From NCBI GenBank assembly GCA_001512435.1, contig LFRS01000051.1, forward strand, positions 356-61,226: a stretch of 60,871 nucleotides of DNA, given 5' to 3'. A program made the position numbers and the translations under genes. This DNA is from Halothermothrix sp. DTU029 (GTDB lineage: Bacteria > Bacillota > Halanaerobiia > Halanaerobiales > DTU029). Positions 1-60,871 of the stretch are shown piece by piece. A model generated the notes under the pieces. That model was not told where the DNA came from, searched no databases, and worked only from the letters and a program-made list of their open reading frames with translations. Each line of letters starts with the position of its first letter. Positions within the stretch are counted from its first letter, which is position 1.

Positions 1-69
1 CTGGAATTTGTCAGGGAAGAGATGATGAAGATATATCCCAAGGGAGTTTACAGGAGGCTGGAGAAATGA
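1..69 (+). CDS. C-terminal end of 2-oxoacid:ferredoxin oxidoreductase subunit (partial)
   Basis: Only the last 22 codons and the TGA stop lie in the window. The tail is charged and ends RRLEK. Its stop overlaps the next start in an ATGA arrangement, so the two genes are translationally coupled. Because the next gene is the gamma subunit of a 2-oxoacid:ferredoxin oxidoreductase, this is most likely the thiamine-diphosphate-binding beta subunit, but that identification rests on context only; the visible residues are too few to show a domain. Confidence 0.5.
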   Translation: MEFVREEMMKIYPKGVYRRLEK

Positions 70-599
70 AAGAAACTATACTTATTGCCGGTTTTGGCGG
101 CCAGGGGATAATCTTACTGGGAAGGTTGATTGCCTATACAGCCATGAAGGAAGGTTATCAGGTTACCATGCTTCCTTCCTATGGGCCGGAAATGCGGGGA
201 GGTACAGCCAATTGTACTGTAACTATCAGTGATGGAAAAATAGGCTCACCAATAGCAGCCTATCCAGATACCTTAATTGCCATGAACCAGCCCTCCCTGG
301 AGAAATTTGCTTCTTCTGTGCGAAAGGGTGGCAGGGTTTTTATAAATTCCTCCCTGGTCAAGAAGGCTTTTGAAAAGCCTGGCCAGCGGGAGCTAATTCC
401 CCTTCCGGCAAATAAGCTGGCAAGAGAGTTGGGGGAAGACAGGGTGGCCAATATGGTGATGCTGGGGGCCTATCAGGCCAGGACCAGTTTATTAAAGCTG
501 GAAACTTTCAAAGCAAGCCTCCGGGAATTAATTGGAGAAAAGGGAGAAAAACTCCTGGCCTTGAATTATAGAGCCCTGGAGCTGGGTGCCAGGATTTAA
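66..599 (+). CDS. 2-oxoacid:ferredoxin oxidoreductase gamma subunit
   Basis: A 177-residue protein of the pyruvate/ketoisovalerate oxidoreductase catalytic (gamma) domain family. The hallmark GFGGQG motif is at residues 9-14, and the conserved SYGPEMRGG segment follows near residues 38-46. Length is normal for a stand-alone gamma subunit such as KorC. The complex oxidatively decarboxylates a 2-oxoacid to an acyl-CoA and reduces ferredoxin in the cytoplasm of anaerobes. The start overlaps the stop of the preceding gene (ATGA), and a strong hairpin terminator follows, so this is the last gene of its operon. Substrate (2-oxoglutarate or branched-chain oxoacid) cannot be told from this subunit. 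Confidence 0.88.
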   Translation: MKETILIAGFGGQGIILLGRLIAYTAMKEGYQVTMLPSYGPEMRGGTANCTVTISDGKIGSPIAAYPDTLIAMNQPSLEKFASSVRKGGRVFINSSLVKKAFEKPGQRELIPLPANKLARELGEDRVANMVMLGAYQARTSLLKLETFKASLRELIGEKGEKLLALNYRALELGARI

Positions 600-626
600 A
601 TAAAGAAAAGAGGAGTATTCTGTAAT

Positions 627-667
627 AATAACCAGGTAATTGGAGCAATTGCCTGGTTATTGTTTTT
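627..667 (+). terminator. Rho-independent terminator after the oxidoreductase operon
   Basis: Perfect 10-bp stem AATAACCAGG (627-636) with CCTGGTTATT (652-661), containing a second short inner stem AATTG/CAATT, followed by GTTTTT. Confidence 0.85.
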
Positions 668-759
668 CTGGCAGGAATATTGTAGGAAAAGACTATTTGC
701 TTCAAGCAGGAATTATTAAAAATTTCTTGAAGATAATATCTAAAGAAAGCAGCTGAGAA

Positions 760-1917
760 ATGGTGGGATTAATATTGCAGAAAATAGATTTTAAGGAATA
801 TATCAGTAGAGACAGGTTAGTGGGTTTATTTCTGGAACTGGTCCAGATTGATAGTGTTTCCAGGGAAGAGAGAAAACTGGCTGACAGGATTATCAGCTGG
901 GCCAGGGACCTGGCCATAGATATTAAGGAAGATGATACTGGCAGCAAGATTGGCGGAAATGCCGGCAATCTGATTTTTGGCCTGCCCGGCAATAGCAGCC
1001 AGGCCGGGGTTTTACTTTCTGCCCACCTGGACCGGGTGGAGCCAGGCCGGGGTATAAAGCCGGTCCTTAAGGGAGAATATATAGAAAGCAGCGGGGATAC
1101 TGTCCTGGGTGGTGATGACCTGATTGGTGTTGCTGCCATTATGGAAGCCTGCCGGATTTTGCAGGAAAAAGGCCTGGAACACCGGCCTTTTAAGGTGGTT
1201 TTTTCCGTGGCAGAAGAGGTAGGTTTACAGGGGGCAAAAAACCTGGCCCTGGAGGAACTGGCTGGCCTAAAATATGGTTTTGTTTTTGATAGTGATGGGG
1301 AAATAGGGTCAATTATCCACCGGGCCCCGACCCAGATAAAATACAATCTAAAGGTGAGGGGTAAGGCGGCCCACGCCGGGATGGAACCGGAGCGGGGGAT
1401 TAATGCCATCAAGATGGCCAGTGCCCTTATTTCCAATTTGAGAACTGGCCGCCTGGATGAAGAGACAACAGCCAATATCGGAGTTATAAAGGGGGGTATG
1501 GCTACCAATATTGTACCAGACCTGGTGGAACTGGAAGGAGAGGTCCGCAGCCATTCCCTGGAGAAAATTAAAGATTATCAGGAAGAGATGGAAGAGCTGA
1601 TCGAAAGGGTTAGCAGGAAATATAAGGGTTCTATAGATTGTGCAATTGAGCATCTCTATGATGGGTTTGCAATTTCCCCTGAAAATGATATAATAAATTT
1701 CATTGACCAGGTAAATAAAGAGATCGGTGTGGCCACCTCCTTAGTGACCGGTGGTGGGGGCAGTGATGCCAATATCTTTAACCAGAGGGGACTAGTTACC
1801 CTGAATCTGGGGGTAGGTATGGAGAAGGTTCACTCCACAGAAGAAAGGGTCAAAATAGCCAATCTGGAGCTATTGCTGCTCCTGATTTTAAATATTTTAA
1901 CCATAAAGGATAATTAA
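760..1917 (+). CDS. M20 family metallopeptidase (PepT-like)
   Basis: A 385-residue cytoplasmic di-zinc peptidase of the M20 family. Metal and catalytic residues are visible in order: SAHLD (H89, D91), GGDD (D119/D120), AEEVG (E152/E153), FDSDG (D177) and a C-terminal KVHSTEE histidine. The lid domain lies around residues 190-305. Length and order match PepT-like tripeptidase/deacylase proteins of Clostridia. The ATG at 760 has only a weak ribosome binding site; a TTG at 775 has GGTGGGA at the right distance and would remove five residues, so the start is uncertain. DUF3866 follows after one base. The exact substrate is unknown. Confidence 0.85.
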   Translation: MVGLILQKIDFKEYISRDRLVGLFLELVQIDSVSREERKLADRIISWARDLAIDIKEDDTGSKIGGNAGNLIFGLPGNSSQAGVLLSAHLDRVEPGRGIKPVLKGEYIESSGDTVLGGDDLIGVAAIMEACRILQEKGLEHRPFKVVFSVAEEVGLQGAKNLALEELAGLKYGFVFDSDGEIGSIIHRAPTQIKYNLKVRGKAAHAGMEPERGINAIKMASALISNLRTGRLDEETTANIGVIKGGMATNIVPDLVELEGEVRSHSLEKIKDYQEEMEELIERVSRKYKGSIDCAIEHLYDGFAISPENDIINFIDQVNKEIGVATSLVTGGGGSDANIFNQRGLVTLNLGVGMEKVHSTEERVKIANLELLLLLILNILTIKDN

Positions 1918-1918
1918 A

Positions 1919-3061
1919 ATGTATGAACTGGCTCTGGCAAGGGGTAAGGTAATTGAGGTTTACCAGGAGTACCCGGATATCACTTTTATCAAAGTAGAGA
2001 TTCCAGGGGAAGAGCCCACCCGGGCTGTTAATTATAATCAGTTCACTGGTATGGTAAAAGAGGGTGATGAGGTCATCCTCAATACAACAGCTGTCAGGCT
2101 GGGTTTGGGCACTGGTGGCTATCATTTTGTATATTTTAATCTGACAGGCCTGGCTGGAGGGGAGATGGGGTTTTTCCCACCAGGACAGGGGGATTCAGCC
2201 CTGGACAAGCCCCTTGGATCAGCTGGCCATATTATGAAATTAAGGTATACCCCTTTGCAGTCCAGTACCCTGGCTGTGGAAGAAGAGGAGAGCCCTTACC
2301 ATGAATTGATTAAGGATTTTGAGAGCCTGGAGGCCAGTCCAGTAGTTATATTACCTTTACATAGTTTGCTGGCTCCATTACTCATAGCCTATAAGGCCTT
2401 TTACCCGGATAAAAAAGCAGTCTATATCATGACTGATGGTGCCTGCCTGGCCCTGGACTTCAGCAACCTGGTCCGGAAACTCCAGGCAGAGGGTTTCCTG
2501 GATGCTACCATTACCTATGGGAATGCTTTTGGCGGTGATTATGAAACAGTGAATATCTTTACTGCCCTGGCTACTGCCAGAAAGGTTCTGGCTGCTGATC
2601 TGATAGTAGTGGGGATGGGTCCAGGTATAGTGGGTACTGGCACTAAATATGGTTTCAGCGGGGTGGAGAATGCCTTTATCGCCAAAGCTGTCAGGATCCT
2701 GGAAGGGAGAAGTATCCTGATTCCCAGGATCAGCTTTGCCGAGAAGAGGAGCCGCCATTATGGCATCAGCCACCATACCCTTACCCTCCTTGGAGACCTG
2801 ATTACAGAACCAGTGGAAGTGGTTTTCCCGGAAGAGGCTCTTATAAGGGAGATAGTGGCCAGGAGTAAACTGGCAGAAAAGCATGACCTGGCTTTTTATC
2901 CTATAGAGGAAGTTAAGGAAATTCTGCAGGCTTCAGCCTTTCCCTTTCACAGTATGGGAAGGGGCCTGGCAGAAGATCCGCTTTTTTTTATAACAGCCGG
3001 CCTGGCTGTGTATAAATTAGAGGAAGAAAATGAGGAGGAAAATTGCAATGGAAGTGGATGA
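1919..3061 (+). CDS. DUF3866 family protein
   Basis: A 380-residue protein of the uncharacterised DUF3866 family, found mainly in spore-forming Bacillota. It has an N-terminal beta-rich region (EVIL.TTAV..LGTGG near residues 50-66) and a C-terminal half with glycine-rich segments such as GMGPGIVGTGTKYGFSG (about residues 232-248), which look like nucleotide- or phosphate-binding loops. No signal peptide or membrane segment. It starts one base after the peptidase stop and lies 20 bases before the EndoQ-like gene, so the four genes from 760 to 4933 look co-transcribed. Family assignment is from recognised sequence; function is unknown. Confidence 0.75.
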   Translation: MYELALARGKVIEVYQEYPDITFIKVEIPGEEPTRAVNYNQFTGMVKEGDEVILNTTAVRLGLGTGGYHFVYFNLTGLAGGEMGFFPPGQGDSALDKPLGSAGHIMKLRYTPLQSSTLAVEEEESPYHELIKDFESLEASPVVILPLHSLLAPLLIAYKAFYPDKKAVYIMTDGACLALDFSNLVRKLQAEGFLDATITYGNAFGGDYETVNIFTALATARKVLAADLIVVGMGPGIVGTGTKYGFSGVENAFIAKAVRILEGRSILIPRISFAEKRSRHYGISHHTLTLLGDLITEPVEVVFPEEALIREIVARSKLAEKHDLAFYPIEEVKEILQASAFPFHSMGRGLAEDPLFFITAGLAVYKLEEENEEENCNGSG

Positions 3062-3081
3062 GATGAGCGTGGTAAGCAGCC

Positions 3082-4263
3082 ATGTTTAAGGAGGTTTTTG
3101 CTGACTTACATATCCATATAGGTGCCGGCAGCAAGGGTGACCCGGTGAAGATTACAGCTTCCAGGAAGCTGAATTTTGAAAACATCCTACAGGAATCCCT
3201 TTATAACAAGGGTTTAGGGATAATCGGGATTATTGATTGTGCCTCACCGGTGGTACTGGCCGATATGGATCGTTTACTGGAAAAAGGGAAGATGGAGGAG
3301 TTGCCTGCTGGTGGGATTGCCTATGGAGACCTGGTAATCATCCCTGGGGTGGAAGTGGAGAGCAGGGAGGAAAATGGGGGCCAGGCTCATTACCTGGGCT
3401 ATTTTCCTTATATGCGTAATCTGCGGGAATTCAGCCAGGTAATGGCAGAGTACATAAGCAATATTAATTTGAGTTCCCAATCCACTGGCCTGACAGGTAA
3501 AGAGATCTTTCAACTGGTGGAGGCCCATGGTGGAATCTTTGTTCCTGCCCATGTCTTTACCCCCCATAAGAGTTTTTACGGCCGTTGTTTTGAGACCTAC
3601 CGTGACCTCTTTAGCCCGGAGGAGTGGGCCAGGATACCGGCCATTGAACTGGGTTTGAGTTCTGATACATACATGGCTGATTGTATTCCTGAGCTGGCAG
3701 ATAAGACCTTTATCAGTAATTCTGATGCCCATTCCCTGGAGAAGATTGCCAGAGAGTACAATCTGCTCCGGGTAAAAGAATTGAATTTTAAAGAACTGGA
3801 ATTGGCTTTATGGAGAAAAGAAGGGAGAAAGGTTCTGAAAAACTTTGGCCTGGATCCGGCCCTGGGTAAATATCACCGTTCTTACTGTGAAAACTGTAAT
3901 AAAAGATTTCCTCTGGAATATCCTGTACTAAAGTGTCCAGTCTGTGGAAGAGAGGATATAGTTGTTGGAGTGAAAGACCGGATCATGGAGATTAGTCCTG
4001 GAAAAGAATCCAGTTCACCAGCCCACCGGGGTCCCTATATCCATCAGATTCCCTTAAGGGATATTCCTGGTATCGGGGAGAAAACCTTCCGGAGATTGCT
4101 GGACTCCTTCGGGACAGAAATGGATATAATTCACCAGGCCAGTGAGGAGGAGTTGTTAGAGGTGCTGAATTATAAACTTGTGGAGAGGATTATTAAGGCC
4201 CGGACTGGAGACCTGGAGATTGAAGATGGTGGAGGTGGCCATTATGGTAAAGTTATGGCTTAA
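3082..4263 (+). CDS. Endonuclease Q-like PHP-domain protein
   Basis: A 393-residue protein of the endonuclease Q family. The PHP metal motif DLHIH is at residues 8-12, with further PHP histidines and aspartates in PAHVFTPH (155-162) and SNSDAHS (212-218). A four-cysteine zinc finger follows (C269, C272, C285, C288), and the C-terminus carries a helix-hairpin-helix-like segment (IPGIGEKTFRRLL, 328-340). This is the domain order of archaeal and some bacterial EndoQ enzymes, which nick DNA 5' of deaminated bases or abasic sites. Activity here is inferred from family. The 3' end overlaps the next gene by 20 bases. Confidence 0.82.
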   Translation: MFKEVFADLHIHIGAGSKGDPVKITASRKLNFENILQESLYNKGLGIIGIIDCASPVVLADMDRLLEKGKMEELPAGGIAYGDLVIIPGVEVESREENGGQAHYLGYFPYMRNLREFSQVMAEYISNINLSSQSTGLTGKEIFQLVEAHGGIFVPAHVFTPHKSFYGRCFETYRDLFSPEEWARIPAIELGLSSDTYMADCIPELADKTFISNSDAHSLEKIAREYNLLRVKELNFKELELALWRKEGRKVLKNFGLDPALGKYHRSYCENCNKRFPLEYPVLKCPVCGREDIVVGVKDRIMEISPGKESSSPAHRGPYIHQIPLRDIPGIGEKTFRRLLDSFGTEMDIIHQASEEELLEVLNYKLVERIIKARTGDLEIEDGGGGHYGKVMA

Positions 4264-4933
4264 GACACTCAGTACTACTTATAATGCATCAGGTGCAGCA
4301 GCAGCTGCCCGGCAGGGTGATGTAGTCATGATTGTTGATGTGATTGATATGTCTACTACGGCTGAGGCAGCCCTGGAGGCCGGGGCCATCAGTGTATTGG
4401 GAGCCAGCCCTGATCATCAGCTGGTGCCGGTTACTGTTAACCCGGAGAAGATCGGTTATTATGCCGGGAAAAAGGCTATCAAGCATGATACCGGTGTAAT
4501 AATTGCTGCTGAACCCCGTCTAATTAATGATGAGGATGAAAGGCTCAGTGAGATACAACAGGTTCTGCGGGGTGTTGACCGGGCCGGGGCAGAAGTACTG
4601 GAGATTGTGCCCAATATTGGCCGGGAGGTGGTCCAGTTTACGGATTTTGCAGGCAAGGTTCTGGTTATTGTCAGTCCTTCGGGAGGCACCGCCTATGATG
4701 CTGCCTATAATTATGGGGCACCGGAGATTATTACCGGGACCGTTGCCAGGACCAATGAAAGGAATGGGAACTTTACAGCAGAGGATGCAGCCAGAAGGGC
4801 CATAGAAAGTGCCAGTAGATTGAAATGTGGTATTAGTGTAGTTGCAGCCAGCTCCAATTCCATGGAAGATATTCAGGCTGCCCAGTATATCTGCCAGTTA
4901 ATTATCAACCAGGGATTTTTAAATATGGAATAG
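4244..4933 (+). CDS. Conserved protein with ComB-like N-terminal motif
   Basis: A 229-residue protein. I chose ATG 4244 because GGAGGTGG sits seven bases upstream; the longer reading frame from 4178 has no ribosome binding site and would overlap EndoQ further. The segment VDVIDMSTTAEAALEAGA (about residues 32-49) resembles the VIDVLRATTT..ALENGA motif of 2-phosphosulfolactate phosphatase (ComB), and a later GTAYDAAYNYGA segment also fits an alpha/beta phosphatase-like fold. The likeness is by eye and may not extend to activity. The 20-base overlap with the EndoQ-like gene implies translational coupling and a linked role. Confidence 0.55.
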   Translation: MVKLWLKTLSTTYNASGAAAAARQGDVVMIVDVIDMSTTAEAALEAGAISVLGASPDHQLVPVTVNPEKIGYYAGKKAIKHDTGVIIAAEPRLINDEDERLSEIQQVLRGVDRAGAEVLEIVPNIGREVVQFTDFAGKVLVIVSPSGGTAYDAAYNYGAPEIITGTVARTNERNGNFTAEDAARRAIESASRLKCGISVVAASSNSMEDIQAAQYICQLIINQGFLNME

Positions 4934-4936
4934 GGG

Positions 4937-4964
4937 GTATATCTTGTCCTCCACCTGCATAGTT
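4937..4964 (+). promoter_or_regulatory. Candidate sigma-E promoter for spoIIM
   Basis: GTATATC (4937-4943), a 14-base spacer, then CATAGTTAT from 4958. This partly matches the sigma-E pattern (kmATATT, about 14 bases, CATACAhT). In Bacillus subtilis spoIIM is a sigma-E gene. Match is incomplete. Confidence 0.35.
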
Positions 4965-5021
4965 ATTTTAAGGGAAGGAAAATAGTTTTTTGCAAAAATC
5001 ATTTCTTGCAGGGGGAGTAGG

Positions 5022-5627
5022 ATGAATAGGTATATCCATGCCAGATTACCTGTCTTTACCTTTATTTCTATTATCTTTGTCCTGGGCATCTGTTTTGGGG
5101 CCATTGCAGTCAAGACAGTGGAATATGAGCTGCGCCAGGATATATTCTTTTATTTTAATAGCTTTTTAGAGGGTTTTCAGGAGATAGAGTATGAGGAGAA
5201 ATCCTTGCTGGCAGATAGTATGAAATTTAATCTTTTAAATATCTTTGTCATCTGGTCCTTTGGTTTATCCATGATACTGATGCCATTAATCATAGTCCTG
5301 GTTTTCTTCAAGGGTTTTTTACTGGGCTTTACTGTCGGTTTTCTGGTCAGTGAGTTTAGTTTTAAGGGGATTTTAATGGCCCTGGCAGCTGTTTTTCCCC
5401 AGAACCTGATTATTATCCCCATCTATATACTTTCCAGTGTTATGGCTATTTATCTGAGTATAGAGATATTTAAGTATTACCGGGGAAAGTCAGCCATTAA
5501 ACTTGAGGATCTGGCCATCTATACAGTGGAGATGGCTATCCTGGCTGGAATATTATTACTGGCTTCCCTGGTGGAGACCTATCTGAGCCCCTTATTACTT
5601 CGTTTACTAATTGCCTTTGTCTTGTAA
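5022..5627 (+). CDS. spoIIM: Stage II sporulation protein M
   Basis: A 201-residue integral membrane protein with an N-terminal transmembrane segment (residues 8-30), a short external loop and four further hydrophobic segments in the rest of the protein. The topology, length and the FGLSMILMP..FFKGFLLGFTVGFL region match SpoIIM. In spore formers SpoIIM joins SpoIID and SpoIIP in the DMP machine that remodels septal peptidoglycan and drives engulfment. A GGGGGAG ribosome binding site precedes ATG 5022. It stands alone, with a possible sigma-E promoter just upstream. Confidence 0.9.
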   Translation: MNRYIHARLPVFTFISIIFVLGICFGAIAVKTVEYELRQDIFFYFNSFLEGFQEIEYEEKSLLADSMKFNLLNIFVIWSFGLSMILMPLIIVLVFFKGFLLGFTVGFLVSEFSFKGILMALAAVFPQNLIIIPIYILSSVMAIYLSIEIFKYYRGKSAIKLEDLAIYTVEMAILAGILLLASLVETYLSPLLLRLLIAFVL

Positions 5628-5683
5628 TTATCTATTACTACTGTTATACTAATAGTAACAAATATCGTTAAGGGGGTTTACTA

Positions 5684-6631
5684 ATGAGATATAGACGGCT
5701 GGGTAATTCTGGTTTGAAAATCAGTGAGATTAGTCTGGGAAGCTGGCTTACATATGGTAATTCTGTGGAAAAAAAGCAGGCTATCAGGACCATTGATAAG
5801 GCTTATGAACTGGGGATAAATTCCTTTGATACAGCCAATGTTTATGCCCATGGAGAGGCAGAGAAGATTGTTGGTGAAGCCTTGAATAAATACCCCCGGG
5901 AGTCCTATGTTCTGGCTACCAAGGCCTTCTGGCCTATGGGAGAGGGACCCAATGACCGGGGCCTGTCCAGGAAGCATATCATTGAACAGGTAAACCAGAG
6001 CCTGAAGAGGCTGAAACATGATTATGTAGATATTTTTTATTGTCACCGCTATGACCCGGAAACCCCTCTGGAAGAGACACTGCGGGCCATTGATGATTTG
6101 ATCAGGCAGGGTAAAATCCTTTATGCCGGGGTCAGTGAATGGACTGCCTATCAGATTGTAGAGGGCTTGAGGGTCCAGGACCGGTATCTACTGGACCGCC
6201 TGGTGGTTAACCAGCCTATATATAATATGTTTAACAGGTATATTGAAGATAGTGTAGTGCCTACAGTTCTGGAAAATGGAATGGGGCTGGTAGTCTTTTC
6301 ACCACTGGCTCAGGGCCTCTTAACAGGCAAGTATAGAAAGGGACAGGCTATACCGGAAGACAGCCGGGCTGCAGATCCCAGGTCTAATATCTATTTAAAA
6401 GATAATTTAACAGAGGAAAACCTGGAAAAGGTAGAGCAATTGATGAAGATAGCAGAAGAAGTGGGGGTTAGCCTACCCCAGCTGGCTCTGGCCTGGATCC
6501 TGCATCAGCCAGGTATAACCAGTGCCCTGATTGGTGCCAGCAAGCCGGAACAGGTTGAAGAAAATGTCAAGGCAGTTGAGATAGATTTAAGCAGTGAGAT
6601 ACTGGACCGGATTGAAGAGATTATCGGCTAA
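5684..6631 (+). CDS. Aldo/keto reductase (Kv-beta-like)
   Basis: A 315-residue NADPH-dependent oxidoreductase with the AKR TIM-barrel. The catalytic tetrad is visible: D49 (NSFDTA), Y54, K80 (ATK) and H121 (YCHRYD). The NADP-binding C-terminal part includes SPLAQGLLTGKY and ALIGASKPEQVEENV. The sequence is of the potassium-channel beta-subunit/YghZ type rather than the AKR5 type. Physiological substrate unknown. It is flanked by intergenic DNA on both sides and preceded by AGGGGG, so it may be a single-gene unit. Confidence 0.88.
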   Translation: MRYRRLGNSGLKISEISLGSWLTYGNSVEKKQAIRTIDKAYELGINSFDTANVYAHGEAEKIVGEALNKYPRESYVLATKAFWPMGEGPNDRGLSRKHIIEQVNQSLKRLKHDYVDIFYCHRYDPETPLEETLRAIDDLIRQGKILYAGVSEWTAYQIVEGLRVQDRYLLDRLVVNQPIYNMFNRYIEDSVVPTVLENGMGLVVFSPLAQGLLTGKYRKGQAIPEDSRAADPRSNIYLKDNLTEENLEKVEQLMKIAEEVGVSLPQLALAWILHQPGITSALIGASKPEQVEENVKAVEIDLSSEILDRIEEIIG

Positions 6632-6680
6632 AAAATAGTTAGATAAGCTGGTAATTCTGCGTGAGGAAATTATAATTAAG

Positions 6681-6710
6681 TTGATAAATAAGCCGGAAAA
6701 GATAATTATA
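6681..6710 (+). promoter_or_regulatory. Candidate sigma-A promoter for the M29 aminopeptidase
   Basis: TTGATA at 6681-6686, 18-base spacer, ATTATA at 6705-6710; about 35 bases before the ribosome binding site. Confidence 0.35.
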
Positions 6711-6742
6711 GAATATAGGAGTAGAGAAAGGAGGTGGGAAGA

Positions 6743-7846
6743 TTGATACATCCGATGTTGGAGAAATATGCCAGGGTCCTGGTAAACTATTCACTGGGAC
6801 TTAAGAAAGGGGATACCTTTCTAATCCAGGGAGCCATGCTCAGTGAACCTTTAATTAAGGCTGTTTACAAGGAGGCCATTATTGCTGGAGCCCATCCTAT
6901 TGTCATAACAAAATTTGAGGGCCAGGATACCATCTTCTATAAGCATGCTTCAGAGGAACAATTGAATTATGAATCACCTTTTACCCGTTATCTTTATGAA
7001 AAAGCCGATGCCCTTTTGAATATACTGGGCAGCTATAATACCAAAACAATGACCAGTGTTGACCCGGAAAAGATCATGAAGAGGAATCTGGCGGCAACAG
7101 AGCTGAGGGAAATCTTTTATCAAAGGGCGGCTGCAGGTGAATTACGCTGGAATATCTGCCAGTTTCCAACTTTAGCTGATGCCCAGGAGGCCAGTATGTC
7201 CCTGGAGGAATATGAAGACTTCGTCTTCCAGGCCTGTCATCTGGACAAGGATGACCCTGTTAAGTACTGGCAGGAATTTGGTGAAAAACTGAAAAAGATA
7301 GCAGATTATCTCAATAATGTGGAAGAACTGCATTTCTTATCAGAAGATACAGATCTCCGCTGCAGGGTTAAGGACCGGATCTGGGTAGCTGACCGGGGCA
7401 AGGAAAATTACCCTGGTGGTGAGGTCTTTACCGCCCCCATTGAAGATTCTGTAGAAGGAGAGATTCGTTTTTCCTTCCCGGGTATTTTCCAGGGCAAAGA
7501 AATTGAGGATATCAGGCTGACTTTTGAAAAGGGCAAGGTAGTTAAAGCCAGTGCTGCCAAAGGTGAAGAACTCCTTCACGCCCTCTTAAAAACAGATGAG
7601 GGAGCCTGCTATGTGGGCGAAGTGGCTATTGGCTGTAATTATGGAATTACCAGATTTACCCGGAACATGCTTTATGATGAGAAAATCGGCGGGACCATCC
7701 ACCTGGCCATTGGGTCCAGTTATCCGGAGACCGGTGGTAAGAATAAATCCACTATCCACTGGGATATGCTCTGTGATATGAAAAAGGGCGGCTTAATTTA
7801 TGCTGATGGTAAGAAGATTTACGAAAATGGTGAGTTTTTGATTTAG
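6743..7846 (+). CDS. M29 family aminopeptidase
   Basis: A 367-residue metallo-aminopeptidase of the M29 (AmpS/AmpT) family. I chose TTG 6743 because AAAGGAGGTGG lies just upstream and a start at GTG 6734 would sit inside that site. The C-terminal half holds the dinuclear metal ligands typical of the family: the glutamate in VAIGCN's preceding GEVAIG, the histidine in GGTIHLAIG, and the H-x-D pair in STIHWDM. It removes N-terminal residues from peptides in the cytoplasm. A terminator follows at once, so it is monocistronic. Confidence 0.9.
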   Translation: MIHPMLEKYARVLVNYSLGLKKGDTFLIQGAMLSEPLIKAVYKEAIIAGAHPIVITKFEGQDTIFYKHASEEQLNYESPFTRYLYEKADALLNILGSYNTKTMTSVDPEKIMKRNLAATELREIFYQRAAAGELRWNICQFPTLADAQEASMSLEEYEDFVFQACHLDKDDPVKYWQEFGEKLKKIADYLNNVEELHFLSEDTDLRCRVKDRIWVADRGKENYPGGEVFTAPIEDSVEGEIRFSFPGIFQGKEIEDIRLTFEKGKVVKASAAKGEELLHALLKTDEGACYVGEVAIGCNYGITRFTRNMLYDEKIGGTIHLAIGSSYPETGGKNKSTIHWDMLCDMKKGGLIYADGKKIYENGEFLI

Positions 7847-7877
7847 GAAGGGACAATTTTAATCTCTATAGAGCAAG

Positions 7878-7905
7878 ACCAGGGTCTAAAACCCTGGTTT
7901 TCTTC
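7878..7905 (+). terminator. Terminator after M29 aminopeptidase
   Basis: Perfect 8-bp stem ACCAGGGT (7878-7885)/ACCCTGGT (7891-7898), five-base loop, then TTTCTT. Confidence 0.8.
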
Positions 7906-7909
7906 TGAA

Positions 7910-8329
7910 TTATTCTATCCTGTACTCATATTTTGCAAAGAGTCTTATAAAATCAGCCTTATCTTTTTCATATATTAAAAGATAGACTCTGTTGAGGGTC
8001 AGTCCCAGTTCCAGTATCTTTATCTGGTTTTCTCTTAAGATATTTACTGTATCAACAATATCTACCAGGATCTTATCAGGTTGATCGAAGCGTATTTTTA
8101 TATAGCTTAGCTTTTTTGTTACTCTGTAGGCAAGGCCTTCTTCCTGGAGGATTTTTATTAGTTTAGCCAGTTCTTTTTCAGCAAGATAGATATTTAAAAT
8201 ACAGGAGGCAATATTAAGGTTAATCAGCTGTATCTTTTCTTTTTTTATCCGGGCAAAGAGCCCTCCTGTATTATCATTATTCAGTTGTACCAGGGCAAGA
8301 TTATCGATAATATGATATGAGCATAAAAT
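7910..8329 (-). CDS. ACT-like regulatory protein, start codon uncertain
   Basis: The minus strand is open for 140 codons between TAG (8347-8345) and TAA (7912-7910) with strong coding character but no ATG, GTG or TTG near its 5' end. The product (about 137-139 residues) looks like two ACT-type beta-alpha-beta-beta-alpha-beta domains, as in the tail of aspartokinases: DNLALVQL...GGLFARIKKEKIQLINLNIAS, then ILVDIVDTVNILRENQIKILEL. Either translation begins at ATT 8329 (GAAGGGG five bases upstream) or the ATG at 8324, one base out of frame, is the old start and a frameshift lies near 8300-8322. It runs opposite to pfkA. Function unknown; an amino-acid sensing role is inference. Confidence 0.6.
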   Translation of the reverse strand: MLCSYHIIDNLALVQLNNDNTGGLFARIKKEKIQLINLNIASCILNIYLAEKELAKLIKILQEEGLAYRVTKKLSYIKIRFDQPDKILVDIVDTVNILRENQIKILELGLTLNRVYLLIYEKDKADFIRLFAKYEYRIE

Positions 8330-8601
8330 TATAACCCCTTCTTTCTACCTGATAATAAAAAATCTATTTAATCTAAAGAGCAGATCTTACTTTTTGTTAT
8401 TATACTATGAGCCAGTGCTGGTAGATGTTAAAAAAAGACATTACTTTGTAATATTATGACAGGACCAGGAAAATTGTTCTTTTAGCTGAAAAAGCTTATT
8501 TGATAATAATCTTTCAGGAAAAAGGAAAATAATAAAGATGATTATAAATATACCCAGAAAAACCTTGAAATTGAATGAAAAAAAGGGTATTATAATAATG
8601 A

Positions 8602-8630
8602 TTGAAAAAGTCCTATAAAAAAAGTATTAT
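8602..8630 (+). promoter_or_regulatory. Sigma-A promoter of pfkA
   Basis: TTGAAA (8602-8607), exactly 17 bases, TATTAT (8625-8630), 70 bases before the pfkA start. The rest of the 350-base stretch 8348-8699 is AT-rich and I see no gene or clear hairpin in it; it also serves as upstream region of the minus-strand gene. Confidence 0.6.
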
Positions 8631-8699
8631 TTTTACAAAAAATAACTCTTTTTGAGTATATAAATGAATCAGGAAATATAATTTTACAGGAGGTTTAAT

Positions 8700-9791
8700 A
8701 TGGCAGAAATAAAAAAGATAGGAGTATTAACCGGAGGGGGGGATTGCCCCGGCTTAAATGCAGTGATCCGGGCAATAACCAGAACAGCAATACTTGAACA
8801 TGGTCTTGAGGTAGTAGGTTTTGTTAATGGTTATGATGGTCTTTATAGAGGTAATACTATCAAATTGGATCTGGATTCTATTTCCGGTATTTTACATAAA
8901 GGCGGGACAATTTTATACAGTTCAAATAAAACCAATCTATTCAGGATGCCTTTTACAGAGAATGGGGAGACAGTATATAAGGATTTATCAGATGTTGGAG
9001 TGGAAAACCTGAAAAAAGAAGGAATCGATGTTCTGATTATTATCGGTGGAGACGGTACCTTGACCAGTGCCAGGGACTTCCACCGTAAAGGGGTTAAGGT
9101 AATCGGTGTTCCCAAAACCATTGATAATGACCTGACCTGTACAGATGTAACCTTTGGTTTTGATACAGCTGTTACTGTTGCTACAGAAGCCCTGGATAGG
9201 TTACATACTACTGCCGAGTCCCACCATAGGGTTATGTGCCTGGAAGTAATGGGCCGTTATGTAGGTTGGATTGCCATCCAGGCTGGCCTGGCTGGTGGAG
9301 CAGATGCTATCTTAATTCCCGAGATTCCTTTTGATATCAATAAGGTGGCAGAAAAGATCAAGGAGAGAAGGGAAGCCGGTAAGGATTTCAGCATAGTAGT
9401 TGTGGCTGAAGGGGCCAAACCAGTATCCGGTGAAATGGTTGTCAAGAGTGTTGTAGAGGACAGCCCTGATCCAATCCGGCTGGGTGGTATTGCTGAACAG
9501 GTTTCTGCAGACCTGGAAAAATTAGTGGGCCTGGAATCCAGAGCAGTTATATTAGGCCACCTACAGCGGGGAGGCAGCCCTACAGCCTATGACCGGGTTA
9601 TTTCTACCAGATATGGTAATGCAGCTGTAGAACTGGCCATGGAAGGCAAGTTTGGCCATATGGTTACCCTAAAGGGTAATAATATTTCATCTGTACCCTT
9701 AGAAGAGGTTATTGGTAAGCTTAAACAGGTAGATCCAGAAGGTGAACTGGTTAAAACAGCCAGAGCACTGGGGATTTCCCTTGGTGATTAA
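8700..9791 (+). CDS. pfkA: 6-phosphofructokinase
   Basis: A 363-residue glycolytic phosphofructokinase, behind ACAGGAGG. Motifs: TGGGDCPGLN (11-20), GGDGT (116-120), PKTIDND (138-144, catalytic D142) and MGR (184-186). The combination matters: glycine after the GGD aspartate is typical of ATP-using enzymes, while lysine before TIDND is typical of PPi enzymes and of the mixed 'group III' ATP enzymes. The length (about 360) also fits group III rather than the 320-residue allosteric type. I predict an ATP-dependent, poorly allosteric enzyme; this is inference. Own promoter and own terminator: monocistronic. Confidence 0.93.
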   Translation: MAEIKKIGVLTGGGDCPGLNAVIRAITRTAILEHGLEVVGFVNGYDGLYRGNTIKLDLDSISGILHKGGTILYSSNKTNLFRMPFTENGETVYKDLSDVGVENLKKEGIDVLIIIGGDGTLTSARDFHRKGVKVIGVPKTIDNDLTCTDVTFGFDTAVTVATEALDRLHTTAESHHRVMCLEVMGRYVGWIAIQAGLAGGADAILIPEIPFDINKVAEKIKERREAGKDFSIVVVAEGAKPVSGEMVVKSVVEDSPDPIRLGGIAEQVSADLEKLVGLESRAVILGHLQRGGSPTAYDRVISTRYGNAAVELAMEGKFGHMVTLKGNNISSVPLEEVIGKLKQVDPEGELVKTARALGISLGD

Positions 9792-9816
9792 TAATATCTA
9801 TAGGACGCTATTGACT

Positions 9817-9847
9817 AACTACTCGTTTCCGGGTAGTTATTTTTTTA
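9817..9847 (+). terminator. Terminator after pfkA
   Basis: Nine-pair stem AACTACTCG (9817-9825)/CGGGTAGTT (9830-9838) with one G-U, four-base loop, then ATTTTTTT. Confidence 0.85.
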
Positions 9848-9936
9848 AGAAGATATTTATAAGTATTTATTTTTCATGAAGAAAGTAATAATTTTGAGAA
9901 AGAAATTTGTCTTTGAGGGAGGAGGCCAGAAATATA

Positions 9937-11118
9937 GTGAAGAAGATTAATAGGGTTATTTTAATAGTCCTGGATAGTGTAGGTATCGGGGCCCTGCCTG
10001 ATGCCGGGAAATATGGGGATAGTGGTGCCAATACCCTGGTCCATATAGGGGAGGCCATAGGAGGATTAAAGCTACCTAACATGGAAGAACTGGGCCTGGG
10101 GAAGATTGAGGAAATCCCAGGGATAGATGGTGGGCTGGCGGCAAGGGGCAGCTATGGCAAGATGGCTGAAGCCTCGCCGGGAAAAGATACTACCACCGGC
10201 CATTGGGAGTTGGCAGGAATAATACTGGACAGGCCTTTTCCCACCTACCCTGAGGGTTTTCCGGCAGAAGTTATTGAAGAATTTAAGAAGGCAATTGGCC
10301 GGGATATCCTGGGGAATAAGCCGGCTTCCGGAACAGCCATTATTGATGAATTGGGAGGAGAACATATGGCTACAGGAAAACCCATTGTTTATACTTCTGC
10401 AGATAGTGTTTTCCAGATAGCTGTCCATGAAGAAATAATTCCTGTAGGGGAGCTTTATGATATTTGCCAGAAGGCCCGGGAGCTGCTCCAGGGAGAACAT
10501 GCTGTTGGACGGGTAATTGCCCGGCCCTTTATAGGCAGCCCAGGTAATTTCAAGAGGACAGAAAATAGGGCAGATTTTTCCCTGGAGCCTACCGGGATTA
10601 CCATGCTGGACAGGATAATAGCAGGGGGCCAGTCTGTTTATGCTGTTGGGAAAATCAGTGCTATTTTTGCCGACAAGGGTATCAGCAGGAGCTGGCATAC
10701 AGTGGATAATATGGAGACAGTTGATGCTGCCCTGGAGGCCCTGGAGGAACTGGAAGAGGGTTTGCTTTTTGTTAACCTGGTTGAATTTGATATGGTCCAT
10801 GGCCACAGGAGGAATGTGGAGGGTTATGCCAGGGCCCTGGAGGATTTTGACGGGCGAATTCCGGAAATCCTGGCCAGCCTTGGGAGGGATGACCTCCTGG
10901 TGATTACAGCAGACCATGGCTGTGACCCTACCTATAAGGGAACAGACCATACCAGGGAATATGTACCCCTCTTAATCTATGGTGACAGGGTAAAAGAAGA
11001 CCATAATCTGGGTATCCGGGAAACCTTTGCTGACCTGGCAGCCACCATTACAGAATTACTGGAGGTGGAACCTGTCCTCTTCGGCCAGAGTTTTGCTGGA
11101 GAAATACTTAAAGGGTAA
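9937..11118 (+). CDS. deoB: Phosphopentomutase
   Basis: A 393-residue enzyme of the alkaline phosphatase superfamily that interconverts (deoxy)ribose 1- and 5-phosphates. I start it at GTG 9937, which gives the normal N-terminus [18 protein letters not shown] behind GGGAGGAGG; the longer frame from TTG 9907 would include that site. The metal-binding LDSVG aspartate, the DTTTGHWE threonine region and the C-terminal [10 protein letters not shown] and TDHTREYVP metal motifs are all present. It precedes pyrimidine-nucleoside phosphorylase, dacF and spoIIA, the same order as drm-dacF-spoIIA of Bacillus. Confidence 0.95.
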
Positions 11119-11199
11119 GGAAGGGGAAGGCCGGTGGAGGGAGTCAGGCTAAGGGAGGAAGTTTCTTTCAGAAATAAAAAAAAGGGGAGGTTGGCAATA

Positions 11200-12501
11200 A
11201 TGCGGGTTTATGATCTCATCTACAAAAAAAGGCAGGGGGAAGCCCTGACCAGGGAAGAGATTAAATTTTTGATTGATGGCTATACAGCAGGGGATATTCC
11301 GGATTATCAGCTCTCAGCCTGGGCCATGGCAGTATTTTTTCAGGGTATGAATGAGGAGGAAATTGCTGATTTGACAATGGCCATGGTGGAGTCAGGGGAT
11401 ATGCTGGATCTCTCGCCTATCAAAGGAGTCAAGGTAGACAAGCATAGTTCCGGTGGTGTGGGAGATACAACAACCCTGGTCCTGGCTCCATTGGTGTCGG
11501 CTGCCGGTGTGCCGGTGGCTAAATTGTCCGGCAGAGGCCTGGGCCATACTGGGGGTACTATTGATAAACTGGAAGCCATACCTGGTTTCAGGACAGATTT
11601 GGCCCTGAATGAATTTATAGAAAATGTCAATGAGGTCGGGGTAGCAGTAGCCGGCCAGACTGCTGATTTGACCCCTGCTGATAAGAAACTCTATAGTCTC
11701 CGGGATGTTACTGCTACAGTTGATTCCATTCCCTTAATTGCTTCCAGTATTATGAGCAAGAAAATTGCCGGTGGAGCAGATGGGATTGTGCTGGATGTAA
11801 AAACAGGGGATGGGGCTTTCATGGAAGAACTGGAAGAGGCAGAAAAGCTGGCCAGGACCATGGTGGAAATCGGTAAGAGATTAGAACGGAAAACTATCGC
11901 CCTGATAACAGATATGAGCCAGCCTCTGGGTTATGCCATCGGTAATGCCCTGGAGGTCAGGGAGGCTATCCAGACCTTGCAGGGAAATGGGCCGGCAGAT
12001 CTGACCGAACTTTCCCTGCAGCTGGGAGCAAATATGTTGCTTATTGCCGGTAGGGTAGGAGATTTCCAGGAAGGTTATAACTTACTGGAAGGACTCCTGC
12101 AAAGCGGGGCTGCCCTGGAACAGTTGGGCAGGTTAATCCAGGCCCAGGGAGGGGAGGCCGCTGTTATTGAAGATGAAAGAAGACTGCCCCAGGCCAGATA
12201 CAATGTTCCGGTCCTGGCGGGAGAAGAGGGCTATCTAGCAGCCATAAAGACTAAAGAATTAGGTTTATTGTCAGTGGAGATTGGTGCCGGCCGGGCCAGG
12301 AAGGAGGATGCCATTGATCCGGCAGTAGGTTTTGTTCTGGAGAAAAAGGTTGGTGACCGGGTTCAGCCGGGAGATACCCTCCTGGTTATCCATGCCAATA
12401 ATGGGGATCTTGAAGGAATTAAGGAAAGGGCCAGGAAGGCCTTCCTGATTACAGCTGAAAAACCTGTCTTAACCCCCTTGATCCATAAGATAATAAATTA
12501 G
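11200..12501 (+). CDS. pdp: Pyrimidine-nucleoside phosphorylase
   Basis: A 433-residue enzyme, the usual length for Bacillus Pdp. Start ATG 11200 has GGGGAGG nine bases upstream; the frame before it lacks family sequence. Phosphate-binding [13 protein letters not shown] and the thymidine/pyrimidine phosphorylase signature [16 protein letters not shown] are intact, and the C-terminal domain follows. It cleaves uridine, thymidine or deoxyuridine with phosphate to base and (deoxy)ribose 1-phosphate, which DeoB, encoded just upstream, converts to the 5-phosphate. The two form a nucleoside salvage pair. Confidence 0.94.
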
Positions 12502-12578
12502 TCATAATCCCCCCCTATGATTAATAAATATTTTAGTAGACATTTTCTTTAACTGAAGCTCTGGAGGGGGAGAGGGGT

Positions 12579-13757
12579 ATGGTCAGGAATATTTTTAAGT
12601 CAGTTTTTTTCCTTAGCCTTATATTAATATTATCTTTTCAGCCTTTACTTGCCCAGGAGGCGGATTTTGATGTAAAGGCAAAGTCCGCTATCCTGATAGA
12701 ATATGAGACAGGAGAGGTCCTTTATCAAAAAAATGCAGAAGAGGAATTGCCGCCAGCCAGTATGACCAAGATAATGACCATGCTTTTGCTGATGGAGGCC
12801 CTGGAGGAAGGCAGGGTAAAACTGGAGGATAAACTGGTCTGCAGCGAATTTGCTGCCAGCATGGGAGGGTCCCAGATCTGGCTGGAACCTGGTGAAGAAA
12901 TGAGCCTGGAAGATTTGATGAAGGCCATTGCCATCGTATCAGCCAATGATGCCTCGGTAGTAGTGGCTGAGTATCTCTATGGGACAGAAGAGGCCTTTGT
13001 CAGGAGAATGAATGAGCGAGCCAGGGAATTGGGCTTAAAGAACAGCTATTTTTATAATACCAATGGCCTGCCTCCTGATAATCCAGATGTACAGGGCACT
13101 TATACTTCAGCCCGGGATCTGTCAATTTTAGCCCGGGAACTGATCAAGCACAAAAAGGTTCTGGAATGGACCTCGACCTGGATTGATTACCTACGGAATG
13201 GTAAATCGGTTCTCAATAATACCAACCGCCTGGTCCGTTTTTACCCTGGGGCTGATGGAATCAAGACAGGATATACCCAGGAAGCCCAATATTGCCTGAC
13301 TTCAACTGCAGAGAGGGATGGCCTCCGTTTTATTGCTGTGGTTATGGGGGTAGAGGATTCAGTGACCAGGTTTGAGGAATCCAGGAAACTCTTAGACTAT
13401 GGTTTTACCCTCTTCCAGCCTTTTGTAGTAGCAGAAGAGAAGGAGGTCCTGGAAATAATCAATATCCCCAATGGCAAAGAGGAACAGGCTAAAGGAATAG
13501 TGGAAGAGGAAATCATTGTCCCGGTAAGAAGGGACAGGGAAGAGGAGATCAGGAGGGTAATTGAAATAGAGAAAAGGATCAGTGCTCCCCTGAAAAAGGG
13601 TGATAAGATTGGTACAGTAAAGGTTTATCGGGGTAATCTCCTCTTGAAAACAGCAGATCTTGTTATTGACCAGGATGTAGAAAAGGCTTCCTTTTTCCAG
13701 ATCTTCAGGAGAATAATCCGATACCAGATTAACAGTTTAACGGCTTTAATATCCTGA
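12579..13757 (+). CDS. dacF: D-alanyl-D-alanine carboxypeptidase, DacF type
   Basis: A 392-residue penicillin-binding protein of class C type 5 with an N-terminal signal peptide (hydrophobic residues 8-25, ending near LLAQ). The three active-site motifs are present: S61-M-T-K64, S121-A-N123 and K229-T-G231; a C-terminal PBP5-type domain and an amphipathic tail follow. It trims the terminal D-Ala from peptidoglycan stem peptides outside the membrane. The position directly before spoIIAA is that of Bacillus dacF, which acts in the forespore. The gene has a GGAGGGGGAGAGGGG ribosome binding region before ATG 12579. Confidence 0.92.
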   Translation: MVRNIFKSVFFLSLILILSFQPLLAQEADFDVKAKSAILIEYETGEVLYQKNAEEELPPASMTKIMTMLLLMEALEEGRVKLEDKLVCSEFAASMGGSQIWLEPGEEMSLEDLMKAIAIVSANDASVVVAEYLYGTEEAFVRRMNERARELGLKNSYFYNTNGLPPDNPDVQGTYTSARDLSILARELIKHKKVLEWTSTWIDYLRNGKSVLNNTNRLVRFYPGADGIKTGYTQEAQYCLTSTAERDGLRFIAVVMGVEDSVTRFEESRKLLDYGFTLFQPFVVAEEKEVLEIINIPNGKEEQAKGIVEEEIIVPVRRDREEEIRRVIEIEKRISAPLKKGDKIGTVKVYRGNLLLKTADLVIDQDVEKASFFQIFRRIIRYQINSLTALIS

Positions 13758-13835
13758 CCTGGAAAGTCAGTTTTTACCTCTTAAGAAAGGAGTTTTATCC
13801 TCTTAAGACAGAAGTTTTTAAGAATAGACAATAAT

Positions 13836-13844
13836 AGTGTCAAA
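13836..13844 (+). promoter_or_regulatory. Possible Spo0A box upstream of spoIIAA
   Basis: AGTGTCAAA matches seven of nine positions of TTTGTCRAA. It lies about 30 bases upstream of the predicted sigma-H -35. A single nine-base match is weak alone; the context supports it. Confidence 0.35.
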
Positions 13845-13845
13845 A

Positions 13846-13885
13846 CCTGCCAAATCTTACAAATTATGAGGCAGGATTTTTTTTT
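13846..13885 (+). terminator. Terminator after dacF
   Basis: Stem CCTGCC (13846-13851)/GGCAGG (13870-13875) with an 18-base loop, then A and nine T. It overlaps the -35 element of the next promoter. Confidence 0.6.
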
Positions 13886-13899
13886 CTAATCAAGAATTA
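13871..13899 (+). promoter_or_regulatory. Sigma-H promoter of the spoIIA operon
   Basis: GCAGGATTT (13871-13879) matches the sigma-H -35 pattern RnAGGAwWW exactly; after 11 bases CAAGAATTA (13891-13899) matches RnnGAATww except the first base. spoIIA is the classic sigma-H/Spo0A operon, so location and sequence agree. Confidence 0.65.
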
Positions 13900-13941
13900 T
13901 TATACTGAAATAGGAAGAAGGACGGAAAAAGGAGGACATAT

Positions 13942-14295
13942 ATGGATATTACCACAGAATTGGCAGGAAATACTTTGATTGTCAGACTCTCCGGGGATCT
14001 GGATATTGCCACAGTTTCTGCTTTCAGGGAAAAGGTTATTCCTGAGAGTGAAGAGGCGGAAGTGGAGGTACTTTTGTTAAACCTAAGTAAGGTTTCCTTC
14101 ATAGATAGTACTGGGATAGGAGCTATCCTGGGCAGGTATAGGTTCCTGGAAAAGAAAGGTGGTAAACTTGTTCTGGTTGGTTTGAAGGCTCCGGTAAAAA
14201 GGATCATGAAGATGTCCGGAATACTGGAGATCATGCCTGAATATAGTAGTGAGAAGAAGGCTTTAAATGATATTGCTGAAGGGAGGATAGCCTGA
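13942..14295 (+). CDS. spoIIAA: Anti-sigma F factor antagonist
   Basis: A 117-residue STAS-domain protein. The regulatory phosphoserine is S56 in FIDSTGIG, which the SpoIIAB kinase phosphorylates and SpoIIE dephosphorylates; unphosphorylated protein frees sigma-F in the forespore. ATG 13942 follows AAAGGAGG. Its TGA overlaps the spoIIAB ATG (TGATG), giving coupled synthesis of the two partners. Confidence 0.95.
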   Translation: MDITTELAGNTLIVRLSGDLDIATVSAFREKVIPESEEAEVEVLLLNLSKVSFIDSTGIGAILGRYRFLEKKGGKLVLVGLKAPVKRIMKMSGILEIMPEYSSEKKALNDIAEGRIA

Positions 14296-14741
14296 TGAAA
14301 AATCATGCCCATATTAGCATGTTAAGCAGGAGTAATAATGTTGGACTGGCCCGACTGGCAGCAGCTACCTTTGCTTCAGAACTGGATTTTACCTTAAATG
14401 AACTGGAAGAGATAAAAGTGGCTGTTTCAGAAGCAGTAACAAACTGTATCATCCATGCTTATCCCCTGGAGGAAGGAGTTATTGAGATAGATCTGGAGAT
14501 AGCTGAAGACCAACTGATTATTGTGGTGGAGGATAAGGGTGTTGGCATTAATGATCTGGAGGCAGTTTTGCAGCCTAATTATTCCAGTAAAGAAGAACAT
14601 ATGGGCCTTGGGCTGGCTTTTATAGATTCCTTTATGGATAGGTTTGAGCTTAATTCAGAGCCTGGAAAAGGAACCATAGTGAAAATGTATAAGACTCCGG
14701 AAAAACTTAAAAAAAGACAAGAGGGTAATGTTTTAAATTAG
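14295..14741 (+). CDS. spoIIAB: Anti-sigma F factor / serine kinase
   Basis: A 148-residue GHKL-fold serine kinase that binds sigma-F and phosphorylates SpoIIAA. The ATP site is visible: N-box EAVTN (E46, N50), G1 box EDKGVG (D80, G82, G84) and G2 box MGLGLA (103-108). The coding sequence starts on the last base of the spoIIAA stop codon and sigF follows after 13 bases, so the spoIIA operon is intact and in the standard order. Confidence 0.95.
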   Translation: MKNHAHISMLSRSNNVGLARLAAATFASELDFTLNELEEIKVAVSEAVTNCIIHAYPLEEGVIEIDLEIAEDQLIIVVEDKGVGINDLEAVLQPNYSSKEEHMGLGLAFIDSFMDRFELNSEPGKGTIVKMYKTPEKLKKRQEGNVLN

Positions 14742-14754
14742 AGTAGGTGGAGAA

Positions 14755-15519
14755 ATGGATTATAATATAATCAATCTTCCTGATCTTGAGCTCCTGAGTG
14801 AGGAAGAAACTAGGCATTATATAGAGCTGGCCCAGCAGGATGATGAGAAAGCCCTGGAAAAGCTTGTGGAACATAACTTAAGGCTAGTCCTGAAACTTAC
14901 TTATCGTTTTAAAAATTCCGGTTATGAGCTCCAGGATTTGTTTCAGATTGGGGTAATCGGCCTGATTAAGGCTGTAAAAGCCTATGACCTGGAGAAGGGT
15001 TTTAAATTTTCTACCTATGCTGTCTCCAGAATTATTGGTGAGATCAGGTTATACCTGCGGGATGATGGTATCATCAAGGTGAGCCGTTCCCTGAAAAAAC
15101 TGGCCAGACAGATCCGGGAAAAAGAGGAGGAATTGAAAAAGGATTTAAACCGTTCTCCTACCATCAGTGAGCTTTCAGCAGCCTTGGAGGTCCCCAAAGA
15201 AGAGATCATCAGTGCCCTTGAGGCCAATAGAAGCCCGGCTTCCATTTACCAGACCATCACAAATGATAGTGGTGATAGTGAATTGTATTTGCTGGATAGT
15301 ATTGGTACAGAAGAAGGGGAGGCAGAATTGAGCACTTTTGAACGGCTGGAATTGGTGGAACTGATCCGTAATCTGGAACCCCGGGATAAAAAGATTATAT
15401 TCATGAGGTATTTTGAGGATAAGACCCAGCAGGAGGTTGCAGAGGAAATAGGAGTTTCTCAGGTTCAGATCTCAAGATTGGAGAAAAAGATCCTGGAGGA
15501 AATACGAAAATCTATATAG
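14755..15519 (+). CDS. sigF: RNA polymerase sporulation sigma factor F
   Basis: A 254-residue sigma-70 family factor. Region 2 (YELQDLFQIGVIGLIKAVKA, about residues 62-81, and KFSTYAVSRIIGEI, 84-97), region 3, and region 4 with a helix-turn-helix (EVAEEIGVSQVQISRLE, near 229-245) are all present. It is the first forespore sigma factor. TAGGTGGAG lies before ATG 14755. Two tandem terminators end the spoIIA operon after this gene. Confidence 0.95.
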   Translation: MDYNIINLPDLELLSEEETRHYIELAQQDDEKALEKLVEHNLRLVLKLTYRFKNSGYELQDLFQIGVIGLIKAVKAYDLEKGFKFSTYAVSRIIGEIRLYLRDDGIIKVSRSLKKLARQIREKEEELKKDLNRSPTISELSAALEVPKEEIISALEANRSPASIYQTITNDSGDSELYLLDSIGTEEGEAELSTFERLELVELIRNLEPRDKKIIFMRYFEDKTQQEVAEEIGVSQVQISRLEKKILEEIRKSI

Positions 15520-15543
15520 AAGAAAAAGACTTCTTCTTTTATT

Positions 15544-15567
15544 ACCAGGTTAGGCCTGGTTTTTTTG
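15544..15567 (+). terminator. First terminator after sigF
   Basis: Stem ACCAGG (15544-15549)/CCTGGT (15555-15560), loop TTAGG, then seven T. Confidence 0.8.
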
Positions 15568-15572
15568 TGCTA

Positions 15573-15600
15573 ATGGAAATCCTGGATTTCCATTTTTTTT
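15573..15600 (+). terminator. Second terminator after sigF
   Basis: Perfect 9-bp stem ATGGAAATC (15573-15581)/GATTTCCAT (15585-15593), three-base loop, then seven or more T. It insulates spoIIA from spoVA. Confidence 0.8.
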
Positions 15601-15630
15601 GTATATAAAAAGGTGGATTTAATAATACTA
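15600..15630 (+). promoter_or_regulatory. Candidate sigma-G promoter of the spoVA operon
   Basis: TGTATA (15600-15605), 18-base spacer, AATACTA (15624-15630). The sigma-G pattern is about gnATR, 18 bases, CATnnTA; only the first -10 base differs. spoVA operons are sigma-G dependent in Bacillus. Confidence 0.5.
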
Positions 15631-15683
15631 GATTTAGATTAAATAAAGGCCCTGTATACTAAAGGCCAGAAGAGGTGGTGGGA

Positions 15684-15806
15684 ATGAGGAAGATCAGGGT
15701 CAGGGCTGTTTTTCTAATAGTATTGCTGGTTTTAATCTTGCTAGTCTTTTTTCTCTTCTTTCCGGGACTGAGCAATAATGTTCCGGCAGATGCATTTCAG
15801 ATTTGA
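15684..15806 (+). CDS. Small single-pass membrane protein at head of spoVA operon
   Basis: A 40-residue ORF with AGAGGTGGTGGGA directly before ATG 15684. Residues 1-7 are basic (KIRVR), residues 8-28 form one very hydrophobic helix (FLIVLLVLILLVFFLFF), and the tail is short and polar. It ends 14 bases before the spoVAC start and is too short for ordinary gene calling. No family recognised. Its place in the forespore operon suggests a role with the SpoVA channel, but that is inference. Confidence 0.55.
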   Translation: MRKIRVRAVFLIVLLVLILLVFFLFFPGLSNNVPADAFQI

Positions 15807-15820
15807 ACAGGGGGAGACTG

Positions 15821-16267
15821 GTGAAAAACATCAATAAAACAACAGATGAATTTAATAAAATAGTCAAAAAAGAACAGCCGGCTGTTAATAAGGTCAGTAA
15901 TTTTTTAAAGGCCTACCTGGTAGGGGGAACCATCTGTCTAATTGGCCAGATCTTCTGGGAACTTTACATGACTTTATTTGACTATAGCCAACAGGATGCC
16001 GAAACCATGGTGACCATTACCATGATTTTTCTTGGGGGTCTTTTGACAGGCCTGGATGTCTATGATGAAATTGGCCAATTTGCCGGGGCTGGTTCATTGG
16101 TACCGGTGACTGGTTTCGCCAATTCCATGGTGGCACCGGCCCTGGAGTATAAGCAGGAAGGCTTTATTATTGGTATCGGGGCAAATCTCTTTTCCATTGC
16201 CGGTCCGGTACTGGCCTATGGGATGGTTTCAGCTTTCCTGGTAGGTTTAATCAAAACCTTATTCTGA
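15821..16267 (+). CDS. spoVAC: Stage V sporulation protein AC
   Basis: A 148-residue membrane protein of the SpoVAC/SpoVAEb family, a subunit of the channel that moves dipicolinic acid into the spore and out at germination. Start GTG 15821 follows AGGGGGAG; the longer frame from TTG 15803 overlaps the small ORF's stop and includes that site. Several hydrophobic segments and the signature GLDVYDEIGQFAGAGSLVPVTGF (split over residues about 91-113) are present. Confidence 0.93.
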   Translation: MKNINKTTDEFNKIVKKEQPAVNKVSNFLKAYLVGGTICLIGQIFWELYMTLFDYSQQDAETMVTITMIFLGGLLTGLDVYDEIGQFAGAGSLVPVTGFANSMVAPALEYKQEGFIIGIGANLFSIAGPVLAYGMVSAFLVGLIKTLF

Positions 16268-16277
16268 GGGTGATATT

Positions 16278-17294
16278 ATGGCTGAAAAAACCAAGGGACA
16301 GACGCTTATCTTCAGGAACCCGCCCCATATAGTTGCCCATGCCTCCATTGTTGGGCCGGAGGAAAGTAAAGGCCCCTATAGTGAATATTTTGACCTCCAC
16401 CTGGAAGATGCCAAATATGGCAAGGATAGCTGGGAGAAAGGTGAGGAAAGGATGGCAGCCAATGCAGTAAACCTCTCCCTTGATAAGGCTTCGGTCACTC
16501 CGGCAGATGTGGATTTGATGCTTGGTGGTGATCTTTTAAACCAACTGATTACTGCTGATTTTGTGGCCAGGGACCTGGATACCCCTTTTTTGGGTATCTA
16601 TAGTGCCTGTGCCACTCTGGTAGAGGGCTTGACCCTGGGGGCAGCCTTGATGGATGGAGGTTTTGCTGATTGTGTAGTAGCCTTTGCTTCCAGTCATTAT
16701 CAGACAGCAGAGCGGCAATTTCGCACACCCCTGGAATATGGTGTCCAGTACCCACCCTATAAGCAGTATACTGTTACTGGAGCCGGTTCCTATGTTCTCG
16801 GCTGGCTAGGGGGGGATGTCTGGATAAGCCATGCTACCCTGGGCAAGGTTATTGATCTGGGAGTTACTGATCCCAATGATCTGGGCTCCGCCATGGCTCC
16901 AGCGGCGGCAGAGATTATCTTACAAAATTTCAAGGACCTGAATAGGAGTATTAATGATTATGACCTTATTTTGACAGGAGATCTGGGTATTACCGGCAAA
17001 AAGGTCCTGACTGCTTTACTGGAAGAAGAAAATGTTATTCCTGAGGATAAACTCATGGATTGTGGTGCAGAGATATTTGGTTATAAGGAAGAGTATGGTT
17101 CCGGAGGTAGTGGTGTTGGTGCCTCTGCTACCTTTTTTGGCTCTGTCATTATTCCCAAAATGAAGGCCGGTGAATACAGGCGGGTCCTGCTTATTGGTAC
17201 AGGTGCCCTATTAAGTGCACTGACAGTTAAACAGAAAGAATCTATTCCTGCAATTGCCCATGCCATTGTTGCAGAAAGGATTCCGGGAGGTTGA
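16278..17294 (+). CDS. spoVAD: Stage V sporulation protein AD
   Basis: A 338-residue soluble protein with a thiolase-like fold and the standard SpoVAD length. Recognisable parts are the thiolase-like cysteine region GIYSACATLVEGL (about 111-123) and the C-terminal GSGGSGVGASATFFGS (about 273-288). SpoVAD binds dipicolinic acid on the outer face of the spore inner membrane. Eleven bases follow spoVAC, and spoVAE starts two bases after its stop. Confidence 0.95.
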   Translation: MAEKTKGQTLIFRNPPHIVAHASIVGPEESKGPYSEYFDLHLEDAKYGKDSWEKGEERMAANAVNLSLDKASVTPADVDLMLGGDLLNQLITADFVARDLDTPFLGIYSACATLVEGLTLGAALMDGGFADCVVAFASSHYQTAERQFRTPLEYGVQYPPYKQYTVTGAGSYVLGWLGGDVWISHATLGKVIDLGVTDPNDLGSAMAPAAAEIILQNFKDLNRSINDYDLILTGDLGITGKKVLTALLEEENVIPEDKLMDCGAEIFGYKEEYGSGGSGVGASATFFGSVIIPKMKAGEYRRVLLIGTGALLSALTVKQKESIPAIAHAIVAERIPGG

Positions 17295-17296
17295 TA

Positions 17297-17653
17297 ATGG
17301 TGGGAATTTTTTTGAAGGCTTTTTTAATTGGCGGCTTAATCTGTGGTATCTGCCAGCTGATACTGGATAATACTGATTATACCCCGGCCCATATCATGGT
17401 AAGCCTGGTAATCATCGGCTCTGTCTTTACCGGCCTGGGCTGGTATGACCCCCTGAAGGAATTTGCCGGGGCTGGAGTAACTATCCCGGTTTCCAATTTT
17501 GGTTATATCCTGACTAAGGGAGTCCAGGAGGCAGCAGAAAAAGATGGTTTGCTGGGACTATTTAAGGGTGTCCTGGATATAGCCAGTGCAGGAATCAGTG
17601 CCTCGGTCATTATAGCCTTTTTTATGGCCCTAATCTTTAATCCTAAAGAGTGA
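17297..17653 (+). CDS. spoVAE: Stage V sporulation protein AE (AEb type)
   Basis: A 118-residue multi-pass membrane protein homologous to SpoVAC, with the shared motif GLGWYDPLKEFAGAGVTIPVS. Start ATG 17297 has GGGAGG six bases upstream. No spoVAA, spoVAB or spoVAEa is present, so this is the minimal C-D-E set common in Clostridia. The last 18 bases of the gene form the first unit of the 29-bp repeat array that follows. Confidence 0.92.
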   Translation: MVGIFLKAFLIGGLICGICQLILDNTDYTPAHIMVSLVIIGSVFTGLGWYDPLKEFAGAGVTIPVSNFGYILTKGVQEAAEKDGLLGLFKGVLDIASAGISASVIIAFFMALIFNPKE

Positions 17654-17837
17654 GAGGTTATACCTGAATCCTAAAAAGTTAGGTGGGAATACTTGAACCA
17701 AGATGATTGGAATGTATATACATGAATGCAAAAAGTGAAATGGATATACCTGCAATCAAAAGGATGAGCTGGATATGGTTGAACCCAAAAGAGTGAAATG
17801 GGTTTAACTGAACTCAAAAGAGCTAAATGGATATTAG
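17636..17837 (+). repeat. Decayed 29-bp tandem array, seven units
   Basis: Seven head-to-tail units of 29 bases (one of 28) start at 17636, 17665, 17694, 17723, 17751, 17780 and 17809. Most begin TGAAYCC, continue AAAAGAGTGAAATGG and end with a TATAC-like segment. The first unit is the 3' end of spoVAE itself including its stop. Stops occur in all frames of the array, so it is not coding. It fills most of the 243 bases between spoVAE and spoVAF. Confidence 0.7.
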
Positions 17838-17896
17838 GGTCCAGAAGTGCTGCTGGAGAGAAGTGGCCTGAGTATAGATTTGCTGAGGTGAAATAA

Positions 17897-19375
17897 TTGA
17901 ACAATCCAATCAGGAAGAAATTGGATGAAAACCTGGAGATTCTGAAAGAGGTACTGGGTATCGGGGAGAGCTTTGATATTATTCTTAGAATTTTTGAAAT
18001 AGGAGATAAAAAGGCTGCCCTTCTTTTTATTGATGGTTTTATAAAAGATGATCTGATCCTGCCTATCCTGAAATTGATGGAGACAGAAAGGGGAGAGCTT
18101 TCTGTAGATACCATTAAAAAGATTTGCAATAAGCGGCTCCCCTATTATGAGATGAATACAGTACAGGATCTGGACAAGGCTGTGCAGGAGATTCTGGCTG
18201 GACCCCAGCTCTTGTTGATAGATGGGGTAGATGAGGGGATAATCATCGATGGCCGTACCTGGTTAAGCAGATCACCAGAGGAACCGGAACTGGAGAAGGC
18301 TACCAGGGGGCCGGCAGATGGCTTTGTAGAGACCATGCTTTTTAATGTTAATGCTGTCCGGCGGAGGATCCGGGATGTGAATTTCCGGGCTGAGGTATTA
18401 CAGGTAGGCAAGCGTTCCAAAAATGATGTAGCCCTGGTTTATATGAAAGACATAATTAACCCTGATCTTTTGCAGGATATAAAAAGCAAGCTGGAGAGTG
18501 TTGATATAGATGGGCTTCCCCTGGCTGATAAAACAGTAGAAGACATTATTACCGGTGGTACTATAAACCCCCTACCCCTGGTTAGATATACAGAAAGGCC
18601 CGATAATGTGGCTGCCCATATCCTGGAAGGGAATCTGGCCATTATTGTGGATAATTCCCCCACAGCCCTGGTTCTCCCTGCCCCCTTTATCTCCCATATC
18701 CAGACCCTGGAGATTTTCCGCAAAGGCCCTGTCCTGGGGGCTTATCTTTCCATCCTGCGGCTATTTGCCATTTTAATCTCGGTTTTCCTTCCAGCTGTCT
18801 GGCTGCTCCTGGCCAATAATAAGGAGTTTTTACCGGAATACCTGCATTTTATTGGGGTCAAGCAGGAGGGAACTGTGGGACTGGGTTTGCAGTTTATCCT
18901 GGCCAGCCTGGGTATTGATCTGATCAGGATGGCCTCTATCCAGACACCGGATACCCTGGCTACCTCCCTCAGCCTGGTCAGTGCCCTCCTCCTGGGAGAT
19001 TTTGCTGTCCAGGTAGGCCTTTTTTCGCCAGAGGTAATACTCTATATGGCTGTAGCAGCCTTGAGTACTTTTTCCATACCCGGTTATGAGATGGTCATGG
19101 TCTTAAAGATGTTCAGATTTATTCTCCTGGTGGCAGCAATCTTCGCCAATTTCTGGGGTTTTCTCCTGGCAGTCTTCCTTATCCTGGTCTGGCTGGCCAG
19201 TACTAAATCCTTTGGGGTAGGTTATTTATGGCCAATAATCCCCTTTAATTATCAGGCCTTAAAGTCTTCCCTCTTTAATCAGACAGTACTGAATCTTTCC
19301 CATATGCGTCCTGCTGCCTATGGGACCAGGGATAAAGACCGGATGGTGAAAGAGGATGAGAGGGAGCAGGATTAA
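17897..19375 (+). CDS. spoVAF: Stage V sporulation protein AF (GerA family)
   Basis: A 492-residue protein of the GerA/SpoVAF germinant receptor A-subunit family. The N-terminal half (to about residue 285) is soluble; the C-terminal half has hydrophobic membrane segments from about residue 290 to 445, followed by a charged tail. TTG 17897 has GAGGTG six bases upstream. No B or C receptor subunit genes follow, as expected for SpoVAF. It promotes spore germination in Bacillus. The unusual repeat array separates it from spoVAE. Confidence 0.9.
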   Translation: MNNPIRKKLDENLEILKEVLGIGESFDIILRIFEIGDKKAALLFIDGFIKDDLILPILKLMETERGELSVDTIKKICNKRLPYYEMNTVQDLDKAVQEILAGPQLLLIDGVDEGIIIDGRTWLSRSPEEPELEKATRGPADGFVETMLFNVNAVRRRIRDVNFRAEVLQVGKRSKNDVALVYMKDIINPDLLQDIKSKLESVDIDGLPLADKTVEDIITGGTINPLPLVRYTERPDNVAAHILEGNLAIIVDNSPTALVLPAPFISHIQTLEIFRKGPVLGAYLSILRLFAILISVFLPAVWLLLANNKEFLPEYLHFIGVKQEGTVGLGLQFILASLGIDLIRMASIQTPDTLATSLSLVSALLLGDFAVQVGLFSPEVILYMAVAALSTFSIPGYEMVMVLKMFRFILLVAAIFANFWGFLLAVFLILVWLASTKSFGVGYLWPIIPFNYQALKSSLFNQTVLNLSHMRPAAYGTRDKDRMVKEDEREQD

Positions 19376-19504
19376 CAGGATATAGATAAAGGAAGCATGA
19401 AAAAATGATAAAGAAAAGATAAATCAGAGTGAGATAAAGGTGAATTAAAGGTGTCATAAGGGTGCTGAAGGTAAGGATTATTGAGAAAGGAGTCATGCCA
19501 ATTT

Positions 19505-20539
19505 ATGAAAATCGGTATTCCCAGGGCTTTAATGTATCATTATTATTATCCGGCCTGGCAGGCGTTTTTCCGGGAATTAGGCCTGACTGTACTCCTTTCA
19601 CCGGTGACCAATAAGGGGATTCTGGACCAGGGTGTGAAGGCGGCAGTTGATGATATCTGTTTACCCTTTAAAGTATATTACGGCCATGTTCTCAGTTTGC
19701 GGGATAAGGTGGATTATCTCTTTGTACCCCGTTTTATCAGTCTGGGGAAATATAATTTTATCTGTCCCAAGTTTATGGGTTTGCCGGATATGTTGCGGGC
19801 CAATATTGAAGGATTACCGGAATTAATTGATCCGGTAATTGATTTAAGAAGGGGTATTTTTCCCTGGAGGCAGGTTGCCTACAAAATAGGCCGGAAGTTT
19901 AGCAAGAATATCTGGGAGATAGAGAAGGCCTATAGAAGGGCCCGGGATAGTTACAGGCATTTTCTCCAACTGCAGAGAGAGGGATATGAGACAGAGGAGG
20001 CAATGCTCCTGACCAGCAGGAGGGGAAAAATCCCTGTAGGGGATAGGGAATTTGCTGCTGGCAGGGAAAGTGGCTCTGACAGCCATAAAGGCAGAGCTGG
20101 AGATAAGGCCAGGGGTATTAAGCTAGGGCTGGTGGGCCATTCCTATCTCCTGAATGATGCCTATCTGAGCATGAGGATAGTGGAGCGTTTGAGGAAAATG
20201 GAGGCCAGGGTTTTTACGGTAGAGATGTTGGCAGAGGAAGTCCTGGAAAAAGCTGCCCGGAGACAGGGTAAGCCGGCTTTCTGGTATTTTAACCGGCAGA
20301 TCATGGGGGCAGCCTATCATCTCTTTCAGGAGAAGGAGATAGATGGCCTTGTGCAGGTGACTGCCTTTGGCTGTGGGCCGGACTCCCTGGTAAGGGAGTT
20401 AATTGATATCAGGGGCAAAAGGATCGGTATGCCTATACTGAATATAAATCTTGATGAACACAGTGGTGAAGCAGGTATCTTAACAAGACTGGAGGCTTTT
20501 GTAGATCTTATTGAAAGAAGGAGAAGAAAATGCAGATAA
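19505..20539 (+). CDS. Acyl-CoA dehydratase activase-related protein (DUF2229-like), first copy
   Basis: A 344-residue protein beginning MKIGIPRALMYHYYYP, the typical opening of DUF2229/CoA-activase-associated proteins related to 2-hydroxyacyl-CoA dehydratase subunits. Conserved cysteines include DDICLPFK (near residue 56), FICPKF and TAFGCGPDS. A central basic, low-complexity region (about residues 150-195) may be an insertion or linker. ATG 19505 follows AAAGGAG by 12 bases; TTG 19481 is an alternative. It overlaps the next gene by ten bases. It is one of three coupled genes that together match the domains of large fused activases. Confidence 0.75.
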   Translation: MKIGIPRALMYHYYYPAWQAFFRELGLTVLLSPVTNKGILDQGVKAAVDDICLPFKVYYGHVLSLRDKVDYLFVPRFISLGKYNFICPKFMGLPDMLRANIEGLPELIDPVIDLRRGIFPWRQVAYKIGRKFSKNIWEIEKAYRRARDSYRHFLQLQREGYETEEAMLLTSRRGKIPVGDREFAAGRESGSDSHKGRAGDKARGIKLGLVGHSYLLNDAYLSMRIVERLRKMEARVFTVEMLAEEVLEKAARRQGKPAFWYFNRQIMGAAYHLFQEKEIDGLVQVTAFGCGPDSLVRELIDIRGKRIGMPILNINLDEHSGEAGILTRLEAFVDLIERRRRKCR

Positions 20540-21636
20540 CCTTTCCCCATATGGGAGATATGGTGGTAGCAGTGAAGGCCCTTTTTCAGGAACTGGGCTT
20601 TACTGTTGTTCCCCCTCCGCCAATCAGCAGGAAAACCCTGAACCTGGGGGTTAAGTATAGCCCGGAATTTGCCTGCCTGCCTTTTAAGATCAATCTGGGT
20701 AATTTTATGGAAGCCCTGGATAGGGGGGCAGATATGATTATCATGGGTGGTGGTTGTGGCCCCTGCCGTTTTGGTTATTATGCCGAGGTCCAGGAGGAGA
20801 TCCTGCGGGAGATGGGGTATGATTTTTCCATGTATGTCATAGAACCTGGTATTTTCAGCAATTTGCGGAAAATTAGAGAAAGTTTTGGCCCGGTCTCTGC
20901 CAGAAAAGTCCTTTCCGCAGTAAGGCTGGCCTGGAATAAGGCTCTGGCCATTGATGAAATCTACCGCCTTGTTTTGCTCAAAAGGGCCAGGGAGGCTAAG
21001 GAAGGCCAGGTCAATAAATTATATGCAGACTTTTTAAGGAAAATTGATGAGACCATGTCAGTAGATAGGGTGAAGAGGATCAAGAGAGAGTATAGAGAGA
21101 TCCTGGAAGATATGACAGGAGCTTATAAAAGGGGAATCCCCCTGAAAGTTGGCCTGGTAGGGGAGATTTACCTGGTCCTGGAGCCCTTTGTGAATTTGGA
21201 GATCGAGAAGAAATTAGGGGAATTGGGTGTTGAAGTGGAGAGGGACCTGTATATGACTAACTGGTTATTGAACTTCCTGCACCTGAGGAATGATGGAAAG
21301 CTTATTAAAAGAGCGGCCAGCAAATATTTGGACTCTTTTGTTGGTGGCCATGGTATTGATACTATTGGCAATACTGTCCGCTATGCCAGAAAGGGTTTTG
21401 ATGGGGTTATCCAGCTGGGACCCTTTACCTGTATGCCGGAGATTATTGCCAGCTCTATATTACCTGCCGTCAGCAAAGGTGAGGGGATTCCGGTTTTAAC
21501 ATTTTTTTTTGATGAACATAGTGCTGATGCAGGTATACGGACCCGGCTGGAGGCTTTTGTGGATTTGCTGGAAAGGAAAAAAGTCCAGGCCAGGAAAGGG
21601 ACAGGGTATAAGGGGGAGATAGTTTATGGCCAGTGA
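20530..21636 (+). CDS. Acyl-CoA dehydratase activase-related protein, second copy
   Basis: A 368-residue protein paralogous to the preceding one. It has the matching N-terminal pattern (FPHMGDMVVAVKALFQELG, then FACLPFK), a GGGCGPCRFG cysteine motif (about residues 73-82) and a C-terminal cysteine in GPFTCMPE. The cysteines are arranged as in 2-hydroxyacyl-CoA dehydratase-type iron-sulfur proteins. Overlaps with both neighbours (10 and 11 bases) imply tight coupling. Exact role unknown. Confidence 0.75.
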   Translation: MQITFPHMGDMVVAVKALFQELGFTVVPPPPISRKTLNLGVKYSPEFACLPFKINLGNFMEALDRGADMIIMGGGCGPCRFGYYAEVQEEILREMGYDFSMYVIEPGIFSNLRKIRESFGPVSARKVLSAVRLAWNKALAIDEIYRLVLLKRAREAKEGQVNKLYADFLRKIDETMSVDRVKRIKREYREILEDMTGAYKRGIPLKVGLVGEIYLVLEPFVNLEIEKKLGELGVEVERDLYMTNWLLNFLHLRNDGKLIKRAASKYLDSFVGGHGIDTIGNTVRYARKGFDGVIQLGPFTCMPEIIASSILPAVSKGEGIPVLTFFFDEHSADAGIRTRLEAFVDLLERKKVQARKGTGYKGEIVYGQ

Positions 21637-22588
21637 TGGGTTTTATCTGGGTGTAGATGTAGGATCAGTAAGTACTGATCTGGCCTTGCTGGACAGTTTT
21701 GGTAACCTGCTGGAAAAGGTTTACTTGCGGACCAGAGGCAAACCGGTAGAGGTGATTCAGGAGGGTTTAAAGATACTGGAGGACAAATATCCGGGAATAG
21801 AGATTAATGGAGTAGGAACCACTGGCAGTGGGAGAAACCTGGCCGGGGTAGTCCTTGGGGCTGATGTTATAAAAAATGAGATCAGCACCCATGCTGTAGC
21901 TGCCAGCAAGATTATACCGGATGTCAGGACAGTACTGGAGATTGGGGGCCAGGATTCCAAAATAATTATTATCCGGGAGGGGATTCCGGTGGATTTTGCC
22001 ATGAATTCTGTCTGTGCTGCTGGAACCGGTTCTTTCCTGGACCAGCAGGCTGCCCGCCTGGAGATCCCCATTGAGGAATTTGGGGATTATGCTCTCAAGG
22101 CCAAAAACCCGGTCAGAATTGCCGGCCGTTGTTCTGTTTTTGCCGAATCGGATATGATCCACAAGCAGCAGTTGGGTTATGAACTGCCGGAAATCATTGC
22201 CGGCCTCTGTGAAGCCATGGTGCGTAATTATTTAAATAATGTAGGTAAGGGCAAGGAAATAGAGCCACCGGTAGTTTTTCAGGGTGGAGTAGCTGCCAAT
22301 GTGGGTATTAAGGCAGCCTTTGAAAAGGAACTGGGTTGTCCGGTCCATGTGCCGGAATATTATGATGTCATGGGGGCTATTGGTGCCGGAATCCTGGCCA
22401 GGGAGTATATCCTGGATAAAAACAAAAAAACCAATTTCAAGGGTTTTAAAATCAGTGATTTTGATTTTAAGACCAGCAGTTTTGAATGTGATGGCTGTCC
22501 CAATCATTGTGAAATAGCTAATATCTATGAGAACGGAAAACTCATTGCCCGTTGGGGTTACCACTGTACCCGCTGGGAGGCAGTTTAA
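21626..22588 (+). CDS. BadF/BcrA-type acyl-CoA dehydratase activase ATPase
   Basis: A 320-residue ASKHA-fold ATPase. LGVDVGSVSTDLAL (8-21) is the phosphate-1 loop, IGGQDSK (about 113-119) and VCAAGTGSFLDQQA are the activase signatures, with the cysteines that hold the [4Fe-4S] cluster shared between two monomers (SVCAAG and GRCSVF). An extra C-terminal segment carries CDGCPNHC and a final CTRW cysteine, not found in minimal HgdC. Activases inject an electron into 2-hydroxyacyl-CoA dehydratases, but no dehydratase gene is nearby. Confidence 0.85.
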   Translation: MASDGFYLGVDVGSVSTDLALLDSFGNLLEKVYLRTRGKPVEVIQEGLKILEDKYPGIEINGVGTTGSGRNLAGVVLGADVIKNEISTHAVAASKIIPDVRTVLEIGGQDSKIIIIREGIPVDFAMNSVCAAGTGSFLDQQAARLEIPIEEFGDYALKAKNPVRIAGRCSVFAESDMIHKQQLGYELPEIIAGLCEAMVRNYLNNVGKGKEIEPPVVFQGGVAANVGIKAAFEKELGCPVHVPEYYDVMGAIGAGILAREYILDKNKKTNFKGFKISDFDFKTSSFECDGCPNHCEIANIYENGKLIARWGYHCTRWEAV

Positions 22589-22604
22589 GAGGGCGGCTCT
22601 TTTC

Positions 22605-22632
22605 TAATATTCTAATTTATGTTAGAATATTA
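22605..22632. other. Perfect AT-rich inverted repeat
   Basis: Arms TAATATTCTAA (22605-22615) and TTAGAATATTA (22622-22632) with a six-base loop, between the activase operon and the esterase gene. No T-run follows, so an operator or weak terminator are both possible. Confidence 0.5.
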
Positions 22633-22700
22633 ATAATGGAAAGAAAAATCTACTGATATTTTATCTATACTGGATCATTGCAGGAAAGGAGTTGCTTATA

Positions 22701-23336
22701 ATGTTGATAAAAAATAATAGCCTGGTCTTATTTCAGGGTGATAGTATTACTGATTGTGACAGGGATAGGGAGAATCCAGGAGACCTGGGGAAAGGTTATC
22801 CCTTACTGGTGGCATCTATCTTTAATGCCCTCTATCCAGAGAAGAAGGTCAGTTTTCTCAATAGAGGGATCAGTGGCAACCGGGTCCGGAATCTCAGGGA
22901 ACGGTGGGAAGAAGACTGCCTGGCTTTAAAGCCAGATTATGTTTCTATCCTGATCGGGATTAATGACTGCTGGCGCCGTTATGATAATAATGATCCGACC
23001 AGTAGCAGTGATTTTGAAAGGGATTACCGTTATATCCTGGAGAAAACCCGGGATGAGTTGGGGGCTAAAATCATCCTCCTGGAACCCTTTGTTTTGCCAT
23101 ATCCAGCTGATCGGGAAAATTGGCGGGAAGACCTGGATCCCAAGATTCAGGTGGTCAGAAAGCTGGCCAGGGAATTTGATGCCATTTACATAGGCCTGGA
23201 TGGGCTCTTTGCCGAGACTGCCAGTAAAGCAGAGCCTGCTTACTGGGCTGGTGATGGGGTCCATCCTAGCCCGGCCGGTCATGGCCTTATTGCCCGGGCC
23301 TGGCTCAACAGGCTTACAGGCCTGGATTTCTCCTGA
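22701..23336 (+). CDS. SGNH/GDSL family hydrolase
   Basis: A 211-residue esterase. Block I GDSI (catalytic S15), block II RGISGN (conserved glycine), block III GINDCWRR (conserved asparagine) and block V DGVHPSPAGH (catalytic Asp and His) are all present. No signal peptide, so it is probably cytoplasmic and may deacetylate imported sugars or glycans. ATG 22701 follows AAAGGAG at nine bases; the longer TTG 22692 start touches that site. CCA transferase follows after 21 bases. Confidence 0.85.
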   Translation: MLIKNNSLVLFQGDSITDCDRDRENPGDLGKGYPLLVASIFNALYPEKKVSFLNRGISGNRVRNLRERWEEDCLALKPDYVSILIGINDCWRRYDNNDPTSSSDFERDYRYILEKTRDELGAKIILLEPFVLPYPADRENWREDLDPKIQVVRKLAREFDAIYIGLDGLFAETASKAEPAYWAGDGVHPSPAGHGLIARAWLNRLTGLDFS

Positions 23337-23357
23337 AAAGGGAGGAGGATATTACCG

Positions 23358-24857
23358 GTGGAAAATAGTAGCCGGAAGGAATTGTTGGCTGCCTATTATG
23401 CTGCCACTCCAGAGGACCAGAGTAAATACCGTTACCAATACAGCCTGGTGGAGATAAAAAAGAGGGAGGAAGATATCTCCTCTTTATTGGCCCGGCTCCC
23501 TGGGGATGTTTTAAATTTTTTGGAGATAGCAGGGGAGCTGGCAGATAAGCAGGAGGTGAAAGCCTATTTAATTGGCGGTATGGTCAGGGATCTTTTCCTG
23601 GGTCTGGAGAACAGGGATCTGGATATTGTCCTTGCACCAGGCCCTGAAGCCCCGGAACTTAATCCTGATCTTGAAAGGAGAAAAGAGGCTCATCCTCCTG
23701 GCCTGGGAAACAGGGGCCAGGTTAGTAATCCTGAACTGGAAAAGAGAAAGGAAAAGGGGGATATACTGGAAAACTATCTCCGGGAACTGGCTGATGTCTT
23801 TCAGGCAGAATATAGCTATAATAGTAAGTTCAGAACTGGCAATCTCCTCTTACCGGCAGGCTTGAATGTTGACCTGGCTGAGGCCAGGAGGGAGTTTTAT
23901 CAATATAGTGGTGCCTTACCGGAGGTAGAAGCTGCCGGGATTATTGAGGATCTATTCCGCCGGGATTATACTATCAATAGTCTGGCCCTGGTACTGAATA
24001 GGGTTGAATGGGGCTGTTTGCTGGATTATTTTCAAGGCCTGGAGGATTTACAGGAGGCCAGTTTAAGGGTTTTACATTCTTTCAGCTTCCTGGATGACCC
24101 AACCAGGATTGTCCGGGGGATCAGGCTGGCGGCCAAAACAGCCTTTTCTTTTGCCAGGGAGACTTCTGTCCTCTTACAGGAAGCCTTGACAGGAGGCGAT
24201 TTCTCCCATCTTTCCCTGGAGAGGATTTTAAAGGAATTTGAATTCCTCTTTGCCAGTCCGGTTAATTCTAATCTTTTTAGTTTACTGCAGCAATATCCCC
24301 TTTTTAACTTGCTGAACCTGGAAGTGGGGATACGGGAGGGATTAGAGGAGGAACTGGAAAAACTGGAGTCTTATCTTGCTGAATTCCGGGAAAAGAATTA
24401 TAATAGAGAGGAATGGGTCCTGCGCCTGGCCCTTTTTATAGGTGATGCAGGAGAAGAATTGAAAAAATGGCAGGTCAGGACAGATTATAAGGAGATTTTT
24501 CTGGCCTATGAGTCCTATCAGTCCCTCTTGCCTGAACTGGCTCAACCCCTGGCTGCAGATGAACTGGTTGAGAAATTAAAGCCGTTGCAGGATGAAGAGT
24601 TGTTAATATTACTGGCCAGAAGCAGAAATAAAGAGGTAGAAGAGAATATCTTAAGATATCTAAGAAAACTGAAAAATATTGGTTTGGAGATAACTGGGAA
24701 GGACCTGCTGGCTAACGGCCTGGAGCCTGGCCCAGTAATAGGGGAAATCCTGGCCAGGGTTTACCGGCAGCGCTTAAAGGGGAAGCTTAGCAGCCGGACA
24801 GAACAGTTAGCCTATGCCAGGAGCCTGGTCAGGGAAGTAAAGGGGAAGAAAGAATAA
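23358..24857 (+). CDS. cca: CCA tRNA nucleotidyltransferase (class II) with an insertion
   Basis: A 499-residue class II polymerase beta-like nucleotidyltransferase that adds or repairs the tRNA 3' CCA end. GTG 23358 follows GGAGGAGG. The GGMVRD motif (73-78) and the DLD metal pair (87-89) lie after an unusual 50-residue N-terminal region, and the RRDYTINSLAL motif follows near residue 200. Between them, about residues 93-137, sits a charged insertion with two related segments, NPDLERRKE and NPELEKRKE, suggesting an internal duplication. A poly(A) polymerase role cannot be excluded. Confidence 0.85.
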   Translation: MENSSRKELLAAYYAATPEDQSKYRYQYSLVEIKKREEDISSLLARLPGDVLNFLEIAGELADKQEVKAYLIGGMVRDLFLGLENRDLDIVLAPGPEAPELNPDLERRKEAHPPGLGNRGQVSNPELEKRKEKGDILENYLRELADVFQAEYSYNSKFRTGNLLLPAGLNVDLAEARREFYQYSGALPEVEAAGIIEDLFRRDYTINSLALVLNRVEWGCLLDYFQGLEDLQEASLRVLHSFSFLDDPTRIVRGIRLAAKTAFSFARETSVLLQEALTGGDFSHLSLERILKEFEFLFASPVNSNLFSLLQQYPLFNLLNLEVGIREGLEEELEKLESYLAEFREKNYNREEWVLRLALFIGDAGEELKKWQVRTDYKEIFLAYESYQSLLPELAQPLAADELVEKLKPLQDEELLILLARSRNKEVEENILRYLRKLKNIGLEITGKDLLANGLEPGPVIGEILARVYRQRLKGKLSSRTEQLAYARSLVREVKGKKE

Positions 24858-24880
24858 GAGGATGGGAGTGTTTTTGAATC

Positions 24881-25516
24881 TTGAATAATATTGTTTATTA
24901 TATATTGCTCTTGCCGATTGGTCTGTTATCTATTTCTTTTCATGAATATATGCATGGTAAGGTTTCTAATATGCTGGGTGACCCTACTCCGGCTATAATG
25001 GGGAGGTTGACTCTAAATCCCCTGGCTCACCTGGATCCAGTGGGAGCTCTGGCCTTAATACTTTTCCGGATTGGCTGGGCCAGACCAGTGCCTGTTAATC
25101 CCAGATATTATGAAAATCCCAGAAAGGGCTTAATGTATGTAGCCCTGGCAGGACCGGCCTCTAATTTTTTTCTGGCTCTTGTTTTCGCTGCCCTCTTGCG
25201 CCTTTCTCTGATGACTAATTTCTTTGGTTTTTATTATCTTACCGGCGGGAATTCCACTATTATCTACCTGATTAGCAACATGCTTTATATGGGGGTTAGT
25301 TTAAACATTACTCTGGCTCTTTTTAACCTGCTTCCTTTGCCGCCCCTGGATGGCTCAAAGATCCTGATGGGGATTTTACCGGCCAGGTTCAGCCGTTATT
25401 TTTATAAATTGGAAGGGCCCCTTGGCCTGATAATTATTCTGGTCTTATTTACTTTTGATATTATCGGCAAAATAATTTACCCCCTTGCTAGTTTCTTCCT
25501 GAATATTTTGGTATAA
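24881..25516 (+). CDS. Site-2 protease family membrane protein (M50)
   Basis: A 211-residue intramembrane metalloprotease homologue. The zinc motif HEYMH is at residues 21-25 in the first membrane helix, NPLAHLDP follows, and the second metal motif PLPPLDGSK (aspartate near residue 158) is present. Five to six hydrophobic segments. It resembles the small YwhC-type proteins often found next to scpA. TTG 24881 has only a distant GGGAG site, so the start is less certain. Confidence 0.85.
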   Translation: MNNIVYYILLLPIGLLSISFHEYMHGKVSNMLGDPTPAIMGRLTLNPLAHLDPVGALALILFRIGWARPVPVNPRYYENPRKGLMYVALAGPASNFFLALVFAALLRLSLMTNFFGFYYLTGGNSTIIYLISNMLYMGVSLNITLALFNLLPLPPLDGSKILMGILPARFSRYFYKLEGPLGLIIILVLFTFDIIGKIIYPLASFFLNILV

Positions 25517-25529
25517 AGGTAGGAGTATT

Positions 25530-26258
25530 ATGGCATATGAACTTCAACTGGACTCTTTCCAGGGCCCCCTGGAGGTCCTCTATCAGTTAGTAAAGAAAAA
25601 TAGGATTGAGATTAGTGAGCTTTCTCTGGCCAGTATTGCGGAACAGTATATTGACTATATGCAAAGGTTGAAGGAGTTTAACCTGGAGCTGGCCAGTGAG
25701 TTTATGCTTATTGCTACAGAATTGATGCAGCTTAAGCTCCGGACTCTCCTGCCCAGGGAAGACAAGGAAGAAGTAGAAGAAGAGGAAGGCCGCAACCTGG
25801 TGGAGAGGTTACAGGAATACCACTATTTTAAAAAGGTTTCTGAAGTATTAATGGGATATGAAGAACGGGGTAGCAGTTATTTTCAGCGGGCCCTTGAATT
25901 AGAATATTTCATCGATGAAGAGCTGGAAATAAACCTGGAGATGGACTTAAGTGATTTACAGGAAGCCTATAAACAGGCCATGGCTGCATATAGTAACAGG
26001 AGTATGGGAGAGGAAGAAACAGTTGACCGGGAATGGCAGGAAATCAAATTTGAGGATATCCGGATTGAAGATAAAATTTCCTTTATTATCGAAAAAATAA
26101 GCAGGTCTTCTGCTGTTTTAAAATTCAGTGACCTCTTGCTTGATAAGAGTAATCGGCTGGAGATTGTTGTTACTTTATTGGGGGTTCTGGAGTTAGCCCG
26201 TTTAGCCAAAGTCAGCATCAAGCAGGAAGAGGTTTTTTCTACTATAAGCATAAAATAA
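25530..26258 (+). CDS. scpA: Segregation and condensation protein A
   Basis: A 242-residue kleisin of the Smc-ScpAB condensin. The N-terminal helix region (LDSFQGPLEVLYQLVKKN, residues 7-24) binds the Smc neck, the acidic middle (about 75-90) is the linker that contacts ScpB, and a C-terminal winged-helix binds the Smc head. GTAGGAG precedes ATG 25530. ScpB follows, and smc is 4 kb downstream on the same strand. Confidence 0.93.
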   Translation: MAYELQLDSFQGPLEVLYQLVKKNRIEISELSLASIAEQYIDYMQRLKEFNLELASEFMLIATELMQLKLRTLLPREDKEEVEEEEGRNLVERLQEYHYFKKVSEVLMGYEERGSSYFQRALELEYFIDEELEINLEMDLSDLQEAYKQAMAAYSNRSMGEEETVDREWQEIKFEDIRIEDKISFIIEKISRSSAVLKFSDLLLDKSNRLEIVVTLLGVLELARLAKVSIKQEEVFSTISIK

Positions 26259-26284
26259 AGCTTTAGAAAAGTCAGGTGATAAAA

Positions 26285-26854
26285 ATGGAAGATTTGCTTG
26301 CGTCAATAGAAGCCTTAATCTTTGCCTCTGATGAGCCGGTTTCTTTAGAAGAAATCAGCAGAGCCCTGGGGGTAAAATTTATAGCTGCCAGGGAAGCCCT
26401 GGATCAGCTGTGTACAGCTTACCAGGATAAAAAACATGGTATTTGTCTCAAGGAATATAATGGCCGTTATATTTTTGTAACAAAACCAGAGTATGCAAGT
26501 GTAATTAAAGAAATGCACAGAAAAAGGATTACCCGTTTAACCCCGGCTGCCCTGGAGACCCTGGCCATCATAGCCTATAAACAGCCAATAACCAGGGCAG
26601 AAATAGAGGAAATCAGGGGTGTAAAAGCTGAAAAAACCTTATTGACCTTAAGTAAATATGGCTTAATTGAAGAGATGGGTAGAAAGGAAAGTATAGGTAA
26701 CCCGATTGTCTATGGTACTACAGAAAAATTCCTCCAGCATTTTGACCTGGAAGACCTGTCCTGCCTGCCAGAGGTCCTGCCTGAAGACCTGGAGCTAGTA
26801 ACCGCTGAGGAGAAGGAAGGGGACGGGGAAGAAAACCAAGACCAGGCGGAGTAA
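26285..26854 (+). CDS. scpB: Segregation and condensation protein B
   Basis: A 189-residue dimeric double winged-helix protein. The conserved LTPAALETLAIIAYKQPITRAEIEEIRGV stretch (split at about residues 82-110) is the family's strongest block. The tail is acidic (EEKEGDGEENQ). Start ATG 26285 has AGGTG six bases upstream; the frame from GTG 26276 would consume that site. It completes the condensin with ScpA and Smc. Confidence 0.93.
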   Translation: MEDLLASIEALIFASDEPVSLEEISRALGVKFIAAREALDQLCTAYQDKKHGICLKEYNGRYIFVTKPEYASVIKEMHRKRITRLTPAALETLAIIAYKQPITRAEIEEIRGVKAEKTLLTLSKYGLIEEMGRKESIGNPIVYGTTEKFLQHFDLEDLSCLPEVLPEDLELVTAEEKEGDGEENQDQAE

Positions 26855-26905
26855 AGGTAATAAATTTCTATTAATGGGGTATTAATAAGATTAGTCAGGA
26901 GTGAT

Positions 26906-27583
26906 ATGATGCTAATCTTCTTAATATCCCTTTTTCTATTGGTGCTTTTTTTTCTATTGACTGCCCTTAAGGTTCAGATCCAGTATAGGCTGGAGGGTCC
27001 AGGCTTTTTTTCTATCACAAAGGTGGAAACCTGGTTTGTTTTTGCCGGCTTATCCCTCAAGGTATCCTTATTGCGGAACCCCCTCCTCATCTTTTTCAGG
27101 AATTTTTTTAAGGAGATTGATAACTTTTTCCGGAAGATCTGGTCAGCAGATAAGAAAGGGGATATAGAAAAAGGTATTGGGGCCGGTCAAAAGGCCTTAA
27201 GGAGGTTGAAGGATTATCTCACCTTTTTCCTGGACAGGGAACTACTCCATATTTTGTCCAGGACACTGAAGATAAGGTGTCCTTATTTATTCTGGCGGAC
27301 TGAATATGGCCTGGGTGATCCAGCCTATACAGCTGTCTTCAATGGTTTAATCTGGACCCTGAAGGGTATGTTGATACACTTATTAGATGACCTGGTTTAT
27401 TTTGAAGATGAACTTCTTCTGGATGTGGAGCCAGATTTCCATGACTTCAATTTTTCAACTTCCTTCTGTGGAATATTTTTTCTTCCTTTGGGTAATATTA
27501 TACTTACAATCAGCAGGCTTTTTCTGCATAGAATCCGTTCTTCCATAAAAAAGAGATTCCACAATGTAAACCAGGTGATCTAG
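26906..27583 (+). CDS. DUF2953 family protein (YtfI-like)
   Basis: A 225-residue protein with an N-terminal transmembrane segment (residues 1-20) and the DUF2953 C-terminal region containing YGLGDPAYTAVFNGLIW (about 137-153). In Bacillus the relative ytfI also sits directly before ytfJ, so the gene pair is conserved. Function is unknown; the sporulation link is inferred from neighbours. Confidence 0.75.
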   Translation: MMLIFLISLFLLVLFFLLTALKVQIQYRLEGPGFFSITKVETWFVFAGLSLKVSLLRNPLLIFFRNFFKEIDNFFRKIWSADKKGDIEKGIGAGQKALRRLKDYLTFFLDRELLHILSRTLKIRCPYLFWRTEYGLGDPAYTAVFNGLIWTLKGMLIHLLDDLVYFEDELLLDVEPDFHDFNFSTSFCGIFFLPLGNIILTISRLFLHRIRSSIKKRFHNVNQVI

Positions 27584-27738
27584 TTATTATTCTTTTTATT
27601 AGGGCAATTATTCCAATTTATTATTAGCCTAAAGGAGATTATAGTAAGCAGCCTATCAGGAGCTTCAGGATAGAGAAAAGCAGAAAGAACTTTTAAAGTG
27701 ATACTATTTAGAGTTTTAGATGGGGGAGATACAGGATT

Positions 27739-28143
27739 ATGGGCGAACACCCAATTGAAAAATTAATGGATACAGCAATGAGTAATATTAAAAGCATGGT
27801 AGATGTTAATACCATTGTGGGAGACCCGGTAGAGACCGTTGATGGTACGGTGATTATCCCCATATCCAGGGTTTCTTTTGGTTTTGCTGCTGGTGGGGGA
27901 GAGATCAATAAAGCCAACAAAGGGAAGGATAACGGTGAAGACAAAAAACCCTTTGCCGGTGGTAGTGGAGCTGGTGTCAGCATTAATCCCATGGCCTTTC
28001 TCGTTGTTAGCAGCCAGCAGGTCCGTTTATTACCGGTAAATAATAATGCAGTGGTGGAGAGGCTGATTAATGTTGCTCCAGAGATTATGCAACAAATTGA
28101 GAAGATACTGGAAAAATACAAAGAAAAGCAATGCAAGTCATAA
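27739..28143 (+). CDS. ytfJ: GerW family sporulation protein (YtfJ)
   Basis: A 134-residue protein with the GerW/YtfJ layout: N-terminal helix HPIEKLMDTAMSNIKSMVDVNTIVG (split, residues 5-29), then PISRVSFGFAAGGG, a glycine-rich loop and a helical tail. ATG 27739 has GGGGGAG upstream. In Bacillus it is made in the forespore and needed for normal spore germination. It lies between YtfI and DacB. Confidence 0.88.
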   Translation: MGEHPIEKLMDTAMSNIKSMVDVNTIVGDPVETVDGTVIIPISRVSFGFAAGGGEINKANKGKDNGEDKKPFAGGSGAGVSINPMAFLVVSSQQVRLLPVNNNAVVERLINVAPEIMQQIEKILEKYKEKQCKS

Positions 28144-28205
28144 TAATTACTGCCCCTTATTCATATACTTAAAGAGTAATAACTTCTAAAATAGGTGGGA
28201 TAATC

Positions 28206-29363
28206 TTGAAAAGGAAGTTGTGCTTTTTAAGTATTTTTTTATTCCTTGTCCTTACTCTCCACATTTTTAATTCTCCTGTCCTGGCCAGGGGCCTTCCCCA
28301 GTTGTCGGCCAGGTCTGCTGTATTAATTGATGTGGAAACAGGCCAGGTCTTATATAATAAACACATGCATCTTAAGAGTTTTCCCGCCAGTTTAACAAAG
28401 GTTTTGACTACTATCATAGCCCTGGAAGAGGGGAATCCGCAGGAATTGGTAAAAGTCAGCCGGAGGGCCGCCTATCAGGAAGGTTCTTCTATATACCTGC
28501 AGGAAGGGGAAAAGATAAAACTCCTTGACCTCCTCTATGGGGTTATGCTGGCTTCAGGTAATGATGCAGCGGTAGCTGTTGCCGAGCATATTGCAGGCTC
28601 TATTGAGGATTTTGCTGTTATGATGAATGCAAAGGCCAGGGAAATGGGGGCTTTGAATAGTAACTTTATTAATCCCAGCGGTTTGCCGGATCCAGACCAT
28701 TATTCAACAGCCTATGACCTGGCTATGATTATGCGGTATGCCCTAAAGAATGGTATCTTTCGGGAGATAACCGCTACCAGGAATAAGACTATTCCCTGGG
28801 CTGATAATGATTGGGGAAGGGGCTTGAGGAACCATAATAAACTCCTCTGGCAATATGATGATATAACAGGGGGGAAGACCGGCTATACCAGGGCTGCTGG
28901 CAGGTGTCTGGTAGCTTCCGCCAAAAGGGAGGGGCGGGAAGTAGTGGCAGTTGTTTTGAATGCTCCTGATGACTGGCTGGATGTCCGGAGATTACTGGAT
29001 TATGGCCTGGAAGCCTTTAAAAAGGTCCGGCTTGTTGCAGAAGGTGAGCCGATTTACAGTTTAGCCTGGGAGAATTCAGATAAGGGGAAGCTGGATTTAC
29101 TGGCTGCAAAGGCTCTGGAAGTCTTGATTCCAGAAGTAGGTGAGGTAAGGTTAAAAAAAGAGCTTTATTTAAAAGAGGATTTGAAATTGCCCATCAGGGA
29201 AGGCCAGCCTTTAGGGCTCTTGTGTTTCCGGGATGAAGATAAGGTCCTGGTAGAAACAGAGCTGCTGGCAGCAGAGAACCTGAATTATAATTCCCTCTTT
29301 CTCCGCTTCTGGCACTGGCTTAGAGAAAAAAGCAGAAACAGGGAAGGATTTTATTCATTATAA
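28206..29363 (+). CDS. dacB: D-alanyl-D-alanine carboxypeptidase (DacB type)
   Basis: A 385-residue exported penicillin-binding protein, signal peptide residues 1-27. Active-site motifs S62-L-T-K65, S117-G-N119 and K224-T-G226 are intact. TTG 28206 follows AGGTGGGA by five bases. In Bacillus dacB heads the dacB-spmA-spmB operon acting on spore cortex in the mother cell and precedes rluB; here spmA and spmB are missing and rluB follows directly. A CATATACTT box at 28162 could be part of a sigma-E -10 element. Confidence 0.9.
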   Translation: MKRKLCFLSIFLFLVLTLHIFNSPVLARGLPQLSARSAVLIDVETGQVLYNKHMHLKSFPASLTKVLTTIIALEEGNPQELVKVSRRAAYQEGSSIYLQEGEKIKLLDLLYGVMLASGNDAAVAVAEHIAGSIEDFAVMMNAKAREMGALNSNFINPSGLPDPDHYSTAYDLAMIMRYALKNGIFREITATRNKTIPWADNDWGRGLRNHNKLLWQYDDITGGKTGYTRAAGRCLVASAKREGREVVAVVLNAPDDWLDVRRLLDYGLEAFKKVRLVAEGEPIYSLAWENSDKGKLDLLAAKALEVLIPEVGEVRLKKELYLKEDLKLPIREGQPLGLLCFRDEDKVLVETELLAAENLNYNSLFLRFWHWLREKSRNREGFYSL

Positions 29364-29410
29364 CAGAAATAAACAATATAGATTAAGAAAAAGGGCTGAG
29401 GTGTTGGTTC

Positions 29411-30115
29411 ATGGAGAGATTGCAGAAAGTATTGGCCCATGCTGGTATTGCTTCCAGAAGGAAGTCTGAGGAATTAATCCTGGCCGGCAGAGTAAAGGTA
29501 AATGGGGAAATTGTCCGGGAATTAGGAAAAAAAGTGGGAGCCGGAGATTATATTGAGGTAGATGGTAAGCCCATCAGGGAGGAAAAAAAGATTTATATCC
29601 TTTTAAACAAACCTGTAGGCTATTTAAGCACTGTGGATGATCCCCGGGGCCGGAGAACTGTTCTGGATCTCCTGGCTGATGTAGGTGGGCGGGTTTATCC
29701 GGTGGGCAGGCTGGATTATGATACCAGCGGCCTCTTGCTCCTGACCAATGATGGGGAATTGACCTATAAATTGACTCATCCTTCCTTTGAGGTGCCCAAG
29801 ACTTATCTGGTTGAGGTGGAGGGGAAGCCCGGCAGGGAACTGGAGAGACTGGAAAAGGGAATAATTCTGGAAGATGGGCTTACAGCCCCAGCCCGTGTAG
29901 AAAGGGTCAGGACTAAGGGTAACAGGACTTTCTTTCATTTGACTATCCATGAAGGCCGCAACCGCCAGGTTAGAAGGATGTGTGCAGCCCTTGGGTATCC
30001 GGTCAAAAGCTTAAAAAGGATTAGGTTTGCCTACCTGGAATTAGGTGGTTTACCTGAAGGCCAGTATCGATATCTGACGGAAAAGGAAATAAAATTCTTG
30101 CAGGGACTTGGCTGA
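29411..30115 (+). CDS. rluB: 23S rRNA pseudouridine synthase B
   Basis: A 234-residue RsuA/RluB-family enzyme. An S4 RNA-binding domain (residues 1-60, RLQKVLAHAGIASRRKSE) precedes the catalytic domain with GRLDYDTSGLLL, catalytic D102. It makes a pseudouridine in 23S rRNA helix 89. RluB is favoured over RsuA by context: the scpB-dacB-rluB order is conserved in Bacillota. A terminator follows. Confidence 0.88.
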   Translation: MERLQKVLAHAGIASRRKSEELILAGRVKVNGEIVRELGKKVGAGDYIEVDGKPIREEKKIYILLNKPVGYLSTVDDPRGRRTVLDLLADVGGRVYPVGRLDYDTSGLLLLTNDGELTYKLTHPSFEVPKTYLVEVEGKPGRELERLEKGIILEDGLTAPARVERVRTKGNRTFFHLTIHEGRNRQVRRMCAALGYPVKSLKRIRFAYLELGGLPEGQYRYLTEKEIKFLQGLG

Positions 30116-30171
30116 AAAGAATGCAGGAATTTTATTTTTTATACAGAATATATAAATGATAGTAAAGCTTG

Positions 30172-30197
30172 ACCTATCCAGAAAGGATAGGTTTTTA
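30172..30197 (+). terminator. Terminator between rluB and smc
   Basis: Perfect 8-bp stem ACCTATCC (30172-30179)/GGATAGGT (30185-30192), five-base loop, then TTTTATCT. It ends only 25 bases before the smc start. Confidence 0.75.
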
Positions 30198-30221
30198 TCT
30201 TGTAGACTGGGGTGAAATTCA

Positions 30222-33200
30222 ATGTTCCTGAAAAAAATAAAAATTGATGGATTTAAATCCTTTGCCAATCCTGTGGTAATAGATTTTCCAGCCCCTTTGA
30301 CAGCCATAGTTGGCCCAAATGGCAGTGGAAAAAGTAATGTTCTTGATGCTATCAGATGGGCTCTTGGTGAACAAAGTGCCAGAAGCCTGCGTGGTGGCAA
30401 GATGTCTGATATTATTTTTTCAGGTAGTGCAGATTATAAGGCCTTGGACAAGGCCAGTGTGACCCTTTATTTTGATAATACAAAGGGGATCCTGCCTACT
30501 GCAGAAAAACAGATCCGGATCAGGCGGTCTGTTAACAGGGAGGGCCAGAGTGATTATTATATTAATGGCCAGGCCTGCCGTTTAAAAGACATTAGGGAAT
30601 TAATAATGGATACCGGCCTGGGCAATGAGTCCTATTCTATTGTGGAACAGGGCAAGATTGATGCTATCCTGAGCTGTAAACCGGAAAAACTAAGGGGTTT
30701 ATTTGAAGAGGCTGCCGGAATTGTTAAACATAAAAGCAGAAAGGAAGAGGCAGAAAAAAGGCTGGAAGAGACCAGGCATGATTTACAGCGGATTAAGGAT
30801 CTGGTCTGGGAACTGGAAAAACAGCTTAAACCCTTGCAAAGATCTGCCGAGAAATTACAGAAATACAGGAGATACAGGGATGAATTGGAACAACTGGAGG
30901 TAAACCTCTTACTGGACCAATGGGAAGATAATGAAAAAATCCTGCTGGAGGGTAAAAAAGAAGAGGAAGCCCTGCAGGAGAAACTTTTTGCCCTGGAACA
31001 AAAGGTAGAAGAAACAGCTAAACTCCTGCAGGAAAAGACAGGAGACCTGCGCCAGGAAGAGGAGATAGTAGAAGAACTAAAAAACAACCTCTTTCTCATG
31101 CGGAGCAGGAAGGAACAGGCAGGAAACCAGCTACAGGTCTTGCAGGAACGGGAAAGTGGCCTGAAGAGAGAAAGTGAAAACTACCAGAGACAGCTGGAAA
31201 ATATCCAGGCTGATCTGGCAAAAAACCGGCAAAAAAGCCAGGAGTTAGAAAAAGAGCTGGAGGAATTAGCTCTGGATGAAGATGATATAAATAAAAGGAT
31301 GCTGGCCCTGGAGGAAGAAGTAAAGAAGATTAAAAATCTTATAAATGCCAGGAAAGAGGAGTTAGATAATAGGCGTGATAATATCCTCAGTGAGAATCTG
31401 GAACTCAATGAGCTCCAGTCAGAATTGGAGCAGAGAAGGGAAAAGGGCCGTTACCTGGAAAGGGAAATTGAAAAACTGGCCAGTAAGAGAAGGGGTGTTT
31501 CGGAAGAATTTGATGATAACCTGCTGGCAGCAAAGGAATTGCTGGAGCGGAGGGAAAAACTGGAGGCTGAACTCCTGCGCTGCAAGGAAGAACTTTCCCT
31601 TTATAAAAATAATATAGAGGAATTAACAGGAGAGATAGCCAGGCAGGAAGAAAAAATCCAGAAGAGCAAAAACAGCTATAATCATAAACAAGCCCACTTA
31701 AAGTTATTGCAGGAGATGGAGGCGGACTATGAGGGCTATTTCCGGGGAGTGAAAAGTATCCTGCAAAATCAGAAAGAGCTGCCTGGCATCAGGGGGATTA
31801 TTGCTGATTTGATCCAGGTAGAGAAGTCTTATGAGCTGGCCATAGAAACAGCCTTAGGGGGCAGGCTCCAGAATATAGTTACTGAAGATGATCTTGCTGC
31901 CAGAAAGGCAGTAGAGTTTTTGAAAACAAATAAGGGTGGTAAAGCAACCTTTTTACCCATAAATATGGTCAGGGGAAGCAAGGCTAATGTGGAAAAAATG
32001 GGCCTGGATCAGTATCCTGGCTATATTGGTATAGCTTCTGACCTGGTTACTTATCCCCAGGATCTGGAGGGGATAATCCAGAGTTTATTGGGCAGAACCC
32101 TTGTTACAGAAGATCTGGATACTGCTGTAGAGATAGGCAAGAAAATTAAAAGCAGTTTTCAGATTGTAAGTCTAGAGGGGGATTTTGTCAGCTCCAGTGG
32201 AGCTATAACTGGCGGCAGCCAGGCCAGTAATAAGCCAGGGCTGCTGGGACGGAGCCGGGAGATAAATGAGCTGAAAGAGAATATGAGGGAACTGGAAGAA
32301 ACCCTGGAAAGGGAAGAGGCCAGGGGTGCAGAACTGCAGAAAGAAAAAGAAGAGCTCCTGAGGCTGGAGAGGGAAAAGGAAGAAGAGATTAAAAACCTGG
32401 AATTTGCTAAAAATGATTTAAATAAGGATATAATAAATCTGGAAAAGGAAGGCAAGAGGCTGGAGAAGGAACTGGCCGCAATAGATAAAGAGTTTGAAGA
32501 CTACCATGTTCAATTGGGGAAAAATGATAATATAGTACAGCGCCTGGAGAAGGAGTTAAGTATTATCAACAACGAGCAGTACCGGGAGAGAGAAGAGCTC
32601 AATACCCAGGAGGAGGAAATTAAGGTCCTGGAAGAGAAAGAAGAAGAGAAAAACAGGGAACTGACCGGGATAAAAATAGAACTGGCCAGGGTCTTCCAAC
32701 AGAAAGATAGCATTAAGAGGGAAAAAGAAGGCCTGGAAAGTGATTTTGCCAATTATAATAAGCGGAAAGAGGAAGTCCAGGGGCTTTTGCTGGAGATTGA
32801 GGAAAAAATAAGGAATATTGCTGACCGTAGAAGAGAATTAGCTGAGCTGGAGGAGAGTATTTCTGCCGGGATTAAGGAAGTGGAAGCTGATTACCATAGT
32901 AAACGGGAAATATTAGAGGCCAATGAAAAGAAGCTGCTGGTCCTCCAGGAGACCTATAACAAGGATCTGCTGGCTTTAAACCACCTGAAGGAAGAGTATC
33001 ACAAAAATACATATAAGATCAGCCGGCTGGAGGATAAGAAAATCCAGATAGAAGAACGTTTGCAGGAAGAATATGAACTTGACCCGGCCAGGGGTTATCA
33101 GAACAGGATCCGGATCGAGAATCGTTCCCGGGCCAGCCAGCGCTTGCGGGAATTGAAGGAGGCTATTAAAATTCTTGGGCCGGTAAACCTGGCAGCTGTT

Positions 33201-33779
33201 GAAGAATATGAAGAACTGAAAGAGCGGCTGGCTTACCTGAAATTACAACAGGATGACCTTTTACAGACCAGGGAATCTGTGGAAAAGGTTATTGAAGAAC
33301 TGGAAAGGAGCATGAGCTCCCTCTTTTACCAGACCTTTGTTGCTGTAAAGGAGGAGTTTGAAAAAACCTTTCAGGATTTATTTAATGGCGGTAAGGCTGA
33401 ACTGCGCCTGACCAGGCCAGAGAATCTGATGGAAACGGGTATTGAAATAGAAGCCCAGCCCCCAGGCAAACAGCTGAAAAACTTAACCCTGATGTCAGGT
33501 GGAGAAAGAGCCCTGACTGCCATTGCACTGGTTTTTGCCTTTTTGCAGGTTAATCCCAGTCCTGTTTATATACTGGATGAGATTGATGCCCCACTGGATG
33601 ATGCCAATGTCAGGAGATTTATTAATTACCTGAAACATTATTCCCATGATGTCCAGTTTATCCTGATTACCCATAATAAGCTTATGATGTCAGAGGTAGA
33701 TGTAATTTATGGTGTGACCATGGAGGAGAAGGGGGTTTCCAAGATCGTTTCATTGAGATTGGATGAAGAAATTGCCTGA
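30222..33779 (+). CDS. smc: Chromosome condensation ATPase Smc
   Basis: A 1185-residue SMC ATPase of normal length. Walker A GPNGSGKSN is at residues 28-36, two long coiled coils (about 170-500 and 670-1000) flank a hinge (about 515-640) with LGGRLQNIVTEDD, and the C-terminal head carries the signature LMSGGERALTA and Walker B VYILDEIDAPLDD. With ScpA and ScpB it compacts and separates sister chromosomes. The usual neighbours acpP-rnc are absent upstream. Confidence 0.97.
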   Translation: MFLKKIKIDGFKSFANPVVIDFPAPLTAIVGPNGSGKSNVLDAIRWALGEQSARSLRGGKMSDIIFSGSADYKALDKASVTLYFDNTKGILPTAEKQIRIRRSVNREGQSDYYINGQACRLKDIRELIMDTGLGNESYSIVEQGKIDAILSCKPEKLRGLFEEAAGIVKHKSRKEEAEKRLEETRHDLQRIKDLVWELEKQLKPLQRSAEKLQKYRRYRDELEQLEVNLLLDQWEDNEKILLEGKKEEEALQEKLFALEQKVEETAKLLQEKTGDLRQEEEIVEELKNNLFLMRSRKEQAGNQLQVLQERESGLKRESENYQRQLENIQADLAKNRQKSQELEKELEELALDEDDINKRMLALEEEVKKIKNLINARKEELDNRRDNILSENLELNELQSELEQRREKGRYLEREIEKLASKRRGVSEEFDDNLLAAKELLERREKLEAELLRCKEELSLYKNNIEELTGEIARQEEKIQKSKNSYNHKQAHLKLLQEMEADYEGYFRGVKSILQNQKELPGIRGIIADLIQVEKSYELAIETALGGRLQNIVTEDDLAARKAVEFLKTNKGGKATFLPINMVRGSKANVEKMGLDQYPGYIGIASDLVTYPQDLEGIIQSLLGRTLVTEDLDTAVEIGKKIKSSFQIVSLEGDFVSSSGAITGGSQASNKPGLLGRSREINELKENMRELEETLEREEARGAELQKEKEELLRLEREKEEEIKNLEFAKNDLNKDIINLEKEGKRLEKELAAIDKEFEDYHVQLGKNDNIVQRLEKELSIINNEQYREREELNTQEEEIKVLEEKEEEKNRELTGIKIELARVFQQKDSIKREKEGLESDFANYNKRKEEVQGLLLEIEEKIRNIADRRRELAELEESISAGIKEVEADYHSKREILEANEKKLLVLQETYNKDLLALNHLKEEYHKNTYKISRLEDKKIQIEERLQEEYELDPARGYQNRIRIENRSRASQRLRELKEAIKILGPVNLAAVEEYEELKERLAYLKLQQDDLLQTRESVEKVIEELERSMSSLFYQTFVAVKEEFEKTFQDLFNGGKAELRLTRPENLMETGIEIEAQPPGKQLKNLTLMSGGERALTAIALVFAFLQVNPSPVYILDEIDAPLDDANVRRFINYLKHYSHDVQFILITHNKLMMSEVDVIYGVTMEEKGVSKIVSLRLDEEIA

Positions 33780-33852
33780 TACTGATTATAATCCTGAAAC
33801 TGATTATAATAATATATAGGCCAATAAATTATATAAAAAAGGAGCACTGCTT

Positions 33853-34881
33853 ATGTTGAATTTCTTTAAAAGAGATAAGGATAAAAAGACAGAAAAGCTT
33901 GAGGAAGTAGTGGAAAATAAGAATATAGAGCAGGCTGTAGAGGCTCCAGCCAATGAGAAGAAGAAAAAACAGAGTCTTTTTAGCCGTTTAAAATCCGGCC
34001 TGACCAAAACCAGGGATGGTTTTATAAATCAGGTGAGCAGTTTATTCAGTTCCTATACCAGGATAGATGAGGAGCTTTTTGAGGAACTGGAAGAGATTTT
34101 AATCCAGGCTGATGTAGGTGTGCAGACCACCATGCAATTGGTGGAAGAACTGGAAGAAAGGGTCGATGAAGAAGGAATCAAGGATCCGGAAGAATTAAAC
34201 CATCTTTTTAGAGAACAATTGACTGCCCTTTTACAGACAGAAGATGGACAGCTGGACCTGGCTGAAGGGTTAAATATATTCATGGTGGTAGGGGTAAATG
34301 GTGTTGGCAAAACCACTACCATTGCCAAGCTGGCCCAGAGATTTAAAAATGAGGGTAAAAATGTCCTGCTGGCTGCCGGGGATACCTTCCGGGCTGCTGC
34401 TATTGACCAGTTACGGGTCTGGAGTGAACGGATTGGGGTGGGTCTTATTGCTCAACAGGAGGGTTCAGATGCAGCAGCAGTTGCCTATGATGCAGTCCAG
34501 GCCGCTAAGGCCAGGGAAGTGGACTTGTTAATTGTCGATACTGCCGGCCGTCTCCATACCCAGAAAAATCTTATGGAAGAATTAAAAAAGGTAAAAAGGG
34601 TTATAGAAAGAGAAGGAGAGGGCTGCAATATCCAGGTTCTCCTGGTCCTGGATGCTACCACTGGCCAGAACGCCATCAATCAGGCCAGATTATTCCATGA
34701 GGCCATTAATGTTGATGCTATTGCCTTGACCAAACTGGATGGTACTGCTAAAGGCGGGATTGTTGTTGCCATAAAGAATGAACTGGGACTCCCCATTAAA
34801 TTGATTGGTGTAGGGGAGGCAGCAGAAGATTTACAGGATTTTCAGGCAGAAGAATTTGTGAAGGCTTTATTTTCAGATTAA
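33853..34881 (+). CDS. ftsY: Signal recognition particle receptor FtsY
   Basis: A 342-residue SRP GTPase. A short charged N-terminal domain (residues 1-45) serves as membrane-targeting region, then the N domain helices and the G domain with GVNGVGKTTT (about 144-153), DTAGRLHT and TKLDG. It docks ribosome-SRP complexes at the translocon. AAAAAGGAGC lies before ATG 33853. murI follows after 13 bases; ffh is 3 kb downstream. Confidence 0.96.
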   Translation: MLNFFKRDKDKKTEKLEEVVENKNIEQAVEAPANEKKKKQSLFSRLKSGLTKTRDGFINQVSSLFSSYTRIDEELFEELEEILIQADVGVQTTMQLVEELEERVDEEGIKDPEELNHLFREQLTALLQTEDGQLDLAEGLNIFMVVGVNGVGKTTTIAKLAQRFKNEGKNVLLAAGDTFRAAAIDQLRVWSERIGVGLIAQQEGSDAAAVAYDAVQAAKAREVDLLIVDTAGRLHTQKNLMEELKKVKRVIEREGEGCNIQVLLVLDATTGQNAINQARLFHEAINVDAIALTKLDGTAKGGIVVAIKNELGLPIKLIGVGEAAEDLQDFQAEEFVKALFSD

Positions 34882-34894
34882 TGGAGATGAAATT

Positions 34895-35665
34895 ATGCAG
34901 GTGGGTTTTTTTGATTCCGGTATTGGTGGACTGACAGTACTATATGATTCCCTACGTTTGCTGCCAGAACTAGAATACCTATATTATGCCGATATAGAGA
35001 ATGTTCCTTATGGGACCAAAAGCAAAGAGCTGGTTAAGGAGTATATTTTTACTGCTGTGGATTTTATCATCAAGCAGGGGGTAGATGCCCTCTTGCTGGC
35101 CTGTAATACAGCCACCAGTATAGCTGTCAGGGAATTGCGGAGCAAATACCAAATACCTATTATCGGGATGGAACCAGCAGTAAAACCGGCCATAAGAAAT
35201 ACTAAAGAAAAAAGGGTACTGGTCCTGGCCACCCCTTTGACCCTGAAAGAAGATAAGTATGAAGACCTGGTTTCCCGGGTGGATCAGAATCATATTGTGG
35301 ATTCTTTACCCTTGCCCGGGTTGGTGGAGTTTGCGGAAAACTATGAGTTTCATAATCCAGCAGTAGAAGCATATCTCCGGAAGGAATTAGCTGTATTTGA
35401 CCTGGATAAGTATGGCACTATAGTCCTGGGTTGTACCCATTTTCTTTATTTCAAGAAAATATTCCGGGAGATTTTACCTGCCGGGATAGAGATTATTGAT
35501 GGTAATGAGGGTACCATCAGGCACCTGGCTAAAACCCTGCAGGTTCCCCTGGCCGGGGAAGGGGCCAGGCCTCTTGATTTGCTTCCTGGTCAGGTTAGTT
35601 TATATTTGTCAGGGGAAAAGGGAGACAAGGAATTAATTGAGAAATATTTTGCTATTCTTGCTTAA
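34895..35665 (+). CDS. murI: Glutamate racemase
   Basis: A 256-residue cofactor-independent racemase making D-glutamate for peptidoglycan. The two catalytic cysteines are C70 in LLACNTAT and C180 in LGCTHF; FFDSGIGGL (5-13) holds the conserved aspartate D7. It begins 13 bases after ftsY, so the two are probably co-transcribed. An uncommon position: ftsY is normally followed directly by ylxM-ffh. Confidence 0.93.
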   Translation: MQVGFFDSGIGGLTVLYDSLRLLPELEYLYYADIENVPYGTKSKELVKEYIFTAVDFIIKQGVDALLLACNTATSIAVRELRSKYQIPIIGMEPAVKPAIRNTKEKRVLVLATPLTLKEDKYEDLVSRVDQNHIVDSLPLPGLVEFAENYEFHNPAVEAYLRKELAVFDLDKYGTIVLGCTHFLYFKKIFREILPAGIEIIDGNEGTIRHLAKTLQVPLAGEGARPLDLLPGQVSLYLSGEKGDKELIEKYFAILA

Positions 35666-35703
35666 ATCTTGTTTTTTTCTGTGATATTTTTCTAAAATAA
35701 TTC

Positions 35704-35732
35704 TTGTATTAGAATTATTATTGTGATATTAT
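35704..35732 (+). promoter_or_regulatory. Candidate sigma-A promoter for citrate synthase
   Basis: TTGTAT (35704-35709), 17 bases, TATTAT (35727-35732). The rest of the 211-base gap 35666-35876 is AT-rich with no gene seen. Confidence 0.45.
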
Positions 35733-35876
35733 CTTAAAAAAGCAAATATATATTTATTAAATTATGTAGACTGGTGTTAAGGTCTTTTTATTTTTCTGTT
35801 ACTATTTGTATTGGAGAAGGAAGGAGAAGTAACAGAAGGACGACTAAATTAAGGCAGTGAAGGAGTGAGTAGCTTA

Positions 35877-37148
35877 ATGAAAAACCGTGTTAATGAATTG
35901 TTAAGCGAGGTCAAGGAGCCAGATTTAAAGGAAAAATATAGACAACTTATCCTGACATTACTGGAAAAGGGTTACTTTCCTGGTCTTGAAGGGGTGCCAG
36001 TAATTAAATCCGGCATCAGTCATATTGATGGGGAAAATGGAGTACTTACTTATAGAGGTTATCCTGTCCAGGAATTAGCGGAATATTGCACATATGAGGA
36101 CATATATTATTTACTTATCCATGGTGACCTGCCATTACTCCAGGAAAGAATACAATTACGGAATGAGCTTTTGGCTAAAAAGGACTTACCAGCCAGTGTC
36201 AGCAAAGTTATTGTAGAAATGGATGAAGAATTACATCCTATGTATATGTTGAGTTCCAGTGTTTTATTACTACAGGCGGAAGATCAGGAATGTGCCACTG
36301 TAAATGATTATCAGCATAATTATCTGCGGGGATTGAATTTAATAGCAAAGCTACCCAGTATATTGGGTGTATTCCGTAACAAAGACCCGGAATTTGCTGC
36401 CGGAAAAGAGTTTGACTCATTTGCCCATTATTGTTTATATGTCTTTAACCCGGAATTGGCTTTAGATAAAAACTGGGTAAATGTTTTTGAAAAGATTTTA
36501 ATCTTACATGCTGACCATACCATGAATAATAGTACTTTTTCAGTCAGGGCTGTTGCCTCTTCTATGGCCAGTATTTATGCCTCAATTGCCTCAGCTATAA
36601 ATTCCCTCTCTGGTCCTTTGCATGGCGGGGCTAATGAGAGGGCAATCAAGATGTTCGAGGAAATCGGTTCTCCTGACAATGTGGAAGCCTATGTTGAAGA
36701 GAAACTGGCCCGGAAGCAAAGAATAATGGGGATTGGTCACCGGATTTATAAAACCTATGACCCCCGTTCCCTATACATGAAAAACAAGATTTTGCCCATG
36801 GTTTTTGGTGAAGACAGTATTATCCAGGTTGATGATGAGATGGTCAATCTTTATGAGATTGCCAAAAAGATTGAGCTGGTGGTCCTGGAAAAATTATCAG
36901 GAAGAAAGCTCTATCCTAATGTGGATTTCTGGTCTGGCTTAATCCTGAAAGCCATTGGTATAGAACCCGAGTATTTTACAACTATCTTTGCCCTGGGCAG
37001 GATTCTCGGTTGGGTTTCTCACTGGATTGAGCATATGGAGGTAAGGAACAAAATATTCCGGCCAGAACAATTATATAATGGCATGGCCGAAAGACATATT
37101 ATCCTGGATCCTGGAGAAGAATCAGCCTCCACAAATAATGGAAATTAA
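35877..37148 (+). CDS. Citrate synthase
   Basis: A 423-residue enzyme of the GltA/CitZ (si-type) family. Catalytic histidines are in ILHADHTMNNSTF and GPLHGGANE, with the GIGHRIYKTYDPR block before the C-terminal catalytic aspartate region. Start ATG 35877 follows AAGGAG by 11 bases. It condenses acetyl-CoA and oxaloacetate; a 2-methylcitrate activity is possible. No other TCA gene is adjacent. It is monocistronic, with its own promoter and a strong terminator. Confidence 0.9.
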   Translation: MKNRVNELLSEVKEPDLKEKYRQLILTLLEKGYFPGLEGVPVIKSGISHIDGENGVLTYRGYPVQELAEYCTYEDIYYLLIHGDLPLLQERIQLRNELLAKKDLPASVSKVIVEMDEELHPMYMLSSSVLLLQAEDQECATVNDYQHNYLRGLNLIAKLPSILGVFRNKDPEFAAGKEFDSFAHYCLYVFNPELALDKNWVNVFEKILILHADHTMNNSTFSVRAVASSMASIYASIASAINSLSGPLHGGANERAIKMFEEIGSPDNVEAYVEEKLARKQRIMGIGHRIYKTYDPRSLYMKNKILPMVFGEDSIIQVDDEMVNLYEIAKKIELVVLEKLSGRKLYPNVDFWSGLILKAIGIEPEYFTTIFALGRILGWVSHWIEHMEVRNKIFRPEQLYNGMAERHIILDPGEESASTNNGN

Positions 37149-37169
37149 ATAAGACTTGCATGCTTTTCT

Positions 37170-37206
37170 ACCTCTCCTGATGAATTTATTTAGGAGAGGT
37201 TTTTTG
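37170..37206 (+). terminator. Terminator after citrate synthase
   Basis: Perfect 9-bp stem ACCTCTCCT (37170-37178)/AGGAGAGGT (37192-37200), 13-base loop, then TTTTT. Confidence 0.88.
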
Positions 37207-37228
37207 TTGGCAGAATTGCTTTTATTAC

Positions 37229-37257
37229 TTGACAGAAATCCAGGTCTGTAGTAAACT
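37229..37257 (+). promoter_or_regulatory. Upstream promoter P1 of ylxM-ffh
   Basis: Consensus -35 TTGACA (37229-37234), 17 bases, TAAACT (37252-37257). First copy within the 51-bp repeat. Confidence 0.5.
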
Positions 37258-37279
37258 AATTCCTGTTAAGTAGAAATGC

Positions 37280-37308
37280 TTGACAGGATATTGAGTTTGT
37301 AGTAAACT
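37280..37308 (+). promoter_or_regulatory. Downstream promoter P2 of ylxM-ffh
   Basis: Consensus -35 TTGACA (37280-37285), 17 bases, TAAACT (37303-37308). Identical boxes and spacing to P1. The hairpin 37315-37336 would lie at the start of its transcript. Confidence 0.5.
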
Positions 37309-37404
37309 ATTACTTGTTAAGTATAAATACTTAACAGAGGAAATCCTGGCTTCACCCTCTAATGAAAATCCAGGTATACTTTAAGGATAGCGTAGGTGGT
37401 CTAG

Positions 37405-37746
37405 ATGTTAGATAAGGTTATTGAAATTGGCATATTGTTTGATTTTTATGGCAGCCTTTTGACAGAAAAACAACAGGAGGCCATCCAGCTTTATTATTAT
37501 CAGGATCTATCCTTGAGTGAAATAGCAGAAAGACTGGAGATAAGCAGACAGGGTGTCTATGATCATCTACATCGGGGAGAAGAAGCCTTAAGGGATTATG
37601 AGGTAAAACTGGGCTTAATCCAGCGTTATAATCTATTGAAAAAAGAATTAGAAGATCTGGAAAAAGCCATTAATGATTATAAGATTGAAAATAAGGTTAA
37701 GAATAATTTGATTCAGAGGGTTGAGAAGATTAAAAAACACCTATAG
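37405..37746 (+). CDS. ylxM: YlxM-type SRP-associated DNA-binding protein
   Basis: A 113-residue UPF0122 protein with a sigma-region-4-like helix-turn-helix: LSLSEIAERLEISRQGVYDHLHRGEE (split, about residues 34-59), followed by a helical tail. YlxM is encoded before ffh across Bacillota and modulates SRP. TAGGTGG precedes ATG 37405; ffh follows after 14 bases. Confidence 0.9.
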   Translation: MLDKVIEIGILFDFYGSLLTEKQQEAIQLYYYQDLSLSEIAERLEISRQGVYDHLHRGEEALRDYEVKLGLIQRYNLLKKELEDLEKAINDYKIENKVKNNLIQRVEKIKKHL

Positions 37747-37760
37747 GGAGGAAAATATAG

Positions 37761-39101
37761 ATGGCATTTGAAGGGTTGGCGGAAAAGTTACAAAATACCT
37801 TCAAGAAATTGCGGGGAAAAGGCAAGCTGAATGAGAAAGATGTTAAGGCTGCTTTAAAAGAAGTCAGACTGGCCCTCCTGGAAGCAGATGTTAATTATAA
37901 AGTGGTGAAGGATTTTGTAAAGAAAATAGAAGAAAGGGCTGTTGGCCATGAGGTTATGGAGAGTTTGACTCCTGCCCAACAGGTTATCAAGATTGTTAAC
38001 GAAGAATTGACTAACCTGATGGGAGGCCAGAAAAGCGATCTTGTTTTTGCCGCCAAACCACCTACTGTCCTTATGATGGTAGGATTACAGGGGGCAGGAA
38101 AAACGACCCAGTGTGGTAAATTAGCCCGCTTATTAAAGGAAAAGGGGAAAAAGCCCTTATTGGTGGCTGGAGATATCTACCGTCCGGCAGCGATAAAACA
38201 ATTACAGGTTCTCGGAGAGAGGCTGGGGGTACCTGTTTTCAGCATGGGGGATGGGCAGAGCCCGGTGGATATTGCCAGAGCTGGTCTTAGCCATGCTAAT
38301 TCTGAAGGAAATGATGTAGTAATTATAGATACTGCTGGTAGGTTGCATATAGATGAGACCATGATGGCTGAGTTAAAGGCGATTAAGGAAAATATCAAAC
38401 CCCATGAAATATTGCTGGTTGTTGATGCCATGACCGGGCAGGATGCAGTAAATGTTGCCAGTAGTTTTGATGAAGCCCTGGGTATTGATGGGGTGGTTCT
38501 AACCAAACTTGATGGTGACGCCCGTGGTGGTGCAGCCCTGTCCATTAAGGCTGTTACCGGTAAGCCAATTAAATTTGTCGGTATGGGTGAAAAACTGGAT
38601 GCCCTGGAGCCCTTTCATCCAGACCGGATGGCCTCCCGGATCCTGGGCATGGGGGATGTTTTAACCCTGATTGAAAAGGCAGAGGCTAATATAAATGCCC
38701 AGAAAGCCATGGAACTGGAAGAAAAACTCCGGAAAAATGAATTTACCCTGGATGATTTTATGGAACAAATGGAACAGGTTAGAAACATGGGTCCTCTGGA
38801 GCAAATCCTGGGTATGATTCCCGGTTTGGGGGGAGCAGGCCAGTTGAAAAATCTCCAGATTGATGAAAAACAACTGGACCGGATCCAGGCCATAATTAGT
38901 TCCATGACTGTTGAAGAGAGGAGAAATCCAGATATTATCAATGGTAGCCGCCGGCGCAGGATATCAGCTGGTAGTGGAACCAGTATCCAGGATGTAAACC
39001 GTTTATTAAAGCAGTTTAAGCAGACCAAAAAGATGATGCGCCAGTTAAGTGGTATGGCTGGCAAGGGTAAATTTAAAGGAAGAATGCCCTTTTTCCACTA
39101 G
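37761..39101 (+). CDS. ffh: Signal recognition particle protein Ffh
   Basis: A 446-residue SRP54 homologue: N domain (1-90), G domain with [10 protein letters not shown] (about 107-116), DTAGRLH and [10 protein letters not shown], then the methionine-rich M domain (about 300-446) with the RNA-binding SRRRRIS-like segment [13 protein letters not shown] and a glycine-methionine tail. It binds signal sequences with 4.5S RNA. The RNA gene is not in this window. Confidence 0.97.
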
Positions 39102-39186
39102 CTTGAAGCCTTAATTTGCCAGAAAAGAGCTATAATCAGGCTCTTAAAGATAAATTTTGAATGATTTTCTGGAAGGAGGTGAAGGT

Positions 39187-39450
39187 ATGGCAGTAAAGAT
39201 CCGTTTAAAAAGAATGGGTAGCAAGAGAAATGCCTTCTATCGTGTAGTTGTAGCAGATGCAAGAAAACCACGTGATGGTCGTTTTATTGAAGAGTTAGGT
39301 TATTATAACCCGACTACCGAACCTGCAACCATCAAGATTAATGAGGAAAAAGCCCTGGAATGGTTAAATAAAGGGGCCTTACCATCTGATACTGTTAAGA
39401 GTTTATTTAGAAAAGAAGGTATTATGGCTAAATATCATGAGCAGAAGTAA
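39187..39450 (+). CDS. rpsP: 30S ribosomal protein S16
   Basis: An 87-residue S16 protein beginning [19 protein letters not shown]. Start ATG 39187 has GGAGGTGAAGGT directly upstream; the frame from 39157 would contain that site. Standard position after ffh. A small hairpin at 39125-39145 lies in the leader but has no T-run. Confidence 0.97.
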
Positions 39451-39465
39451 AGGGGGATTACTCCG

Positions 39466-39699
39466 ATGAAAGAATTAGTAGAGACAATTGCAAAAGCAAT
39501 AGTTGATAAACCTGAAGAGGTTGTTGTAAATGAAGTTCTGGGAGAGAAATCTGTTATTCTGGAAGTAAGTGTAGCTGAAGAAGACATGGGTAAAATTATT
39601 GGTAAGCAGGGGAGGATTGCCCGGGCTATCCGTACTGTTGTAAAAGCTGCAGCTACCAGAGAAGGTAAAAAAGTAATTGTAGATATTCAGGATAATTAG
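39466..39699 (+). CDS. khpA: KH-domain RNA-binding protein KhpA
   Basis: A 77-residue single KH domain with the GxxG loop in [13 protein letters not shown] (residues 45-57). KhpA, usually with KhpB, binds RNA and affects cell length in Gram-positive bacteria. Conserved position between rpsP and rimM, 15-base gaps on both sides. Confidence 0.93.
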
Positions 39700-39714
39700 T
39701 CCCGGGGTATAACA

Positions 39715-40230
39715 ATGAAGGACCAAGAGCTGATAAGGATAGGAAAGATTACCAAACACCAGGGTAATAGAGGTGAAATCAGGGTTTATCCACTGACAGA
39801 TACACCGGAAAGATTTGAGTTCCTGGAAGAGGTTTATTTACTTAAAGGTAATCATGTGGAGAAAAAGAGGATAGAGGCCTATAGATTTCACAAAAATTTC
39901 GTTATCCTGAAGTTAGAAGGCATTAATGATATTAATGCTGCCCAGGAATTAAGGGACTATGAGGTCTGTATCCTTGAGGAAGACTTATTACCACTGGCAG
40001 ATAATGAGTATTATATTGATGATTTAATTGGTTTTACTGTTTATACTCAGGAAGGGGAATTTCTGGGTGAAATCTCAGAGGTTATTGTTACTGGCGGAAC
40101 AGATGTATTTGTGGTTAAAGGTGAGGAAAAGGATTATCTAATCCCGGCTGCCTTTGAACTCATTACTGAAGTCAATGAACTGGAAAAGAAGATGCTGGTG
40201 GATCCCATTCCAGGTTTATTGGAACTTTAG
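39715..40230 (+). CDS. rimM: Ribosome maturation factor RimM
   Basis: A 171-residue protein with RimM N-terminal domain (IGKITKHQGNRGEIRVYPLTD, split, residues 8-28) and C-terminal PRC barrel (about 95-171, ending VDPIPGLLEL). It aids 30S head assembly by binding S19. Between khpA and trmD, as in other Bacillota. Confidence 0.95.
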   Translation: MKDQELIRIGKITKHQGNRGEIRVYPLTDTPERFEFLEEVYLLKGNHVEKKRIEAYRFHKNFVILKLEGINDINAAQELRDYEVCILEEDLLPLADNEYYIDDLIGFTVYTQEGEFLGEISEVIVTGGTDVFVVKGEEKDYLIPAAFELITEVNELEKKMLVDPIPGLLEL

Positions 40231-40252
40231 TAATTGAGCAGGAGGTAGTAAC

Positions 40253-41002
40253 ATGTTTTTTGATATCTTAACCTTGTTTCCAGAGATGTTTACTGGTCCC
40301 TTTGATGAAAGTATCATTAAGCGGGCCAGGGAAAAGGGAATTATAGAGATAAATTTAATAAATATAAGGGATTATACCACTGATAAACACAATACAGCTG
40401 ATGATACTCCTTATGGTGGAGGCGCCGGTATGGTCATGAAGGTAGAGCCTATTTATCGGGCCTGGCAGGATCTCCACAAAAAAAGAGGAGAGGTTCCTGT
40501 AATCATGTTAAGTCCCCAGGGCAGGCCTTTAGACCAGGAATTGGTCAAAGACTTGAGCCAGGAGCAAGGCTTGATACTGCTCTGTGGGCATTATGAAGGG
40601 ATCGATGAAAGGGTCAAAGATTTGATTGTAACAGATGAGATCTCCATAGGTGATTATGTGCTTACCGGAGGAGAGCTGGCTGCCATGGTGGTAGTTGATG
40701 CAGTAGCCAGGATGATACCTGGGGTACTGGGTGACCAAGAGTCCATGATTGAAGACTCTTTCTATAATGGCTTACTGGATTACCCTGATTATACCCGGCC
40801 CAGAGAGTTTATGGGTCTGGAGGTGCCAGAGGTTTTATTAAGTGGTAACCATGGAGCCATTGAAAGATGGCGGCGGAAGGAGGCCCTGAAAAGGACCTAT
40901 CTTAGAAGGCCTGATTTATTACAAAAAAAGATACTATCTAAAGAGGAACTTAACTTATTGGAAGAAATAAAGCAGGAAATTGAAGGTGGAAAGAATGGCT
41001 AG
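40253..41002 (+). CDS. trmD: tRNA (guanine-37-N1)-methyltransferase
   Basis: A 249-residue SPOUT enzyme that methylates G37 next to the anticodon and prevents frameshifting. The knot is visible in [13 protein letters not shown] (about 110-122) and [13 protein letters not shown] (131-143). AGGAGGTA precedes ATG 40253. The gene overlaps the next by eight bases. Confidence 0.96.
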
Positions 41003-41579
41003 GTTGGATGTAGAGGTATTTCTGGGTCTTATCCATTATCCCATCCGGAATAAAGCAGGGGAGATAATTACTACAACTGTTACTAATCTGGATCTTCATG
41101 ATATCGCCAGAGTTGGTAAAACCTATAATATAAATAAATACTTTGTTATCAATCCTATCAAATCTCAGCAAGCCCTGGTCCGGAGGATGAAAAAATACTG
41201 GACCAGTGAATATGGGGCTAAATATATCCCTAACCGGAGTGAGGCCTTTTCTATCCTGGAGATTGCCAGCAGCCTGGAAGAATCCATTGCTATGATTAAG
41301 GATATCTGTGGCCAGGAACCTTATTTGGTGGCTACTGATGCTAATCCCTTTCCCAATAATGTTACTTATAGAGAGATGCGGGAGATTATGTATAAGTCAG
41401 ATCGGCCCATTTATCTGATCTATGGTACAGGTTGGGGTTTGACAGAAGAGATGGTGAAAGCCTGTGATTATGTCCTGGAACCTGTCTGGGGCCGGGGGGA
41501 TTTCAATCATCTTTCAGTGCGCAGTGCAGCAGCAATTATCCTGGATAGATTACTTGCTAAAGAGTGGTGGAATGAATAA
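40995..41579 (+). CDS. SPOUT-type RNA methyltransferase
   Basis: A 194-residue protein of the RNA methyltransferase family encoded between trmD and rplS in many anaerobes. A knot-like C-terminal region contains [15 protein letters not shown] and [15 protein letters not shown]. Start ATG 40995 has AGGTGGAAAG upstream, giving an eight-base overlap with trmD. The RNA target is not known from sequence. Confidence 0.78.
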
Positions 41580-41627
41580 TAGTTTATTCTTCTGTATAAT
41601 CTGTTAATGGAAGGAGGTTTATTAAGG

Positions 41628-41984
41628 ATGAGCGAGATTATTAAAGATATTGAAAAAAGCCAGTTAAGAGACGATGTGCCTGAGTTTAAGGCAGGAGATA
41701 CCTTACGTATTATGGTTAGAATTGTAGAAGGTGGTAAAGAGCGTCTTCAGGCTTTTGAAGGAGTTGTTATTAGCCGTCAGGGTACTGGCGTTCGCGAAAC
41801 ATTTACCATCAGGAAGGTTTCCCATGGTGTTGGAGTAGAAAGGATTTTTCCTGTACATTCTCCCAAAATTGCTGAATATAAAGTTTTATCCCGTGGTGAT
41901 GTAAGAAGGGCCAAGCTTTATTATCTCCGTGAAAGAAGGGGTAAAGCTGCCAGAGTTAAAACCAAAAGGGAACCAAGAAACTAA
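41628..41984 (+). CDS. rplS: 50S ribosomal protein L19
   Basis: A 118-residue L19 with the [26 protein letters not shown] core (split, about 52-77) and the basic tail [16 protein letters not shown] 41628 lies nine bases after AGGAGGT. A terminator follows, ending the ylxM-ffh-ribosome operon. Confidence 0.97.
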
Positions 41985-41999
41985 GAGATATCTAAGATG

Positions 42000-42025
42000 G
42001 GGGCGGGAATTACCTGTCCCTTTTT
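42000..42025 (+). terminator. Terminator after rplS
   Basis: Eight-pair stem (42000-42007 with 42013-42020, two G-U pairs), loop AATTA, then TTTTT; flanked by a further AGATAT/ATATCT pairing. Confidence 0.8.
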
Positions 42026-42064
42026 AGATATTAACTATAGAAAATAATAAGGGGTTGTGTAAAT

Positions 42065-42919
42065 ATGATTCAATGGTACCCAGGACACATGGCTAAAACA
42101 AAAAGGATTCTGGAAGAGGATTTGAAATTGGTGGATCTGGTAGTAGAGGTACTAGATGCCAGGATTCCTTTAAGCAGTCAAAATCCTGACCTGACTGAAC
42201 TCCTGGGGAAGAAAAAGAGGATTATTGTTTTAAATAAGATGGATTTGGCCAATACCCTTATCTCTGCCCAATGGAAAAATTATTTTGCCAGGGATTATCC
42301 GGTTGTTTTGCTAAATTCTTTGACAGGACAGGGGATGAAGGATTTACTGGCTATTATAGAAGGAGAGGGCAGGGAGATAAATAAGCTTCTCCAGGAAAAG
42401 GGGCGTAATAAAAGGGCTGTCAGGATTATGGTAGCAGGGATTCCTAATGTGGGTAAATCTGCTTTAATCAATATGTTGGCTGGAACAAAGACTTCAAAGA
42501 CTGGCAATAAACCGGGGGTTACCAGGGGCAGGCAGTGGATTGTTGTCCGGGAGGATATCCAGTTACTGGACACACCGGGGATTTTATGGCCTAAATTTGA
42601 TGATGAAGATGTGGGTTTCCGCCTGGCCTTGACAGGGGCTATCCGGGATGAGGTTTTTGATGAGGAAGAGGCAGCCTGTAAGCTGATTGAATACATAATC
42701 CAGATTGATAAGGGAATCCTGGAAAAGGCCTATAATATAGAAATTGATGAAGAAATAGAGATAGCCTATGATATATTGGCCAATATAGGACGGAAAAGTG
42801 GTTGCCTGATGAGTGGCGGCCGGGTTGACCGCAGCAGGGCTGCCAGCAGGTTGATTAATGACTTCCGGAAAGGGAAGTTAGGCAGTATATCACTGGAAGT
42901 ACCAGGAGATGATAGCTAA
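42065..42919 (+). CDS. rbgA: Ribosome biogenesis GTPase RbgA (YlqF)
   Basis: A 284-residue circularly permuted GTPase: G4 NKMD (57-60) precedes G1 GIPNVGKS (125-132), then G2 threonine in KPGVTRG and G3 DTPG (169-172). The start MIQWYPGHMAKTKR is typical. It acts late in 50S assembly. Its TAA overlaps the rnhB ATG (TAATG). Confidence 0.95.
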   Translation: MIQWYPGHMAKTKRILEEDLKLVDLVVEVLDARIPLSSQNPDLTELLGKKKRIIVLNKMDLANTLISAQWKNYFARDYPVVLLNSLTGQGMKDLLAIIEGEGREINKLLQEKGRNKRAVRIMVAGIPNVGKSALINMLAGTKTSKTGNKPGVTRGRQWIVVREDIQLLDTPGILWPKFDDEDVGFRLALTGAIRDEVFDEEEAACKLIEYIIQIDKGILEKAYNIEIDEEIEIAYDILANIGRKSGCLMSGGRVDRSRAASRLINDFRKGKLGSISLEVPGDDS

Positions 42920-43860
42920 TGGATTGGCGGAAATGTACTATAAAAGAGCTAGAGGATTTGTTATTTGCCAGCAGTGGAACTGAAATAGATGAGGCCATGC
43001 TGGAAGCCCTGGATAATGATGAACGGTCTGGTGTCCAGAAATTACTGGCCAGGTACCGGACTATGGTCTATGAAGAAAAAGCCCGGAGAATGAGATGGGA
43101 GAAGATGAATGAATTTTCCAGGAAAATATATGCCAGGGGTTATCGCCATATTGTCGGGGTAGATGAAGCCGGCAGGGGGCCGCTGGCTGGCCCGGTGGTG
43201 GCAGCAGCGGTTATTCTGGACCCGGAAGAGCCCATTTATGGCCTGGATGACTCCAAGAAACTGACAGAGAAAAAACGGGAAGAGCTATATGAGATAATTA
43301 TGGACAAGGCCCTGGCTGTAGCTGTAGGGATAGTCAGTAATGAAGTAATTGACCAGGTGAATATCCTCCAGGCTACCTTTCAGGCCATGAATGAGGCAGT
43401 TAAAAAACTCCCTCTGGTTCCTGATTATTTGCTGGTGGATGGAAATATGGAGGTACCTGGCCTGGACCTGCCCCAGGAGGCTGTAATAAATGGTGATCTC
43501 AAGGTTAATTGTATAGCTGCAGCTTCCATTATTGCCAAGGTAACCAGGGACAGGATCCTGTTGGAGTATGATCAAGTATATCCTGAATATGGTTTTGCCA
43601 GAAATAAGGGTTATGGGACCAGTGAGCACATCCAGGCTCTAAGGCTTCATGGGCCTACTCCCATTCATCGTTATTCCTTTACCATTGTTAATAAATACTA
43701 TTTTCAGAAGGTACAGGATGCCCTACAGTTGGCCAGAAATAAAGAGGAGTTAAGGGAGATTGGCTACAGGATAGCTGAATTCAGCTTTTTTTCAGAAGAG
43801 AATTTGAATATTTTAAGAAGGCTTTATCAGGAAAGATATTATAAGGTTTCAGAGAAATAA
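42919..43860 (+). CDS. rnhB: Ribonuclease HII
   Basis: A 313-residue RNase HII. Catalytic residues: D82 and E83 in VDEAGRG, D174 in LLVDG. The N-terminal extension of about 75 residues is like Bacillus RnhB; a further tail of about 55 residues after IHRYSFTIV makes it longer than usual (about 255). It removes ribonucleotides from DNA. Coupled to rbgA by overlap, as in Bacillus. Confidence 0.95.
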   Translation: MDWRKCTIKELEDLLFASSGTEIDEAMLEALDNDERSGVQKLLARYRTMVYEEKARRMRWEKMNEFSRKIYARGYRHIVGVDEAGRGPLAGPVVAAAVILDPEEPIYGLDDSKKLTEKKREELYEIIMDKALAVAVGIVSNEVIDQVNILQATFQAMNEAVKKLPLVPDYLLVDGNMEVPGLDLPQEAVINGDLKVNCIAAASIIAKVTRDRILLEYDQVYPEYGFARNKGYGTSEHIQALRLHGPTPIHRYSFTIVNKYYFQKVQDALQLARNKEELREIGYRIAEFSFFSEENLNILRRLYQERYYKVSEK

Positions 43861-43895
43861 GTTTTTAGAGACATAAGTTTATCAGGAAAAATAAT

Positions 43896-43934
43896 GGCAG
43901 TTCGCGAAATCCTGCCTTATCAAAACTAGGGAGA
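43896..43934 (+). promoter_or_regulatory. preQ1-I riboswitch upstream of queT
   Basis: Stem GGCAG (43896-43900)/CTGCC (43912-43916), loop TTCGCGAAAT, then the A-rich tail TTATCAAAACTAGG that ends in the ribosome binding site of queT. Stem length, TCGC loop and AAAACTAGG tail match the minimal class I preQ1 aptamer, where ligand binding folds the tail into a pseudoknot and hides the binding site. Expected effect: preQ1 represses queT translation. Confidence 0.75.
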
Positions 43935-43943
43935 TGATTTATT

Positions 43944-44414
43944 ATGAAATTAAATGTGAAGGAAATTACCAAACTGGCCCTGATTGCGGCCATCTATGTT
44001 GTAATAACCCTGGCTTTGGCCCCTATATCCTTTGGCGGCCTCCAGGTCCGGATCAGTGAAGCCCTGACTTTATTGCCTTTTTTTCTGGGAGCACCGGCAG
44101 CCATAGCTTTATGGATAGGTTGTATGCTGGCCAATTATGTCGGTGGCCTGGGGATTATTGATATAGTCCTGGGTTCAGCCTTAACCCTGATCGCTGGACT
44201 TCTTACAGCCAGGGCCCGTAATATGTATATTGCCGGTATTTACCCGGTTGCCATAAATGCCTTTGGTGTGGCCTTTATATTATATTATACCCTGGAATTG
44301 CCCTACTGGCTCTCTGTTTTACAGGTTGGAGTAGGCCAATTTATTTCTGTTTATATTATCGGCTTTCTTTTAGTTAGAATCATAAACAAGTATGATTTAT
44401 TTACAAAGGATTAA
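43944..44414 (+). CDS. queT: QueT family queuosine precursor transporter
   Basis: A 156-residue membrane protein with five or six hydrophobic segments and the QueT opening KEITKLALIAAIYVVITL, then GGLQVRISEALTLLPFF (about 31-47). It is thought to be the S-component of an ECF-type importer of queuosine precursors. The preQ1-I aptamer directly before it supports the substrate. No terminator seen after it. Confidence 0.9.
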   Translation: MKLNVKEITKLALIAAIYVVITLALAPISFGGLQVRISEALTLLPFFLGAPAAIALWIGCMLANYVGGLGIIDIVLGSALTLIAGLLTARARNMYIAGIYPVAINAFGVAFILYYTLELPYWLSVLQVGVGQFISVYIIGFLLVRIINKYDLFTKD

Positions 44415-44420
44415 TTATTA

Positions 44421-44449
44421 TTGTTTTATTATTGGTTTATAATTATATT
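44421..44449 (+). promoter_or_regulatory. Candidate promoter for GH43 gene
   Basis: TTGTTT (44421-44426), 17 bases, TATATT (44444-44449). It lies in a very AT-rich 200-base gap, so chance matches are likely. Confidence 0.3.
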
Positions 44450-44625
44450 ATGGTGATAATTTTATAATAATTATTTCATAAATAATAACTTCATCATAAT
44501 AATTCAGAATAATTAATTCAAAATCTATTTTATGATAAGGGTTTTATAAGTTTTATATCCAGTGGAATTAAAATAGGGGATGAAGTAAAGAAGATAATAA
44601 CAAAACAGGAAAGGAGCAAGTGGAT

Positions 44626-46212
44626 ATGGCAGAGATTATTAACCCCATATTGAGAGGCTTTAATCCTGATCCATCAATTATTAGAGTGGGTGATGATTAC
44701 TTTATTGCAACATCTACCTTTGAATGGTTTCCAGGTGTCCAGATTCATCATTCCCGGGATTTGATAAACTGGCGCCTGGTAAACAGGCCCCTGAAACGGC
44801 TATCCCAGTTAAATATGAAGGGAAACCTTGATTCTGGTGGAATCTGGGCTCCCTGTTTGACCTATCATGAAGGTATATTTTATCTGGTCTATACTGATGT
44901 AAAGCATAGTGGGGGTATCTGGAAAGATACGCCTAATTATCTGGTAATGACAGATGATATCTATGGAGACTGGTCTGATCCCATTTATCTGAATAGCAGC
45001 GGTTTTGACCCTTCACTTTTTCATGATGAGGATGGGCGGAAATGGCTGGTGAACCTGGTTTATGACCACCGGAAAGGGAAGAATACCTTTGGCGGTATTC
45101 TCCTGCAGGAGTATTCCCCGGAAGAGAAAAGATTGGTTGGACCTATTAAGAATATTTTCCGGGGTACAGAACTGGGTTTTACAGAAGGACCGCATCTTTA
45201 CAAAAAAGACGGTTATTATTATCTCCTGACTGCTGAAGGTGGTACCTGGTATGACCATGCTGTGACCATTGCCCGTTCCAGGAATATAGATGGTCCTTAT
45301 GAGGTTCATCCAGACAATCCCCTGCTGACATCAAAAGGAGACCCTTCCCTGGCCCTGCAGAGGGCAGGCCATGCTGACCTGGTAGAGACTCAGGATGGTG
45401 AATGGTATATGGTGCATTTATGCAGCCGTCCCCTGGCAGGAAGGCAGCGTTCAATCCTGGGCAGGGAGACAGCCATTCAGAAGATAGAGTGGAGGGAGGG
45501 CTGGCCTTACCTGGTGGAAGGTGGCAATAAACCTGCTGTAAAGGTTCCTGCACCAGCACTTCCTGAACAGAAATGGGAGGAAAGGCCTGCCAGGGATGAT
45601 TTTGATGGAGAAGACCTGGCTCTTGATTTCCAGACCTTACGGATACCCCTGGGAGAAGATCTTTTGTCTTTAAAAGAAAGACCTGGTTATCTAAGATTAA
45701 AGGGTGCTGAAACCTTAAGTTCAAAACACAGGCAGAGCCTTGTGGCCAGAAGGCAGGAACATCATTGTTATACAGCCACTACCTGCCTGGAGTTTGAGCC
45801 AGAAAGCTTCCAGCAGATGGCCGGCCTGGTAGCTTATTATAATACAGAGATTTGGTATTACCTGAAGGTCTCCTGGAATGAAGATAAGGGCAAGTCCCTG
45901 GGGATCCTTAGCTGTAACCGTAATGATTTTGATGAACCTCTGGCTGAAGAGATTTCCCTGGAAGGAAGGGAAAGGATTTATCTGCGGGTCAAGGTAGATT
46001 ATGAAAATCTCCAGTTCTACTATTCCACTGATGGGGAGGAATGGAAGAAAGTCGGGCCTGTACTGGATGCCAGTATTTTATCAGATGAATATGCTACTTA
46101 TGATAAAAAATTTGGTTTTACCGGGGCCTTTGTGGGCATTTGCTGTCAGGACTTAACTGGCCGGAGGAAGGCTGCAGATTTTGATTTCTTTGAGTATATT
46201 GGCAGAGAATAG
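44626..46212 (+). CDS. GH43 family beta-xylosidase
   Basis: A 528-residue glycoside hydrolase. The five-bladed propeller (residues 1-315) has the catalytic base aspartate in FNPDPSI, the pKa-modulating aspartate in SGFDPSLF and the acid glutamate in FTEGPHLY; a C-terminal beta-sandwich (about 325-528) follows, as in XynB3-type enzymes. No signal peptide, so it hydrolyses imported xylo-oligosaccharides in the cytoplasm. Start ATG 44626 is nine bases after AAAGGAG. No xylan transporter or regulator is adjacent. Confidence 0.92.
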   Translation: MAEIINPILRGFNPDPSIIRVGDDYFIATSTFEWFPGVQIHHSRDLINWRLVNRPLKRLSQLNMKGNLDSGGIWAPCLTYHEGIFYLVYTDVKHSGGIWKDTPNYLVMTDDIYGDWSDPIYLNSSGFDPSLFHDEDGRKWLVNLVYDHRKGKNTFGGILLQEYSPEEKRLVGPIKNIFRGTELGFTEGPHLYKKDGYYYLLTAEGGTWYDHAVTIARSRNIDGPYEVHPDNPLLTSKGDPSLALQRAGHADLVETQDGEWYMVHLCSRPLAGRQRSILGRETAIQKIEWREGWPYLVEGGNKPAVKVPAPALPEQKWEERPARDDFDGEDLALDFQTLRIPLGEDLLSLKERPGYLRLKGAETLSSKHRQSLVARRQEHHCYTATTCLEFEPESFQQMAGLVAYYNTEIWYYLKVSWNEDKGKSLGILSCNRNDFDEPLAEEISLEGRERIYLRVKVDYENLQFYYSTDGEEWKKVGPVLDASILSDEYATYDKKFGFTGAFVGICCQDLTGRRKAADFDFFEYIGRE

Positions 46213-46272
46213 GAATAAAATAGCAGGTGTTACAATACAATATAATACAGGTATAAAAGCCTTGTTATAAAG

Positions 46273-46309
46273 AAAACCCCTCTTAAGCGGCCAGTAAAGA
46301 GGGGTTTTT
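46273..46309 (+). terminator. Terminator after GH43 gene
   Basis: Stem CCCCTCTT (46277-46284)/AAGAGGGG (46297-46304), extended by A/T pairs, then TTTTT. Confidence 0.88.
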
Positions 46310-46428
46310 GCTGGGAAAATATATAAGGTTCTCATTAAAATCTGTAAAACTGGGAAAAATATGATATACTTATATTAGTTATAGATAAAAATCATCTAAA
46401 GTCGTTTTATACTAAGGGGGGTATTGGA

Positions 46429-47808
46429 TTGAAACTGGATTATTTAAAGAGTTTCAAGGATTTATTTGCTGATTATACGGAATTACGGTGGCAGGAAAAC
46501 ACCAATGTTTTTCTAAAATTGCTGAATGGTACTCTGATAGAAAATGGTAAAAGAACGGTGGGAGGTGTATCTGCCAGGGTCTATAAGGATGGCTTTTTTG
46601 GTTTTGCCTCCAGTCCCTTAAGTGATGCAGATAAAATTAAAGAGATTGTCAGAAAAGCTGGAGAGAATGCCTCTCTCCTGGCAGGCCTGGGCAGGAAAGA
46701 TATAGGGAAATTAGCACAAGAGGGCCATGAGCTTATTAAGGATTTTAGTACAGTAAAAGCCAGGGTTTCCCGGAAAGAGATGATCGACTTTTTGAGGGAA
46801 TTAGATAATTATACCAGGAGTAAATATAGTGACCTCAAGGCCAGTAACTTTGTGCTGAATAGCCTGGATATGGAGAAAAACCTGGTGACCTCTTTTGATA
46901 CATATGCCTATACTATGGTTCCCAGAACCATCCTGGTAATAGTCATGACAATAGAAAAAGATGGGGTTATTTATGATTATTATGATGTAATAGGTGGCCT
47001 GGGACAATATGAGGATCTTTTTACTGATCCGGAGAATTTCTATGGCCAGATCGATACCATGTATAAAAGGCTGCGGGAGAAGGCAGAGGGGATTTACCCG
47101 GAGGCTGGTTATAAGGAGGTTATACTGGATTCCAGAATATCCGGTATCCTGGCCCATGAAGCCATCGGCCATACCACTGAAGCAGATTTTGTAAAAAGCG
47201 GTTCTATAGCCAGGGATTATCTGAATGAGAGGGTGGCTACTGAGATTGTCAATCTGGTTGATTTTGCTGCTGAATATGATAATAAGCCCTGTCCTGTCCC
47301 GGTCTATATCGATGATGAAGGGACCAGGGCGGAAGATGTGGTTATTATCCAGGATGGGATTCTCAAGAACTACATGAATAATAAGGAACTGGCCTTAGAG
47401 TTTAATACTTCACCAACTGGTAATGCCAGGGCCTATACTTTCTCTGATGAGCCACTGGTAAGAATGAGGAATACAGCCATTTTACCCGGTGAAAACAGCC
47501 TGGAGGAGATGATTGCCTCTATTGAAGATGGTTATTATTTCATTGATACAAATAATGGCCAGGCAGACGCTACCAGTGAGTTTATGTTCGGGGTTACTTT
47601 TGGTTATGAGATCAAGAATGGCAAATTAGGTAGGGCTATTAAGGATACTACCATTTCTGGAGTAGCCTTTGATGTTTTAAAAACAGTTAGCATGATCTCA
47701 AATGAGATGTATTGGTCCAGTGGGGGCATGTGTGGCAAAAAGCAGATGATTCCGGTGGGATTTGGCGGCCCTGCTATAAAATGCAAAGTCAATATAGGAG
47801 GTAAGTAA
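46429..47808 (+). CDS. tldD: TldD family metalloprotease
   Basis: A 459-residue TldD-type subunit. The zinc motif HEAIGH (H243, E244, H248) in LAHEAIGHTTEAD is intact, and the C-terminus ends with the conserved glycine-rich GFGGPAIKCKVNIGG. TTG 46429 follows AAGGGGGG. It pairs with the adjacent TldE/PmbA to form a heterodimeric protease that processes modified peptides. No obvious peptide substrate gene is nearby. Confidence 0.92.
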   Translation: MKLDYLKSFKDLFADYTELRWQENTNVFLKLLNGTLIENGKRTVGGVSARVYKDGFFGFASSPLSDADKIKEIVRKAGENASLLAGLGRKDIGKLAQEGHELIKDFSTVKARVSRKEMIDFLRELDNYTRSKYSDLKASNFVLNSLDMEKNLVTSFDTYAYTMVPRTILVIVMTIEKDGVIYDYYDVIGGLGQYEDLFTDPENFYGQIDTMYKRLREKAEGIYPEAGYKEVILDSRISGILAHEAIGHTTEADFVKSGSIARDYLNERVATEIVNLVDFAAEYDNKPCPVPVYIDDEGTRAEDVVIIQDGILKNYMNNKELALEFNTSPTGNARAYTFSDEPLVRMRNTAILPGENSLEEMIASIEDGYYFIDTNNGQADATSEFMFGVTFGYEIKNGKLGRAIKDTTISGVAFDVLKTVSMISNEMYWSSGGMCGKKQMIPVGFGGPAIKCKVNIGGK

Positions 47809-47809
47809 G

Positions 47810-49096
47810 ATGGAATTACTGGATAAATGTCTTGCTCTGTTGAAAGAAAAAGGTGCTGATGAAGGAGAGGTTTCCCTTACTCATGTACAAAATGAAGAGA
47901 TGGAATTAAAGAATGGCAATATAGATCTCTTAAGATCCAGGGATGAGTATTATCTTAACCTGAATGCAATCATTGAGAAAAAAAGGGCCAGTATCCAGAT
48001 CAATAAAATTGATGAAGAAGCCATTGCAGAGGCTGTCAGCGAACTGATACACAATGCTGAAAATTCCCAGATAGATGAAGCCAATGGGGTTAGTGACCAG
48101 GTTCAGGAAAGGGATTTTAATAATTGCAAAGATAATTATGATCCAGAGCTAATGTATAAAAGATTGGAGAATTTTAATAAAGAGGTTATAGCTGCATATC
48201 CGGATCTGGTCCTGGAAGGGGCAGTCCTGGAGTACCAGAAGAGATACAATTATTACCGGAATTCAAAGGGTGTTAACCTGTCATCCAATCATGATAATTA
48301 TTTTTTTAGTACAAGTTTTTTTGGCAGGAGGAACAGGGAAACCTCTTCCATGAATTATACCGGTATTGCACTTGAAAACCTGGATGAGGAGCTATATGAA
48401 CTGGCCTCCCTGCCCTACTTGCTGCGGGAATCTGTTGAACATCTGGATGCCAGGATTATTGATAATAAAAAGTTTACTGGTGACCTTATTATTACACCAG
48501 ATTGCCTGCGGAGCATTCTCTATTCCTTGCTCTCCCATTTAGGAAATGATATGCTAATTGCCGGCACTTCATATTTTAAAGACAGTCTGGACAAAAAAGT
48601 CCTGGACGGGAAATTTACTTTGAAAACAGAACCGGTTTCAGACCTTTTAGCAATTAAGGATTATTATAGTGGTGATGGAGTAGTAAACCGTAATGATTAT
48701 ATCTTTGCAGAGGGTGTTTTAAAGAATTACCTCCTGGATTTTTATGGGTCCAGAAAAACCGGTTTACAAAGAGGTCCTTCCCTGGGCAGCAATCTGGTGG
48801 TTGAGGCAGGGGATAAAAGTATTGCTGAAATGGTTGAGTCTGTAGAGAGGGGAATTATTCTGGCCAGGTTTTCTGGTGGCCAACCGGCCAGTAATGGGGA
48901 CTTTTCCGGTGTAGCCAAAAACAGTTATTATGTTGAGGATGGAGAGATAAAGTATCCTATCAAGGAAACCATGATCAGTGGTAACCTTTTTAGTCTTTTC
49001 CAGAATATTATGGGGATCAGTAAAGACAGGATCAATTTTGGTTATTCTTTAATGCCCTTCCTCCATGCTAAGGAGATAGTCGTTTCCTCCAGATAA
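47810..49096 (+). CDS. pmbA: TldE/PmbA family protein
   Basis: A 428-residue partner subunit of TldD; it lacks the HExxxH zinc motif, as usual for PmbA/TldE. Recognisable segments are FTGDLIITPDCL and the C-terminal SNGDFSGVAKNSYYVEDGEI. It starts one base after the tldD stop, so the pair is coupled. Confidence 0.9.
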   Translation: MELLDKCLALLKEKGADEGEVSLTHVQNEEMELKNGNIDLLRSRDEYYLNLNAIIEKKRASIQINKIDEEAIAEAVSELIHNAENSQIDEANGVSDQVQERDFNNCKDNYDPELMYKRLENFNKEVIAAYPDLVLEGAVLEYQKRYNYYRNSKGVNLSSNHDNYFFSTSFFGRRNRETSSMNYTGIALENLDEELYELASLPYLLRESVEHLDARIIDNKKFTGDLIITPDCLRSILYSLLSHLGNDMLIAGTSYFKDSLDKKVLDGKFTLKTEPVSDLLAIKDYYSGDGVVNRNDYIFAEGVLKNYLLDFYGSRKTGLQRGPSLGSNLVVEAGDKSIAEMVESVERGIILARFSGGQPASNGDFSGVAKNSYYVEDGEIKYPIKETMISGNLFSLFQNIMGISKDRINFGYSLMPFLHAKEIVVSSR

Positions 49097-49140
49097 GCAG
49101 AAAAAATGGGCTTTTTTACTGAATTCTATGGCTGAAATAT

Positions 49141-49169
49141 TTGACTTAATTCTTTCCTTCTGTTATTAT
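49141..49169 (+). promoter_or_regulatory. Sigma-A promoter of the purine operon
   Basis: TTGACT (49141-49146), exactly 17 bases, TATTAT (49164-49169); the transcript would start near 49176, just before the guanine aptamer. Confidence 0.65.
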
Positions 49170-49198
49170 ATACATGTAATCGGGAAAACTGAATATTA

Positions 49199-49267
49199 CC
49201 TCATATAATCGTGGGGATATGGCCCACAAGTTTCTACCAGATAGCCGTAAACTATCTGACTATGAGG
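49199..49267 (+). promoter_or_regulatory. Guanine (purine) riboswitch aptamer
   Basis: All parts of the purine aptamer are present: P1 CCTCATA (49199-49205)/TATGAGG (49261-49267), P2 GTGGG/CCCAC with loop GATATGG, junction AAGTTTCTAC, P3 CAGATAG/CTATCTG with loop CCGTAAA. The specificity base in GACTATG is C (49260), which selects guanine or hypoxanthine over adenine. Expected to turn purine synthesis off when guanine is plentiful. Confidence 0.95.
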
Positions 49268-49387
49268 GAAGTGTACTTAGGGTTCCGCATCTGTATTTTT
49301 TGTACAGGTGGCTGGTCCAAGCGGTACAGATATATCTTATATATATATTACACCGAAGGGATAAAAGCCCAGGCGGGGAGGTTCTAC
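49268..49387 (+). promoter_or_regulatory. PRPP riboswitch (ykkC subtype 2b)
   Basis: Conserved ykkC blocks: GTGTACTTAGGGTTCCGC (from 49271), the P2 helix ATCTGTA/TACAGGT, GGCTGGTCCAAG (49310-49321), GGTACAGA closing P1, then TTACACCGAAGGGATAAAAG and CCCAGGCGGGGAGGTTC. The last block is shared with the terminator stem. Among ykkC types, the purine operon and the guanine aptamer just upstream point to PRPP, the first substrate of the pathway, rather than guanidine or ppGpp. PRPP binding should prevent termination. Confidence 0.88.
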
Positions 49388-49427
49388 TCATGGCTAAATA
49401 AGTAGATTTTCCCGCCTGGTTTTTTTA
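49369..49427 (+). terminator. Riboswitch-controlled terminator before purD
   Basis: CCAGGCGGG (49369-49377) pairs with CCCGCCTGG (49411-49419), with a further TTCTACT/AGTAGA pairing inside, then seven T. The 5' arm is part of the PRPP aptamer, so aptamer and terminator exclude each other. Confidence 0.9.
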
Positions 49428-49485
49428 TTTTGAGGAGATACTTTTTTCTGACCAGGCTTATTTATAACGAAAGGGGGGCTTATAG

Positions 49486-50793
49486 ATGAAAGTACTGGTC
49501 ATAGGTAGTGGTGGCAGGGAGCATGCCCTTGTCTGGAAATTGGCCTGCTCCCAGAAGGTAAAAAAAATATATATAGCACCGGGAAATCCAGGAACTGGAG
49601 ATTGGGGAGAAAATATACCCATCGAGGCACTGGATTTTTCTGCTTTAGCGAAATTTGCCAGGGAAAAGGGGGTTGATCTGGCAATAGTTGGTCCCGAGGA
49701 ACCCCTGGCCAGAGGTATAGTAGATTATTTTCAGGAAAAGGGTTTAAGAATTTTTGGCCCTGATAAAAAGGCAGCCCAGCTGGAAGGCAGCAAGGTTTTT
49801 TCCAAAGGGTTTATGAAAAAGTACCAGATCCCTACAGCAGAATATGAGGTATTTACTGATCCTGAAGAGGCTATAGCCTATATAAAAGAAAAGGACTTTC
49901 CAATTGTCATTAAAGCCGAAGGCCTGGCTGCCGGAAAAGGGGTAATTGTTGCCTGGACTATGGAAGAGGCCCTGGAAGGGATTAATTCGATCCTGGTGGA
50001 TAAGGTCTATGGTTCAGCTGGGGCCAGGATTGTAGTGGAAGAGTTTTTAGCCGGGGAGGAGGCTACTATACTGGCCTTTACTGATGGCAAAACCATTGTA
50101 CCCATGCTGGCCTCCCAGGATCATAAACAGGTTTTTGACAATGACCAGGGTCCTAATACAGGTGGCATGGGGGCTTATGCTCCGGCACCTATTGTTGATG
50201 AAGCCTTGATGAAAAGGGTTTTTCAGGAAATCCTCCAACCTACTTTAAAGGGTTTGCAGGAGGAAGGTATTGATTTTAAAGGGGTATTATATTGTGGCTT
50301 AATGATTAAAGACGGGGTACCCAAAGTCCTGGAATATAATGTGAGATTTGGTGACCCGGAAGCCCAGGTGATTTTACCCCTGTTGAAGACTGACCTGGTG
50401 GAGATAGCAGAGGCTGTAATAGAAGGCCGTTTAGAGGAATTAGAAATAGAATGGTATGACCAGAAGGCCCTCTGTGTAGTAATGGCCTCTGGTGGTTATC
50501 CGGGAGAATATGTTACCGGGAAGGAAATCACTGGTCTGGAGGAACTCAGTGCCCGGGAAGATATCCAGGTTTTCCAGGCCGGGACTAAATTAGAGGATGG
50601 TAAACTCTTGACTGCAGGAGGCAGGGTCCTGGCAGTGACTGCCTGGGGGGCTTCTTTTAGAGAGGTTATAGAAAAAGCCTATGCAGGAGTGGAGAAAATA
50701 AAATTTCCTGATGCTCATTTTCGGCGGGATATAGGAGGAAAAATATTTAAAGATAGAGAAAAATATAAGCAAAAGAGCTTACGGGAGGTATGA
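49486..50793 (+). CDS. purD: Phosphoribosylamine-glycine ligase
   Basis: A 435-residue ATP-grasp ligase for purine step 2. [19 protein letters not shown] is the typical N-terminus, GPEEPLARG and [18 protein letters not shown] are family blocks, and VRFGDPEAQ is the metal-binding segment. AAAGGGGGG lies before ATG 49486. It is first in the operon, unlike Bacillus, where purD is last. Confidence 0.96.
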
Positions 50794-50797
50794 TAAG

Positions 50798-51319
50798 ATG
50801 TCAGCACTTGTAGGTATTCTCATGGGTAGTGATTCTGACCTGCCGGTTATGAAGGATGCTGCCCAGGTCCTGGAAGAATTTCAGCTTCCTTATGAATTAA
50901 CTGTTATCTCTGCCCACCGTAATCCGGAGAAGGTATTTCAATATGCCAAAAGTGCCGGAGAGAGAAGGCTGAAAGTAATAATCGCCGGAGCAGGAGGAGC
51001 TGCCCACTTAGCTGGTGTAATTGCTGCCAATACAGTCTTACCTGTGATAGGTGTTCCCATTAAAGGCTCTAGCTTGAGCGGGCTAGATTCCTTATTATCC
51101 ATTGTCCAGATGCCTGGTGGTGTACCGGTTGCTACTGTGGGGATTAATGGGGCAAAAAATGCCGGCCTTCTGGCTGTCCAGATGCTGGCCCTGGCTGATA
51201 AAGCTTTACAGGAAAAATTGGCAGCCTATAAAGCAGCCATGACCGAGAAGGTAGATAAGATTGCTGCAGAAGTGGAAAGACTGGGTTATCAGGAGTACCT
51301 GCAGAAAAGGGGAAATTAA
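50798..51319 (+). CDS. purE: PurE, N5-CAIR mutase/AIR carboxylase
   Basis: A 173-residue PurE with GSDSDLPVM (10-18), ISAHRNP (37-43) and [10 protein letters not shown]. This looks like class I (N5-CAIR mutase), which needs PurK, yet no purK lies in the operon; either purK is elsewhere or the protein works as a direct AIR carboxylase. Four-base gap after purD, two-base gap before purB. Confidence 0.94.
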
Positions 51320-51321
51320 TC

Positions 51322-52713
51322 ATGTATGAACGGAATATTTTTGAGAATATTAGCCCCCTGGATCACCGTTATTCCCTGCCCGGGGAGGATTTTGAGCAAT
51401 ACTCCCGCTATTTATCGGAAAAAGCCAGGATCGGTTATCAGGCCCAGGTAGAAGGGGCCCTGGTAAAAGTACTGGCCAGAAGGGGCATCTGTTCAGAGGA
51501 GATTGCCCGGGAGATCCTGGAGGCCATAGAGGAGATCAGTCCAGAAGAGGTTTATGAGGAAGAGGGAAAAACCAGACACGATATCCGGGCCCTGGTAAAT
51601 TGCATTCAGAGAAGGGTCAGTCCGGCAGCCAGGCCTTATGTGCATTTTACGACAACTTCTTTTGACATTGTAGATACAGCTAATTCCCTCCGCTTCAAGG
51701 AAGTAAGTGAAAAACTGCTTCTGCCGGAATTATATGAGTTGGAGAAAATATTAATGGAGATTGCCCTGCGGGAAAAGGAGACCCTGCAGATCGGGAGAAC
51801 CCATGGCCAGCATGCTGTACCCATCAGCTTTGGTTTTGCCATGGCTGAATATGTGAGCAGGCTGGGTAACAGGATCAGGGAGATCCGGGAGAAGAGCCAG
51901 AGGCTGGTAGGGAAGATTGCCGGTGCTGTTGGGGCCTATAATGCCAGTTATCTTTTCTTTGCTGACCCACTGGAATTTGAAAAAGAGGTTCTGGCAGAAC
52001 TGGGCCTGGAGCCTGCCACTCATTCTACCCAGATAGTTGAGCCAGAACCTTTGGCCGATTATATCCATTCCCTGGTTTCCTGTTTTGGGGTCCTGGCTAA
52101 TCTCAGTGATGATATGCGTCATTTACAGCGTTCGGAAATCGGTGAGGTGGGGGAATATTTTGCTGCTGACCAGGTAGGTTCTTCTACTATGCCCCATAAG
52201 CGGAATCCCATAAATTATGAAAATGTTAAGAGCCTCTGGAAAAAGTTCATGCCTGGTATGATGACAGTCTATATGGACCAGATTTCTGAACACCAGAGGG
52301 ATTTGACGGATTCTGCTTCCGGCCGGTTCCTGCCAGAGATAGTAGTGGGCCTCTTGATGGCAGTTAAAAGGCTGCAGAGGGTCCTGGCCAAGATGAGTGT
52401 AGATAAAGAGAATCTGAAGAAGAATTTTGAGCAGAATAAGGAGATGATAGTGGCAGAACCACTATATATCCTCCTGGCTTCTTATGGCCATCCCGATGCC
52501 CATGAAGCAGTACGGAGATTGACTCTGGAGGCAGAAAAACAAGGTTTGGCCTTGCGGGAAGTCCTCAAGGATCATGAGGAATTAAGGGGGTATTGGGAGA
52601 ATTTTACGGAAAAACAAAGGGACTTATTGTTAAATCCTGAACAATATACCGGGATTGCTGCCCGGAAGACAGAGCTGGTTGTGGATTACTGGAAAAAAGA
52701 GTTAAGAATATAA
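51322..52713 (+). CDS. purB: Adenylosuccinate lyase
   Basis: A 463-residue fumarase/aspartase superfamily lyase, used twice in AMP synthesis. The signature SSTMPHKRNPIN carries the catalytic serine loop; THGQHA holds the catalytic histidine and TTTSFD the substrate loop. N-terminus NIFENISPLDHRYS is purB type. Start two bases after purE. Confidence 0.94.
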   Translation: MYERNIFENISPLDHRYSLPGEDFEQYSRYLSEKARIGYQAQVEGALVKVLARRGICSEEIAREILEAIEEISPEEVYEEEGKTRHDIRALVNCIQRRVSPAARPYVHFTTTSFDIVDTANSLRFKEVSEKLLLPELYELEKILMEIALREKETLQIGRTHGQHAVPISFGFAMAEYVSRLGNRIREIREKSQRLVGKIAGAVGAYNASYLFFADPLEFEKEVLAELGLEPATHSTQIVEPEPLADYIHSLVSCFGVLANLSDDMRHLQRSEIGEVGEYFAADQVGSSTMPHKRNPINYENVKSLWKKFMPGMMTVYMDQISEHQRDLTDSASGRFLPEIVVGLLMAVKRLQRVLAKMSVDKENLKKNFEQNKEMIVAEPLYILLASYGHPDAHEAVRRLTLEAEKQGLALREVLKDHEELRGYWENFTEKQRDLLLNPEQYTGIAARKTELVVDYWKKELRI

Positions 52714-52726
52714 GGGGGAATCAGCT

Positions 52727-53434
52727 ATGGAGAAAAAAGAGTTAATGTATGAGGGTAAGGCAAAGATTGTCTACAAAACTGCTGATGAAGATAAGGTTAT
52801 AGTAAAATTTAAGGATGTGGCAACAGCCTTTGATGGCAAGAAAAAAGGGGAGATTAAGGAAAAGGGCTTATTGAATACAGCTATTTCAGCTATATTCTTT
52901 GAGCTCCTGGAAGAGAAGGGGATCCCCACTCATTATCTAGAACTTATTGCTGCTGATGAAATGCTGGCCAGAAAGGTAGAGATAATTCCAATTGAAGTAG
53001 TAGTCAGGAATATTGCAGCCGGCAGCCTGGTGCGGAGACTGGGTTTTCCGGAGGGGGAAGTAATGGAAAAGCCGATTTTGGAGTTTTACTACAAGGATGA
53101 TGCTTTAGGTGATCCCTTGATGAATGAATATCATATTTTTGGCAAGAAACTGGCCACAGCAGAGGAATTGAAGATAATCAAGAAAATGGCTTTTGACATT
53201 AATGAGGTCCTCCTGGCCTATCTTAAAGAAAAGGGTATAGATCTGGTGGATTTTAAACTGGAATTTGGCCGGGATAAGGAGGGCAGGATCTACCTGGCAG
53301 ATGAGATTTCTCCAGATACCTGCCGCTTCTGGGATAGCGAAACTAAGGAAGTACTGGATAAGGATCGGTTCCGGAAAGATATGGGTAAAATAGAGGATGC
53401 CTACCGGGAGATACTGGCCAGGCTCCAGGCTTAA
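52727..53434 (+). CDS. purC: SAICAR synthetase
   Basis: A 235-residue enzyme joining CAIR and aspartate. MYEGKAKIVY, EVVVRNIAAGS (about 87-97) and ADEISPDTCRFWD (about 190-202) are the family motifs. Length is standard. Thirteen bases after purB; a 116-base gap precedes purF. Confidence 0.96.
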   Translation: MEKKELMYEGKAKIVYKTADEDKVIVKFKDVATAFDGKKKGEIKEKGLLNTAISAIFFELLEEKGIPTHYLELIAADEMLARKVEIIPIEVVVRNIAAGSLVRRLGFPEGEVMEKPILEFYYKDDALGDPLMNEYHIFGKKLATAEELKIIKKMAFDINEVLLAYLKEKGIDLVDFKLEFGRDKEGRIYLADEISPDTCRFWDSETKEVLDKDRFRKDMGKIEDAYREILARLQA

Positions 53435-53550
53435 GGCAAAAAGTTTTTATTCTTGCTTTAGAGGGGTTAAATTAAAGGGACTTGATTGTTTTTGCAAGGC
53501 TTTTATAAGCGAATGCAAGGTATAATTCAGAATAAGGGAGCTGTTATTGA

Positions 53551-54948
53551 ATGGCAGAATTCTATAATCTTGCAGAGGATAAGATGAAAGAGGAATGTGG
53601 TGTCCTGGGTATTTATTATCCAGATAAAGCCGAGGATATCTCTATACTGGCCTATCTGGGGCTCCTGGCTTTACAGCACAGAGGCCAGGAAAGTGCCGGT
53701 ATCTGTACTAATCAGGGAGGCAGTTTTAAAATCCATAAGGGCATGGGCCTGGTGGAGAATGTCTTTAATCAGGATAAGTTGGCAGAGTTGAAGGGAGAAA
53801 TGGCCATTGCCCATGTCCGCTATTCTACCAGTGGCTCAACTCTGGCGGCCAATACCCAACCCTTATTAATCAGCTGTATCAAGGGAGATCTGGCCCTGGC
53901 CCATAATGGAAACCTGATTAACGGCAAGGAATTAAGGCTAAGCCTGGAATCCCATGGTTCTATCTTTCATTCTACCCTGGATACAGAGGTTATTGCCCAT
54001 CTGGTGGCGCGTTCTTTTGAGGATAATATTATAGGTGCCTTACAGCAGAGCCTGTATCAATTAAAAGGTGCTTACAGCCTGGTGGCCTTGACAAAAGACA
54101 GCCTCCTGGCTTGCCGGGATCCTTATGGTTTCCGGCCCCTGGCCCTGGGAAAATTGGGTAATGGTTATGTAGTTGCTTCTGAGACCTGTGCTTTTGATCT
54201 AATTGGGGCGGAGTTTATCCGGGAAGTAGAGCCAGGTGAACTATTGATAATCAATAAAGAAGGTATCAAAAGCATTAAGTATGCCAGTGAAAGGCCGGGC
54301 CGGTTCTGTGTTTTTGAATTTATTTACTTTGCCCGCCCTGATAGTCATTTTCTCGGGCAGAATGTCCATCTGGTCAGAAAGGCCATGGGCAGGGAACTGG
54401 CTGCTGAGATGAATATCGAGGCTGACCTGGTAGTACCGATACCTGATTCCGGTAATGCAGCTGCCCTTGGCTTTGCTGAGGAATCGGGAATTGATTTTTC
54501 CATGGGTATAATGCGCAACAGGTATATAGGCAGGACCTTTATCCAGCCAATGCAGGAGATCCGGGATTTGAAAGTTAAGATTAAATTAAGTCCCGTAAAA
54601 GAGATTATAGAGGGGAAGAGGGTTATCCTGGTAGATGATTCCGTTGTCCGGGGGACTACCAGTAAACAGATTATCAGCAGTGTCAGGGATGCTGGCGCCA
54701 CAGAGGTACACCTGGCCATATCTTCACCACCAGTTAAAGAGCCCTGTTTCTATGGATTGGATACTTCCAAACGTAAAGACCTGATTGCCAGAGAGATGGG
54801 TCCGGAAGAGATAGCCAGATATATTGGGGCTGATTCTTTAACCTATCTTAGCCATGAAGGCCTTTTGAAATCTATTAATACAGAAAAAACAGGCCTTTGT
54901 ACAGCCTGTTTTACCGGAGAATATCCTATAGAAGTAAAGAATAATTAA
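53551..54948 (+). CDS. purF: Amidophosphoribosyltransferase
   Basis: A 465-residue enzyme for the committed step, PRPP plus glutamine to phosphoribosylamine. A 15-residue propeptide precedes the nucleophile C16 (KEECGVLGIY). The PRPP loop is VILVDDSVVRGTTS. Four cysteines for an oxygen-sensitive [4Fe-4S] cluster are present (RFCVFE, EPCFYG, LCTACF), so it is the Bacillus type. A TATAAT at 53521 could serve an internal promoter but has no good -35. Confidence 0.96.
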   Translation: MAEFYNLAEDKMKEECGVLGIYYPDKAEDISILAYLGLLALQHRGQESAGICTNQGGSFKIHKGMGLVENVFNQDKLAELKGEMAIAHVRYSTSGSTLAANTQPLLISCIKGDLALAHNGNLINGKELRLSLESHGSIFHSTLDTEVIAHLVARSFEDNIIGALQQSLYQLKGAYSLVALTKDSLLACRDPYGFRPLALGKLGNGYVVASETCAFDLIGAEFIREVEPGELLIINKEGIKSIKYASERPGRFCVFEFIYFARPDSHFLGQNVHLVRKAMGRELAAEMNIEADLVVPIPDSGNAAALGFAEESGIDFSMGIMRNRYIGRTFIQPMQEIRDLKVKIKLSPVKEIIEGKRVILVDDSVVRGTTSKQIISSVRDAGATEVHLAISSPPVKEPCFYGLDTSKRKDLIAREMGPEEIARYIGADSLTYLSHEGLLKSINTEKTGLCTACFTGEYPIEVKNN

Positions 54949-54961
54949 GGGGGGAAGGGGT

Positions 54962-55990
54962 ATGGGCTTAAATTATAGTGATGCCGGGGTAAATATAGAT
55001 GCCGGAAATCAATTTGTAAAAAAGATTAAAAAGGATGTAGAGGAAACCTTTAGTCCGGCAGTTTTAACGGGAATTGGTGGCTTTGGTGCCTTATATGCAC
55101 CAGACCTGGCTGCTTATAAGGAGCCGGTTTTTGTTTCCGGTACTGATGGTGTCGGGACAAAACTGAAGATTGCCTTTCAGATGGATAAACATGATACTAT
55201 AGGTATAGACCTGGTTGCCATGTGTGTTAATGATATCCTGACAGCCGGGGCCAGGCCGCTCTTTTTCCTGGATTACCTGGCTACTGAGAAACTGGATGTA
55301 GAAAAGGCTTCAGCTATTGTTTCCGGAATTGCCAGGGCCTGTAAGGAAGCTGGCTGCTCTCTGATTGGAGGCGAGACTGCAGAAATGCCTGGTTTATACC
55401 AGTCTGGGGAGTATGATCTGGCTGGTTTTGCCGTAGGTATTGTGGACAGGGAGAAGATGATTACCGGGGAAAGGATAAAAGCCGGGGATAAGATAATTGG
55501 CCTGGCATCCAGCGGCTTCCATAGCAATGGCTATTCCCTGGTCCGGAAGGTATTCCTGGAAAAGGCAGGCCTGAAGTTGGATGAGCCTCTGGGAGAAGGA
55601 GGAGAATCCCTTGGTGAAATTCTTTTACGGCCTACCAGGATTTATGTCCAGACAATTTTAAAACTGATTGAGGATTTTGATATTAAGGGTCTGGCCCATA
55701 TTACCGGGGGAGGGCTCCTGGAGAATGTTCCCCGGATTTTTGCGAAAGGTTTGACTGCCAGGATAGAAAAGGATAGCTGGCCGGTAGATAAGGTGTTCAG
55801 GGAATTGCAGAACCTGGGCGGGATAGCAGACCAGGAGATGTACCGGACTTTTAATATGGGTATTGGAATGGTAGTAATCGTGAAGGAAGAAGAGGCTGCA
55901 GACTTCCTGGAAGCAGCCCGCGGACTGGGAGAAGAGGCTTATCTTATTGGAGAGATAAGCCAGGGAGATGCAGGGATTATTATCGAGTAG
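54962..55990 (+). CDS. purM: AIR synthetase (FGAM cyclo-ligase)
   Basis: A 342-residue PurM with LNYSDAGVNIDAGN start, GTDGVGTKLKIA (metal/ATP region, about 60-71), GGETAEMPGLY (about 138-148) and LAHITGGGLLENVPR. It follows purF by 13 bases. Its substrate FGAM needs PurS/Q/L, whose genes are not in this window. Confidence 0.96.
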   Translation: MGLNYSDAGVNIDAGNQFVKKIKKDVEETFSPAVLTGIGGFGALYAPDLAAYKEPVFVSGTDGVGTKLKIAFQMDKHDTIGIDLVAMCVNDILTAGARPLFFLDYLATEKLDVEKASAIVSGIARACKEAGCSLIGGETAEMPGLYQSGEYDLAGFAVGIVDREKMITGERIKAGDKIIGLASSGFHSNGYSLVRKVFLEKAGLKLDEPLGEGGESLGEILLRPTRIYVQTILKLIEDFDIKGLAHITGGGLLENVPRIFAKGLTARIEKDSWPVDKVFRELQNLGGIADQEMYRTFNMGIGMVVIVKEEEAADFLEAARGLGEEAYLIGEISQGDAGIIIE

Positions 55991-56051
55991 TTATTGCATT
56001 GATTTGCTGGCTGGGGAAGATTACTTATCTACAGATAGAGGTGTTGGAAGG

Positions 56052-56654
56052 ATGTTAAAAATTGGAGTACTGGTCTCCGGTAATGGGAGTAATCTCCAGG
56101 CTATTATTGATAAAATAGAAGCCGGAGAAATCCAGGCTGAGATAAGTATTGTTATCAGTGACCGGGAAGAGGCCTTTGCTTTAAAGAGGGCTGCCAGACA
56201 CGGGATAGAAAACAGGTACATAGAGCCGGGAAGTTTTAATAGCAAAAGAGAATATGAGGAAAAATTGGTACAGCTTTTCAGGGAAAAAGAAGTAGACCTG
56301 GTGGTTATGGCAGGCTTTATGCGGATTCTTGGCCCATATTTTATAGGAGAGTACAGGCAGCGGATTATGAATATCCACCCTTCCCTCCTTCCTGCTTTTC
56401 CTGGTTTACGGCCACAGCTGCAGGCCCTGGAACATGGGGTAAAGGTAAGTGGTTGTACAGTGCACTTTGCCGATGAAGGCATGGATACAGGACCAATTAT
56501 TCTACAGGGAGTGGTCCCTGTACTGGATGATGATACAGAAGAAAGTCTAAGTGGCCGGATTTTAGAGAAAGAACATGAGCTCTATCCAGAGGCTATTAGA
56601 CTCTATAGTGAAGGCAGGTTAAAGATTGAAGGCAGGAAGGTCAGGATTTTATAA
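56052..56654 (+). CDS. purN: Phosphoribosylglycinamide formyltransferase
   Basis: A 200-residue folate-dependent formyltransferase. Catalytic residues are in MNIHPSLLPAFPG (N, H) and DEGMDTGPII (D). Start ATG 56052 follows GAGGTG by eight bases; the reading frame extends upstream to 55968 inside purM but without family sequence. Confidence 0.95.
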   Translation: MLKIGVLVSGNGSNLQAIIDKIEAGEIQAEISIVISDREEAFALKRAARHGIENRYIEPGSFNSKREYEEKLVQLFREKEVDLVVMAGFMRILGPYFIGEYRQRIMNIHPSLLPAFPGLRPQLQALEHGVKVSGCTVHFADEGMDTGPIILQGVVPVLDDDTEESLSGRILEKEHELYPEAIRLYSEGRLKIEGRKVRIL

Positions 56655-56751
56655 AGAGCAGGATATTATAGATTTCTTACTTTACTATACTCTTTGCGGA
56701 GAGGAATAATATTTTGGTGTAAATGTTTAATTGAGAAAGGAGAGAGAAACA

Positions 56752-58326
56752 ATGGCCAGGATAAAAAGGGCCTTGCTCAGTGTTTCCAATAAAGAAGGAA
56801 TTGTTGATTTTGCCCGGGAGCTGGAAAACCTGGGTATTGAGATAATTTCAACAGGGGGTACCTATAGATTATTGGCAGAGGCTGGAGTAAGGGTTATTCC
56901 CATAAATGAGGTGACCGGTTTTCCGGAGATGATGGATGGACGGGTCAAGACACTGCATCCCAGGATCCATGCCGGTATACTGGCTCTAAGGGATAAGGGA
57001 GAACATCTGGCAGAGTTGAGAGAACAGGGTATAGAAACTATTGATCTGGTGGTCTGTAATCTCTATCCCTTTGCTGAGACCATTGCCAGAGAAGGTGTGA
57101 CCCTGGCAGAAGCCGTTGAGAATATAGATATTGGCGGCCCTACCATGATCCGGGCTGCTGCCAAAAACTTTAAGGATGTTGCAGTAGTTGTAAGCCCGGC
57201 TGATTATGCTGATATTATCAAAGAATTAAAGGATAATGACTCAACCCTCAGTGAGGAGTTAACTCTGAAACTGGCTTATAAGGCTTTCCGGCATACAGCA
57301 GAATATGATTACTTGATCCAGGATTATTTGAATAAACTTGTCCATAAGACAGAGGAAGGAGACTTCCCTGAAATATTACTGGATAAATACCAGAAAAAAT
57401 TTGACCTCCGCTATGGAGAGAATCCACACCAGAAAGCAGTATTCTATCAGGAACTGGAGGAAAGTGAACCCTCTGTCACAAGTGCCAGACAGCTTTATGG
57501 GAAAGAGCTGTCCTTTAACAATATAAATGACAGTAATGGTGCCCTGGAATTGGTGAAGGAATTTACCGATATTCCAGCAGTAGCTATAATAAAACATGCC
57601 AATCCCTGTGGTATGGCAACAGGAAGCAGCCTGCTGGAGGCATACAGGAAAGCCTATGAGGGGGATCCCCTCTCTGCCTATGGAGGTATCATTGCTTTAA
57701 ATGAACCGGTTACAGAAGAAGTAGCCAGAGAGATTGCCGGAGAAAACAGGTTTTTTGAAGTCATTATTGCTCCAGCTTATTCGGAAGAAGCCCTGGAGAT
57801 TCTGAAAAACCGCTGGAAAAATATCAGAATCCTGGAAACAGGAGCTTTGTTTATAAACCGGGATAAGCCAGGTTATGATATGAAAAAGGTAGTTGGAGGT
57901 TTACTGGTCCAGGAGAGAGACTTATATGTCTTAAAGAAGGAGGATCTGCAGACTGTTACCAGGGTTAAGCCAACAGAAGAACAGCTGAAGGACCTGCTTT
58001 TTGCCTGGAAGGTGGTAAAACATGTTAAATCCAATGCTATTGTTATGGCTAAAGATGGCATGATAACCGGTGTTGGAGCAGGACAGATGAGCCGGGTGGA
58101 TTCCATGATTATTGCCGGTGAAAAGTCTGCCGGCAGACAGGAAGGCGGGGTAGTGGCCTCAGATGCCTTTTTCCCCTTCCCTGATGCAATAGAAGAGGCG
58201 GCCAGGAAGGGTATTAAAGCCATTATCCAACCTGGTGGTTCTATCAGGGATGCTGAAGTAATAGAGATGGCAGATAAGTATGGGATAGCCATGGTCTTTA
58301 CAGGAGTAAGACACTTTAAACACTAG
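56752..58326 (+). CDS. purH: Bifunctional AICAR transformylase / IMP cyclohydrolase
   Basis: A 524-residue enzyme for the last two steps to IMP. The N-terminal cyclohydrolase domain has STGGTYRLL and MMDGRVKTLHPRIHAG; the C-terminal transformylase has KHANPCGMA with the catalytic Lys-His pair. ATG 56752 follows AAAGGAGAG. Last gene of the operon, followed by a strong terminator. Confidence 0.97.
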   Translation: MARIKRALLSVSNKEGIVDFARELENLGIEIISTGGTYRLLAEAGVRVIPINEVTGFPEMMDGRVKTLHPRIHAGILALRDKGEHLAELREQGIETIDLVVCNLYPFAETIAREGVTLAEAVENIDIGGPTMIRAAAKNFKDVAVVVSPADYADIIKELKDNDSTLSEELTLKLAYKAFRHTAEYDYLIQDYLNKLVHKTEEGDFPEILLDKYQKKFDLRYGENPHQKAVFYQELEESEPSVTSARQLYGKELSFNNINDSNGALELVKEFTDIPAVAIIKHANPCGMATGSSLLEAYRKAYEGDPLSAYGGIIALNEPVTEEVAREIAGENRFFEVIIAPAYSEEALEILKNRWKNIRILETGALFINRDKPGYDMKKVVGGLLVQERDLYVLKKEDLQTVTRVKPTEEQLKDLLFAWKVVKHVKSNAIVMAKDGMITGVGAGQMSRVDSMIIAGEKSAGRQEGGVVASDAFFPFPDAIEEAARKGIKAIIQPGGSIRDAEVIEMADKYGIAMVFTGVRHFKH

Positions 58327-58351
58327 TTTTTTAACATAAAGATTTATAAAT

Positions 58352-58394
58352 CCCCCAGTATATTCTTGTAATATATACTGGGGGCTTTTCTTTT
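58352..58394 (+). terminator. Terminator after purH
   Basis: Perfect 12-bp stem CCCCCAGTATAT (58352-58363)/ATATACTGGGGG (58373-58384), nine-base loop, then CTTTTCTTTT. Confidence 0.92.
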
Positions 58395-58507
58395 GCAAAA
58401 AAAGAAAAACACAAGAAAAAAAGGATAATATGGAAAAATCAAGAATAATATAACAGGTAAAAAATAAGAAAATATGTCAGATAAGCAAAAAAGCAGGGTT
58501 GATCTTG

Positions 58508-58858
58508 ATGAATAAGAGAGAATTAGGTAAATATGGTGAGGAAAAGGCTATAGAATACTTAGAAAAAAAGGGTTACGAAATCATTGCCAGGAATTACAGG
58601 ACTGGCCGGGGTGAAATTGATATAATTGCCAGGGATCAGCAATATATTGTTTTTATTGAGGTTAAATTGCGAAAAAGTCTGGCCTATGGTTATCCCCAGA
58701 CAGCGGTAGACTATAGGAAACAGGAGAAGATCAGGCAGCTTGCCCAGTACTTTTTATTGAAAAATGGCCTTAATACTGAATTAATAAGATTTGATGTGAT
58801 AAGTATACTTGTAGAATCCGGAAAAAGCAAATTAGAGCATTTTATTAATGCCTTTTAA
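58508..58858 (+). CDS. YraN family putative endonuclease (UPF0102)
   Basis: A 116-residue protein with a restriction-endonuclease-like core: GEIDIIARD and FIEVKLRKS supply the acidic and lysine residues (E, D ... E-x-K). UPF0102 proteins usually sit between rnhB and yifB, as here apart from the 14-kb block inserted before it. ATG 58508 has only a weak AGGG site; TTG 58499 and 58505 are alternatives. Confidence 0.85.
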   Translation: MNKRELGKYGEEKAIEYLEKKGYEIIARNYRTGRGEIDIIARDQQYIVFIEVKLRKSLAYGYPQTAVDYRKQEKIRQLAQYFLLKNGLNTELIRFDVISILVESGKSKLEHFINAF

Positions 58859-58865
58859 GGGTAGA

Positions 58866-58902
58866 AAAAAATTAAGGCAGGCCCCGGCTGAGAGGCCTAC
58901 CT
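58866..58902 (-). terminator. Terminator of the minus-strand membrane gene
   Basis: Nine-pair stem between 58894-58902 and 58875-58883 (one G-U), followed on the minus strand by TAATTTTTTT. On the plus strand it may also end yraN transcripts. Confidence 0.75.
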
Positions 58903-58909
58903 TTATATA

Positions 58910-59287
58910 TTAAGCCTGATAATTTACATCATGAATATCAATATCAAAACGTCTGGCTGCTGAAATAGCAAAACATATTGCAGCAAGAATTAATGCTATA
59001 ACTGCAAGTACTAGTATAATTATTCCTATTACTAAGCTAATTAAAATTCCTATAATACCCACAACTACCAGGAACAACGTAACTAGTACCAATAGTATAC
59101 AGCAAACTATTCTGGGAACAAATCTGCTGCAGCAGAGAACCAATAATAAAACCCCGGCAACAATCAGGCCGACATTAATAAATGTTGGGAAACCAATTGT
59201 TATCAGGTAAGCACCAAGACCAATCAGTACTACTGCAAAAATTGCAACTGCAATACAAAAAGGACTAAGAAATCTTTTTCCTTGCAA
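58910..59287 (-). CDS. Small integral membrane protein
   Basis: A 125-residue protein with four hydrophobic segments (roughly residues 10-30, 35-55, 60-80 and 85-110) and a short polar tail, including a C-C pair in each of two helices (LCCS and VCCI). I start it at TTG 59287 because AAGGAGGTG lies six bases upstream; a GTG start at 59296 falls inside that site. Family not recognised. It is one of two minus-strand genes and has its own terminator. Confidence 0.75.
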   Translation of the reverse strand: MQGKRFLSPFCIAVAIFAVVLIGLGAYLITIGFPTFINVGLIVAGVLLLVLCCSRFVPRIVCCILLVLVTLFLVVVGIIGILISLVIGIIILVLAVIALILAAICFAISAARRFDIDIHDVNYQA

Positions 59288-59450
59288 ACTATTCACCTCC
59301 TTACAATAGATTTGGGGTCAAATAGTTTAACTGATATAGTGACTCATCTTTTTAATACAGTATATTATCAAATCAAATTTATGTTACAAAATCTCTTAAA
59401 ATAGGAGAATCAATAGATTTTTATCGTTTAATAGAATAAGGGGGAGTTAG

Positions 59451-60871
59451 ATGTTATCAAGGGTAAAGAGTGCTACTATCTATGGTATAGATGGGATCAT
59501 TATTGAGGTAGAAGTAGATCTATCCCGGGGTCTGCCCTCCTTTGATATAGTTGGTTTACCTGATACAGCAGTAAGGGAATCCAGGGAAAGGGTCAGGGCA
59601 GCAATTCTGAATTCTGGTTATGAATTTCCCATTCAGCGGATTACCATTAATCTTGCTCCTGGAGATATTAAGAAAATAGGGTCTCATTTTGACCTGGCTA
59701 TTGCTATAGGAATTCTGGATGCCTCAGGCCAGTTGCCTGCTGGAGTGGGGAATTATCTCTATGTAGGGGAATTGTCCCTGACAGGGAGTCTAAGGGGGAT
59801 TAAGGGTGTCCTGCCTATGGCCCTGGAAGCCAGGAAGCAGGGTTTACAGGGCATTATTCTGCCAGAAGAAAACTATCAGGAAGCACTCTATGTGGAGGGC
59901 CTGGAGGTAGTTCCGGTAAGGAGATTACAGGATCTAATTAGTTTTTATAGTGGTGGTAAATTAGACTTAAGCCGAGAAAATGAGGTGTTTTCAAATAAGA
60001 AGAGGGAGGAGAATTATGCACTGGATTTTGCTGATGTAAAGGGCCAGGAAGAGGCCAAAAGGGCCATGAAAATAGCTGCTGCCGGCAAACATAACCTGAT
60101 TATGATCGGCCCTCCTGGAGCAGGCAAGACCATGTTGGCCAGGAGACTGCGGACTATATTACCGCCCTTAACAGAAGAAGAGGCCCTGGAGTTAAGCAGG
60201 ATTTATAGCATAATGGGCTTATTACCACCAGGACAGGCCTTGCTAAAGGAAAGACCTTTCCGGGCTCCTCATCACAGTATTTCTACCTCTGGCCTGATCG
60301 GTGGAGGGCGGATACCGGAGCCAGGTGAAATAAGCCTGGCCCATCATGGTACCCTTTTTCTCGATGAATTGCCGGAATTTCAGAGAAATGTCCTGGAGAT
60401 GCTCCGCCAGCCCATGGAAGAAGGGATTGTCAATATAGTAAGAGCAAGCATGAGTGTTACCTTTCCAGCTGACTTCATGCTGATCGCAGCCATGAACCCC
60501 TGCCCCTGTGGCTATTATGGGGATGACCGCCATGAATGTACCTGTACCGGGCCTCAGATAAATAAATATCGGGCCAAGGTCTCTGGGCCTCTCCTGGACC
60601 GGATCGATATTCACATTGAGGTACCAGCCCTGACCATAGATGAACTGACGGGAAAAGCCAGGAGTGGAGAAAGTTCAGCAGATATGCGAAAAGAGGTTGT
60701 AGCAGCACAGGAGATACAACTGGACCGTTATAAAAATGAGAAGTTTAATTATAACTCTGACTTAAGTGGCAAAGCCCTGGAAAAATACTGTCCGGTAGAT
60801 GATAATGGCTTATTCCTGTTAAAGAATGCCATAGAACGGCTAGGTTTAAGTGCCCGGGCTTATGACAGGAT
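59451..60871 (+). CDS. YifB/ComM family Mg-chelatase-like AAA+ ATPase (partial)
   Basis: The first 473 codons of a protein usually near 510 residues; the 3' end lies outside. N-terminal domain opens MLSRVKSATIYGIDG, then Walker A GPPGAGKT, RAPHHSIS, Walker B LFLDELPEF and the cysteine motif NPCPCGYYGD with CTC. In competent bacteria ComM is a branch-migration helicase for integrating incoming DNA. GGGGGAG precedes ATG 59451. dprA and topA often follow this gene. Confidence 0.93.
   Translation, partial: MLSRVKSATIYGIDGIIIEVEVDLSRGLPSFDIVGLPDTAVRESRERVRAAILNSGYEFPIQRITINLAPGDIKKIGSHFDLAIAIGILDASGQLPAGVGNYLYVGELSLTGSLRGIKGVLPMALEARKQGLQGIILPEENYQEALYVEGLEVVPVRRLQDLISFYSGGKLDLSRENEVFSNKKREENYALDFADVKGQEEAKRAMKIAAAGKHNLIMIGPPGAGKTMLARRLRTILPPLTEEEALELSRIYSIMGLLPPGQALLKERPFRAPHHSISTSGLIGGGRIPEPGEISLAHHGTLFLDELPEFQRNVLEMLRQPMEEGIVNIVRASMSVTFPADFMLIAAMNPCPCGYYGDDRHECTCTGPQINKYRAKVSGPLLDRIDIHIEVPALTIDELTGKARSGESSADMRKEVVAAQEIQLDRYKNEKFNYNSDLSGKALEKYCPVDDNGLFLLKNAIERLGLSARAYDR

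Follow-up and report, generated by a model that had tools for sequence, protein, structure and literature searches.

How could one terminator answer to two ligands, guanine and PRPP? The question is raised by the leader of a purine operon in Halothermothrix sp. DTU029. In the window, the 60,871-nucleotide stretch of DNA that was analyzed, positions 49199-49426 hold a guanine aptamer, a ykkC aptamer that follows without a gap (49267/49268) and one terminator, with the purine operon downstream. The first-pass annotation had taken this arrangement for a known tandem guanine-PRPP logic gate, and the covariance matches, diagnostic bases, gene context and published system agree with that view. The features of the leader and operon are as follows.

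49141-49169, forward strand: sigma-70-like promoter candidate with an extended -10 (TTGACT, 17 nt, TATTAT), from a consensus scan.
49199-49267, forward strand: guanine aptamer with all conserved blocks (RF00167); P1 is 49199-49205 with 49261-49267.
49260-49267, forward strand: shared strand, comprising the 3' strand of guanine P1 (from C74) and the 5' strand of the extended P0, from complementarity and tandem covariation.
49268-49384, forward strand: PRPP-type ykkC aptamer (subtype 2b, predicted; RF00442), including the P0 core 49268-49269 with 49383-49384.
49270-49354, forward strand: diagnostic bases of the 5' part, A5 (49270), G6 (49271), G48 (49321), C49 (49322) and C77-C78 (49353-49354), compared with the contacts in PMC6031431.
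49372-49381, forward strand: diagnostic bases of the 3' part, G96 (49372), G101 (a purine; 49377) and A103-G104-G105 (AGG; 49379-49381), compared with the same contacts.
49369-49426, forward strand: intrinsic terminator with 5' arm about 49369-49388, 3' arm about 49401-49419 and U-tract 49420-49426 (seven U), from the minimum free energy fold and the sequence.
49385-49393, forward strand: 3' strand of the extended P0, which mimics the 5' strand of guanine P1 and lies in the upper terminator stem and loop.
49486-58326, forward strand: controlled operon purD-purE-purB-purC-purF-purM-purN-purH, from open reading frames and NCBIfam.

Covariance search matched positions 49181-49282 of the forward strand to RF00167 with 90.6 bits (E 2.8e-15) against a gathering score of 37. 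The specificity base (C74) is the C at 49260, within GACUA, which marks the guanine type; the complete guanine aptamer with C at 49260 described earlier is thereby borne out. The promoter-like site agrees with the consensus at 10 of 12 positions and has a TG ahead of the second hexamer. Such a match is weak alone (two found vs 1.4 expected in shuffles) and its position is favorable. Transcription is expected to start near 49176, and the leader probably begins just upstream of the guanine aptamer. A TldD/PmbA-like metalloprotease gene pair (window 46429-49096) ends about 45 bases upstream of this promoter.

For the second aptamer, the covariance search that had been suggested as a check returned a match to RF00442 (Guanidine-I) at 49266-49377 of the forward strand with 60.9 bits (E 1.2e-10), about 2 bits under a gathering score of 63 that is set for guanidine-I. 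RF00442 is the sole Rfam model of the ykkC scaffold with a match here and does not separate the subtypes. PRPP-like singlets elsewhere score in the same range, so the shortfall is best read as a subtype effect; its reading as a failed match was ruled out, as both the name and the cut-off of the model refer to guanidine-I. With the guanidine-I riboswitch (ykkC subtype 1) the window aptamer shares the P1/P2/P3 scaffold and conserved loops, but its position 49 carries a pyrimidine where guanidine-I has A, and it also has P0 tails and a purine-synthesis context.

Published base numbers, mapped onto the window by conserved blocks and not by structure-based alignment, locate a pyrimidine at 49, G96, a purine at 101, A103-G104-G105 and A5-G6, as in PRPP aptamers. 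According to the crystal structure, A5, G6, C77, C78, purine 101, A103, G104 and G105 contact or shape the pocket, and G96 is shared by over 97% of PRPP aptamers while ppGpp aptamers have another base there (PMC6031431). By these bases the second aptamer fits the PRPP subtype and is predicted to bind PRPP, in keeping with the PRPP-class blocks that had been read close 3' of the guanine aptamer. If it were instead a ppGpp aptamer (subtype 2a) or another ykkC variant, the gate would read guanine plus starvation. That reading draws on a scaffold common to the subtypes, a covariance model blind to them and the fact that the single base change G96A switches specificity (PMC6031431). It is nevertheless very improbable, as G96, the A103-G104-G105 block and the pyrimidine at 49 are those expected of a PRPP aptamer, and the genes reported to accompany ppGpp aptamers are those for branched-chain amino acids and glutamate synthase. 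Position 49372 is a G, contrary to the ppGpp subtype, and position 96 is likewise a G in all 106 readable loci of the 111 tandems among the matches listed, the other five being unparsed.

The terminator 5' arm overlaps both the PRPP-contacting bases and P0, and the region 49195-49430 folds at -81.4 kcal/mol vs -60.3 kcal/mol for shuffles (z -4.3). The earlier description of one terminator whose 5' arm overlaps the PRPP aptamer stands, except that 49369-49377 covers no more than the lower part, about half, of the arm. Neither the terminator scan nor the fold of 49195-49430 revealed a second terminator between the aptamers, where the first-pass annotation had seen none either; the automatic scan also overlooked the real terminator at 49369-49426, probably because the loop exceeds its limit. 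All eight downstream genes were assigned by NCBIfam to the purDEBCFMNH set named before, seven over their cut-offs and purB just under (315.5 bits vs 326). The best PurL match of the genome is of the long single-chain type, in an open frame of 1284 aa on another contig (G000:C111:49992-51923). No purine aptamer was found near it, the genome's two purine aptamers being elsewhere.

The hallmarks of published tandems are present: the guanine aptamer immediately precedes the PRPP aptamer, the P1 stems are only a few nucleotides apart, one shared terminator overlaps the PRPP aptamer, and purine genes follow. Judged from its sequence, the element is a guanine-PRPP tandem riboswitch (IMPLY gate) of a known kind, whose ligand responses would be those of its homologs by analogy. 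The gate and its IMPLY behavior are published, and a homologous tandem with the same layout was assayed with both ligands (PMC5912903, Sherlock 2018). In that system, B. megaterium codA, guanine turns expression OFF, whereas PRPP turns it ON and is dominant. The codA tandem has the same aptamer order, a very short distance from P1 to the PRPP aptamer, the same single terminator overlapping the PRPP aptamer and purine genes downstream. The window copy differs in heading purDEBCFMNH, in belonging to a genome close to Halanaerobiales bins and in having a second copy before an NCS2 permease.

P0 is the helix formed by the ends of the PRPP aptamer (PMC6031431), and its core in the window, 49268-49269 with 49383-49384, directly adjoins guanine P1. 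Beyond this core, CUAUGAGG (49260-49267) can pair with 49385 (U) and 49387-49393 (CUCAUGG), leaving one A bulged at 49386. Guanine P1 and the extended P0 are mutually exclusive pairings, and the 3' strand of the extension sits in the terminator 5' arm and loop. The same genome has a second guanine-PRPP tandem (L002; G000:C131 1480-1693, minus strand), with the gene for an NCS2 purine permease (PF00860) immediately downstream. Its counterpart strands, ACGAGGGAA/UUCCUUCGU, form nine continuous pairs, and inspection showed that a U to C change in P1 relative to the window is compensated by an A to G change in the partner strand. The first-pass annotation had proposed that the guanine aptamer influences how the second aptamer folds; a covarying strand shared by P1 and the extended P0 makes this proposal specific. 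The aptamers, subtype bases, exclusive pairings and their conservation are observations from sequence and comparison.

Ligand binding, response directions and kinetics in Halothermothrix sp. DTU029 are modeled here on the published homologous system. With guanine bound, 49260-49267 would be locked in P1 and the PRPP aptamer would keep a very short P0; if PRPP is missing, the terminator would then form and the operon would be OFF. With PRPP bound, or with guanine P1 open, 49260-49267 would pair with 49385-49393 and lengthen P0. The extended P0 would close the PRPP aptamer and keep the terminator 5' arm from the 3' arm, turning the operon ON, and PRPP would prevent the terminator from forming whether or not guanine is bound. 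For a transcript ending at 49394, the folds with P1 and with extended P0 differ by only 1.4 kcal/mol; the completed terminator exceeds the extended P0 in stability by about 20 kcal/mol. Since the terminator dominates once complete, the mechanism has to be a kinetic one, and the choice would fall while the polymerase crosses about 49386-49410. Equilibrium folding is unusable as a truth table, the finished terminator dominating all states. The logic described earlier, with expression ON unless guanine is present without PRPP, agrees in its IMPLY type with the published system. Its state with neither ligand is less certain because nearest-neighbor energies strongly favor the completed terminator: kinetics would set the outcome, which may be ON as in the published gate or could be mostly OFF.

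Mutual exclusion of P0 and P1 was put forward on the basis of mfold predictions for a single sequence, the Thermoanaerobacter mathranii tandem (PMC6031431, Knappenberger 2018; PRPP structure 6CK5), in which P0 is likewise formed by the aptamer ends. In contrast to the folds of one sequence, the extended P0 was compared here over 111 tandems and 35 unique singlets. The tandem set comprises 111 loci among the matches listed, after removal of two chance pattern matches (L067 and L147) and of eight further loci that were cut short or ended unusually on the 3' side. Across these loci, the duplex of P0 plus extension has a mean native energy of about -8.6 kcal/mol vs -7.5 to -7.8 kcal/mol when partners are swapped. 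The swap tests treated cluster representatives as independent; the clustering, done on the remaining parts of the RNA, reduces relatedness and does not remove it. On this basis P0 plus extension gave z -4.7 to -5.4 over 45-91 cluster representatives, with 0 of 5000 permutations as good. For the extension alone, partner swaps among cluster representatives gave z -2.8 to -3.9, and between 0 and 12 of 5000 permutations did as well. At least four pairs running from the P0 core into the P1 3' strand, with one defect allowed, occur in 106 of the 111 tandems listed vs a mean of 29 when shuffled.

PRPP-type singlets, which have no purine aptamer at the gathering threshold (40 loci, 35 unique), served as positive control, and in the 35 unique ones the extension alone covaries with z -5.4. 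In PRPP riboswitches (singlets such as L177, L199 and L213), a covarying P0 reaches well past the short helix of the crystal structure. P1 strands from 29 singlet guanine aptamers, at least two of which (L319 and L320) are probably unrecognized tandems, pair worse with tandem partners than the native strands do (-2.99 vs -3.78 kcal/mol; Wilcoxon p 1e-5). At the median tandem locus, about 31% of singlet P1 3' strands would pair as well as the native one, a high background that arises because singlet strands are GAG-rich anyway. For the same reason, the invariance of the tandem P1 strand is weakened as proof of sharing.

Two other accounts of the coupling bear on these results. Sherlock et al. 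(PMC5912903) put forward a purely steric alternative, in which the tandem is real and guanine-bound P1 clashes with the 5' tail of the PRPP aptamer, with no strand exchange past the P0 core. The junction of P1 and P0 without spacer at 49267/49268 suits this account, yet the complementarity runs into the P1 strand at the great majority of the loci listed and covaries there, and the extension covaries also in singlets that have no guanine aptamer to clash with; we therefore regard steric coupling alone as unlikely. It is harder still to credit that the two aptamers are independent and the guanine aptamer a relic without effect on the terminator. The guanine aptamer indeed has no expression platform of its own between the aptamers, but its conserved blocks are all intact in the window and in the second copy, and all 35 ykkC matches of the order keep a guanine aptamer at nearly constant spacing. 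The sequence comparisons make it likely that the guanine-PRPP tandem controls purDEBCFMNH transcription through one terminator, with the 3' strand of guanine P1 (49260-49267) as the shared element. Because the gate and the P0/P1 exclusion were already published, the comparative test strengthens an existing proposal.

Such tandems had been called rare, a description that the distribution contradicts. In the order of the window, 29 of 38 genomes have ykkC matches, 35 in total, and comparison of coordinates placed every one directly 3' of a purine aptamer match. The genome of the window and each of its two congeners hold two tandems. Named genomes yielded at least 119 matches to the tandem pattern; most of them come from Bacillota, and bins of Halanaerobiales have near-identical copies. 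Outside Bacillota, tandem-like guanine plus ykkC elements occur in four Chloroflexota records (L037, L073, L081 and L111), three of them labeled Ktedonobacterales; the L073 record is given as a complete chromosome. Both Rfam models match L081 (75.8 and 50.7 bits), and at the threshold used L037, L073 and L111 show just the purine match. In L176, L180, L184, L186 and L188, the purine aptamer that forms a tandem with a PRPP-type aptamer seems to have GGCUA in place of the conserved GACUA, possibly with a changed ligand.

Downstream gene clusters at 103 tandem loci among the matches listed were xpt (39), NCS2 permease (31), purE (10), purD (8), pbuX (7), purL (5) and MTAP/PNP-like (1), with two unassigned; the downstream gene was picked by script and clusters were named by representatives. 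In this pattern-limited sample, salvage and import (xpt 39, NCS2/PbuX 38 of the 103 listed) are no less common than de novo synthesis. A 2018 paper held that tandem-associated genes serve only steps up to IMP, and the tally suggests that this physiological rationale is too narrow. We consider it fairly probable that the logic of the class combines a three-way exchange between guanine P1, extended PRPP P0 and the terminator 5' arm with a role largely in the salvage and import of purines (xpt, pbuX, NCS2) and not in de novo synthesis alone.

PurR is the protein that senses PRPP in Bacillus. No PurR over the cut-off was found in the genome of the window, where the best match to the NCBIfam model is partial, covers the phosphoribosyltransferase part and reaches 42.6 bits vs 258.7; only 2 of the 21 genomes searched (this one and 20 relatives) have a match over the cut-off. 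With no clear PurR in the genome, the RNA may do the whole PRPP-sensing job there. The element itself is one more case of a known RNA logic gate. A 2022 review counted 192 tandems and described the structural changes as not established (PMC9481103), and in the literature searched we found nothing later on these structural changes. The comparison lends evolutionary support to a specific mechanism for the coupling that the review called unestablished, and singles out nucleotides 49260-49267 and 49385-49393 as those through which the coupling would run.
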